DNA of 37,356 nt, taken from positions 1 through 37,356 of IMG/VR virus record IMGVR_UViG_3300021952_000013. One strand, written 5' to 3'. The DNA comes from a virus. Positions within the stretch are counted from its first letter, which is position 1. Every line of letters starts with the position of its first letter. Of this stretch, positions 1 to 37,356 are shown in pieces. A program made the position numbers and the translations under genes. The notes beneath the pieces are model-generated. The model did not search any database. It was not told the origin of the DNA and saw only the letters and a list, made by a program, of their open reading frames with translations.

Positions 1-13
1 GGTTAATTCGAAC
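1..13. repeat. terminal direct repeat, left copy
   Basis: GGTTAATTCGAAC opens the window and is repeated exactly as its last 13 bases (37344-37356). The join lies about 160 bp upstream of the small terminase gene, where lambda has cos. Filled-in cohesive ends, a circular-contig overlap and prophage att cores would all look like this. No integrase gene was found, which weakens the att reading. Confidence 0.85.
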
Positions 14-37
14 CCCTTTCTACGGCTAGCGCCAGGA

Positions 38-72
38 GTATGCGTGTCGCAGCATACCCACATGAGACGCAC
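38..72. promoter_or_regulatory. inverted repeat plus shared operator-like motifs upstream of terminase
   Basis: GTATGC (38-43) and GCATAC (52-57) form a perfect 6-bp inverted repeat with an 8-nt spacer. The right arm runs into CATACCCACAT (53-63) and then TGAGACGCAC (63-72). Both of these motifs recur in the divergent early control region, at 26972-26982 and 27017-27026. A regulator or packaging protein binding both places is inferred. The site also sits where a lambda-type cosB would lie. Confidence 0.5.
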
Positions 73-94
73 TTAAGACGCCAAAATGCAAAAG

Positions 95-123
95 TTGACC
101 ATTATATGCCTCAAAATTGTTAT
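95..123 (+). promoter_or_regulatory. possible promoter of the packaging/head operon
   Basis: TTGACC (95-100) resembles a sigma70 -35 box. After 17 nt comes TGTTAT (118-123), a four-of-six match to a -10 box. It lies about 50 nt before the small terminase start, and no other good candidate is visible in this leader. The -10 box is weak. Confidence 0.3.
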
Positions 124-171
124 CTGGCACTATTTCGCTTAAAACGCCGCTGTTGGCCTTAAATTGCCTCT

Positions 172-669
172 ATGCAGGTCTGCAACACCAAGGAACTGGC
201 TGAGGAGCTGGGCATCACGCAAGCTCGCATCAGTCAAATGAAGAGCCAGGGGCGGTTTGATGGCTGCTTCGCGGTGAACAGGAACAAGATCGAATGGGAC
301 AAGGAAGCAGCGGTCAAGGCGTACAGGGAAGGCAACCCACTGGCCAGCGTCAGTCCAACGCGTCGCAAATCAGAAGACCTTGAGATTCCGACATTCAATG
401 AAAGTCGTGCGAAGTCTGAGCATTTTCGCGCTGAACTTGCTCGTCTTGATTTGGAGGTCAAAGAGGATCAGTTGGTGGAAGTGGCTCGTGTACAGCGGGA
501 GGCTTTCACTGCTGCTCGTGCTGTACGGGATGCTCTGGGTAATATTCCTGACCGCGTCAGCAACCAGTTGGCTGCGGAGTCGGATCCGGTTGTCATCCAC
601 CAGACGCTGACCGAGGAGATCCGCAAGGCATTGGAGACGTTGACAAATGAGTTGTCAATAAACAGGTGA
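172..669 (+). CDS. terminase small subunit (Nu1-like)
   Basis: A 165-residue DNA-recognition subunit of the packaging motor, expected to bind the cos region and load the large subunit. Residues about 5-30 form a helix-turn-helix (ELAEELGITQARISQMKSQG). The C-terminal half is helical with the pattern typical of Nu1-like small terminases (LDLEVKEDQLVEVARVQREA, then IPDRVSNQLAAESDP). The ATG at 172 has no clear ribosome binding site, but it starts directly at the HTH. It is the first gene of the late operon, and the large subunit follows within 11 nt. The assignment is firm from both fold pattern and position. Confidence 0.85.
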   Translation: MQVCNTKELAEELGITQARISQMKSQGRFDGCFAVNRNKIEWDKEAAVKAYREGNPLASVSPTRRKSEDLEIPTFNESRAKSEHFRAELARLDLEVKEDQLVEVARVQREAFTAARAVRDALGNIPDRVSNQLAAESDPVVIHQTLTEEIRKALETLTNELSINR

Positions 670-679
670 GACGTTGACA

Positions 680-2593
680 ATGAAGGACGGCACTCTCGTT
701 TACCGGCAAGCATTTCGCGACGGCCTCCGCCCCGACCCTGATCTGTCCGTGAGTCAATGGGCTGATTTGTACCGGATGTTGTCCAACAAGGCGAGCGCCG
801 AACCTGGACCGTGGCGTACTGACAGGACTCCCTACCTCCGGGAGATTATGGACTGCATGTCTGCCAACTCCGCCGTTCAGAAGGTGGTGTTTATGGCTGG
901 TGCGCAGCTTGGCAAGACAGAAGCGATCAACAACGTGGTGGGCTACATGATTGCCCATGCGCCTGGCCCAGCACTGTTTGTGCAGCCAACAATTGAGATG
1001 GCTAAAAGATTATCAAAACAGCGGCTTGATTCGCTGATTCATGAGACACCATGCCTTGCGGACAAGGTCGCCCCTGCTCGAAGCCGCGATTCAGGCAACA
1101 CGATGTTTTCAAAGGAGTTCCCCGGTGGCATCCTGCTGCTCACGGGTGCCAACAGTGCTACGGGTTTACGGTCTGCTCCTTGTCGCTGGGTGCTTCTTGA
1201 CGAAGTTGATGCTTTCCCGAGTGATGTGGACGGTGAAGGCGATCCTTGTGCATTGGCTGAACGTCGTGCGTCAACCTTTTCGCGTCGGAAGATCATCCTT
1301 ACGTCCACGCCAACGGTAAAGGATACGAGCCGCATTGAGGCGGAATATCTGGCATCGGATCAGCGCCGATATTTTGTCCCGTGTCCACATTGCGATCACA
1401 TGCAATGGCTGCAGTGGAAGAATCTGCAGTGGCGTGACGGTGATCCAAAGACTGCTGCGTATGTCTGCGAGGCTTGCGGGACGCACATACCAGAACATTA
1501 CAAGAGCGAAATGCTGCGCAAAGGTGAATGGCGTGCGACTGCCACAAGCCAAGATGCAAGGACGGTTGGATTCCATTTGTCGTCCTTGTACTCGCCGCTT
1601 GGTTGGAAGAGTTGGGACGAGATTGTTGGTGAATTTTTACGTGCGAAGAACGACGCTCCTTTGTTGAAAACCTTTGTCAATACTGTCCTTGGCGAAACTT
1701 GGGAGGAAGAAACTGGGGCAAAACTTGGTGCCGATGGCCTTTCTGAGCGTGCCGAGTTCTATCCCGCCGGTGAAGTCCCGAAAGGTGCCTCGATCTTGAC
1801 TGCCGGTATCGACGTACAGGACAACCGGGTTGCGATCGGACTTTATGCGTGGGGTGTTGGTGAGGAGTGCTGGCTGATCAGTCACACAGAGATTTACGGC
1901 GATCCAGCCGGACAGAAGTTGTGGGAACAAGTTGATGACCTTTTGTTAAGGGATTACCCGCATGCCGAAGGCGGAAGACTCAGGGTTTCGGCAATTGGTT
2001 GCGATTCTGGCGGTCACTTCACAAGCGAAGTGTATGCGTATGCCAGAGCCAGAAAGGGAAAGGGTGTATTTGCTTTGAAAGGACAGTCGGTGCGGAACAA
2101 ACCGCCTATTGGGAAGCCTTCCAAAGTCGATATTAACTACAAAGGGCAAGTTTTGAAAAATTCAGCAGAGGTATTTCCTGTTGGTTCTGACACGATCAAA
2201 TCGACGCTTTTTGGCAGATTGAAGCACAATGAACCTGGCGCTGGTTACATTCACTTTCACGCCGAGGCCGGTCAGGAGTACTTCAAGCAAATCACCTCAG
2301 AGCGTCAGGTTGTTCGTTACGTCAAGGGTTTCGCTGTTCGTGAATGGAAGAAAAAAGCGGGTGATCGCAACGAAGCATTGGATTGTTTTGTGTACAGCTA
2401 TGCGGCGCTGCATTTCCTGTACATGCGGTTCAACAGAAACACGATTTTTGAGCAATTTGAGCGAATTATTGGCAAGGCTGTAAAAAAAGCAGATACAAGT
2501 GACGTATTGCCTGACAAGCCGATAGACTCACCATATCGGCCACCGCAAAGGCGGGTCAGGCGCAACAATCCTTCATTCGTGACGAGCTGGTGA
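680..2593 (+). CDS. terminase large subunit (lambda GpA-like)
   Basis: ATP-driven DNA translocase and nuclease that cuts and packages genome concatemers into proheads. The N-terminal ATPase shows a Walker A-like GAQLGKTE near residue 75, a Walker B-like WVLLDEVD near 170, and the coupling motif ILTSTP. A CPHC...CEAC zinc knuckle follows, as in the GpA family. The C-terminal nuclease has acidic positions in GIDVQDNR, GCDSGG and DRNEALDCF. The length of 637 aa matches lambda gpA. A TTG six bases upstream (674) is an alternative start; the ATG at 680 is better spaced from AGGTGAG. The next gene overlaps its stop by GTGA. Confidence 0.95.
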   Translation: MKDGTLVYRQAFRDGLRPDPDLSVSQWADLYRMLSNKASAEPGPWRTDRTPYLREIMDCMSANSAVQKVVFMAGAQLGKTEAINNVVGYMIAHAPGPALFVQPTIEMAKRLSKQRLDSLIHETPCLADKVAPARSRDSGNTMFSKEFPGGILLLTGANSATGLRSAPCRWVLLDEVDAFPSDVDGEGDPCALAERRASTFSRRKIILTSTPTVKDTSRIEAEYLASDQRRYFVPCPHCDHMQWLQWKNLQWRDGDPKTAAYVCEACGTHIPEHYKSEMLRKGEWRATATSQDARTVGFHLSSLYSPLGWKSWDEIVGEFLRAKNDAPLLKTFVNTVLGETWEEETGAKLGADGLSERAEFYPAGEVPKGASILTAGIDVQDNRVAIGLYAWGVGEECWLISHTEIYGDPAGQKLWEQVDDLLLRDYPHAEGGRLRVSAIGCDSGGHFTSEVYAYARARKGKGVFALKGQSVRNKPPIGKPSKVDINYKGQVLKNSAEVFPVGSDTIKSTLFGRLKHNEPGAGYIHFHAEAGQEYFKQITSERQVVRYVKGFAVREWKKKAGDRNEALDCFVYSYAALHFLYMRFNRNTIFEQFERIIGKAVKKADTSDVLPDKPIDSPYRPPQRRVRRNNPSFVTSW

Positions 2594-3168
2594 GCATCCT
2601 TGTCCCGAACCTGATTTACGCGGGTGACACGGTCATTTTTGACGTGCCTGCGTTCAAGGATGCCATTGGAACCAATATTGACAGCGGCACCTACACGCTC
2701 ACGTGGTACGCACGGACGAATACTGCAAGTGAAGGCACGACTGTTGTTGGCACTGCTGAAGGCACTGGTTGGCGCGTGACGGTGCCTGCTGCTACCACTA
2801 CCAACTTCGATGCCGGCTTGTGGACTTGGCAAGCAATTGCCACCCACAGCACGCTGCAATACACCGCTGGTCGCGGCCAGTTCACCGTCAAGGCCACTGC
2901 CAAATACGCTGGCACGCCTGGTGCGTTTGATGATCGATCTCGCGCTGAGATTGACTTGTCTTATGTTGAGGCAGCCATTCGTACGCTCGCTCAAGGCGGA
3001 ATGGTGCAGGAATATCAAATTGGCGGGCGTAGTCTGAAGCGGTACAAGATGACCGAATTGCTTCAATTGCGTGATGATCTCAAAAATGAGATTGCAATGG
3101 AGCGTAAGGCTGAGAAAATCCGTCAAGGTCTCGGCAATCCCGGTCTCGCCAAAGTGAGGTTCCGTTAA
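2590..3168 (+). CDS. head-tail connector, gpW-like C-domain with beta-rich N-domain
   Basis: 192 residues starting at a GTG that overlaps the terminase stop (GTGA). The C-terminal ~75 residues (from DLSYVEAAIRTLAQGG) have the lambda gpW pattern: an amphipathic helix, a short hairpin (YQIGGRSLKRYK) and a second helix (MTELLQLRDDLKNEI). gpW closes the filled head. The N-terminal ~110 residues are Thr/Gly/Val-rich and look like an immunoglobulin-like beta domain (TYTLTWYARTN, GLWTWQAIATH). Lambda gpW is only 68 aa, so this is an extended version. It lies directly before the portal gene, as W does in lambda. The gpW part is fairly sure; the N-domain fold is inferred. Confidence 0.7.
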   Translation: MSILVPNLIYAGDTVIFDVPAFKDAIGTNIDSGTYTLTWYARTNTASEGTTVVGTAEGTGWRVTVPAATTTNFDAGLWTWQAIATHSTLQYTAGRGQFTVKATAKYAGTPGAFDDRSRAEIDLSYVEAAIRTLAQGGMVQEYQIGGRSLKRYKMTELLQLRDDLKNEIAMERKAEKIRQGLGNPGLAKVRFR

Positions 3169-4727
3169 TGGCGATCTTCGGTATCGGTCGCACCGGCGCG
3201 TTGCAGAAGCAACTGGCTGAAGCGCAGCAGAAGAATGGTTACCTAAAGCGTGCCTACGCCGCCGCTCAGAACAACCGCCTCACGTCTGACTGGATCAGTC
3301 AAGCGACCTCGGCTGACAGTGAGATCCGAGGCAGCATCAGGATGCTTCGCAATCGCGCCCGTCAACTGGTGCGTGATTCGGACTTTGCCAAAGCCGCTTT
3401 GCGTGCTGTTCGCAACAACGTGGTTGGCACTGGCATCAAGATGCAGGCTCAGGTACGCATGCAACGTGGTGGCCGCCTTGCTGATGAAATCAATCGTCGC
3501 ATTGAAGATGAATTTGATCGCTGGACTTCAGCCAAGCGTTGTCACACCGGCGGCAAGCTGAGCTGGTATGACATCCAGCGGCTCAGCATCACCTCTGTCC
3601 TTGAGTCTGGTGAAGTCTTCATCCGCCTTGTCAAGCAGCCTTTTGGTGGCAGCAAAGTACCGCTCGGCCTTGAACTCATCGAGTCGGATCTTCTTGATGA
3701 TGATTACAACGGCATCGAGAAAAACGGCAATGAAGTACGAATGGGCGTGGAGATTGACAAGTGGGGCAGACCGGTTGCCTATCACTTCTTTGATTATCAC
3801 CCTGGCGATTACCAATTTGCTTACACCAGTTCGGCAATGAAGCGCCGCGTGCGCATTCCCGCTGAAGACATCATTCACCTGTATTTGATTGAGCGTCCCG
3901 GCCAGACCCGTGGTGTTAGCGCGTTTGCTACGGCGATTATGCGCCTGCGTAATTTGTCTGGCTATGAAGAGGCTGAGATTGTCGCCGCTCGTGCCAGCAG
4001 CAGCATGATGGCGTTTGTGAAGACACCGGATCAGGAACTGTTTGAAGATGGCACGTTTGATCAGGAGTCTGTCCTCGACTTCTCGCCCGGCAGCATCCGT
4101 CGACTGGCTCCTGGCGAAGAAATGCAATTCTTCACGCCCAATCGCCCTGATGATGCATTCACTCCTTTTGTGCAGCAAATGCTGCGAGCTGTGGCTGCTG
4201 GGATTGGCTGTTCTTACACGCAAGTCAGCTCGGATTTCTCTCAAAGCAACTACAGCTCTTCACGACTGGAACTGCTTGAAACAAGAACGCATTACAAAAC
4301 ACTCCAGCAGTATTTGATCGAAGCGTTGTGCGAAGAGGTTTATGAAAAGTGGCTGGAAATGGCTGTGATGGCTGGCGTTTTGGATTTGCCAAATTACGAC
4401 AGTAATCCTGAACGTTATGAAGAAACCAAATGGATTGCACCTGCTGCTCAGTTTGTTGATCCGCAAAAAGAGGCTGCAGCGTACAAAGAAATGATCCGCT
4501 CAGGCATCATGACGCTCTCGCAGGTGATCGCTCTGCACGGCGGTGACTTTGAGGATCAAATGCGTCAACGTCAACATGAACTTGCTGTTGCTGATGAGTA
4601 CGGCATTGTCCTTGATACCGACCCGTCCCAAGTTTCTAATAATGGTGTTTCTCAACCAGTTCCTTCTCCAGCAACTACAGAACCGGCACAACTGATGGAA
4701 GAACCTGATCTGGAGGACATTGACTAA
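3168..4727 (+). CDS. portal protein (lambda gpB family)
   Basis: 519-residue portal that forms the dodecameric DNA entry channel at one capsid vertex and docks the terminase. Family hallmarks seen are the clip and stem region around EEAEIVAARASSSMMAFVKT, the LAPGEEMQFFTPNRPDDAF segment, and the SSDFSQSNYSSSRLELLE stretch that matches the conserved lambda-type portal motif. The start codon overlaps the previous stop (TAATG). The length is close to lambda gpB (533 aa). The protease/capsid gene follows with another TAATG overlap, so expression is probably translationally coupled. Confidence 0.93.
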   Translation: MAIFGIGRTGALQKQLAEAQQKNGYLKRAYAAAQNNRLTSDWISQATSADSEIRGSIRMLRNRARQLVRDSDFAKAALRAVRNNVVGTGIKMQAQVRMQRGGRLADEINRRIEDEFDRWTSAKRCHTGGKLSWYDIQRLSITSVLESGEVFIRLVKQPFGGSKVPLGLELIESDLLDDDYNGIEKNGNEVRMGVEIDKWGRPVAYHFFDYHPGDYQFAYTSSAMKRRVRIPAEDIIHLYLIERPGQTRGVSAFATAIMRLRNLSGYEEAEIVAARASSSMMAFVKTPDQELFEDGTFDQESVLDFSPGSIRRLAPGEEMQFFTPNRPDDAFTPFVQQMLRAVAAGIGCSYTQVSSDFSQSNYSSSRLELLETRTHYKTLQQYLIEALCEEVYEKWLEMAVMAGVLDLPNYDSNPERYEETKWIAPAAQFVDPQKEAAAYKEMIRSGIMTLSQVIALHGGDFEDQMRQRQHELAVADEYGIVLDTDPSQVSNNGVSQPVPSPATTEPAQLMEEPDLEDID

Positions 4728-7399
4728 TGGCAAAAGTTGGTGACAAGATAATTGATTTGATGCCAACTGAAGGCATGAAGGCAGAAGCGCGTCGTTATCG
4801 CGCATGGAAGAAAGACGGTCGCCCAGGTGGCACTGATGTTGCTGCCACACGCGCTAGTCAGATTTTATCGGGTGAGGAACTTAGTCCTGACATTGTCGTG
4901 ACAATGGCCGCTTGGTTCGCCCGCCATGAAGTGGACAAACAGGGCAAGGGCTTCCGTCCTGATGGTGAAGACTATCCTTCGCCAGGTCGCGTAGCATGGG
5001 CTGCATGGGGTGGCGATTCAGGTCAGACTTGGAGCGTCATGAAATCCAAAGCGATTAAAAAAGCACAGGACCGCACCATGGAACTGATTGATCCCATTGT
5101 TGATGAACGCCCCTATCCAAATGAACACGCCGCCCGCTTGAAGGAGCCTGGTCAGTACGACGCAATTCGTCGCGTCAATGATGAAGGTGGTCCTGGCATT
5201 GACTTTATTTATGGCATCAAAGACGGCAAGTCCGAGATTCAAGCCATTCGTTTTGACGCAAAACGTTTTACGCCTGCAGAAGCACGCAAATGGTTGAGTG
5301 ATCACGACTTCAACCCAATCTCATTTGAAGAAGCAACAGGTGATCGCTCAGAGGATAAAATTGAAGAACGTGCGTATGACAATTCGCTGAAAGTTGGTGA
5401 CTTTGTTGAATGGGACAGCAGTGGTGGAATGGCACGTGGCAAGATTAAAAAAGTTATCCGCGAAGGTATTGTTGAAATTCCAGATTCTTCTTTCACGCTC
5501 AATGGCAGTGAAAAGAATCCTGCTGCATTAATTCAAGTATATAAAAAAGGTGCAAATGGGTACGAAGCAAGTGATACTGTTGTTGGACATTACTTTTCAA
5601 CTTTGAAAAAAATCCCGGCGCTGCGATTCCACGAAGACGAAGTATTGAAGCGTTCGCTCAGTACTGAGTTTCGCTCTGATGGCGCAGATCGCGTCTTGGA
5701 ATTTCCGTTTGCCAGTGAAGCACCGGTTGAGCGTTATTACGGCATGGAAGTGCTGAACATGGATGTTAAGTCCATGGATCTGACACGTTTGAATGATGGT
5801 GCGCCGCTGTTGTATCAACATGATGCGGACAAAATTGTCGGTGTTGTACAGAAGGCATACATCAAAAACAAGCGTGCTTATGCACGCGTCAAACTCGCGA
5901 ACAATGATCTTGGTCGCGAAATGCAAGGGTTGATCAAGGATGGAATCATCCGCAATGTCAGCTTCGGCTACAAGATCAACTCCATGGAAGCCGATGAGTC
6001 CACATCACCAGTGACTTATCGCGCTACCAGTTTCCAACCGTTTGAAATAAGCCTGGTCACTGTGCCGGCTGATAATTCGGTTGGAATTGGACGCTCTTTC
6101 TTCCATAATGAGAGCGTCGATACGGCCTCAGCCGTTCACAGTCAACCCAACGGAGTTACAACCGTGGATCAAAACCTCAATGTTGAGGCTATCCGCGCTG
6201 AGGCCGCTCAGGCCAAGGCTAAGGAAATGGCCGACATGATTGCTCTTGGTCAGCGCACCAAGAACATTGAAATGGCTCAGGAGTTCATTGCCAACTCCCG
6301 CAGCCTTGACGAGCTTCGTTCTGCCCTTCTGGAAAAGATGGGTGTGGAAGAGAAGCCCCTGAATCCCAAGGATGCCGAGATTGGCATGTCGGATAAAGAG
6401 AAGCGTGACTTCTCCTTCATCCGTGCCATCAACGCTATGGCTCACCCCAATAGCAAAGAGGCACAACGCGCTGCTGCTTTTGAACTGGAAGTCAGCCGTG
6501 CTGCTCAAGAGAAGAGCGGTAAGGAAGCTCGCGGCATCCTGATCCCTGCTGATGTGCTGGGTTATGGCCGTCGTGACCTGACCGTGGGTTCTGCGACCGG
6601 TGGTGGTGATCTGGTTGCCACTGACCTGATGAGCGACAGTTTCATCGATCTGCTTCGCAAAGCTCTTGTGCTGCAGACCGCTGGCGCGACCATCATGACC
6701 GGCCTGCAAGGCATGGTTGCTCTGCCCCGTCAAAGCGGTGGTGCGACTGTGTATCACGTGGCTGAATCTGGCTCCGTGACCGAATCGCAGCTCAGCGTTG
6801 ATCAGGTGACGATGCAGCCCCGCACCCTGGGCGCTCTGACCGATTACTCCCGTCGTCTGCTGCTTCAATCCAGCGTTGACGTTGAGAATCTGATTCGTCG
6901 TGATCTGGCTCAGCAAATCGCCATCGAAGTTGAAAACCAAACCATCAACGGTACTGGTGCTTCTTCGTATCCGCTGGGCTTCCTGAACGTGACCGGTATC
7001 AACACTGAGTCCGGCTATACCACGTTCTCTGATTACGTGAATGCTGAAGCCTCTCTCAGCACCTCCAACGCGCTGATGGGCAGCCTCGGTTATCTGATGA
7101 ACTCCGCTCTGCGCGGTACTTTGAAGACCACCGAGAAGTCGGCAACTGGCACCAACGCCAACTTCATCTACGAAGCCAATAACACCATCAACGGTTATCC
7201 GGCTTATGTGTCCAACTCCATGCCGAACAACACTGCGGTGTTTGCTAACTTCAGCGACATCCTGATCGGCTTCTGGAGCGGTCTGGACATCATGGTTGAT
7301 CCCTACACCGGTTCCACCTCTGGCACCGTGCGTGTGGTGGCCATGCAGGACTATGACGTGGCCGTGCGTCACCCTGAGTCCATCTGCAAGATCTCCTGA
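4727..7399 (+). CDS. fused prohead protease, scaffold and HK97-type major capsid protein
   Basis: An 890-residue mosaic. Residues 1-110 form a helical domain (RHEVDKQGKGFRPD, GRVAWAAWGGDSGQTW) that I recall from other phage protease proteins. Residues 125-200 form a second small domain (EHAARLKEPGQYD, RFTPAEARKWL). Residues 220-297 resemble an SH3/Tudor DUF2945-type domain (KVGDFVEWDSSGGMARGKI). Residues 312-458 are an HK97-type protease, with H365 in YQHD and S412 in NVSFGY as likely catalytic residues. Residues 480-545 are helical, like a scaffold/delta segment. Residues about 600-890 are the HK97-fold capsid protein. Self-cleavage between scaffold and capsid is expected. There is no separate capsid gene, and the reading frame is continuous. 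Confidence 0.9.
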   Translation: MAKVGDKIIDLMPTEGMKAEARRYRAWKKDGRPGGTDVAATRASQILSGEELSPDIVVTMAAWFARHEVDKQGKGFRPDGEDYPSPGRVAWAAWGGDSGQTWSVMKSKAIKKAQDRTMELIDPIVDERPYPNEHAARLKEPGQYDAIRRVNDEGGPGIDFIYGIKDGKSEIQAIRFDAKRFTPAEARKWLSDHDFNPISFEEATGDRSEDKIEERAYDNSLKVGDFVEWDSSGGMARGKIKKVIREGIVEIPDSSFTLNGSEKNPAALIQVYKKGANGYEASDTVVGHYFSTLKKIPALRFHEDEVLKRSLSTEFRSDGADRVLEFPFASEAPVERYYGMEVLNMDVKSMDLTRLNDGAPLLYQHDADKIVGVVQKAYIKNKRAYARVKLANNDLGREMQGLIKDGIIRNVSFGYKINSMEADESTSPVTYRATSFQPFEISLVTVPADNSVGIGRSFFHNESVDTASAVHSQPNGVTTVDQNLNVEAIRAEAAQAKAKEMADMIALGQRTKNIEMAQEFIANSRSLDELRSALLEKMGVEEKPLNPKDAEIGMSDKEKRDFSFIRAINAMAHPNSKEAQRAAAFELEVSRAAQEKSGKEARGILIPADVLGYGRRDLTVGSATGGGDLVATDLMSDSFIDLLRKALVLQTAGATIMTGLQGMVALPRQSGGATVYHVAESGSVTESQLSVDQVTMQPRTLGALTDYSRRLLLQSSVDVENLIRRDLAQQIAIEVENQTINGTGASSYPLGFLNVTGINTESGYTTFSDYVNAEASLSTSNALMGSLGYLMNSALRGTLKTTEKSATGTNANFIYEANNTINGYPAYVSNSMPNNTAVFANFSDILIGFWSGLDIMVDPYTGSTSGTVRVVAMQDYDVAVRHPESICKIS

Positions 7400-7416
7400 T
7401 GATTGCGGAGCGGGCA

Positions 7417-7671
7417 ATGCGCATTCAGATTCTTCAGAACACCATCGTTGATCTCAAAGAGGTAAAAGTTGGTGATTTTGTTGAAACCGATCACAAATCA
7501 GCTTTGCTGTTGATCGGAATTCAGAAAGCCATTCCCGCTCCCATCATTGAGGAAGTTGTTGTAACGGCTGACGACGAGTCAGTTTCTGTTCAAAGCAAAC
7601 CCGCTCTCAAACGGAGAAAGACCAATGCTTCACAATCTTGGGTCGAAGACCACTCTGATTCGCCTGCATGA
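7417..7671 (+). CDS. small head-region protein following the capsid gene
   Basis: 84 residues. The N-terminal half (LQNTIVDLKEVKVGDFVETD, then a LLLIGIQKA segment) matches the short beta-rich protein often found right after HK97-type capsid genes. Its role is unproven; head completion or capsid-gene accessory is likely. The tail (KPALKRRKTNAS) is basic. I chose the ATG at 7417 because GGAG lies about 8 nt upstream. An in-frame ATG at 7399 overlaps the capsid stop and would add six residues. Its 3' end overlaps the next gene by 47 nt in another frame. Confidence 0.6.
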   Translation: MRIQILQNTIVDLKEVKVGDFVETDHKSALLLIGIQKAIPAPIIEEVVVTADDESVSVQSKPALKRRKTNASQSWVEDHSDSPA

Positions 7672-8023
7672 CAACGCTGTCGTGACGGCCACTGGTGCTG
7701 GCACTCCCGCTTATGTGGACCTGCAAGGCACCAACGATTTTGAAGGCGACATTGCTTTCATTATCTCTTCTGCCGCTGCTGGTGCTGGCGTCACCCTGAC
7801 CGCCAAACTTCAGCACTCTGATACCACCACTTCTGGTGATTTTGTTGACATCAGTGGCGGTGGCTTCACTGCTGCTGCTGCCAACACCGCCTTCCGCGAG
7901 AAGATCTACCTGAACAGTAACGACCTCAAGCGTTATGTTCGCGTGTACTTCACCGTAACTGGTGGCACTGGTAGTGGCGCTGTTGCAGTGCTTGGCCTTG
8001 CTTCTAAGAAGTACGGCAACTGA
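7625..8023 (+). CDS. putative capsid decoration/head protein
   Basis: 132 residues, rich in Gly, Ala, Thr and beta-branched residues (FIISSAAAGAGVTLTAKLQH, YVRVYFTVTGGTG), with no cysteine. It looks like a small all-beta virion protein. Between the capsid gene and the gpFII-like connector, the expected product is a head-stabilising or decoration protein. A GGAGAAAG site lies just before the ATG. The start falls inside the preceding gene, so the two are probably coupled. The family is not certain; virion association is inferred from position and composition. Confidence 0.6.
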   Translation: MLHNLGSKTTLIRLHDNAVVTATGAGTPAYVDLQGTNDFEGDIAFIISSAAAGAGVTLTAKLQHSDTTTSGDFVDISGGGFTAAAANTAFREKIYLNSNDLKRYVRVYFTVTGGTGSGAVAVLGLASKKYGN

Positions 8024-8028
8024 TCCTG

Positions 8029-8310
8029 ATGGCGTTTCCAGAACTGCCAGATGCATTCCTTGCTGAGTTTGGCATTACCTGCCAAATCGGTGCTGGTACT
8101 GCGTTTCTTGGCATTCTGGATTCGCCTGTGGATGTGATCGCGGGCGGTATGGCATTGTCTCGGGAGTACTTGCTTACGGCAAAGACTTCTGATGTCAGCA
8201 CTGCCGCTCGCGGCACTTCAATTACTGTTGATTCCGCGTCTTACACCGTGCGTGAGAATCGTCCTGTTGATGACGGTGTGTTTTCGGAACTACTGTTGAG
8301 CAAAGTTTGA
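8029..8310 (+). CDS. head-tail joining protein (gpFII-like)
   Basis: 93 residues. The order of elements matches lambda gpFII: an N-terminal helix (LPDAFLAEFG), a GTAFLGILDSPVDV strand pair resembling the family's G-x-FD-P segment, ALSREYLLTAKTSD, then a barrel strand region (GTSITVDSASYTVRENRPVDDGV). gpFII caps the connector and accepts the finished tail. It starts 5 nt after the preceding stop. Position between head and tail genes supports the call. Confidence 0.7.
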   Translation: MAFPELPDAFLAEFGITCQIGAGTAFLGILDSPVDVIAGGMALSREYLLTAKTSDVSTAARGTSITVDSASYTVRENRPVDDGVFSELLLSKV

Positions 8311-8320
8311 CTTTGAGGTC

Positions 8321-8959
8321 ATGAGTAGCATCTTCAAAGTCAACAGCAGAGCGAATTGGGCAGCATTAAATCCTGTCTTGATGGACGGTGAAGCCGCTGT
8401 TGAATCGCAGACTAATAATCTGAAGATTGGAAACGGAAAATCGACGTGGAGTCAACTGCCGTATTTTTCAGCGCCTGGATATTGGGGTTCGTTCTGGGAT
8501 GAGACTTCTCAAACGGCAACTGCAAATACGCCAACTTCTGTTTATTTGCGTTCAGAAGATTCAAGCAGTCGCGGCATTCATATTGCTTCTCAGAACAGAA
8601 TCACCTTTGATTACGCTGGTGTTTATAGCCTGACTTTTTCGATTCAGTTCAGCAATACGAACGAGCAAATCCACGATGTCAATGTCTGGCTGCGCAAAAA
8701 CGACAGTGGCGCCAGTGGTGACGTCGCTGCCAGTGACAGCAAATTCAGCATTATCGCTAAGCATGGTGGCGTCGACGGCAATGTGATTGGCACAGTGAAT
8801 TTTGTCTTGCCACTTGTCGCGGGTGATTACTTGGAATTGATGTGGGCAACATCAAATGCCGCCGCCTACATTCACGCCGAGGCCGCAGCTAGTAGCCCCT
8901 TTGCTCATCCGAGCATTCCTGGCGTGATTTGTACTGTTGTCCAAGTTGCTTCTGCCTGA
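8321..8959 (+). CDS. head or neck fibre with C1q/TNF-like domain
   Basis: 212 residues. The first ~45 (ALNPVLMDGEAAVES, NNLKIGNGKSTWSQLPYF) match the short attachment motif found at the start of many phage fibres, such as Mtd-type N-termini. The rest looks like a C1q/TNF-type jelly roll (FDYAGVYSLTFSIQFSNTNE, VNVWLRKN, AGDYLELMWATSNA). Such domains usually bind ligands at virion surfaces. Its place between gpFII-like and tail-terminator genes, rather than with the tail fibre, suggests a capsid or neck fibre. Recognition is by pattern; the target is unknown. Confidence 0.65.
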   Translation: MSSIFKVNSRANWAALNPVLMDGEAAVESQTNNLKIGNGKSTWSQLPYFSAPGYWGSFWDETSQTATANTPTSVYLRSEDSSSRGIHIASQNRITFDYAGVYSLTFSIQFSNTNEQIHDVNVWLRKNDSGASGDVAASDSKFSIIAKHGGVDGNVIGTVNFVLPLVAGDYLELMWATSNAAAYIHAEAAASSPFAHPSIPGVICTVVQVASA

Positions 8960-8961
8960 TC

Positions 8962-9387
8962 ATGGCTGACACACGCCGCGAATTGATCCTTGCTCGCATT
9001 GCAAGCAATCTGAGCAGCATTAGTGGTGCAACGGTCTACCGCAGCCGTGTGGAGCCTTTGGCACGCGGAGAGGTGCCTGCTGTCATCGTGGAACCAGTCA
9101 ACGATCAACCGATTGACACCAACTTTTACGACAAGTTGGATTGGACGATGCGGGTCAGGATTACCACCCTTGTTCGTGCTGCCATCCCTGACGATGACTC
9201 AGATACCTACACGCAGCAGGTTCATCAAAAATTGATGGCTGATCAAACTGTCAATGGTTATGCGCTTGACTTGACACCTGATCGCACTGACTTCAGTCTT
9301 TATGAAGCTGATATGCCTTTGGGTATCATTAGCCAAGACTTTCTTGTGCGGTATCGCACGAGCAGGACTTCATTAACTAGCGCCTAA
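8962..9387 (+). CDS. tail terminator/completion protein (gpU-like)
   Basis: 141 residues from the ATG at 8962, two nt after the preceding stop; an upstream in-frame extension is ignored because it overlaps the fibre gene. The opening helix (RRELILARIASNLSSI), the strand with ARGEVPAVIVEP, and the paired strands LDWTMRVRITTLV and IISQDFLVRYRTS fit the tail-terminator fold that stops tube growth and joins tail to head. Position just before the tail tube gene agrees. Sequence identity to lambda gpU is low by eye. Confidence 0.65.
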   Translation: MADTRRELILARIASNLSSISGATVYRSRVEPLARGEVPAVIVEPVNDQPIDTNFYDKLDWTMRVRITTLVRAAIPDDDSDTYTQQVHQKLMADQTVNGYALDLTPDRTDFSLYEADMPLGIISQDFLVRYRTSRTSLTSA

Positions 9388-9391
9388 CATC

Positions 9392-9544
9392 ATGGCTAAG
9401 ATTGAATGGGAAGTTCCCAATCCCGGAGTGGGCGGCAGTTACTTGTTTGACCCCAAGTCTGGGAAGCTTACACTGATCACAGAAACCGCCGCTCCTACCA
9501 CCGATGGCACTGACTCGGAAGAAGTTTCTAATCGCGAAGATTGA
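9392..9544 (+). CDS. small acidic protein overlapping the tail tube gene
   Basis: A 50-residue frame starting ATGGCTAAG, 4 nt after the tail terminator stop. It reads KIEWEVPNPGVGGSYLFDPK then a Thr/Glu-rich acidic tail. Its last 41 nt overlap the tail tube gene in a different frame. The compact spacing and protein-like composition support a real gene. I do not know the family; a small tail-assembly factor is possible. Reading through it may couple translation to the abundant tube protein. Confidence 0.55.
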   Translation: MAKIEWEVPNPGVGGSYLFDPKSGKLTLITETAAPTTDGTDSEEVSNRED

Positions 9545-10445
9545 GTCAACCTACGGGACTGACCCTAGTCCTGTCGGTGGTTCTGACGCGGTTCAAGTTA
9601 CTAACCTTGAAGTAACTCCGATTGAGTCGGACAACGTTCAAGCGGCCACTTATCAAGGTTTTCTTGGTAACCCTACCCGTGGCACCTTGGTTGCCAACAA
9701 GCGCGTCAGCGTGACTTTTGATGTTGAGTTGGCTGGTTCTGGTACTGCTGGCACCGCCCCTGCTTTCGGTCCACTGTTGAAGGCTTGTGGATTGAGCGAG
9801 ACCCTGGTGACCAGCACTTCGGCCACATATGCCCCGGTGAGCAGCAGCTTCAGCTCCGCCACGATCTATTGCTTCTACGACGGCACTCGCCATAAGATCA
9901 CCGGCGCACGCGGCACCGTGAGTTTTAACCTGACCGCTGGTCAGTTTGCTGTTGCTAGCTTCCAGTTCATCGGCATTTACAACGCCCCTGACGGCACTGC
10001 CCTGTCTGGCTCCTTCACCGTTGCCAACCAGGCTGCTGCCATCGAGGTCAACGATACCAACATGACCACGGCCACCTTCCATGGTGTGACCTCGGCTCGT
10101 GTTGAATCCTTCAACCTGGCACTCAATAACGATCTTCTGTACAAGGAGACCGCTAGCTCCCAAGAAGTGCTGATTACCAACCGCGCCCCTGGTGGTACGG
10201 CTGTGATCGAGGCTCCTGCTGTTGGCACCACCGACTACTTCGCCAAGGCGGTTGCTACTGCCACTGCTGCCACCAGCATGGTGCTGGGTTCTACTGGCGG
10301 TAACATCGTCACGCTGAACGCAGCGCAGACAGACATTACCGGTTGCAGCTACGCTGATACTAACGGCGTAATCGCGCTGTCCATGCCGTTCCTGGCTCTG
10401 CCTACCACGGCTGGTAACAACGAAATGTCGTTGGTATTCACCTGA
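9504..10445 (+). CDS. major tail tube protein
   Basis: 313 residues. The start ALTRKKFLIAKIESTYGTDP is typical of siphovirus tail tube proteins, followed by alternating beta strands rich in Thr, Ala and Gly (ANKRVSVTFDVELAGSG, GARGTVSFNLTAGQ). It polymerises as hexameric rings around the tape measure. The codon usage is noticeably C-ending and regular, similar to the capsid domain, as expected for the other abundant virion protein. The two tail assembly chaperone frames follow directly. Confidence 0.85.
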   Translation: MALTRKKFLIAKIESTYGTDPSPVGGSDAVQVTNLEVTPIESDNVQAATYQGFLGNPTRGTLVANKRVSVTFDVELAGSGTAGTAPAFGPLLKACGLSETLVTSTSATYAPVSSSFSSATIYCFYDGTRHKITGARGTVSFNLTAGQFAVASFQFIGIYNAPDGTALSGSFTVANQAAAIEVNDTNMTTATFHGVTSARVESFNLALNNDLLYKETASSQEVLITNRAPGGTAVIEAPAVGTTDYFAKAVATATAATSMVLGSTGGNIVTLNAAQTDITGCSYADTNGVIALSMPFLALPTTAGNNEMSLVFT

Positions 10446-10454
10446 TTCCTGTTC

Positions 10455-10781
10455 ATGGCATTCGTCCTCAAGAAGACTGCTTCCTACAAATGGGAAGTCA
10501 AAGTCGAGATCCCCGTTGATGGGAATCGCTTCGAATCTCAAACGTTCGAGGCAGTCTTCAAGAAGATCAGTCGTTCGGCCTTCAATGCTCTTGTTGAGAA
10601 GGGTGATGATGCCCTGCTTGATGGGATCCTTGAAGGCTGGGATGGCGTTAATGATGAGACTGGCAAGCCGGTTCCTTTTACTGAAAAGAACAAGAAGGAG
10701 CTGTGTGACGATCCCTACGTCATGAAGGCTTTGATTCAGGCATATGCCGATAGCGTCACTGGGGCGCCGGCAAAAAACTAA
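10455..10781 (+). CDS. tail assembly chaperone, short form (gpG-like)
   Basis: 108 residues (FVLKKTASYKWEVKVEIPVD at the start, helices after SRSAFNALVEKG). Position between tail tube and tape measure, and partnership with a -1 frame extension, identify it as the G-type chaperone that coats the tape measure protein during tail assembly and is absent from the finished virion. The frame ends in GCA AAA AAC TAA, so the stop directly follows a slippery heptamer. Confidence 0.85.
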   Translation: MAFVLKKTASYKWEVKVEIPVDGNRFESQTFEAVFKKISRSAFNALVEKGDDALLDGILEGWDGVNDETGKPVPFTEKNKKELCDDPYVMKALIQAYADSVTGAPAKN

Positions 10782-11119
10782 AAGCCGCCGCTGAGTACTG
10801 GGCGAAAGGCGGCGTTGTAGATGAACGTGAGGCCGATCTGAAGGCTCTTGGCGCAAGCGAGGAGCAAATTGCCGCTGTACGTCTGCAAACTGTTCAACAG
10901 GACTGTGAGATTTGGGAGGAAAACTGGGAGGTTGTATTGATGTTCATCCGCATGTCGACGCAATGGCATACAAGCATGGCTGGATTGACAGGACTGATCT
11001 ACCCGAGTTTGGAATGGCTCTGTAAGCTGTATTCAGTCAAGGATCCTGTTGCCATCTTTGAAGGCGTACAGGTGATGGAAATGGCTGCCCTAGCCGTTCT
11101 GAACAGCAAACGCAAATGA
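10455..11119 (+). CDS. tail assembly chaperone, frameshifted long form (gpGT-like)
   Basis: A -1 slip on A AAA AAC (10772-10778) lets ribosomes resume at CTA (10778-10780) and read another 113 codons to the TGA at 11119, giving about 221 residues. The extension begins KLKAAAEYWAKGGVVDEREA, is helical, contains a Trp-rich stretch (CEIWEENWEVVLMFI) and has no good start of its own near the junction. In lambda the GT form bridges the tape measure and tube subunits. The stop overlaps the tape measure start (ATGA). The junction is inferred from sequence. Confidence 0.85.
10772..10813 (+). promoter_or_regulatory. programmed -1 ribosomal frameshift signal
   Basis: The slippery heptamer A_AAA_AAC spans 10772-10778, in the correct frame and directly before the zero-frame TAA. 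Five nt later GCCGCC (10784-10789) can pair with GGCGGC (10808-10813), a downstream stem of the kind that stimulates slipping. All three known elements (heptamer, short spacer, stem) are present. Confidence 0.85.
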
Positions 11120-13626
11120 GCCAAACCACTGAGCTGCTGCTGAGGATCAAGCAACAGGGCGGTGAGCAGCTCACGCGGTTGTCTGGTAGCTTCAAAAATC
11201 TGGGACAACAAGCTGCGGCTACAAATGTCAATTTCAAAGAAGTATCTGATGAATTGAGAAAGATTCAGCAGACTTCTGCAAACAGCATTAATAATCTCAA
11301 AGGCTATGCAAATGCATGGCGCGAGATTGCAAATAGCGTTGAGATTGGAACTGCTGAATTCAAGCAAGCAAACGCTGAGGCGGCAAAGCTTGAAGCGCAA
11401 CTGAAAAAAGTTCAACCTGGCGGTCGTGGGCGTCTTGCCGCTGGCGCACAGATTGCAGGGACGATTGCTGGTGCTGGCGTGTTTGGCGGCTTTGAAGGGG
11501 CTGCCGGCGCTGGTATTGGCGCTGTTGTTGGCGGTGGTGTTCCGGGTGCCATTGTTGGTGGTGCGATTGGCGCACAAGTTGGTCAAGCACGTCAAGCATT
11601 GAGCGGCCTTGCAACCTATACGGCTGAGATTGAAAAACAACGCATGGCCTTGCGTTTGGTTACTGAAGATATTGGTTCATATCAAGAAGGCTTGTCATTT
11701 GTTGACAGCACAAGCCGTCAACTTGCCATTCCTCAAGAATTAATTACAAAACAATTCACGCAATTATCTGCTTCAGTTATTGGTGCTGGTGGAAATATCA
11801 AGGATGCGGAAAAAGCATTTCTTGGTATTGCCGCTGGCATTCGCGGTACTGGTGGCAGCTTGCAAGATATGGAGGCTGCACTTCGCGCTACGGCTCAGGT
11901 CTTCAGCAAGGGCAAGGTCAGCGCCGAAGAACTTCGTCAGCAGATTGGCGAGCGTTTGCCGGGTGCATTTACCCTGTTTGCCAAATCAGTTGGCATGACA
12001 CCGCAAGAGCTGGACAAGGCTCTTGAAGACGGCAAAGTTTCGCTGCAAGACTTTCAAAAGTTTGCGGAAGAATTGTTCAAACGTTATGGCAAGAGTGCAG
12101 AAATTATTGCGCAAGGACCGCAATCTGCCGGCGATCGTTTACAGGCTTCCTTGTCACGTTTGAGTGAAAGTGTTGGTCGATTGCTTGCTCCAATTGGCTC
12201 AGCATTTCAAAGTATTTTTGCAGATATTGTTGCTGCAATTGATCGTGCTGTTCGCGCTCTTGCCCGTTTCATGGGCATGAAGTTTTACGATCCTGCGCGG
12301 ATCACGGAATTAAAAGGTGACATCTCTCGCATTCGAAAAGAAATTGAAACGCTTGGTCCAACCGATGCTCGTGGTCGCGCTGGCCGTGAACAATTAATTC
12401 GTCAGCGGGTTGCAGAACTAACTCAACTTGAAGGTTTGCGTCCCAAGGGTGGTGCTACACCATTGCCGCCCAGTAATTTGCCCGGCATTTCTTCTGAATC
12501 AAATTCAAAGGCAGATAAAGCTGCAGAACGCGAAGCCAAACGTCAAGCACGTTTACTTGATCAACGCATTGAACTCACGCGTAAAGCAGGTGAATTAGAG
12601 CGTCAATTAAATTATAAAATTGGTGAAACTGTTGACGCTTTGCAAATGCTTGGCGCAACTGCCTGGGAGAAAATTGAAAATAAATATACAAAATCTGTTA
12701 TTGAAGCAGGAAAGCAAACCGATGATCTTGCTGTCAAAGTTTTCAATCTTGCAAAGCAAGCGGCTGAGGCTGGCGGCAATTTAAATGAAGGTCCACTTGT
12801 GCAAGGTATTGTTCAACTTGAGCAGGCTTCAATTGATCTTGCAACAGGTGAAGCGGCACAGAGCATGTCGGATTGGTTTACTTCAACTGAAGAAGGATTC
12901 AGGAGTATCACTGAGAAGGTTTACGAAAATGCTCGTGCAATGCAGTACAACGCTGACATCATGGGTGGCTTGAAGGATGGCCTCATCAGCTATGCCGATA
13001 ACGTTGGCACTGTTCGTGAAGCGTTTGCCAGTCTTGCCAATCAGGGCATCAAGGGAGTTGAAAATTCCATCTTCGATCTGATGACAACTGGCACCACCAA
13101 CTACCAAGCTTTTGCTGCTGAGATCCTAAATCAAACAGCGCGAATGATTATTCAGCAATACATACTGAAAACCATCATGTCGGCACTTGGTTTCTTGGGT
13201 GGTCCCAGTGCCTCTGCCGTAGCACCCCTATCAGGTGTTTCTCAATTCAATATGAATGCCGCATCATTCAATCCGCTTGCCTTTACTGGCGGTTTCAAGT
13301 TTGCAATGGGTGGAATCATGACGCCTGAAGGTCCAATGAAACTTCGTCGTTATGCGGCCGGCGGTATTGCAACCGGTCCACAACTGGCCATGTACGGCGA
13401 AGGCAGCCGTCCTGAAGCTTATGTTCCCCTGCCCGATGGTCGTAGCATCCCGGTGCGCATGCAGGGCGGTTCAGACCGTGGCGTGAATGTGGTTGTCAAT
13501 GTTGATACCTCTGGAACTCGTGCGCAAGGTAATGATCAGCAAGCAACTAGATTTGGTGAGCAAATTGGTGCTGCTGTTCGAGCACAGATCATCAAAGAGA
13601 AGCGTCCTGGAGGCTTGCTCGCATAA
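11116..13626 (+). CDS. tape measure protein
   Basis: 836 residues; the longest tail-shaft protein, it sets tail length and later enters the host envelope. The N-terminal ~105 residues are coiled-coil-like. A Gly/Ala-rich hydrophobic stretch lies at about 108-165. A tape-measure N-terminal-type domain follows (LSASVIGAGGNIKDAEKAFL, GKVSAEELRQQIGERLPGAF). The central part is helical and Gln/Lys-rich. The C-terminus has the GGI...AAGGIATGP...GEGSRPEAYVPL signature shared with lambda-like gpH proteins. The start overlaps the GT stop by ATGA. With about 1.5 Angstrom per residue, the tail would be roughly 120 nm. Confidence 0.92.
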   Translation: MSQTTELLLRIKQQGGEQLTRLSGSFKNLGQQAAATNVNFKEVSDELRKIQQTSANSINNLKGYANAWREIANSVEIGTAEFKQANAEAAKLEAQLKKVQPGGRGRLAAGAQIAGTIAGAGVFGGFEGAAGAGIGAVVGGGVPGAIVGGAIGAQVGQARQALSGLATYTAEIEKQRMALRLVTEDIGSYQEGLSFVDSTSRQLAIPQELITKQFTQLSASVIGAGGNIKDAEKAFLGIAAGIRGTGGSLQDMEAALRATAQVFSKGKVSAEELRQQIGERLPGAFTLFAKSVGMTPQELDKALEDGKVSLQDFQKFAEELFKRYGKSAEIIAQGPQSAGDRLQASLSRLSESVGRLLAPIGSAFQSIFADIVAAIDRAVRALARFMGMKFYDPARITELKGDISRIRKEIETLGPTDARGRAGREQLIRQRVAELTQLEGLRPKGGATPLPPSNLPGISSESNSKADKAAEREAKRQARLLDQRIELTRKAGELERQLNYKIGETVDALQMLGATAWEKIENKYTKSVIEAGKQTDDLAVKVFNLAKQAAEAGGNLNEGPLVQGIVQLEQASIDLATGEAAQSMSDWFTSTEEGFRSITEKVYENARAMQYNADIMGGLKDGLISYADNVGTVREAFASLANQGIKGVENSIFDLMTTGTTNYQAFAAEILNQTARMIIQQYILKTIMSALGFLGGPSASAVAPLSGVSQFNMNAASFNPLAFTGGFKFAMGGIMTPEGPMKLRRYAAGGIATGPQLAMYGEGSRPEAYVPLPDGRSIPVRMQGGSDRGVNVVVNVDTSGTRAQGNDQQATRFGEQIGAAVRAQIIKEKRPGGLLA

Positions 13627-13994
13627 TGGCTACTTTTGATGACACCACGCTTGGCGTTGCAACAGGCGAATCAACTCCCGATTATGGTGCGCAGCGTGTC
13701 AGTCAACCGATCACTCGTACCGTTCAATTTGGTGATGGCTACCAGCAAAGGCTGCAGTTTGGCTTGAACCAGAATCCACGCAAATGGGAGCTGAAGTGGA
13801 CGGCAAAAACCAACAGCGTTTCCGATGCAATTGAAAGCTTCTTTGATGCCAGAAAAGGCACTGAAAGCTTTGACTGGACACCGCTTGATGAGGCCACTGC
13901 TTTGAAATGGGTGTGCCGCAGTTGGAATCGAACTTTTGATTATCCCAACATCAATACGATTACAGCCACCTTTGAGCAGGTATTTGAACCGTAA
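13626..13994 (+). CDS. minor tail protein M-like
   Basis: 122 residues. The strand pattern ITRTVQFGDGYQQRLQFG, WELKWTAKTN, IESFFDARKGTESFDWTP and CRSWNRTFDYPNINTITATF closely follows the lambda gpM/distal tail family, a ring at the tail tip that joins the tube to the baseplate-like tip. The start overlaps the tape measure stop (TAATG), and L-, K-, I- and J-like genes follow in lambda order. Confidence 0.9.
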   Translation: MATFDDTTLGVATGESTPDYGAQRVSQPITRTVQFGDGYQQRLQFGLNQNPRKWELKWTAKTNSVSDAIESFFDARKGTESFDWTPLDEATALKWVCRSWNRTFDYPNINTITATFEQVFEP

Positions 13995-14731
13995 TGTCAA
14001 TACCAGTTTCCGAGTTACAAAAAGTCAGCCCCAGTTTCATTATTGAACTCTTTGAGCTGCAACTTGTTACTGCATTGCATGGCAGCAATACGGTCTATCG
14101 TTTTCACGCTGGCGCCAACATGAACGCCAATGGCGAACTTGTTTGGAATAGCAATAACTATCAACGCTTTCCTGTTGAGGCCACTGGTTTTGAATACACA
14201 GGCAACGGCCAACTTCCACGCCCCACAATTCGCATCAGTAACCTACTAGGTACAATTACCTCCATCTTGTTGACTGTCAATGCGACAACCGCCGGCAATG
14301 ACTTGACTGGAGCAACACTGACGCGCATTAGGACAATGGCGCGTTACATCGATGCCGTCAATTTCACCGGTGGCGTCAATCCCTACGGCACACCAGATCC
14401 CACCAGTGAATTTCCACGTGAGATCTACAAAGTCGCTCGGAAGGTGGCCGAGAACAGGGATATGGTCGAGTTTGAACTTGCCGCCTCGTTTGACCTTCAA
14501 GGTATCAAGGCACCAAAACGTCAATGCATCAGCAGCATTTGTCAATGGGTATATCGCTCAACCGAATGCGGCTACACCGGCAGTAACTACTGGGATGCGA
14601 ATGACAACGTGGTTGGCACGCTCGGTGCTGATGTCTGCGGCAAACGCCTTAGCAGTTGCAAATTGCGATTCGGTGATACATCTGAGTTACCGTTTGGATC
14701 ATTCCCAGGTATTGGCACGTACGTCTCATGA
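13994..14731 (+). CDS. minor tail protein L-like (iron-sulfur tail tip protein)
   Basis: 245 residues with the gpL two-part layout: an N-terminal beta domain and a C-terminal cysteine domain. Cysteines at 183, 192, 215 and 222 have spacings of 9, 23 and 7, which, as I recall, equal those of the four lambda gpL cysteines that hold a 4Fe-4S cluster; C178 is extra. The segment [10 protein letters not shown] at the end is also conserved. It acts at the tail tip between M and J. The start overlaps the M stop (TAATG). Confidence 0.88.
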
Positions 14732-15444
14732 GCTGGAAAGACGACGCTCTCAAGCACGCGCAAGCTGAAGACCCCAAAGAGTGCTGCGGTCTTGTTGTTG
14801 TTGTCAAAGGTCGGAAGAAGTATTGGCCATGTAACAACCTGTCGGTTGACGGCAATCAATTCATTCTTGATCCAGATGATTGGATCAAAGCCGAAGACGC
14901 CGGCGAGATTGTTGCCATTGTTCACAGCCACACCTGGCTGCCGCCTGAGCCGAGTCAGGCCGATCTACTTGGCATCGAGAAAAGCGGTCTGCCGTGGTAC
15001 ATCGTCAATCCCAAGACAGAGGCATGGAGTCCAGAGATCAAACCAAGCGGTTTCAAGGCGCCTCTGATTGGCCGTGAATGGGTTTGGGCGGTAAGTGACT
15101 GTTGGACCCTTGTGCGTGATTGGTACGGGGAGAACGGTATCAACTTGCCTGATTGGGACCGTCCGATCACGTATGAAAAGTTTGAGGAGCAGCCGTTATT
15201 CGATCAGTTTTGGAAAGATGCTGGCTTTTATCAGTTGGATGATGAAGAGCCGCTGCAGTTTGGTGATGGCCTGTTGATGGGCATTGAAGGCAGCGGTCTC
15301 AACCACTGTGGTGTCTATCTTGGTGATCAAACAATCCTGCATCACATCAAGGGACGCTTGAGCAGCCGTGATTTATACGGTGGTTGGCTTTTGAAATGCA
15401 CTGGCAGGAGGCTGCGGCACAAGGAAGCATCTATCCTTGGGTAA
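14728..15444 (+). CDS. tail tip peptidase K-like (JAMM plus NlpC/P60)
   Basis: 238 residues with two enzyme domains. The N-terminal JAMM/MPN domain has E18 and the full HxHx7Sx2D metal site (H66, H68, S76, D79). The C-terminal NlpC/P60 domain has C125 in [12 protein letters not shown]193 in NHCGVYLGD and H205. Homologues in lambda help tail tip assembly and probably cut peptidoglycan during DNA entry. All catalytic residues are present, so both domains may be active. The start overlaps the L stop (ATGA). Confidence 0.9.
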
Positions 15445-15459
15445 ATAGAAGCAAGGTCG

Positions 15460-16077
15460 ATGCTGCGTGAAATTCGAGTCTATGGACGCCTTGCCAAGCT
15501 TTTGAAGCGGCGCGTGTTCAAAGCTGAAATCAGCAATGTCAAGGAGGCAATTCGCTTTCTGATTGCTAATTTTCCTTGGCTGGAAAAAGAAATTGCGCAG
15601 GGTCACTATCACGTGTCAGTTGGTGAGCAAACACTTGGCCAGGATGAACTTGACTGTCCAGTTGGTGTACTGTCGCCGCTTTGTATCGTTCCAGTTTTTG
15701 CTGGTGCTGGTGCTGTTGGACGCGTCATTGCTGGCGCTGCACTTCTTGTTGCATCATTTGCAATTCCTGGTTTCGCCGCATGGGCAGGACCAACTGCTTT
15801 CGGCCTGATCACTGGCATCGGCGCAAGTTTGGTCTTGGGTGGTGTTGCGCAGTTATTGACGCCCACACCAAACATTGCCTCAATGGGTGCGGGCAATGTT
15901 GGAAATTATTCTTCAACAACTCGGGATACTGAGCTGGATCCACAGAAGTCCTACAGTTTCAGTGGCATTCAAAACACCAGCTCACAAGGAACACCAGTCC
16001 CGATTTGCTACGGCGAGGTCATCACTGGTTCCGTTGTGATCTCTGTTGGTATTGACACTGTTCAGGTGGAAGCATGA
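15460..16077 (+). CDS. tail assembly protein I-like
   Basis: 205 residues. The N-terminal ~75 look like a ubiquitin/beta-grasp domain (REIRVYGRLAKLLKRRVFKA, VKEAIRFLIANFPWLEKEI). The middle has Gly/Ala-rich hydrophobic segments (GRVIAGAALLVASFAIPGFA and GLITGIGASLVLGGVAQLL) and the end has PVPICYGEVITGSVVIS. This is the lambda gpI arrangement; gpI is required for tail tip assembly with J. AAGG lies before the ATG. The stop overlaps the J start (ATGA). Confidence 0.88.
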   Translation: MLREIRVYGRLAKLLKRRVFKAEISNVKEAIRFLIANFPWLEKEIAQGHYHVSVGEQTLGQDELDCPVGVLSPLCIVPVFAGAGAVGRVIAGAALLVASFAIPGFAAWAGPTAFGLITGIGASLVLGGVAQLLTPTPNIASMGAGNVGNYSSTTRDTELDPQKSYSFSGIQNTSSQGTPVPICYGEVITGSVVISVGIDTVQVEA

Positions 16078-19000
16078 CCAAAATCATTCGCGGTGCTGGC
16101 GGTGGTGGCGGTCAGCAATCTCAACCTCAACAGACTGTTGTTTATCAAACAGTTGTTGCACCAACACGCACGCCTGTTCGCGATGCTGACAGCCTTGCGT
16201 CAAAACAATTTGCGACCTTTGTTGATCTCCTGAGTGAAGGAGAGATTGAAGGCTTTCCTTCCGCACGGGCGTATACACGTGGTACTGATGATTACAACAA
16301 AGCATTATTGAAGGATGTCTATCTCAACGGCACGCCTGTATTGCGCTCTGGCGCTGATATAGCCAATCTTCAATCCACGGATTACAACTTCACGGGAATT
16401 ACAACAGAGCCGCGTTACGGCACACAAAACCAAAGTTACATTGCCGGCTTTTCTGACACTGAAAATGAAGTAAGCGTCAACTCAACAGTTACCGCTGCGA
16501 CGCCAATTACCCGCACAATCAGCGATACTGATGTCGATGCAGTACGCGTGACAATCACTGTTCCACGACTTGAACGGTACACAACAGAAGGTGATGTTTA
16601 CGGCACTAGCATCAATCTTCAAATTAGAGTTCAGTACAACGGCGGTGGCTATACAACCGTTATTGATGACACGATCAATGGCCGCACGGCTGATCAGTAC
16701 CAGAAGGATTACAAAGTCAGCATTAGCGGCGCATTTCCAGTTGATATTCGTGTTGTTCGTATTACCGCAGATAGTACTGATTCAAATTTGATCAATCAAT
16801 TTGTTTGGTCGAGTTATACCGAAATCATTGAAGAGAAACTGCGTTACCCGAATAGCGCATTGTTTGCAATGCGTTTTAGCGCAGAGCAGTTCAACAGCAT
16901 CCCTTCGCGTTCGTATCGCATTCGCGGCATTAAAGTTGCGATTCCAAGCAACGCCACGGTTGATTCTAGTAATGGAAGATTGACGTATTCAGGAACTTGG
17001 GATGGAACTTTTGGCTCAGCTAAATGGACAACCGATCCTGCTTGGATTCTTTGGGATTTATTGACGAGTAAAAGATACGGATTTGGCGATCACATCAGCA
17101 GCAGCAATCTCGATAAGTGGAGCTTTTTTGCCGCTTCCCAATACGCAAGTGAGCTTGTTGATGATGGCTTTGGTGGAACCGAGCCTCGTTTCTCCTGTAA
17201 TGCCCTGATCCAGAATCAAGATGAAGCATTCAAGCTGATTAATGATCTTTGCTCGGTGATGCGCGTGATGCCGTATTGGTCGGCAGGATCGCTCACCATC
17301 AGTCAAGACAAGCCAACAGATGCCAGCTATGTCTTCACGCTGGCCAATGTTGATCCTGAGCAAGGATTTGTTTACAGCGGCTCAGATCTGAAGACGCGCC
17401 ATACCGTTGCCATTGTCAGTTACTTGGATCTTGAAACTCAGGATCTGGCGTACGAAACCGTTGAGGATCAAACTGGTATTTCTAAGTACGGCGTTGTCAA
17501 AACTGAGGTCAAAGCATTTGCCTGTACATCACGTGGTCAGGCTGCACGTCTTGGTGAATGGCTCCTGTATTCCGAGCAGAACGAATCTGAGGTTGTCACC
17601 TTCTCGACCAGCATTGACGCTGGCGTGATCGTTCGCCCCGGTCAGGTTATTGAGGTCTCTGATCCTGTACGAGCCGGTCTTCGTCGCGGTGGTCGCATCA
17701 GAAGTGCAACGACAACAACGATCACCGTTGACGATACGACCAACACCAGCCTGCCCACGACTGGCAGCCCCACGATCTCCGTTGTAATGCCTGATGGTTC
17801 GATTGAGACCAAGGCTATCAGCAGCATTTCTGGTGCTGTAATCACTGTCAGTTCGGCATTTAGCGTTGCTCCAAATGCCAACAGTGTTTGGGTAATTCAA
17901 AACAGCAGTGTTGAGAATTCGCAATGGCGTGTTCTATCAATTGCCGAGAAAGATGAGTGCAAATATGAAATTAGCGCACTTGCTTACAACAGCACAAAAT
18001 ACGATTACGTAGAACGTGGCTTCAAACTGCAAGAACGCAATATCTCGCAACTTAATCAACCTCCCGAATCGCCAACTGGTTTAGTTGCTTCCGAAGCTTT
18101 TTATGAATCAAACGGAAAGGCAAATGTCAAGTTGATTGTTAGTTGGAAGCCAGTCGTTGGTGTTACTAACTATCAAGTGCAATGGCGCCAACAAAATGGA
18201 AACTGGACGTCTGTGGTTGTACCACGTCCTGATTACGAAATTCTTGATATTGTTGCCGATAAATATGATATTCGTGTTTATGCATTAAATTCCACCAATA
18301 TTCCATCTGTTAGCCCTGCAAGCATCAATGTTGCAACAATTGGCAAAACTGCCGTTCCCGGCAATGTTCAAAATCTAACATTTGAAGCTATCAACAATAA
18401 TTCTGGTCGATTGCGGTGGGACGAAACGGTTGATCTTGATGTGAAAGTGGGTGGCAAAGTCTACATTCGTCACAGTAACTTGACTGATGGATCCGCCACT
18501 TGGAGCAATAGTATTGATTTAATTCCAGCAAAATCAGGTTCGCAAACAGAGGCAATTATTCCTCTAATTAAAGGCGAAGTGTTGGTCAAATTTGAGGATG
18601 ATGGTGGACGCCAAAGCGCCAATGAAACTAGTGTCATCATTGATCTGCCTGACACCATTGCGCCTCTGACAATTCAGACGCGTCGAGAAGATCAAGATGT
18701 GCCTCCATTCCAGGGAACAAAATTAGATGTCTTTTATAGCGATGAATTTGATGCTTTAACTCTAGAAGGTACAACCTTATTTGATTCAGTCACCGATGTT
18801 GACGCGTTGCCCACTTTTGACATCATGGGCAATGTTGACTCCGCAGGTTCATATACATTTACAAACACGCTTGATCTTGGAAATATATTCTCCGTTGATT
18901 TGCGTCGTTATTTTGTAACTCGCGGTTATTATCCATCTGATCTCGTTGATTCGCGTAGTAATACAGTCGATGATTGGCCGGATTGGGATGGCGCCATCAC

Positions 19001-19475
19001 CGATCACGTCAATGCCAAATTGATGCTTCGATCAACAAATGATGACCCAACTGGCACGCCAACTTGGGGATCATGGCAAGAGTTTGTCAATGGTGCATTC
19101 CGTGGACGCGGTTTCCAGTTCCGTGCTGATCTGATCAGCAATTCAATTGATCAAAATATCCTTGTGGATGAATTGGGTTACGACGCCACTTTCCAGCGCC
19201 GTACGGAAAATAGTAATGGAGCAATCAGCAGCGGAGCTGGCGCCAAAGCAATCACCTTTACCAATGCTTTCTGGACTGGAACAGCAAGCCTTGGTGGAGT
19301 CAATGCTTATCTTCCCAGCATTGGCATTACTGCTCAGAACATGGGAACAGGAGATTATTTCGAGGTGACCAGTATCAGTGGCACTGGTTTTACCGTCACG
19401 TTCAAAAACTCGGCTGGAACTGCGGTTAGCCGTAACTTCAACTGGAATGCAGTTGGCTATGGCCGAGGCGGCTAA
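16074..19475 (+). CDS. tail tip attachment/host specificity protein J-like
   Basis: 1133 residues, the central tail spike. The N-terminus (DLLSEGEIEGFPSARAYTRG, LKDVYLNGTPVL) is the conserved J start. Hub domains follow to about residue 660, with SKYGVVKTEVKAFACTSRGQ and RPGQVIEVSDPVRAG as family markers. A fibronectin-III-like domain starts near 675 (PPESPTGLVASEAF, TNYQVQWRQQNG). The C-terminal ~90 residues (SGAGAKAITFTNAFWTGTAS to FNWNAVGYG) resemble an H-type-lectin-like tip seen in marine phages and may bind the receptor. Host range most likely maps to the C-terminus or to the fibre gene that follows. Confidence 0.92.
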   Translation: MTKIIRGAGGGGGQQSQPQQTVVYQTVVAPTRTPVRDADSLASKQFATFVDLLSEGEIEGFPSARAYTRGTDDYNKALLKDVYLNGTPVLRSGADIANLQSTDYNFTGITTEPRYGTQNQSYIAGFSDTENEVSVNSTVTAATPITRTISDTDVDAVRVTITVPRLERYTTEGDVYGTSINLQIRVQYNGGGYTTVIDDTINGRTADQYQKDYKVSISGAFPVDIRVVRITADSTDSNLINQFVWSSYTEIIEEKLRYPNSALFAMRFSAEQFNSIPSRSYRIRGIKVAIPSNATVDSSNGRLTYSGTWDGTFGSAKWTTDPAWILWDLLTSKRYGFGDHISSSNLDKWSFFAASQYASELVDDGFGGTEPRFSCNALIQNQDEAFKLINDLCSVMRVMPYWSAGSLTISQDKPTDASYVFTLANVDPEQGFVYSGSDLKTRHTVAIVSYLDLETQDLAYETVEDQTGISKYGVVKTEVKAFACTSRGQAARLGEWLLYSEQNESEVVTFSTSIDAGVIVRPGQVIEVSDPVRAGLRRGGRIRSATTTTITVDDTTNTSLPTTGSPTISVVMPDGSIETKAISSISGAVITVSSAFSVAPNANSVWVIQNSSVENSQWRVLSIAEKDECKYEISALAYNSTKYDYVERGFKLQERNISQLNQPPESPTGLVASEAFYESNGKANVKLIVSWKPVVGVTNYQVQWRQQNGNWTSVVVPRPDYEILDIVADKYDIRVYALNSTNIPSVSPASINVATIGKTAVPGNVQNLTFEAINNNSGRLRWDETVDLDVKVGGKVYIRHSNLTDGSATWSNSIDLIPAKSGSQTEAIIPLIKGEVLVKFEDDGGRQSANETSVIIDLPDTIAPLTIQTRREDQDVPPFQGTKLDVFYSDEFDALTLEGTTLFDSVTDVDALPTFDIMGNVDSAGSYTFTNTLDLGNIFSVDLRRYFVTRGYYPSDLVDSRSNTVDDWPDWDGAITDHVNAKLMLRSTNDDPTGTPTWGSWQEFVNGAFRGRGFQFRADLISNSIDQNILVDELGYDATFQRRTENSNGAISSGAGAKAITFTNAFWTGTASLGGVNAYLPSIGITAQNMGTGDYFEVTSISGTGFTVTFKNSAGTAVSRNFNWNAVGYGRGG

Positions 19476-19510
19476 AGTTAGACAAACCCTGTCTTGAAGC
19501 GGGCTAGCTC

Positions 19511-21211
19511 ATGGCTCAGCACGATTACGTCATTTCGAACGGTACTGGTTCGGCTGTTCGTTCAGATCTCAACAACGCACTTGCTGCCATTGTTAGCCAG
19601 AACAGTGGTTCAACTGCTCCCAGCCCCACTTACGCCTATCAGTTGTGGGCGGACACCAGCACCAACTTGCTGAAGCTGCGTAATGGTGCCAACAGTGCAT
19701 GGATCACAGTCGGTGATCTGACTGCTGCCAACCTTGGCCTTGCGGCGCTGGCCAGCCCGACTTTCACCGGCACCGTCACAATCCCGACGGCAACAATCTC
19801 CACTGGTGCTGGCATCCCACTGGGCAGTGCGGCCAGCCCGACCATTTACTTCACCGGCGACACCAACACCGGCATTTACAGCCCAGGGGCTGACCAGTTT
19901 GCAATCACGACCGGCGGAACTGGTCGCCTGGTTATTGACTCGTCGGGCCGTCTAGGTCTGGGGACTAGTAGCCCTAGTAATCGGCTAGACGTACGCAGCA
20001 CAAGCACACCAATTCAATCGTATTTTGACGGCGCAGATCTTATAAATACGAACGCCAATAATGTAACGCTAAAACTTCGGGACATTACATACGCTAGTGG
20101 CACTGGAAGTTCCAACACTTTAATAAGCTGGACTGATTCAAATGATGTTCAAAATGCTTACATTGGCGTTATTCATAATTCTTATTACAATGCCAATGGT
20201 TCTTTGGTATTTGGCACTAGTTCTGGCGGAACTGTATCAGAGCGACTTCGCATAACTTCGGCGGGGCTTGTAGGGATTGGCTCTAATGCGCCAGGCAATA
20301 AATTGGTTGCCAACACAACCGCTCTTACTTCCTCATTTGACGGAATAGTTTTACAAAATAATAGTACGCCAACGTCTTTTGGTTTGTATTTTGCTGGATC
20401 AAGTTACAGCTATGGCACGGCAACTTCGGCGGGTGATGCTTGGCTGTATTCCAGCACCCAGCCTATTTCCATCATGGCTGATGGAGCATCCTCAACAATT
20501 AAGTTTTCAACTGGTGCAGGTGGCCCTGAAAGAGGCCGGTGGGATTCAAGCGGTAGATTTTTAGTTGGCACGTCTTCTGTGTATTCAGATAGTGCTGAAC
20601 TTCTGGAAGTTTATAAATCCGCTGGAACAAACAGGAGCTGGACTACTTCGCCTAGTCTTAGCAACGATGACGAAGCCGCTTGGGGTTGTATTGGTGGCGT
20701 AAGTGGATCAAGCCTAAGGCAAATCAAGGTAGGCGTGTATAAACACAGCGGTATTGCCTCGCCGTGTGCATTTATGTTGATGCAGGCAGTAAATGCCGAT
20801 TCGTATTATTACTGGACAGACAATACGTCGATGTTCCGCATTTCAACACTTGCCTCCAACATTGGCACAACCGGGGGAACTGTTGTTGGAACTCAAACTT
20901 CCGACGAAAGAATTAAAAACATTATTGGTCCTGTTGAATACGGGCTTGAAACGGTAAAACAAATCGATCCTGTTAGGTACTCATTAAAGGCTGATCCAGA
21001 GACCGAGAAGCTTGGTTTTATTGCTCAACAAGTTGCTCCTTTGGTTCCTCAGGCCATTTATGACACCAACGAGCCCATTGAAGGTGAGCCAGAAGGTGCT
21101 CCCACCAAGCTGGGCATGGAGTACGTTGCGCTGATTCCAGTGCTGGTAAATGCCATCAAGGAGCTATCGGCTGAGGTGGATGCACTCAAAGCTCAACTTC
21201 AAGCCCAGTAG
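19511..21211 (+). CDS. tail fibre with C-terminal S74 chaperone-peptidase
   Basis: 566 residues. The N-terminus (AQHDYVISNGTGSAVRSDLN, PSPTYAYQLWADTSTNLL) is the tail-binding motif common in fibre proteins. The middle is Ser/Thr/Gly-rich repeats typical of a trimeric beta shaft, with IYFTGDTNTGIYSPGADQ. The C-terminal ~100 residues form the intramolecular chaperone of endosialidase (peptidase S74): SDERIKN holds the Ser-Asp and Lys positions, followed by LGFIAQQV and a heptad coil (LVNAIKELSAEVDALKAQL). The chaperone is expected to trimerise the fibre and then cut itself off. Confidence 0.9.
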   Translation: MAQHDYVISNGTGSAVRSDLNNALAAIVSQNSGSTAPSPTYAYQLWADTSTNLLKLRNGANSAWITVGDLTAANLGLAALASPTFTGTVTIPTATISTGAGIPLGSAASPTIYFTGDTNTGIYSPGADQFAITTGGTGRLVIDSSGRLGLGTSSPSNRLDVRSTSTPIQSYFDGADLINTNANNVTLKLRDITYASGTGSSNTLISWTDSNDVQNAYIGVIHNSYYNANGSLVFGTSSGGTVSERLRITSAGLVGIGSNAPGNKLVANTTALTSSFDGIVLQNNSTPTSFGLYFAGSSYSYGTATSAGDAWLYSSTQPISIMADGASSTIKFSTGAGGPERGRWDSSGRFLVGTSSVYSDSAELLEVYKSAGTNRSWTTSPSLSNDDEAAWGCIGGVSGSSLRQIKVGVYKHSGIASPCAFMLMQAVNADSYYYWTDNTSMFRISTLASNIGTTGGTVVGTQTSDERIKNIIGPVEYGLETVKQIDPVRYSLKADPETEKLGFIAQQVAPLVPQAIYDTNEPIEGEPEGAPTKLGMEYVALIPVLVNAIKELSAEVDALKAQLQAQ

Positions 21212-21240
21212 TCCTACTCGCTAGTCGCCTTGGCACAATG

Positions 21241-21393
21241 ATGCGCTCCTTCTCCGAACTCACTAAGGATTTCGATCCTGAGCGTAGGGAGCGCATTGAA
21301 CAACGCAAGGCGGAGATCCGGCAGTGCCTCCACTTGCCACCCCACCTAAACTCCACTCACGGTCCTATTCACCATGCCCAGCGCTACCCCTAG
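21241..21393 (+). pseudogene. N-terminal remnant of an XRE-type antitoxin/regulator
   Basis: A 50-codon frame (an ATG at 21238 adds one residue). Residues 1-28 (RSFSELTKDFDPERRERIEQ, then RKAEIR) match the linker that precedes the HTH of HigA/XRE antitoxins. From residue 29 the sequence (CLHLPPHLNSTHGPIHHAQ) no longer resembles that family and the HTH is absent. It overlaps the next gene by 20 nt. I read it as a truncated gene whose 5' end survives; it may still make a short peptide. Not certain. Confidence 0.45.
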
Positions 21394-21694
21394 CACCACG
21401 TTCACCTGGCGGATCGCCAACCTCGAAAGGGAGACAGCCGACGGATTCGTACTGACGGCGCACTGGACGCTCTCGGCTGAAGATGGCACCTATGCCAGCT
21501 CGGCCTATGGGTCCGTCGGCTTCGAGCGCCCTGACAAGCTGATCCCCTATGCGGATCTCACTGAGGACATGGTGATCGGTTGGGTGAAGGACAACTTCGG
21601 CGCTGAGAAGGTGACCGAGATTGAAGGCGCCCTGCAGCACCAGCTCGATGAGCAGCGGCATCCGACTCAGGCCGCTGGTGTGCCATGGCAGTGA
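21374..21694 (+). CDS. conserved small phage protein, function unknown
   Basis: 106 residues: an N-terminal beta-rich part (TFTWRIANLERETADGFVLT, SSAYGSVGFERPD) and a C-terminal helix (VIGWVKDNFGAEKVTEIEGA). The opening resembles a family I recall from cyanophage tail or lysis regions, but I cannot name it with certainty. It lies between the fibre gene and small lysis-region genes and overlaps neighbours at both ends. A virion accessory role is possible; nothing enzymatic is visible. Confidence 0.55.
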   Translation: MPSATPSTTFTWRIANLERETADGFVLTAHWTLSAEDGTYASSAYGSVGFERPDKLIPYADLTEDMVIGWVKDNFGAEKVTEIEGALQHQLDEQRHPTQAAGVPWQ

Positions 21695-21819
21695 AGTCCA
21701 AGACGGGCGTTAAAGCTATTCAACACGTCCCGGCAAAACCTAAAAAAACTAGACAGGGAAATGGAAAACATTCTCTAGCTAATCACGGTCGTAAATTGAC
21801 TCGTGGGCAGGGAAGGTAA
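21685..21819 (+). CDS. 44-residue strongly basic protein
   Basis: Starts ATGGCAGTG, overlapping the previous stop by 10 nt, and ends at TAA 21817-21819. It reads KSKTGVKAIQHVPAKPKKTR, then RQGNGKHS and ends LTRGQGR, with many Lys/Arg/His and no acidic residues. The KPKKTRQG...RGQG pattern is one I associate with tiny basic proteins of cyanophages. A role in nucleic-acid binding is plausible but unproven. It is part of the clue to a cyanobacterial host. Confidence 0.6.
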   Translation: MAVKSKTGVKAIQHVPAKPKKTRQGNGKHSLANHGRKLTRGQGR

Positions 21820-21845
21820 GATCTAGAGGTACTTGCTGTTGGGCG

Positions 21846-22076
21846 ATGGCTGACGGCGGATTCTGGCGTGGTGTAAAACAAGAAACCGTCGCGGGCATTG
21901 GTGTTGCAGCCACAGTTGCTGTTGCATCTGGCATTTTTTACTTGGTGTACACGGTGCCAACCAAACTTGATGATGTACTTCAAAATCAAATCAAATTTGA
22001 AGAAAAGCTTGGAAAAATCGAAGATCGTATCCTTGATCACGAGCAACGGTTGATCAAGTTGGAGATCAAGCAATAA
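21846..22076 (+). CDS. small membrane protein, possible holin
   Basis: 76 residues: one membrane segment at about 14-36 (VAGIGVAATVAVASGIFYLV) followed by a charged helix with heptad spacing (FEEKLGKIEDRILDHEQRLI). One membrane span plus a cytoplasmic coil just upstream of the endolysin suggests a holin or holin partner that times endolysin release. There is no catalytic motif. Type III holins have a single span, so the length is in range. Confidence 0.55.
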   Translation: MADGGFWRGVKQETVAGIGVAATVAVASGIFYLVYTVPTKLDDVLQNQIKFEEKLGKIEDRILDHEQRLIKLEIKQ

Positions 22077-22100
22077 GCTGGTAGTAGACAATCGTCTTTT

Positions 22101-22241
22101 ATGGATCCCACCACCGCTGCTGCCATCGCCATTGCCGTGGCTGCCATTTCTGAAGCACTCAGCTTGTATCCAAAGATCCGCGCAAACGGAATCATCCAAC
22201 TGATCCTGATGGTGGCACGGACGCTTTTCCCAAAGCGTTGA
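22101..22241 (+). CDS. 46-residue hydrophobic protein, possible holin
   Basis: Reads MDPTTAAAIAIAVAAISEAL, then SLYPKIRANG and IIQLILMVARTLFPKR. It has two hydrophobic helices split by a short basic loop and a basic C-terminus. The SEAL-x-L-IP-like centre with QLI is a pattern I recall in tiny phage and cyanophage membrane proteins. Lying between another membrane protein and the endolysin, it is a lysis candidate (holin or antiholin). It starts 24 nt after the preceding stop. Confidence 0.6.
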   Translation: MDPTTAAAIAIAVAAISEALSLYPKIRANGIIQLILMVARTLFPKR

Positions 22242-22301
22242 TGGCGTCAAGAGTTACGGCGATTCACAATCGAAACTTCAAATTGATCCAAGGAGGTCGT
22301 C

Positions 22302-23315
22302 GTGACTCAGAACCGCCTTCGCCTTGTTGACCTATTCAAGTATTACAAGGAACTGCCGCATCAAACGGCAGCCATCTTTGAATTAGAAACTGCCTTATTA
22401 AAGGCATCTCCAGGAATCTTGAATCGCGATCAGCAGTGGTTCAAGACCTGGAGTCAAGCTGGTAAACAAGATTCATTTGAAAATAACTGGGATGATGTCT
22501 GTGCTGCTGCCAAGAAGGCTGGTGCAAAATTCCCTGAACTTGTTGCTGCACAATGGGCGCTGGAATCAGGCTATGGCAAACACGTATCAGGCGAACACAA
22601 TTATTTTGGCCTGAAAGGCACTGGCACAACGCGCAATACCAAGGAATATATCAACGGCAGGTGGATCACAATTCAAGATACATTTCTTGATTTCCCAGAT
22701 CTTGAAACTTGCGTTCATTACTTGGTTGAACGTTGGTACAAGGATTATCACGTTTATAAAGGTTGCAATAATGCTGCTGATCGTGATCAGGCTGCACAGT
22801 GGTTGGTGAAGGATGGATATTGTACTGATCCAACGTACGCAAATAAATTAATCAAACTGATGAATGAACACGTGCAGGGAAAACCTGTTGCTGAAAAATT
22901 CACACCTGATAAGCCATTCAATTTCAAGGTGACACCAAACATCACCTACGGCGAGCTGGCATTGTTTGATGAAAAGCGCCGTTTCCAGGTGCAAGCACAG
23001 TGCGATACCGCAATTGAATTGTGCAAATACCTAGAGAAGGTGCGCAGTCATTTTGGCAACAAGCCGATTGTGATCACCTCTGGGTATAGGCCACCTGCCG
23101 TTAATAAATCCGTTGGCGGTGCAAGCAACAGCGAGCATCTGTACAACATGACTGGCGTTGGTGCTGTTGATTTTTACGTCAAGGACGTGGACATCTACGA
23201 AGTACAAGAGTATTGTGATCAAACCTGGCCGTACTCAGTGGGATACGGTGCAACCAAGGGGTTCGTGCATCTTGGCATGCGGCTAGGTCGTCCTCGTATT
23301 CGCTGGGATTACTGA
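22302..23315 (+). CDS. endolysin: glucosaminidase plus M15 peptidase
   Basis: 337 residues starting at GTG 22302, set by a strong AAGGAGG about 7 nt upstream. Residues about 75-190 form a glucosaminidase domain (glycoside hydrolase 73 type), with E88 in ALESGYGKH as likely catalytic acid and HNYFGLKG following. Residues about 214-337 are a peptidase M15-type domain (ITYGELALF, ITSGYRPPAVN) with likely zinc ligands H279, D290 and H323. It cuts both glycan and peptide bonds of peptidoglycan. There is no signal peptide, so it needs a holin. Confidence 0.9.
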   Translation: MTQNRLRLVDLFKYYKELPHQTAAIFELETALLKASPGILNRDQQWFKTWSQAGKQDSFENNWDDVCAAAKKAGAKFPELVAAQWALESGYGKHVSGEHNYFGLKGTGTTRNTKEYINGRWITIQDTFLDFPDLETCVHYLVERWYKDYHVYKGCNNAADRDQAAQWLVKDGYCTDPTYANKLIKLMNEHVQGKPVAEKFTPDKPFNFKVTPNITYGELALFDEKRRFQVQAQCDTAIELCKYLEKVRSHFGNKPIVITSGYRPPAVNKSVGGASNSEHLYNMTGVGAVDFYVKDVDIYEVQEYCDQTWPYSVGYGATKGFVHLGMRLGRPRIRWDY

Positions 23316-23837
23316 GTGTCTGTTCTTTGCGACTGGCAGATCCGCTCTCTGTGTGAAGGCGGCATGATCATGCCATTTGATCAGGAGCTACTCAATCCTG
23401 CATCGATTGACGTACTGCTGGGCGACAACCTGATGCTGGAATCGCCAGTCGATACAACAATGCAGTTGCTCAGTCTTGATGGTTATACCGCACAGGATCC
23501 CTACTGGTTGCGGCCTGGTGAGTTTGTGCTGGCCGAAACCCGCGAGACCTTCAATGTCCCTGAACATATCAGTGGGCAGTTTGCGCTGAAGAGCAGTAGG
23601 GCAAGGGAAGGTTATTCCCACATGCTTGCTGGCTGGATCGACCCCGGTTGGTACGGTTCAAAGTTGACATTGGAGCTGCAAAATGCACGCAAAATGCATT
23701 CGCTGCCGTTGTACCCAGGACTCAAAATTGGACAGATAATTTTCTTTGAAATGAGTGAACAACCACTCAAAAGTTATGCCGAAGTTGGGCATTACAACAA
23801 CGACATAAAAGTGTCAGCTTCTAAGGTAAATCCCTGA
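23316..23837 (+). CDS. dcd: dCTP deaminase / dUTPase-like nucleotide enzyme
   Basis: 173 residues from a GTG immediately after the endolysin stop. The sequence follows the Dcd family: DWQIRSLCEGGMIMPFD, LLNPASIDVLLGD, PGEFVLAETRETF, the catalytic-site region FALKSSRAREG, then AGWIDPGWYGSKLTLELQN and PGLKIGQIIFF. It would turn dCTP to dUTP (or dUMP, if bifunctional), feeding dTTP synthesis. The last 17 nt overlap, tail to tail, the HNH gene on the other strand. Confidence 0.85.
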   Translation: MSVLCDWQIRSLCEGGMIMPFDQELLNPASIDVLLGDNLMLESPVDTTMQLLSLDGYTAQDPYWLRPGEFVLAETRETFNVPEHISGQFALKSSRAREGYSHMLAGWIDPGWYGSKLTLELQNARKMHSLPLYPGLKIGQIIFFEMSEQPLKSYAEVGHYNNDIKVSASKVNP

Positions 23838-24135
23838 ACTGGTACATCCAATACCAGATTGCAATTTCGCGATCTTGTGTATAAAAATCTCGGTCTCTAT
23901 ACCAAAGTGTCCATTCTGTTGATCCTTTGGATCCATTGCAGCGCAGGCATGCTGGCACTAGGTTTTCTATCACAGTCTGCCCGCCACGATGACGTGGAAT
24001 GATGTGATCTAGCGACTGCGCAGGCTCATCGCAATAGGCACATTTGCCATTAAAGGCATCAAAGATTTTTAATCTAAATCGCGCCCTTGTTTCTCTCTTT
24101 GGAATCAGACTGGTCTCGTCGATCCAAGAGTGCAT
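23821..24135 (-). CDS. HNH endonuclease
   Basis: 104 residues on the minus strand. A CxxC pair (CAYCDEPAQS), the core LDHIIPRHRGG with the catalytic His, and NLVPACLRCNGSKG with the second Cys pair and Asn form a complete McrA-like HNH domain. GGGAGAG precedes the ATG. A free-standing HNH of this size may be a homing-type nuclease or help packaging; in many cos phages it sits beside terminase, which is not the case here. It is set apart from the leftward operon by a rightward gene, so it needs its own promoter. Confidence 0.88.
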   Translation of the reverse strand: MHSWIDETSLIPKRETRARFRLKIFDAFNGKCAYCDEPAQSLDHIIPRHRGGQTVIENLVPACLRCNGSKGSTEWTLWYRDRDFYTQDREIAIWYWMYQFRDLP

Positions 24136-24317
24136 GGCGCTCTCCCGTTTGAACGAATCGTAGTGAGATTTGCAGTCGAAAGGAAGAAGAAAACCAGTGA
24201 CTCCTCCGCCTTTTTCATGCGATGGCCATGGTGCCGTCTGGGTACGGCTTGGTGTCAGTGGTTATTGGCGTGCGTGGTTTCTAAAGCAAAGTACTGTGTT
24301 TTACCTTGCGCCCTGCT

Positions 24318-24344
24318 TTGATACTGAGAGTATGGCAGTATCTG
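24318..24344 (+). promoter_or_regulatory. promoter-like site with inverted-repeat operator
   Basis: GATACTG (24320-24326) and CAGTATC (24336-24342) are a perfect 7-bp inverted repeat with a 9-nt spacer. TTGATA (24318-24323) and TATCTG (24339-24344) could be -35 and -10 boxes with a short 15-nt spacer, so a bound protein would cover both. The start of the 82-aa gene lies 16 nt downstream. Confidence 0.4.
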
Positions 24345-24359
24345 CTGCTCAAGCCGCTT

Positions 24360-24608
24360 ATGCAATGGCATCCGATTGAACGCACTCAAGAAAGTCAGTT
24401 TTCTGAAGTGGCCACAGCCAAGATGCTGGAGGAATGGCTGAAGCAAGGCGACATCAAAGGGATATACAACGCGGCACTGCTGTTGAACACTATGCTGCAT
24501 CAGCAACGCACGATCACGAAATGGCTGGCCGGTGAAGCGGCTCGAAACTTGGGGCGCCCTGACCTGGAAGATGACATCCTTCAAAAGTCAATTATTCAAT
24601 CGCAATGA
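24360..24608 (+). CDS. small helical protein, function unknown
   Basis: 82 residues from ATG 24360. The protein is mainly helical (TAKMLEEWLKQGDIKGIYNA, LLNTMLHQQRTITKWLAGEA) and reads as a compact conserved small protein. It is the only rightward gene inside a leftward region, with an inverted-repeat promoter-like site upstream. It converges on the leftward operon with 51 nt between the ends. No family is recognised. Independent expression and the lone orientation would fit a moron-type gene or a regulator. Confidence 0.6.
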   Translation: MQWHPIERTQESQFSEVATAKMLEEWLKQGDIKGIYNAALLLNTMLHQQRTITKWLAGEAARNLGRPDLEDDILQKSIIQSQ

Positions 24609-24659
24609 GGCACCATCTGCGCCGTTAGTTGTTCAATGTAAATCTCGGCCTGCCAGAGG

Positions 24660-25094
24660 TCATTTGAGTAACGACACAAGCCACCGGCGCAGCTTCTGTA
24701 AAGGACGTGAGGACCGTCCACCAAGACCTCGATACTGGCTCCATTCGGCTTCGAGATCACCTGTGAAACGTGCCAATTCCGATGGATCGTCATCGTCGTC
24801 ATCGTCGTCATACTCCTCATCATCGGGAGTTGCTTCGATGATTTCAAGTAAGCGCAATGCCCAGCACTTGAGGTCTGCGATACCTTCACGGCAGCGCATC
24901 AAGTTATCAGAAGGCATTTCGCCGTTCTGCATGATTTTGGCGCAGGCATTATCAACCCATTCTTGATGTGAATCACACATCCAGAGCAAGATTCTGACGT
25001 GGCCTTCGGTGAATTCAAAGTCGGCGTTTGGAGCAGCCATGACCGGAAGCCATCTCCCTGAACGGTAGCGAGGCAGAGAACTGAACGCCTTCAT
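24660..25094 (-). CDS. protein with a poly-aspartate run, function unknown
   Basis: 144 residues from an ATG that overlaps the preceding stop (TGATG); a TTG one codon upstream is possible. Helical throughout (VRILLWMCDSHQEWVDNACA, CREGIADLKCWALRLLEIIE), with an acidic segment holding eight consecutive aspartates encoded by a GAC/GAT tract. It is the last gene of the leftward operon. The acidic run could mimic DNA or bind a partner, but no domain is recognised. Confidence 0.6.
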   Translation of the reverse strand: MKAFSSLPRYRSGRWLPVMAAPNADFEFTEGHVRILLWMCDSHQEWVDNACAKIMQNGEMPSDNLMRCREGIADLKCWALRLLEIIEATPDDEEYDDDDDDDDPSELARFTGDLEAEWSQYRGLGGRSSRPLQKLRRWLVSLLK

Positions 25095-25297
25095 CAATCC
25101 TTGAAGTACTTTTGGAACAAACCTGTGTAAGTGCTGTGAAGCTTGTGGCCAGGTTTGTCTCGACCATCGATGAAATACAAGGCGTCAAGGATGTCTTGCC
25201 GATTTTGCATTACGGCAAAGTCCTGAGCGCCATACTGCTGCGGTGTCAATTGAAACAAAGTTGAAGAAAACTTTGCAAGTTTACGTTTGCTCAACAT
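25094..25297 (-). CDS. small basic protein, function unknown
   Basis: 67 residues, Lys-rich start (MLSKRKLAKFSSTLFQLTPQ) and end (STYTGLFQKYFKD), helical in the middle (QNRQDILDALYFIDGRDKP). It starts 3 nt after the preceding gene and its stop overlaps the next start, so it belongs to the leftward operon with the annealing protein. No family is recognised. Confidence 0.6.
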   Translation of the reverse strand: MLSKRKLAKFSSTLFQLTPQQYGAQDFAVMQNRQDILDALYFIDGRDKPGHKLHSTYTGLFQKYFKD

Positions 25298-25300
25298 GGA

Positions 25301-25552
25301 TCAAGTCTTCGCTTTAAAAGGAACAATTTGGCGGCCTTGTCCGATGCAGATTTTGGTAGCACTGGGATGTCGATTTTGGAGAATCCTTTCTGCATCTTCA
25401 CTGTTGACAGCACGCAAACAACCGCGCATGGAACGCTCGCCAGGCATAACCAGTTCGTAATCGAACATACGTGCATTGGGTGCAACGCAATAGGAAATGC
25501 CTGGTCCGCGATTTGGTTCAACATGCTCGGGGAAAAGAGCCGTGAAATCCAT
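25301..25552 (-). CDS. small protein of the recombination operon, function unknown
   Basis: 83 residues. Start overlaps the preceding stop (TGATG). It contains PNRGPGISYCVAPNARMFDY and a short helix (RAVNSEDAERILQNR), ending in a basic patch (GQGRQIVPFKAKT). The parallel frame that starts at 25524 on this strand was rejected as less protein-like and out of step with the operon overlaps. No family is recognised. Confidence 0.6.
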   Translation of the reverse strand: MDFTALFPEHVEPNRGPGISYCVAPNARMFDYELVMPGERSMRGCLRAVNSEDAERILQNRHPSATKICIGQGRQIVPFKAKT

Positions 25553-25848
25553 CAGAACGCAGGAATGTCGTTGACGGTTGGTTCAGGCTTCTTTGCCCAG
25601 ACGGTGCCACTGGTGTATTCGGTGCCAGTAGTGGAACAACGATCCCAGGCTGAGATTGCCAGTTTGATCACGGTCTTGCCGCCGTAGCCTTCTTCACCCG
25701 GATGGGCGGTGAGGTACTCGGCTAGCTTCATGGCCTCAGACAGTTCCAGCTCGATGGTGCCGGTCTTGTCAGGAGCCTTGTCGCTCTTTTTTTGTTTCAC
25801 CTGAAACAGTGAAAACTTGGCGTCAAACGCTGATTCAAAGTTGCTCAT
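25552..25848 (-). CDS. hypothetical protein, possible small DNA-binding beta protein
   Basis: 98 residues from ATG 25848, overlapping the preceding RHH gene by 14 nt. Beta-rich with one helix: FDAKFSLFQVKQKKSD, TIELELSEAMKLAEYLTAHP, KTVIKLAISAWDRC, then TEYTSGTVWAKKPE. The alternation of strands and the W...G-x-Y-x-SG ending resemble phage proteins of OB-fold type, and the neighbour is an annealing protein, so a single-strand-binding partner is a guess worth testing. A longer upstream frame (25947) would run across the RHH gene and is not used. Confidence 0.6.
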   Translation of the reverse strand: MSNFESAFDAKFSLFQVKQKKSDKAPDKTGTIELELSEAMKLAEYLTAHPGEEGYGGKTVIKLAISAWDRCSTTGTEYTSGTVWAKKPEPTVNDIPAF

Positions 25849-26020
25849 CTTGAGACTCAAGGATTGCGTAGTGAGATTTGATGATCTCGTTGGCGAGAGA
25901 AGAAACAGTGACCCGAGAAGCAGAGTTATAACGCAGCGCGACTTCACGCTCCATCATTTGCAATGCTTCCGGGTCAAGAAGTACTTGCACCCGCATTTTG
26001 TTTCCTGCGGGAGTAGCCAT
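25835..26020 (-). CDS. ribbon-helix-helix DNA-binding protein (Arc/CopG-like), second copy
   Basis: 61 residues: a beta strand (MRVQVLLDPEALQMM), helix A with REVALRYNS and helix B (VSSLANEIIKSHYAIL). This is the Arc/MetJ/CopG layout, in which a dimer inserts a two-strand ribbon into the major groove. Its start overlaps the annealing-protein stop. Sharing an operon with another RHH gene and facing a control region with repeated motifs, it is probably a regulator of phage genes. Confidence 0.75.
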   Translation of the reverse strand: MATPAGNKMRVQVLLDPEALQMMEREVALRYNSASRVTVSSLANEIIKSHYAILESQDEQL

Positions 26021-26772
26021 TACTGTTTCAGGTTGGGTTTGCCTTTTAACTCATCAATACAGCTTTGGAGCTGATCAATGGTCATCTGGGCAAGTTTACT
26101 GCCGCTTTCATCCAGATCCCATTTGGTTGCTTTATCGGCAATCCAGGCGATCTGTTGTGTGCGATCAAGTTTGGATTGAATCAGATCAACGCATTGATCG
26201 GTCAAATCCTTTTTGATGTTCACCTCGCTTTCAGCAGAAGGCACTGATGCAATTGCATCATTTGAAGGCTTGCTGATGCGTTTGCTTACTGGTTTGGGCG
26301 CAGACTTCGGTGTGTCCTGCTGCAATTGAATCTCAGGTTGAATCTCAACTGATTCAGCAGAGGCAGTCACCTCTTCCCTTGCCCACAACTCAAACGCCAA
26401 GGAGAAGAACGCAGCGGCTGCAGAACAGATGCCTCGGCGGTGAGAATCTGTGAAATTGCGGGCGCTGATCTTGTCGTAGGGGATGGCGTTGTTGCGTGCA
26501 TCCGTGATTGGGAACGGCCAGATCGGGGTGCTGCAGTTGCCATTGACAAACTGAATGCACAGGTAGCCAGTCCCATCAGGCGCACGATGGACGAAGCAGG
26601 AGTCGTCGGCAGCGATCAGTTCAGGCAGCCAACCATTGGCGTGCTGATTGATCAACTGCATTACCTTCGCCCAGGCAACGTAGTCGGCGGCGTAGGAGCC
26701 AGTCCCTTTCTGCTTTACGTCAGAAAGAGTAATGACTCCCGCCAGTTGGGGATAGACGGGAGTGCTGGTCAT
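26020..26772 (-). CDS. single-strand annealing protein (DUF1071/Sak3-like)
   Basis: 250 residues. Residues about 25-130 follow the DUF1071 pattern: ADYVAWAKVMQLINQHA, FVHRAPDGTGYLCIQF with PIWPFPITDARNNAIP, and RNFTDSHRRGICSAAAAFFS, which corresponds to the family's conserved Arg/Lys-rich helix. The rest is a low-complexity linker (QLQQDTPKSAPKPVSKRISK) and a helical end. Such proteins anneal complementary single strands, working with a 5' exonuclease; a candidate partner is encoded at 28843 on the other strand. Start overlaps the RHH gene stop (TGATG). Family match is by eye. Confidence 0.65.
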   Translation of the reverse strand: MTSTPVYPQLAGVITLSDVKQKGTGSYAADYVAWAKVMQLINQHANGWLPELIAADDSCFVHRAPDGTGYLCIQFVNGNCSTPIWPFPITDARNNAIPYDKISARNFTDSHRRGICSAAAAFFSLAFELWAREEVTASAESVEIQPEIQLQQDTPKSAPKPVSKRISKPSNDAIASVPSAESEVNIKKDLTDQCVDLIQSKLDRTQQIAWIADKATKWDLDESGSKLAQMTIDQLQSCIDELKGKPNLKQ

Positions 26773-26945
26773 CAGGCGTTGGCCTCGACCTCTTCAATGC
26801 CCTGCTCAAGGATCTGACGCATGGCGACAGCGGCGGGAATGTTGTGCTGTTTGGCAGCGGCCTTGATGCGGATGTACAGCTCGGGGTCGATCTGAAGCAT
26901 CACGGTCTTCAGGGTGGAAGCTTTGGCGGTCAGTTGGATGGCCAT
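26772..26945 (-). CDS. ribbon-helix-helix DNA-binding protein, first gene of the leftward operon
   Basis: 57 residues, read from ATG 26945 to TGA 26772-26774. Strand TLKTVMLQIDPELYIRI, helix AAAKQHN, then IPAAVAMRQILEQGIEEVEA: a compact RHH fold. It is the operon's first gene and lies next to the divergent control region carrying CATACCCACAT and an inverted repeat, so an autoregulator and switch protein is the simplest inference. CATGG-flanked start; the longer frame on this strand (26806-27060) is a shadow. Confidence 0.75.
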   Translation of the reverse strand: MAIQLTAKASTLKTVMLQIDPELYIRIKAAAKQHNIPAAVAMRQILEQGIEEVEANA

Positions 26946-27086
26946 GGGAAATGGCGTGAGTACCTGAACACCATACCCACATTGGGGCGTTCGGGGCGAG
27001 TCTCAAATAAATTCCTTGAGACGCACCTGAAGTTACTTGACGGGACTCAGGAATGGCCATAACCTCGAGCCGCTTTCACACACTTC
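26946..27086. promoter_or_regulatory. divergent early control region
   Basis: This gap between leftward and rightward operons holds CATACCCACAT (26972-26982), an inverted repeat with arms TCTCAA (27001-27006) and TTGAGA (27016-27021) 9 nt apart, and TGAGACGCAC (27017-27026). The two quoted motifs also occur together at 53-72. For rightward transcription, TTGACG (27037-27042) with CATAAC (27058-27063) is a possible promoter with a short 15-nt spacer. I see no clear leftward promoter. Likely operators for one of the RHH proteins. Confidence 0.55.
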
Positions 27087-27716
27087 ATGGAACCCGAAGA
27101 AACCACAGGTTCAGACTCTTCAATGGTTATCAAGTTGACTTTGGACGCCTTCACCGCTGAAAAACTGCTGCTCAAAAAACCCAGATCCCTTCCAACAGCT
27201 ACGTTTTGCGCTCTTTTAATCGAGCAGGTGCTTGACACGGGTGTTACGCTGGCGGAGCGAGCGAAAGCGAGCGAAGCCTCTTCTTCTTATTCTTCTTCTT
27301 CTATTAAAGAAGAATTACTTTCTAATAATATAAATAATACGGTCGAATTTCAAAATCCTAAAAAGCCAAAAAGTTCGAAGCGATACACAAAAACGGAGTA
27401 TTCCGAAGACTTCGAAGCTTTTTGGAAGTTGTACCAGTCAGCGCCTGATCGGGTGTCATCGCAGACCAAGCCGAAGGCGTTTCACGAGTGGAAGCAGATC
27501 GTGGCGTTCGATGGCGCTGAGAGGCTCCTGGAAGCCGCTAGAAGGGCGATTGAGGAGCAGAAGCGCAAGAAGAGCGCCGACGAGTTCGTGGGGAGCCTTC
27601 CTGACCTGTTTCGCTGGCTTCGAGACGGCAAGTACGAGGTGTACCTGGAGGAACACAAACCGCAACGTGCTGGCCGGTGGTGGGACGAAGGCAACCGCTG
27701 CTGGGTTGAGGACTGA
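27087..27716 (+). CDS. O-like replication initiator with RHH-like N-terminus
   Basis: 209 residues. Residues about 12-50 (MVIKLTLDAFTAEKLLLKK, TATFCALLIEQVLDTG) look like a ribbon-helix-helix. A Ser/Glu-rich linker (KASEASSSYSSSSIKEELLS) follows. The C-terminal part (EDFEAFWKLYQSAP, SQTKPKAFHEWKQIV, SLPDLFRWLRDGKYE) has the F-x-FW-x-Y...K...A...W pattern of phage replication proteins that recruit the helicase loader. The DNA of the linker is AT-rich, as in lambda O, where the origin lies inside the gene. First gene of the rightward operon. ATG 27123 is an alternative start. Confidence 0.6.
   Translation: MEPEETTGSDSSMVIKLTLDAFTAEKLLLKKPRSLPTATFCALLIEQVLDTGVTLAERAKASEASSSYSSSSIKEELLSNNINNTVEFQNPKKPKSSKRYTKTEYSEDFEAFWKLYQSAPDRVSSQTKPKAFHEWKQIVAFDGAERLLEAARRAIEEQKRKKSADEFVGSLPDLFRWLRDGKYEVYLEEHKPQRAGRWWDEGNRCWVED
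27257..27352. other. candidate replication origin inside the initiator gene
   Basis: Two direct copies of GCGAGCGAA (27257-27265, 27267-27275) are followed by a TTCTTC-rich tract and an AT-rich stretch to about 27352 (including AATAATATAAATAATA). It encodes only the low-complexity linker of the O-like protein. The layout, short iterons then an AT-rich unwinding region within the initiator gene, resembles lambda ori. Inference only. Confidence 0.35.
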
Positions 27717-27748
27717 TCCTTGTTCAATTATCTCATCTGAGTCTCACA

Positions 27749-28069
27749 ATGAAACTGTTCGCACCTGAGCATGCCGGCAAGCACGTCTGGCAGGTTGCCG
27801 ATGCCAAGACCCGCTCTGTCAGCTACACGGCCAACAACAGCACCTCACCACCGCCTGATGGCGTTCACGGCCACCCACTAGGTCGTTACGACGGCGACGG
27901 CCTGTATTGGACGTTCATTCCCATGGCTGGCAACGAAGATCCGAATCACCCCTTGACCTCGCGTTTTGTCAAGCATCCCTTGGCTGAACAGGAACAACGG
28001 CAAGCCATCAAGGAAAAAGTTTGGGGTCGTTTGGACTCATTTGGTTCTTACAAGGAGACGGAGTTTTGA
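27749..28069 (+). CDS. hypothetical early protein
   Basis: 106 residues. Begins FAPEHAGKHVWQVADAKTRS, contains GRYDGDGLYWTFIPMAG and ends with a helix (AEQEQRQAIKEKVWGRLDSF). His- and aromatic-rich, with no cysteine. No domain is recognised. Its stop (TGA) lies inside the TTG start region of the nuclease gene that follows, so the two are likely translated together in the early operon. Confidence 0.6.
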   Translation: MKLFAPEHAGKHVWQVADAKTRSVSYTANNSTSPPPDGVHGHPLGRYDGDGLYWTFIPMAGNEDPNHPLTSRFVKHPLAEQEQRQAIKEKVWGRLDSFGSYKETEF

Positions 28070-28587
28070 ACCCTGAACTGCTCTACGTCGATCATCTCCT
28101 TAACACTCCTTCCCTTGTCAAGGCTGTTTCTGAAGGTGAGCGGCGGCAGCGAACCAATGAGGCATTGAGACTCACTGGACGCAACATGGGACCAAGCACG
28201 GGTTTAAAGGCTCTTGATATCCATGTGCTGGGCGCCAAAGGCGAACTTGCTGTTGCCCAGTACTTGAACCTTGAGGCGCATGTTTTTCAAGACGAAATAC
28301 CAACTAGGGGTTCAATTGATCTTCCGCCAAATATTGATGTTAAAACACGATCAAAACATTGGATGGATTTAGTCATTCAACTTGATGATTCACCGAGCAA
28401 AGTTTTTGTTCACGCAACCTCCGAAGATGATGTCGTAAGGCTGCATGGATGGACTTATGGAGAACGTGTGATGAAAGCTGCGTTTCACCAGGACCCAGCT
28501 AAAGGAAGGCCGGCCTATTTTGTTCGCTCTTGGGCGTTATTTCCCATGTCACAACTTCAAGCGATCATTGCAGATTTGCGTTACTAA
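28066..28587 (+). CDS. PD-(D/E)XK-type nuclease, TTG start
   Basis: 173 residues. The start is TTG at 28066, 8 nt after AAGGAG and overlapping the previous stop; a longer TTG start at 28021 would run through the previous gene. E60 in GAKGELAVAQYL, D85 in GSIDLP and the DVKT motif (D91, K93) match the PD-(D/E)XK core, followed by strands MDLVIQLDD and KVFVHATSE. A small restriction-like or resolvase-like nuclease is expected. It lies upstream of the RecB-like exonuclease gene, so a recombination or host-DNA-degrading role is possible. Confidence 0.7.
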   Translation: MNPELLYVDHLLNTPSLVKAVSEGERRQRTNEALRLTGRNMGPSTGLKALDIHVLGAKGELAVAQYLNLEAHVFQDEIPTRGSIDLPPNIDVKTRSKHWMDLVIQLDDSPSKVFVHATSEDDVVRLHGWTYGERVMKAAFHQDPAKGRPAYFVRSWALFPMSQLQAIIADLRY

Positions 28588-28603
28588 ACACCATTAAGAA
28601 GCT

Positions 28604-28846
28604 ATGTCCCGTCTCAACCGCTTCACTGAATCCGATGCCATTAAGGCGCTTCGCCAAGGCGTTGAATCCGGCCGCTGGACATTGGATGATCTTGATCACG
28701 CACCTCCAGGAACTGCCATGAATCTCGCAGAGTTCCGCCGTCATCCCATGGCACAGAACTTCAAGGGTCAATTTCCCACCTATCGAAATCTGTTGCGTGA
28801 GTGTGGTGATTCGGAAGACATTCCCGAGGATGATTTCATCCTGTGA
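28604..28846 (+). CDS. small protein, function unknown
   Basis: 80 residues: helix (ESDAIKALRQGVESGRWTLD), DLDHAPPGTAMNLAEFRRHP, then PTYRNLLRECGDSEDIPEDD. The acidic end overlaps the exonuclease start by GTGA. The A..AL..G.wt..DL pattern recurs in small phage proteins I have seen near recombination genes, but I cannot name a family. It may be a cofactor of the adjacent exonuclease. Confidence 0.6.
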   Translation: MSRLNRFTESDAIKALRQGVESGRWTLDDLDHAPPGTAMNLAEFRRHPMAQNFKGQFPTYRNLLRECGDSEDIPEDDFIL

Positions 28847-29574
28847 TCTTCGTTACCATCCCAGAAAGCAGTAGCGATTTCGTGCCTCTGCAGCGTCTGC
28901 CACTCATACAGCGCAATCCTGTAGGGCAGCCGCGCTACTACTGGAATGAACGCCGCCCTGACCTGCGTTACAGCAGCATCACCTCGATTTTGTCTGCAAC
29001 GCAGTCAGAGGCCACCAAGGTGGCGCTCAAGCGATGGAAGGCCAAGATCCTGGCCGAAGGTGGTGATCCTGATGAGACCCGTGATCAAGCCGCGAAACGT
29101 GGCTCCCAAATCCATGACTGGTTTGAGCAATTCTTAAATCGAGAATCACCTGAGATCCCTAAACACATTGCTCCTTGGTGCGAGAACATCATCAAGGCTC
29201 CGCTTTGGAAGCACCTTGATCACGTCGTCTGCACCGAGCATCAGGTCTGCAGCGATGAAGGCATTGTCCCTTTCGCTGGCACCTTGGATGCCCTTGTCAA
29301 GCTAAACGGTGAGTTCTGCCTGCTTGACCTTAAGACCAAGGCACCAGGCAAAGCTAAGCCGACCAAGCAGATCAGCGACGAGGCCATGACCCAGATGCAG
29401 GCGTACCGGATCTGCCTTGCCGAGAACTATGGCATTCAAGTGCAGCGGTTCATCGCCCTGTACGCCTTCCCTGATCAGCCGGCTTTCCCTGTTGCAACAG
29501 CAGGTGCAGAGCTTTCTCGCCACGAGACTCATTGGACTCAACGAATTACCGCCTTCAGCATGCTCAACCCTTGA
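28843..29574 (+). CDS. PD-(D/E)XK exonuclease (RecB/MGME1-like)
   Basis: 243 residues from a GTG overlapping the previous stop. The motifs of RecB-family exonucleases appear in order: RGSQIHDWFEQFL with H91, FAGTLDALV with D149, LLDLKTK with D162 and K164, and the QxxxY motif (Q184, Y188). It probably degrades one strand at DNA ends to make single-stranded tails for the annealing protein encoded at 26020. The two recombination genes are in divergent operons that share a control region. Confidence 0.82.
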   Translation: MIFVTIPESSSDFVPLQRLPLIQRNPVGQPRYYWNERRPDLRYSSITSILSATQSEATKVALKRWKAKILAEGGDPDETRDQAAKRGSQIHDWFEQFLNRESPEIPKHIAPWCENIIKAPLWKHLDHVVCTEHQVCSDEGIVPFAGTLDALVKLNGEFCLLDLKTKAPGKAKPTKQISDEAMTQMQAYRICLAENYGIQVQRFIALYAFPDQPAFPVATAGAELSRHETHWTQRITAFSMLNP

Positions 29575-29600
29575 CGCCTGCGGGTAGTGGTGTACAGTAT
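29571..29600 (+). promoter_or_regulatory. possible internal promoter
   Basis: TTGACG (29571-29576) overlaps the exonuclease stop. TACAGT (29593-29598), 16 nt on, is a four-of-six -10 match, and CAGTAT (29595-29600) is an 18-nt alternative. Transcription would begin just inside the next short gene, so it would serve mainly the genes from 29786 onward. Weak evidence. Confidence 0.25.
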
Positions 29601-29789
29601 GTGAGTGCCAGGGCGGGCTTCCCAATCGTCGCCTTCCTCAACGGCATCCCAATCGCCAAAATCACTCAGGACTTCGGTGGCTATGCCTTATGGCTGGCTG
29701 ACCGTGAACTGCCGTTCATGGCGAATTACAAACGCACCTTCTCATCTCTTGACAACGCCAAATCATTTCTTGAAATTTCACTTTTATGA
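29601..29789 (+). CDS. small protein, function unknown (GTG start)
   Basis: 62 residues from GTG 29601; the frame is open further upstream but there it overlaps the exonuclease. It reads FPIVAFLNGIPIAKITQDFG, GYALWLADRELPFMANYKRT, SLDNAKSFLEIS: two or three strands and a C-terminal helix, a compact fold. The stop overlaps the next start by ATGA. No family is recognised. The start codon is uncertain. Confidence 0.5.
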   Translation: MSARAGFPIVAFLNGIPIAKITQDFGGYALWLADRELPFMANYKRTFSSLDNAKSFLEISLL

Positions 29790-29992
29790 AAACAAAACGC
29801 TTCTACTTTCAAATCCTTAGTTGCAACGTCATTGATTACGTTGACGCCTACAGCTTTGTTGATGCCAAGGCGCGACTGTTCAATGAATACTGCCACAGAT
29901 GGAATGAGGTGACCTGGTTCGACACAACAGATCCTGAACCTGACGTTGACACCTCTGAACTGCAACAACGATGCGCTCAGTTATTTTCCTGA
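29786..29992 (+). CDS. small protein, function unknown
   Basis: 68 residues: a strand (KTKRFYFQILSCNVIDYVDA), helix (FVDAKARLFNEYCHRWNEVT) and acidic end (TTDPEPDVDTSELQQRCAQL). ATGA overlap with the gene before. The pattern of a strand followed by a helix beginning with DA...A resembles small phage proteins of the alpha/beta type. No family is recognised. Confidence 0.58.
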   Translation: MKTKRFYFQILSCNVIDYVDAYSFVDAKARLFNEYCHRWNEVTWFDTTDPEPDVDTSELQQRCAQLFS

Positions 29993-30043
29993 CCCTTGTC
30001 CTTGCTTTCTCCGCCTTCTTACAACTTCACCAATCGACTACAG

Positions 30044-30385
30044 ATGGACAGTTATCAACGCAATGCCGAAACGTTGTTGAACGAGTTAGCCCAACTCAAG
30101 TACGAACAGCGTGCTATTGAACTTCGCATCAAAGATGTACAAGCCAAACTCACCGTTCATGTCGCTGCTGGTGATATGGAGCATTTGGCAGGCGAGTCTG
30201 AAAACACCTACAAGTACGACAACATCAATTACGTCTTTTCTGCTGGACGCGTCACCTACGACTACAGCAACTGTGACGATGTGACTGCTGCAGCCGAGAA
30301 CCTCAAAGAACTGCAATCAACTGCAGTTGCATTGGGTCGCGCTGTTCAGAAGGTTGGTACACCTTTTTGGACGGTACGTGCATGA
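30044..30385 (+). CDS. coiled-coil early protein, function unknown
   Basis: 113 residues from ATG 30044; a TTG at 29996 would add 16 residues of poor quality. The first ~45 residues are a helix with heptad spacing (NAETLLNELAQLKYEQRAIE, LRIKDVQAKLTVHV). A beta part follows (NTYKYDNINYVFSAGRVTYD) and a second helix (AAENLKELQSTAVALGRAVQ). Its stop overlaps the ParB-like gene by ATGA. Role unknown; DNA-transaction neighbours surround it. Confidence 0.6.
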   Translation: MDSYQRNAETLLNELAQLKYEQRAIELRIKDVQAKLTVHVAAGDMEHLAGESENTYKYDNINYVFSAGRVTYDYSNCDDVTAAAENLKELQSTAVALGRAVQKVGTPFWTVRA

Positions 30386-31221
30386 CAACCTTTTCCTTCA
30401 AACCTGAACTTGCAAAGATGAACGTACAACAAGTCATCATGACGCCCGAATGGGCTAAAGAACTGCTTCAAAAAAACAAAAAAAATCGCGCACCAAAAGC
30501 TGCGTTAATTATCAAGTTGCGTGGCGACATACGCCGAGGCAAATGGCATCTTACGCATCAACCAATTGCAATTGACACCAACGGTCAACTGATTGATGGT
30601 CAACACCGTTTAATGGCTATTAGCCAAGAAGGTATCAGCGTCCCATTGATGCTCGCCACCGATTGCGTCGCCGAAACAATGATTGCTGTTGATACTGGCA
30701 ATCAAAGAACCATAAACGATATTTTAAAAATAGATGGCATGAAAAATTCGGCTGCTAAAGCATCTACAGTCAAACTTTATCTTTCCTTTTACGACTATCC
30801 CGGTGTTTACTGGAATGGCCGAAATGCGTATTCGGCGCAAATTATTGGCGAAAAAATTAATGATCTAGACAATCTGGATCAAGCAATTTTGATGGCCAAG
30901 CGTTTCTATTATCTCTTTAAGCAACTTAACGTTTCTGCCATTGCCTGTTTTATCCTTTTGGCGCTGGATTATGAATATGACATTGAAGAGATTGATTTAT
31001 TCCTGCACAAACTTTCTTCCGGCGAAGACATTTTAATTGGCGACCCGATATACGCCTATCGCCAATTTTTGATCAATATTTCAAAGGGGCGATATTACAG
31101 TCGCAAGGCAACTCAGCTTCTGCTTGCCGACTTTATTAAGGTCTTTAATTTGTATCTCAAAAAAGCAGAAGTCAGAAAATATCATCCGCCCACTCTTCCT
31201 CCAATGCCCAACTTCCTGTGA
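30382..31221 (+). CDS. ParB/Srx-fold domain protein
   Basis: 279 residues from ATG 30382. Residues about 20-100 carry a ParB N-terminal-like domain: MTPEWAKELLQKNKKNR, GDIRRGKWHLTHQPIAID and the signature LIDGQHRLMAI, which in ParB-type proteins forms the nucleotide-binding motif. The C-terminal ~170 residues are helical and Tyr-rich. Single-copy phage ParB-like proteins with no ParA are common and are often nucleases or regulators. No ParA gene or centromere was identified nearby; the repeats at 34314 are the only candidate site. Confidence 0.72.
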   Translation: MTTFSFKPELAKMNVQQVIMTPEWAKELLQKNKKNRAPKAALIIKLRGDIRRGKWHLTHQPIAIDTNGQLIDGQHRLMAISQEGISVPLMLATDCVAETMIAVDTGNQRTINDILKIDGMKNSAAKASTVKLYLSFYDYPGVYWNGRNAYSAQIIGEKINDLDNLDQAILMAKRFYYLFKQLNVSAIACFILLALDYEYDIEEIDLFLHKLSSGEDILIGDPIYAYRQFLINISKGRYYSRKATQLLLADFIKVFNLYLKKAEVRKYHPPTLPPMPNFL

Positions 31222-31295
31222 CAACAACAATCACACTCGCACTGTGCATCCTGATCGCTGCATTGATTGGCGCTCTTTACATCTCAACGTCATGA
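31218..31295 (+). CDS. 25-residue single-span membrane micropeptide
   Basis: GTG 31218 overlaps the ParB-like stop (GTGA) and TGA 31293-31295 overlaps the next ATG (ATGA). The peptide reads ITLALCILIAALIGALYI flanked by Thr/Ser: a perfect single membrane helix with almost no polar residue. Both ends are coupled to neighbours exactly like the real genes of this operon, and without it a 70-nt gap would break an otherwise overlapped chain. Function unknown. Confidence 0.6.
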   Translation: MTTTITLALCILIAALIGALYISTS

Positions 31296-31465
31296 CCAAT
31301 TCCAAAATTACACTCACGGAAAGCAATCAAGAAATTATTCGAATTGATAGCGAAGGCTTTCACTATCGTGGCGAATTCATCGCAGACGCTGGCATTGCTC
31401 ATCGTTTGCTTATGACTTTTTTGCAGCGTCATACTTCAATGCATCCTGAAATTGTTGAAAGATGA
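31292..31465 (+). CDS. 57-residue protein, function unknown
   Basis: From ATG 31292 to TGA 31463-31465. A strand pair (NSKITLTESNQEIIRIDSEG, then FHYRGEFIAD) precedes a helix (AHRLLMTFLQRHTS). The I.I...G..Y.G....D pattern recurs in small phage early proteins. ATGA overlap at both ends. A longer upstream frame would run across the ParB-like gene and the micropeptide and is not used. No family is named. Confidence 0.6.
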   Translation: MTNSKITLTESNQEIIRIDSEGFHYRGEFIADAGIAHRLLMTFLQRHTSMHPEIVER

Positions 31466-31806
31466 CTAATTACAGAGCAACACCTGAACAGTGGGAAGTG
31501 CAAGAAAAGTTTGCACCTGAAAGTGAGGACGCTTGCTGCCTCCTTGAACTTCGCTCAAGAATTGAACGTCTTGAGTTGGGTGCTGGCATCCGTGATGTTG
31601 TTGCTAAACAGGTGCGGCAAAGTTATCCGGAAAAACCAGTCAAATCGCTGGCGCAGCGGGTAGCTGGAGAAATAGCTCTTGCAGAAGCCGGTTGGAAAAA
31701 CGAAGCCCGCGCAGCGATCCGTGAAGTAGCAACTTGGTTGCGGGAGTATGGCGGATGGAATCAATCCACCGCTGCTGATGTTCTGGAAAAGGAGTTGGAT
31801 GAATGA
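31462..31806 (+). CDS. helical early protein, function unknown
   Basis: 114 residues, helical throughout: ELRSRIERLELGAGIRDVVA, KSLAQRVAGEIALAEAGWKN, then ARAAIREVATWLREYGGWNQ and an acidic end. ATGA overlaps at both ends place it firmly in the early operon. The REVATWLRE..G pattern occurs in several phage small proteins of unknown function. No catalytic residues are visible. Confidence 0.6.
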   Translation: MTNYRATPEQWEVQEKFAPESEDACCLLELRSRIERLELGAGIRDVVAKQVRQSYPEKPVKSLAQRVAGEIALAEAGWKNEARAAIREVATWLREYGGWNQSTAADVLEKELDE

Positions 31807-32030
31807 CTGAATTTGATGTTGTTGATCAACTCGCGGCTGCTATTCAAGGTCAGCACACTTGGGATCCAAAGGAGCGCTTTCGCCTGCAAGCCAGAGCCGC
31901 CATGGACAAGCTTGCTGACATTCTCGAAGCGGCCATGCTCAACCCTGACGATCCTTTCGTCCCTGATGGCGCCACCGTTGTCAATGCCATTCGCTTGATC
32001 GCTCGTACACCTTCTGAATACATCTTTTGA
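31803..32030 (+). CDS. small acidic protein, function unknown
   Basis: 75 residues (EFDVVDQLAAAIQGQHTWDP, QARAAMDKLADILEAAMLNP, then VPDGATVVNAIRLIART). Two or three helices; net acidic. The start overlaps the preceding stop by ATGA. The next gene follows 3 nt later with a TTG start. No family is recognised. Confidence 0.6.
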   Translation: MTEFDVVDQLAAAIQGQHTWDPKERFRLQARAAMDKLADILEAAMLNPDDPFVPDGATVVNAIRLIARTPSEYIF

Positions 32031-32033
32031 CCA

Positions 32034-32780
32034 TTGGCACCCGGCAAGAAAAACACACGCTCCTGCATCATCTGCGGACAATCATTCGCCATTGCAACCA
32101 TCTCAAAAGGTCGCACCTCTGTACGCCGCACATGTTCACAAGAATGTCGTGGCAAGTTATATGCACAAACGCGTCGTATCTGGATTGACGAGGAAGTAGC
32201 AATTCTCAAGGATCACGCTGAATCAATGCCATGCGACAACCTTATCCGCATCTTCAACACACAAAATAAACTTGCTGGTCGACCTAAACGCACTGCAATT
32301 TCAATCAGGAGCAAACTCGAAAAGCTTGGTTATTCACTTGAACCAAAATACAGATACCTCAGCGCATCAGCCTTGGCTCGTGTATTGGGTATCTCTGGCG
32401 ATGCAGTGCGTTATTGGTTGCAACTTGGACTCAAAGGCGTACGCAATCGCGACGTACCTCGATCTCCTGTTTACATCACAGCCGTTGAATTGCGTAAATT
32501 TGCACGTAAGAATCCACGCTTCTTTGGTGGCATTCCACGAATTGATTTGTATCTTGCTCTTGAAGATGAAGATCTTGTCGATCAAATTCTTGCGCAATAT
32601 CCAAAACGTAATTCCTGCATACAAAAACCAGTTCGTGTTAAATGCGTAGAAACCGGTCGCATCTACAACTCACAAAGTGATGCGGCGCGTGCCATTTATG
32701 TCAATCGTTCCATTGTTTTTCGCGCTATTAAATACGGCCACCGTGCCGCTGGTTATCACTTCATTACTCTTGACTCATGA
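32034..32780 (+). CDS. modular DNA-binding protein: zinc finger, SANT-like, HTH, NUMOD1
   Basis: 248 residues from TTG 32034. Order: a zinc finger (CIICGQSF and CSQECRGK, residues about 11-40); a SANT/Myb-like helical unit (WIDEEVAILKDHAESM, then GRPKRTAISIRSKLEKLGYS); a MerR-like HTH (SASALARVLGISGDAVRYWL); and a C-terminal NUMOD1 motif (VKCVETGRIYNSQSDAARAI with GHRAAGYHF). These modules usually guide homing endonucleases, but no HNH or GIY-YIG nuclease is seen. A DNA-binding regulator derived from a homing enzyme is likely. The stop overlaps the next start (ATGA). Confidence 0.7.
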   Translation: MAPGKKNTRSCIICGQSFAIATISKGRTSVRRTCSQECRGKLYAQTRRIWIDEEVAILKDHAESMPCDNLIRIFNTQNKLAGRPKRTAISIRSKLEKLGYSLEPKYRYLSASALARVLGISGDAVRYWLQLGLKGVRNRDVPRSPVYITAVELRKFARKNPRFFGGIPRIDLYLALEDEDLVDQILAQYPKRNSCIQKPVRVKCVETGRIYNSQSDAARAIYVNRSIVFRAIKYGHRAAGYHFITLDS

Positions 32781-32974
32781 AAACATCCTGCCCTGAATGC
32801 TCCAGCGATAACTTCCGAGTTATCAAAACCTATCCTTGCGAGCATCACACTCTGCGACACCTCAAATGTCGTGCCTGCGGCAATAACGTCTTCACGCATG
32901 AGTACATCATGAAGCAAGACGAATACAGTTGGCAGCGTGTCAACAACACATACAAGCTCAGGCTCAAGGTGTGA
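32777..32974 (+). CDS. zinc-ribbon protein (NrdR N-terminus or Ogr-like)
   Basis: 65 residues: CPECSSDNFRVIKTYPCEHH, then LRHLKCRACGNNVFTHEYIM. Two CxxC pairs 29 residues apart with RHLKC-x-x-CG-x-x-F-T-x-E strongly recall the NrdR zinc ribbon and also phage Ogr-type late activators. It is too short for the NrdR ATP-cone. A DNA-binding regulator of phage or host genes is likely. The stop overlaps the RusA start (GTGA). Confidence 0.65.
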   Translation: MKTSCPECSSDNFRVIKTYPCEHHTLRHLKCRACGNNVFTHEYIMKQDEYSWQRVNNTYKLRLKV

Positions 32975-33417
32975 ATCACTGCTATTCCTGGAAAACAATT
33001 GGCATCCCTGCACCACAAGGCAGCAAACGCCATGTTGGTATGGGTCGCATGATCGAATCATGTAAGGCTCTCAAGCCCTGGCGTCAAACTGTCATTACTG
33101 ATGCACAGAAACTTGGTATCACACAGCCGATCCTGACGCCTGTCAGCGTCTCCCTAGTGTTCTGTTTCCCACGACCCAAATCTCACTTCAAGAAGAATGG
33201 CGATCTTCGTTCCGGCAGTCCTTCACACAAGGCTTCCAAGCCTGATATTGACAAACTTGCTCGCGCTATTCTCGATAGCCTCACGCTGGCAGGCGTTTTC
33301 AAGGATGATGCTCAGGTTTACAGTCTCACCGCTGCAAAGCGTTATTGCATCGGCAATGAGGATCCTGGCGTCATGATCACCCTGATGAACACGGATCAGG
33401 TCGCAGGCGATAACTAG
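32971..33417 (+). CDS. rusA: RusA-family Holliday junction resolvase
   Basis: 148 residues from GTG 32971. The family features are clear: the N-terminal IPAPQGSKR strand-turn, RPKSHFKKNGDLRSG, and the core KPDIDKLARAILDSLTLAGV followed by FKDDAQVYSLTAAKRY, giving the conserved catalytic aspartates and lysines. It resolves branched DNA before packaging. It is the last gene of the rightward early operon, just before a strong terminator. Confidence 0.92.
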   Translation: MNHCYSWKTIGIPAPQGSKRHVGMGRMIESCKALKPWRQTVITDAQKLGITQPILTPVSVSLVFCFPRPKSHFKKNGDLRSGSPSHKASKPDIDKLARAILDSLTLAGVFKDDAQVYSLTAAKRYCIGNEDPGVMITLMNTDQVAGDN

Positions 33418-33442
33418 GTGCTATATTGCGTTTGCGATTGGG

Positions 33443-33486
33443 TCGCCCTGTGCTGAGGCAGTGGTCTCACCGGGGCGATTTTTTTT
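33443..33486 (+). terminator. rho-independent terminator of the early operon
   Basis: TCGCCC (33443-33448) pairs with GGGCGA (33473-33478); a small inner stem TGAG/CTCA lies within the loop. Eight Ts follow directly (33479-33486). It lies 26 nt after the RusA stop and ends the long rightward operon. Confidence 0.85.
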
Positions 33487-33511
33487 ATGCTGTGATCACG
33501 CAGGAGGCAGC

Positions 33512-34315
33512 ATGATCGAGATCGTATTCAAGCCTGAAGAGATCATTGGCAAGATCACTGAACTGCAGAAGGTTCAGATTCCACGCGCCAGTGCAATTGC
33601 CCTGAATCAAGCTGTCTACGCTGCGTCTCAAGAGTTGAAGTCACAGGCCAAGACGATTTTCAACAATCCTGTTCCGTTTACTGTCAATTCTTTTTTATAC
33701 AAAAAATCTCAGCAAGTAGGTGAAAACATTGAAGCCAAAATTTTTATTCGTGATGAAGCTCCTAAAGGCAATGCGCCTGCCAATTACCTGCTGCCTCAGA
33801 TTTACGGTGGCAAGCATTTCCCAACGCGTTTCCAAGGCGCCCTGCTGAACACTGTTGTTCAAAACGCAACGGGTAGAAATGTGCAGGTTGGTCAGCGTGG
33901 CAAGATCATGATTCCAAGCCTGCGAAGTCCGAAGGTACGCATCAATCAATATGGCAATATGTCACCTGGGCAATACACGCAAATCTTGTCCGCCTTGAAG
34001 GGGAACATCAGTTCAGTCGACATCTACGGCGTCAGGCAGCGCGGTGAAGCACCAGTCAACGATCAGGCGCTCAGCAAGTACATCTACCTTGATGAAGAGA
34101 GCCTGTACGAGCCGTACTTTCGGCGTCGTTTCACGAACTCACCCATGCCTGGTATTTACTTTGTCGACAGACGCACCGCTGGCACGCGTTACTACCGCGT
34201 CATGACGGAAAGCAAAACACCGACTTACAGCGGTAAGTTTCCTTTCATCGATATTGCAACACAGGCTGCAACACAACGCTTCAATGAAGTTTTCTCGTCG
34301 ATCATTTTGCGTTGA
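33512..34315 (+). CDS. minor tail/tail completion protein, gpZ-like (tentative)
   Basis: 267 residues from ATG 33512 with AGGAGG about 8 nt upstream, one of the best ribosome sites in the window. Residues about 15-60 (VQIPRASAIALNQAVYAASQ, ELKSQAKTIF) recall the helix start of lambda gpZ (VPGAAAMAINRVASSAISQ, from memory). The middle is beta-rich with GKIMIPSLRSPKVRIN; the end has FPFIDIATQAATQRFNEVF. gpZ finishes the tail top. Here the gene stands alone between a terminator and a repeat region, far from the tail cluster, so it must have separate transcription. The family is uncertain. Confidence 0.5.
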   Translation: MIEIVFKPEEIIGKITELQKVQIPRASAIALNQAVYAASQELKSQAKTIFNNPVPFTVNSFLYKKSQQVGENIEAKIFIRDEAPKGNAPANYLLPQIYGGKHFPTRFQGALLNTVVQNATGRNVQVGQRGKIMIPSLRSPKVRINQYGNMSPGQYTQILSALKGNISSVDIYGVRQRGEAPVNDQALSKYIYLDEESLYEPYFRRRFTNSPMPGIYFVDRRTAGTRYYRVMTESKTPTYSGKFPFIDIATQAATQRFNEVFSSIILR

Positions 34316-34437
34316 AGTTCTTGCAGGGTGTCGGTTTAAAGGGCGAAGTTCCTGCAAGGGGTCGGTTTAAAAACCTCGAAGTTCTTGCAAGGGGTCGGTT
34401 TAAAGGGCTATGTACCGGATCAGGATCGGTTTAGGAT
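34314..34437. repeat. iteron-like direct repeats, three and a half copies
   Basis: Copies begin at 34314, 34345 and 34378 (unit GAAGTTCYTGCARGGGGTCG then GTTTAAA), and a degenerate fourth at 34409 keeps GGATCGGTTTA. Unit spacing is 31, 33 and 31 bp. The first copy overlaps the preceding stop codon. Spacing of about three helical turns in noncoding DNA suits protein binding: an origin, a partition site or a regulatory array. Confidence 0.85.
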
Positions 34438-34442
34438 AAAAA

Positions 34443-34632
34443 TGAGAATCGTTCTCAAAAGGTACGTTTGTACTATTAATAATGAGAATCATTCTTAATA
34501 TGCGGCAAGGCGCATGAGATCCCAAGAATGAGAATCATTTTCACGCCGCCATACGGTCACCCGGAATCGTTGCAACTGCGAATCATTCGCAACAGCAGTA
34601 GGCGCACGCGTCCTAGGTGAGAATCGTCGCGA
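34443..34632. promoter_or_regulatory. array of Fur-box-like palindromes
   Basis: TGAGAATCGTTCTCA (34443-34457), TGAGAATCATTCTTA (34483-34497), TGAGAATCATTTTCA (34529-34543), TGCGAATCATTCGCA (34577-34591, a perfect 7-1-7 palindrome) and the half site TGAGAATCGTCGCGA (34618-34632). Starts are 40, 46, 48 and 41 bp apart. The 7-1-7 design with GAATCATTC at its centre matches bacterial Fur boxes closely. Binding by host Fur or by a phage protein is inferred. Confidence 0.7.
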
Positions 34633-34659
34633 GACCGCGAGCGGTTGACCTTATATATG

Positions 34660-34872
34660 GGTCGCAATGGCGCGACCGTTTGCCCAGATGCAGCCCATAC
34701 CGTCGCCCGCTGCTGCTGTGCTAGGCAACGCGCCAAACCGCCAAACCGGCGCACGGTGCCGCATGCTGTGACAATCGGCGAACCGTCCTAATTTTCAGCA
34801 CAGCCACCTTGCCGCCTACCGGTAGGCGCTATCATTCATGCATCGCCCGGATCCAATCGCTCACCGGGCGAT
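34660..34872. repeat. cluster of palindromes and hairpins before the GC-rich module
   Basis: Three inverted repeats: GGTCGC/GCGACC (34660-34677, 6-nt loop), the perfect 16-bp palindrome CGCCTACCGGTAGGCG (34813-34828), and ATCGCCCGG/CCGGGCGAT (34842-34850 and 34864-34872, 13-nt loop). None has a T-run, so they are not simple terminators. The last ends 9 nt before the HTH membrane gene and could fold in its leader RNA or act as an operator. I see no convincing coding frame in 34316-34881. Confidence 0.6.
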
Positions 34873-34881
34873 CCTGAATCA

Positions 34882-35070
34882 ATGACTCTCACCGCTCTCC
34901 TGTGGCTGCTACTGCCCTTGCTGGCCGTGGTTGCCCTGATTGATCTGGCCACAATGAGCCAAACCCGCCGCGTCCGCTTGCTGCGCAGTGCCGGTCTCTC
35001 GCAATCGGCCATCGCCGCTCGTCTTGGTTGCAGCCGTTATCGCGTTCGCCTTGCCCTTGCCGTCGCATGA
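34882..35070 (+). CDS. membrane-anchored helix-turn-helix protein
   Basis: 62 residues. Residues 2-24 are one hydrophobic helix (TALLWLLLPLLAVVALIDLA). Residues about 29-62 form a resolvase/sigma-like HTH (RVRLLRSAGLSQSAIAARLG, then CSRYRVRLALA). The two are joined by a short basic link (SQTRR), so the HTH would face the cytoplasm if the basic side stays inside. A DNA-binding unit tethered to the membrane is unusual at this size. It heads the GC-rich module, with palindromes upstream. Function unknown; candidate regulator or DNA-anchoring factor. Confidence 0.6.
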   Translation: MTLTALLWLLLPLLAVVALIDLATMSQTRRVRLLRSAGLSQSAIAARLGCSRYRVRLALAVA

Positions 35071-35149
35071 TCGGTCCCATCCTGCCCGGCGAATCTGCCG
35101 CCTTGATTCGCTCCATCCAGTCACCCGTCATCACTACCGTTTGCCTGCC

Positions 35150-35791
35150 ATGCCTGCCACCATCACCATTCAGTGCCGCGATCAGTCCCGCTCAGTCCCT
35201 GCCGTATGGGTCGGCGAAAATCTCGCGGTTCATCGCCCGTTAGTAAAAGGTGCCCCTAGCACGGCTGCCCGCCATTGGGCGATAACCCATACTGCAAGCG
35301 GGCTGGCTGCCTGTTCATCATTTGATGGTCCCAAATCTGCAGCCGTCAACCTGGCCAAGTTATGGGATAAAGCATTCGGCACCATGGACGCCAACAATTC
35401 CCGCGCATGGCCGTATTGCCAGACTTGGATCGCGGACGTTCGCCTAGCGCAATGGCACGGAACCGAACGGCCGAACGGTCCCATCCTGCCGGATCATCCC
35501 AAACCGCCGGATGTGGCTGCTGCTGTTGCTGCTGCTGTTGGCGCAACCTATGAACCGGTCGGCGCCGATGAATCGGGAGAGCCGTTCGCGGCTGCTGAGA
35601 TCCTGCCCGCTGATCGCGTCCGCATTGTGGACGGATGGCCTGAGGTTTTTTGGCGCGGCCAATGGTGGCCAGTTCCGACCGTTGGTGAGGTTGAATCTAT
35701 GGTTTTTGATTCGGTCGCTGAATCGCCAGACGGGCAAACGGTCGAACCGGATCATCCCGAATCTTGGCCGTCAATCTTGGGGATTGTATGA
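35150..35791 (+). CDS. hypothetical protein of the GC-rich module
   Basis: 213 residues from ATG 35150; the frame is open upstream but that part is proline/histidine-rich and overlaps the previous gene. The N-terminal ~80 residues (ITIQCRDQSRSVPAVWVGEN, RHWAITHTASGLAACSSFDG, then AAVNLAKLWDKAF) look like a small folded domain. An Ala/Val repeat (DVAAAVAAAVGATYEP) comes from a GCTGCTGTT tract. The C-terminal part has VDGWPEVFWRGQWWPVPTVG. No family is recognised. The 51-aa gene follows with ATGA overlap. Confidence 0.58.
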   Translation: MPATITIQCRDQSRSVPAVWVGENLAVHRPLVKGAPSTAARHWAITHTASGLAACSSFDGPKSAAVNLAKLWDKAFGTMDANNSRAWPYCQTWIADVRLAQWHGTERPNGPILPDHPKPPDVAAAVAAAVGATYEPVGADESGEPFAAAEILPADRVRIVDGWPEVFWRGQWWPVPTVGEVESMVFDSVAESPDGQTVEPDHPESWPSILGIV

Positions 35792-35943
35792 ATCACCGTC
35801 TCTGGCCAAGTGCCGCCGATGAAGCAGAACAGGAGGCAGCCGACTTTATGGCCGCTCACCCTGAATTGCCCGATGGCTGGCTGCCTGATCCTGAAGACGT
35901 GGCGCCATGGTGGCACTGCGATGCTGAACCTTACGAATTCTAA
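35788..35943 (+). CDS. 51-residue acidic Trp-rich protein
   Basis: ATG 35788 overlaps the previous stop (ATGA) and the frame ends at TAA 35941-35943, 2 nt before the next ATG. It reads RLWPSAADEAEQEAADFMAA, then HPELPDGWLPDPEDVAPWW and HCDAEPYEF. Strongly acidic with four tryptophans. Tight coupling at both sides supports it as a gene. An acidic, DNA-mimic-like or inhibitor role is only a thought; no family is recognised. Confidence 0.6.
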   Translation: MNHRLWPSAADEAEQEAADFMAAHPELPDGWLPDPEDVAPWWHCDAEPYEF

Positions 35944-35945
35944 CA

Positions 35946-36191
35946 ATGCAAACCGTTCTACTGTTCAAGGCCACAAATGACCGCAACGGCAACCCGTGCC
36001 GCGTCTTTGCCGCATTCGATCAATTCGGCCGGATCACCGGCGCTTGGGATGAAGGTTATTCCGGTCACCATGCTGTGCCGCCTGAATTGCGCAGCATCGC
36101 TGCCACTTGTGATGCAATCGCCGTTAGCCAAGTGACCTACCGCTCACTTCTGCGGCAAGGGCAGCAGGCACTGCGATTCTCTCCCGTTTGA
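35946..36191 (+). CDS. hypothetical small protein
   Basis: 81 residues: strands LLFKATNDRNGNPCRVFAAF and FGRITGAWDEGYSGH, then a helical end (AVSQVTYRSLLRQGQQALRF). The start lies 2 nt after the preceding stop. The pattern N-G-N-P-x-R-x-F resembles small proteins found next to Gp88-like genes in plasmids and phages. No known function. Confidence 0.58.
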   Translation: MQTVLLFKATNDRNGNPCRVFAAFDQFGRITGAWDEGYSGHHAVPPELRSIAATCDAIAVSQVTYRSLLRQGQQALRFSPV

Positions 36192-36215
36192 TCATCGCCA
36201 ATCGCAACCCACACA

Positions 36216-36920
36216 ATGGCCAAACTCTCAGATCTGAGATTCCACCTGACCCGCTTCAGTTCAAACGTCAAGACCGGTCCTATCCCGGTCAGCACTTCGT
36301 CCCGCGTTACTTGCCCCGCGTCTTGCCCGTTTGCCGGCAATGGCTGCTACGCGGAATCCGGACCGCTTGCCCTGCACTGGCAGAAAGTCACAGCAGCAGA
36401 ACGCGGCGAATCGCTACCCCGATTCCTTGCCGCAATCGCCGCCTTGCCTGTTGGCCAGATCTGGCGGCACAATCAAGCGGGCGACCTGCCCCACACTGCA
36501 GGCCGAATCAGCCGCCGATTCATGCGGGCGATCATCGCCGCAAACCGTGGCCGCAACGGGTACACGTACACGCACCACAACCTGGCCATCGGCGAGAATG
36601 CATCGCTAATCCGTTCGGCAAATCGCAACGGATTTACGGTTAACGTCTCAACCGAAAGCATGGCCGCCGCTGATTCAGCCATCGCCGCCGGTTTGCCTGC
36701 CGTGCTGGCTGTGCCATCCGATGAGAAGGGAACCGCTTGGCTAACGCCTGCCGGGAATCGCGTGGTTGTCTGCCCTGCGCAGCGGAGCGATACAACGACA
36801 TGTGCCGATTGCAAGCTGTGCCACAAGCGGCCGCGAAACCTGATAATTGGATTCATTGCTCACGGCACAGGCAAGCGACGCGCTAGTGAAGCGATCCGCA
36901 AACGAGAACCGCTCGCCTGA
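36216..36920 (+). CDS. Gp88-like / DUF7227-type cysteine protein
   Basis: 234 residues. A clear family pattern: KTGPIPVSTSSRVTCPASCP, GNGCYAESGPLALHWQKVTA, VGQIWRHNQAGDLPHTAGRI, NGFTVNVSTESMAAADSAI, VPSDEKGTAWLTPAGNRVVV and CPAQ...CADCKLCHKRPR. I recall this as the phage and plasmid gene-88-type family of unknown function. The two cysteine clusters (CPxxCPF..GC and CxxCxLC) suggest a metal or iron-sulfur site. It is the last gene of the module and is followed by a terminator. Family fairly sure; function not known. Confidence 0.75.
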   Translation: MAKLSDLRFHLTRFSSNVKTGPIPVSTSSRVTCPASCPFAGNGCYAESGPLALHWQKVTAAERGESLPRFLAAIAALPVGQIWRHNQAGDLPHTAGRISRRFMRAIIAANRGRNGYTYTHHNLAIGENASLIRSANRNGFTVNVSTESMAAADSAIAAGLPAVLAVPSDEKGTAWLTPAGNRVVVCPAQRSDTTTCADCKLCHKRPRNLIIGFIAHGTGKRRASEAIRKREPLA

Positions 36921-36941
36921 TTCAACGGCAAACCACAATCG

Positions 36942-36966
36942 CCCGGCCATCGCGCCGGGTTTTTTT
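36942..36966 (+). terminator. rho-independent terminator of the GC-rich module
   Basis: CCCGGC (36942-36947) pairs with GCCGGG (36954-36959) over a 6-nt loop, followed by seven Ts (36960-36966). It lies 21 nt after the Gp88-like stop. Confidence 0.9.
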
Positions 36967-36972
36967 GTGCGC

Positions 36973-36997
36973 AATAAAAAAGGGGCATCGCTGCCCC
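36973..36997 (-). terminator. rho-independent terminator of the leftward coiled-coil gene
   Basis: On the minus strand GGGGCA and TGCCCC (36982-36997) form a 6-bp stem with a 4-nt loop, followed by a T-run complementary to the A-rich 36973-36981. It ends the 47-aa gene just downstream of its stop at 37004 and sits back to back with the module terminator. Confidence 0.88.
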
Positions 36998-37003
36998 AAT
37001 TGT

Positions 37004-37147
37004 TTACTGTTTGTCGGTATTTAATTGTTGTAACTTTGCTAGCAATTGCTGGGCGCGTTCTAGATGCTCATTGTTGAGCCTGGTTGCTTCCTCTAACTTG
37101 CGCCCCAATTCTTCATGCTGAGCCTTGAGGATTGAATAAAGAGACAT
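37004..37147 (-). CDS. 47-residue coiled-coil protein
   Basis: Read from ATG 37147 to TAA 37004-37006 on the minus strand. Sequence: MSLYSILKAQHEELGRKLEE, then ATRLNNEHLERAQQLLAKLQ and QLNTDKQ. Heptads of Leu with Glu/Lys/Arg on the flanks run through its whole length, giving a likely dimeric coiled coil. It has its own promoter-like site and terminator and opposes both neighbouring units. That layout is usual for an independently expressed accessory gene. No ribosome site is obvious. Confidence 0.7.
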   Translation of the reverse strand: MSLYSILKAQHEELGRKLEEATRLNNEHLERAQQLLAKLQQLNTDKQ

Positions 37148-37191
37148 TAACTGTTTGCGATTGGATGTGAGGCAAACTGCCCCACACGGTT

Positions 37192-37200
37192 ACTATAACA
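37192..37200 (-). promoter_or_regulatory. extended -10 promoter for the coiled-coil gene
   Basis: On the minus strand this reads TGTTATAGT, an extended -10 (TGn then TATAGT, five of six). It lies about 45 nt upstream of the ATG. No good -35 is present, as expected for extended -10 promoters. The same stretch on the plus strand contains TATAAC (37194-37199), a possible -10 facing the hairpin at 37205. Confidence 0.5.
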
Positions 37201-37204
37201 TAAA

Positions 37205-37230
37205 CGCCTGCCCGCAGGCGGGATTGAAAC
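37205..37230 (+). repeat. solitary CRISPR-repeat-like hairpin with ATTGAAAC handle
   Basis: CGCCTG (37205-37210), loop CCCG, CAGGCG (37215-37220), then GGATTGAAAC (37221-37230). A GC stem followed by a single-stranded ATTGAAAC is the layout of many type I and III CRISPR repeats; the 8-nt end equals a common crRNA 5' handle. Only one copy is present, so this is not an array. A phage-borne solitary repeat could act as an RNA anti-CRISPR or be a chance hairpin. Confidence 0.4.
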
Positions 37231-37277
37231 AAACTGTAACTTGAGAATGCGTCGCAATTGCAGCCCCGTAGGCGCCC

Positions 37278-37319
37278 TGTTGATTCTCAATTGCAGTCAA
37301 TGTTGATTTTCAATTGCGG
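37278..37319. repeat. two direct repeats in the putative cos region
   Basis: TGTTGATTCTCAATTGCAG (37278-37296) and TGTTGATTTTCAATTGCGG (37301-37319) match at 17 of 19 positions, 23 bp apart. A partial third copy, CGCAATTGCAG, lies at 37253-37263. Two-turn spacing next to the genome join and upstream of terminase suggests binding sites for the HTH small terminase, like the R sites of lambda cosB. Otherwise nothing coding is seen from 37148 to the window end. Confidence 0.7.
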
Positions 37320-37343
37320 GTCCTTCCTGCAAAATGGGTCGTA

Positions 37344-37356
37344 GGTTAATTCGAAC
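37344..37356. repeat. terminal direct repeat, right copy
   Basis: GGTTAATTCGAAC, identical to bases 1-13. The outer GTT and AAC are symmetric, as expected for a staggered-cut site, but the symmetry is partial. Confidence 0.85.

Follow-up and report, generated by a model that had tools for sequence, protein, structure and literature searches.

In the phage genome considered here, the region 34443-34660 is best explained, with middling confidence, as an operator array for the regulators Zur, Fur and LexA of the host, through which the gene cassette at 34882-36920 would be controlled. The predicted content of the array is three Zur-type boxes, one Fur-type box, one conserved half-site and one LexA-type (SOS) box (Table 1). 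The window, i.e. the whole stretch of DNA that was analysed (37,356 bp), is the entire IMG/VR virus record IMGVR_UViG_3300021952_000013.

The gene set is that of a lambda-like siphophage and includes terminase, portal, head, tape measure, central fibre, endolysin and RusA genes. Since the head protein is nearest to those of Synechococcus phages S-CBS3 and S-CBS1 (about 50%), the DUF7227 protein is nearest to that of Synechococcus phage S-SRP01, and the motifs agree as well, we infer that the host is a picocyanobacterium and that the phage belongs to the freshwater picocyanobacterial viruses. In the phage collection searched, no DNA relative of 33400-36930 was found among named phages, and no boxes were found in the genomes of S-CBS3 and S-LBS1. 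The search for prophages in 400 picocyanobacterial genomes gave no close one, only distant terminases (best 51%). Several palindromes are strongly avoided in the whole window, namely CAGCTG (0 observed against 10 expected), CCGCGG (0 against 6) and GCGCGC (0 against 5), which suggests restriction pressure on the phage genome.

Operator-like sites and their counterparts in host promoters

In the 37,356-bp record, no sites other than boxes 1-4 match TGAGAATNATTCTCA/TGCGAATNATTCGCA with one mismatch or none. In 60 dinucleotide shuffles a mean of 0.03 such matches per genome was obtained, and at most one match, even with up to two mismatches, fell within any 200 bp. The sites are intergenic, kept in relatives and far denser than expected by chance, as in phages with clusters of CtrA-type sites. 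An earlier note on this DNA had described five sites spaced near whole helix turns. Four of these are indeed 7-1-7 palindromes (34443, 34483, 34529 and 34577), including the perfect one that had been announced, at 34577; the fifth, at 34618, is a half-site with five mismatches, in which the left half alone is retained and is conserved in relatives. The regular phasing did not hold, as the spacings of 40, 46, 48 and 41 bp correspond to 3.81, 4.38, 4.57 and 3.90 turns and differ in relatives (37/47/40, 67/47 and 59/40/38). The LexA-type box and the degenerate second array were absent from that note. The inverted repeat between boxes 2 and 3 is also kept in LexA-type relatives, besides Zur-type ones.

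Table 1. Features in and around the two arrays of the phage genome
Feature	Position	Strand	Sequence or comment
Direct repeats, 3-4 copies, ~32 bp	34314..34433	+	GAAGTTCTTGCAAGGGGTCGGTTTAAAGGG, iteron-like
Box 1, Zur-type	34443..34457	.	TGAGAATCGTTCTCA
LexA-type box	34461..34474	.	GGTACGTTTGTACT, between boxes 1 and 2
Box 2, Zur-type	34483..34497	.	TGAGAATCATTCTTA; perfect TGAGAATCATTCTCA in most relatives
Inverted repeat, conserved	34500..34515	.	ATGCGGCAAGGCGCAT, between boxes 2 and 3
Box 3, Zur-type	34529..34543	.	TGAGAATCATTTTCA; perfect in L003-L006
Box 4, Fur-type, perfect 7-1-7 palindrome	34577..34591	.	TGCGAATCATTCGCA
Half-site, conserved	34618..34632	.	TGAGAATCGTCGCGA
Promoter-like motif, conserved	34645..34658	+	TTGACC-TTATATAT, abuts half-site 34618
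Second promoter-like element, conserved	34813..34835	+	palindrome CGCCTACCGGTAGGCG, then TATCAT (TATGAT/TATAAT in relatives)
62-aa ORF, first cassette gene	34882..35070	+	apparent hydrophobic segment, then helix-turn-helix
DUF7227 protein (PF23872), last cassette gene	36216..36920	+	7 invariant cysteines
Intrinsic-terminator-like hairpin and T-run	36941..36968	+	closes cassette
Second array, degenerate	37242..37313	.	adjoins genome end; relatives: TGAGAATGCGTCGCA, TGAGAATCARTCGCA, TGAGAACCGTTCTCA, TGAGAATGATTCTCA

Comparison with picocyanobacterial promoters made it possible to distinguish zinc boxes from iron boxes. Using a pattern blind to the arm letters, a TGA-type palindrome was found upstream of znuA in 18 of 20 picocyanobacterial regions and the TGC type in none of the 20. 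For this count the top-scoring PF01297 matches (L362-L391), essentially without a box and probably representing a manganese paralogue, were excluded, and weaker-scoring ZnuA matches were used instead. In high-GC picocyanobacterial genomes, near-exact TGAGAATNATTCTCA sites are located at znuA, znuC and CobW-type genes, which account for at least about half of 20 loci picked for inspection, the genes being partly identified by eye from translations. The sequence TGCGARTCATTCGCA accompanies feoA-feoB and idiA and also precedes the gene of an IdiB-like regulator of the Crp family, close to ferritin and fur. In these promoters, TGC...GCA arms mark the iron (Fur-type) box and TGA...TCA arms the zinc (Zur-type) box.

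Boxes 1-3 are 7-1-7 inverted repeats with TGA...TCA arms as at znuA, and TGCGA[AG]TCATTCGCA arms, characteristic of feoA, idiA and the idiB-like gene, are present in box 4 only, whose 15-mer is identical to one upstream of idiA in a picocyanobacterial genome (L494). Because the arms match these two kinds of host sites, boxes 1-3 are predicted to be Zur-type and box 4 Fur-type. The suggestion of Fur boxes in the earlier note is therefore correct at the level of the Fur family and for site 4, and the arms of sites 1-3 are those of zinc boxes; an iron-only Fur reading of boxes 1-3 was rejected on comparison of zinc and iron promoters. No convincing TGA-type box was found upstream of flavodoxin genes (one weak AT-rich match in 30 regions) or at fur loci (1 of 30). 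Since Zur and Fur boxes are partly alike in sequence, the same sites could be shared by three paralogues (Fur, Zur and PerR).

The LexA-type box fits the cyanobacterial LexA consensus RGTACNNNDGTWCB and is one base off the Synechococcus CC9902 recA box CGTACGTTTGTACT; both the consensus and the picocyanobacterial recA/lexA sites are published (PMC3091678). Related phages contain the boxes AGTACAGATGTACT and AGTACGCATGTACT, identical to published Prochlorococcus recA boxes. Four relatives (L007-L010) carry arrays of AGTAC-N4-GTACT boxes in 16-bp steps in the same slot as the Zur array, and in the other contigs L116, L127, L137 and L061 the LexA and Fur/Zur kinds are interleaved. Among the matches listed, five contigs have a Fur/Zur box with an exact LexA box no more than 400 bp away, against none for the mirrored control.

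Relatives, the adjoining cassette and the genome ends

Ten related loci were gathered via the gene at 33461-34315. L003-L006 have retained every box or almost every one, and most are more perfect there than in the window, so that the loss of symmetry in relatives, named in the earlier note as evidence against its proposal, was not observed. Four boxes in L011 and three in L012 stand amid diverged spacers; in these two and in L025, three or four boxes remain despite the divergence. Within the close clade, column conservation averages 93-98% for boxes 2-4 versus 85% for spacers. The phage G402, bearing a Zur array, is 95-97% identical to G404 and G405, bearing a LexA array, across most of the early half, and the two kinds differ in the stretch that starts at the array and includes the downstream cassette. 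Judging from these alignments, array and cassette are exchanged as one unit between near-identical phages. The 6-kb fragment L011 contains its four boxes and none of the cassette genes of the window. The covariation of operator type with a cognate regulator was not seen, as phages with Zur and LexA arrays share early genes that are 95-97% identical. The FUR domain (PF01475) was found in none of 10 phage records, some of them fragments, at E<=10, and in all 14 controls. A phage-encoded binder is unlikely, since other candidate binder genes are near-identical across the swap and there is no FUR-family gene.

Direct repeats of about 32 bp are located beside the array in all ten relatives gathered; they end in GTCGGTTTAAA and are kept whichever operator array comes next. 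A motif similar to the promoter-like one after the half-site, TTGACC-ATTATAT, is found at 95-107, upstream of terS, and a consensus promoter scan gave nothing at 34645-34658. The TATCAT at 34830 belongs to the second −10-like element, about 200 bp past the last box. The geometry of repression is uncertain because the TTGACC-TTATAT element departs from a standard promoter and because of this second element.

The 62-aa ORF matches HTH_23 with 22.3 bits, below the cut-off. It is conserved with the cassette in most Zur-array relatives and is absent from LexA-array ones. In the DUF7227 protein the cysteines are arranged as CX3CX6C and CX9CX2CX2C, and seven invariant cysteines would suit a metalloprotein. 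Its AlphaFold model is confident (pLDDT 88.5) and gave no significant match in the PDB, only weak sub-threshold ones to TIM-barrel and radical-SAM enzymes. A general link between DUF7227 and such arrays was considered and rejected: outside the clade, a box of any kind was present at only 2 of about 62 loci, and the association is thus specific to this clade. The sequence CCAATCGC recurs about 10-25 nt before cassette start codons (34852 and 36202 regions) and in relatives, in the position expected for a Shine-Dalgarno sequence.

The second array is intact in relatives, where it comprises 3-4 boxes, and no obvious promoter is present there. In relatives, the two arrays together hold up to eight boxes per genome; near-perfect sites in one host genome are few by comparison. 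The locus L012 keeps array 1 without array 2. Positions 1-13 and 37344-37356 are identical (GGTTAATTCGAAC), and the relative G401 terminates at the homologous point, with GGTAATTTCGAAC; this suggests that the phage has cohesive (cos) ends beside array 2. The TerS proteins of G402/L012 and of G404 are 91% identical to that of the window, and these phages are without array 2; G404 is also without Zur-type boxes in array 1.

Similar arrays are found in other viruses. Two nearby TGMGAATNATTCKCA-type boxes gave at least 120 matches in viral contigs versus 2 for the mirrored pattern over the whole collection, and clusters of three or more boxes are present in about 40 contigs among the matches listed. 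In some contigs with 38-45% GC, a terminase gene lies downstream of the boxes, at a distance of a few hundred to about 1,800 bp. Aquatic phages thus seem to carry arrays of Fur-family-type boxes widely. Diverse contigs with 36-45% GC (L105, L126, L138, L154, L163, L171, L183, L207 and others) carry 2-7 Fur-family palindromes; these arrays often have this same position relative to terminase genes.

Possible action of the array and other explanations

In the preferred reading, metal-loaded host Zur and Fur and intact host LexA would bind the array and hold down the promoter or promoters of the cassette, which extends from the small membrane/HTH peptide to the DUF7227 protein; the second array would perhaps extend the repression to the late region. 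The repression would be lifted when the host is starved of metal or its DNA is damaged, so that phage expression would follow the metal and SOS state of the host. The array might also mediate activation instead of repression, given that bmtA is activated by Synechococcus Zur (PMC9337993). Titration of Zur and Fur may occur alongside promoter control. In this scheme we infer the identity of the host, the binding, the direction of regulation and the promoter controlled. More tentatively, array and cassette may be regarded as an exchangeable 'sensor cassette', whose Zur, Fur and LexA operators would integrate zinc, iron and DNA-damage status, with related Fur-family arrays widespread in aquatic phages. 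Sensing or titration of host regulators, proposed in the earlier note, remains the leading reading; its restriction to iron and Fur was incomplete, given the zinc boxes and the LexA-type box.

Zur/Fur titration is ranked as the main rival. The boxes would serve as a decoy or sponge for host Zur and Fur (and LexA) as phage genomes accumulate, without control of phage promoters, and host zinc or iron uptake or SOS genes would be derepressed to the benefit of the phage. The excess of boxes in relatives over near-perfect host sites, the place of array 2 at no obvious promoter and the loose spacing and phasing speak for this explanation. In our opinion, it is nevertheless rather unlikely: the array is swapped with the adjacent cassette, a coupling superfluous for a pure sponge, the last box/half-site abuts a conserved promoter-like motif, and array 1 occurs in L012 without array 2. 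Phage regulators typically have operator arrays near control regions, and the phage does encode a weak D5-like regulator (32034-32780) and the small HTH peptide (34882-35070), either of which might bind sites merely resembling host boxes. This possibility, the main alternative in the earlier note, has lost ground and is considered improbable, since no FUR-family gene was found in 10 phage records, different operator types occur in phages 95-97% identical in early and regulatory genes, the L011 fragment has boxes and none of the cassette genes, and three separate host operator types are combined in one array.

Iron sensing through Fur alone is very improbable; the iron type of box 4, identical to the site at idiA, and the overlap in sequence of Fur-family boxes are in its favour, but boxes 1-3 have the zinc-type arms seen at znuA, and convincing TGA-type boxes are lacking at the flavodoxin regions and fur loci. 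The least probable of all is a role in DNA processing, as cos/TerS packaging sites or replication iterons. Array 2 does lie beside the 13-bp terminal repeat and upstream of terS, and boxes of this kind precede terminase genes in many other viral contigs. However, array 1 includes a LexA-type box and is separated from the ends by about 3 kb, and a packaging role with TerS is disfavoured because this protein shows 91% identity between phages that have the arrays and phages that lack them.

Known systems and biological meaning

Phages with clustered sites for a host regulator have already been described in the case of CtrA, Spo0A and LexA (for LexA, PMC4551915). In phages of Alphaproteobacteria, clusters of host CtrA sites regulate the phage in so-called 'lytic deferment' (PMC9437464). 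As here, dense sites of a host regulator occupy intergenic or terminal regions; they evolved repeatedly there and were proposed to read out the state of the host. However, CtrA is a cell-cycle regulator with demonstrated binding, whereas in this cyanophage metal sensors and LexA are predicted from the sequence. Host PhoB binds cyanophage promoters in S-PM2d, and some predicted Pho boxes of that phage did not bind it (PMC10976474); therefore, box prediction alone is weak evidence. Use of a nutrient-sensing host regulator is common to S-PM2d, to pstS of P-SSM2 and to the phage considered here, but single Pho boxes respond to phosphate in the former, and multi-box arrays for zinc and iron are present in the latter. 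The phage GIL01 and others are repressed by host LexA, which in GIL01 acts with phage gp7 (PMC4551915). These phages resemble ours in having boxes of the host LexA type in a control region, but in ours, unlike GIL01, LexA-type boxes are combined with or exchanged for Zur/Fur-type ones. In Synechococcus WH8102, Zur boxes were found at znuA/znuC and bmtA (two at the latter), and Zur of Synechococcus acts as a repressor as well as an activator (PMC9337993). The box and the host group are the same; there host genes have one or two boxes, whereas here phage genes have four or more.

No report of Zur/Fur operator arrays in phages was found in the open-access literature, where the listed papers on Zur boxes were covered by title and abstract. 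Trace metals limit picocyanobacteria, and no report of viruses sensing the metal status of these hosts was found in the open-access literature. If host Zur, Fur and LexA do control the arrays, the course of phage development would be tied jointly to zinc, iron and DNA damage, and the swapping of operator arrays among near-identical phages would be a natural experiment on tuning which host signal is followed.
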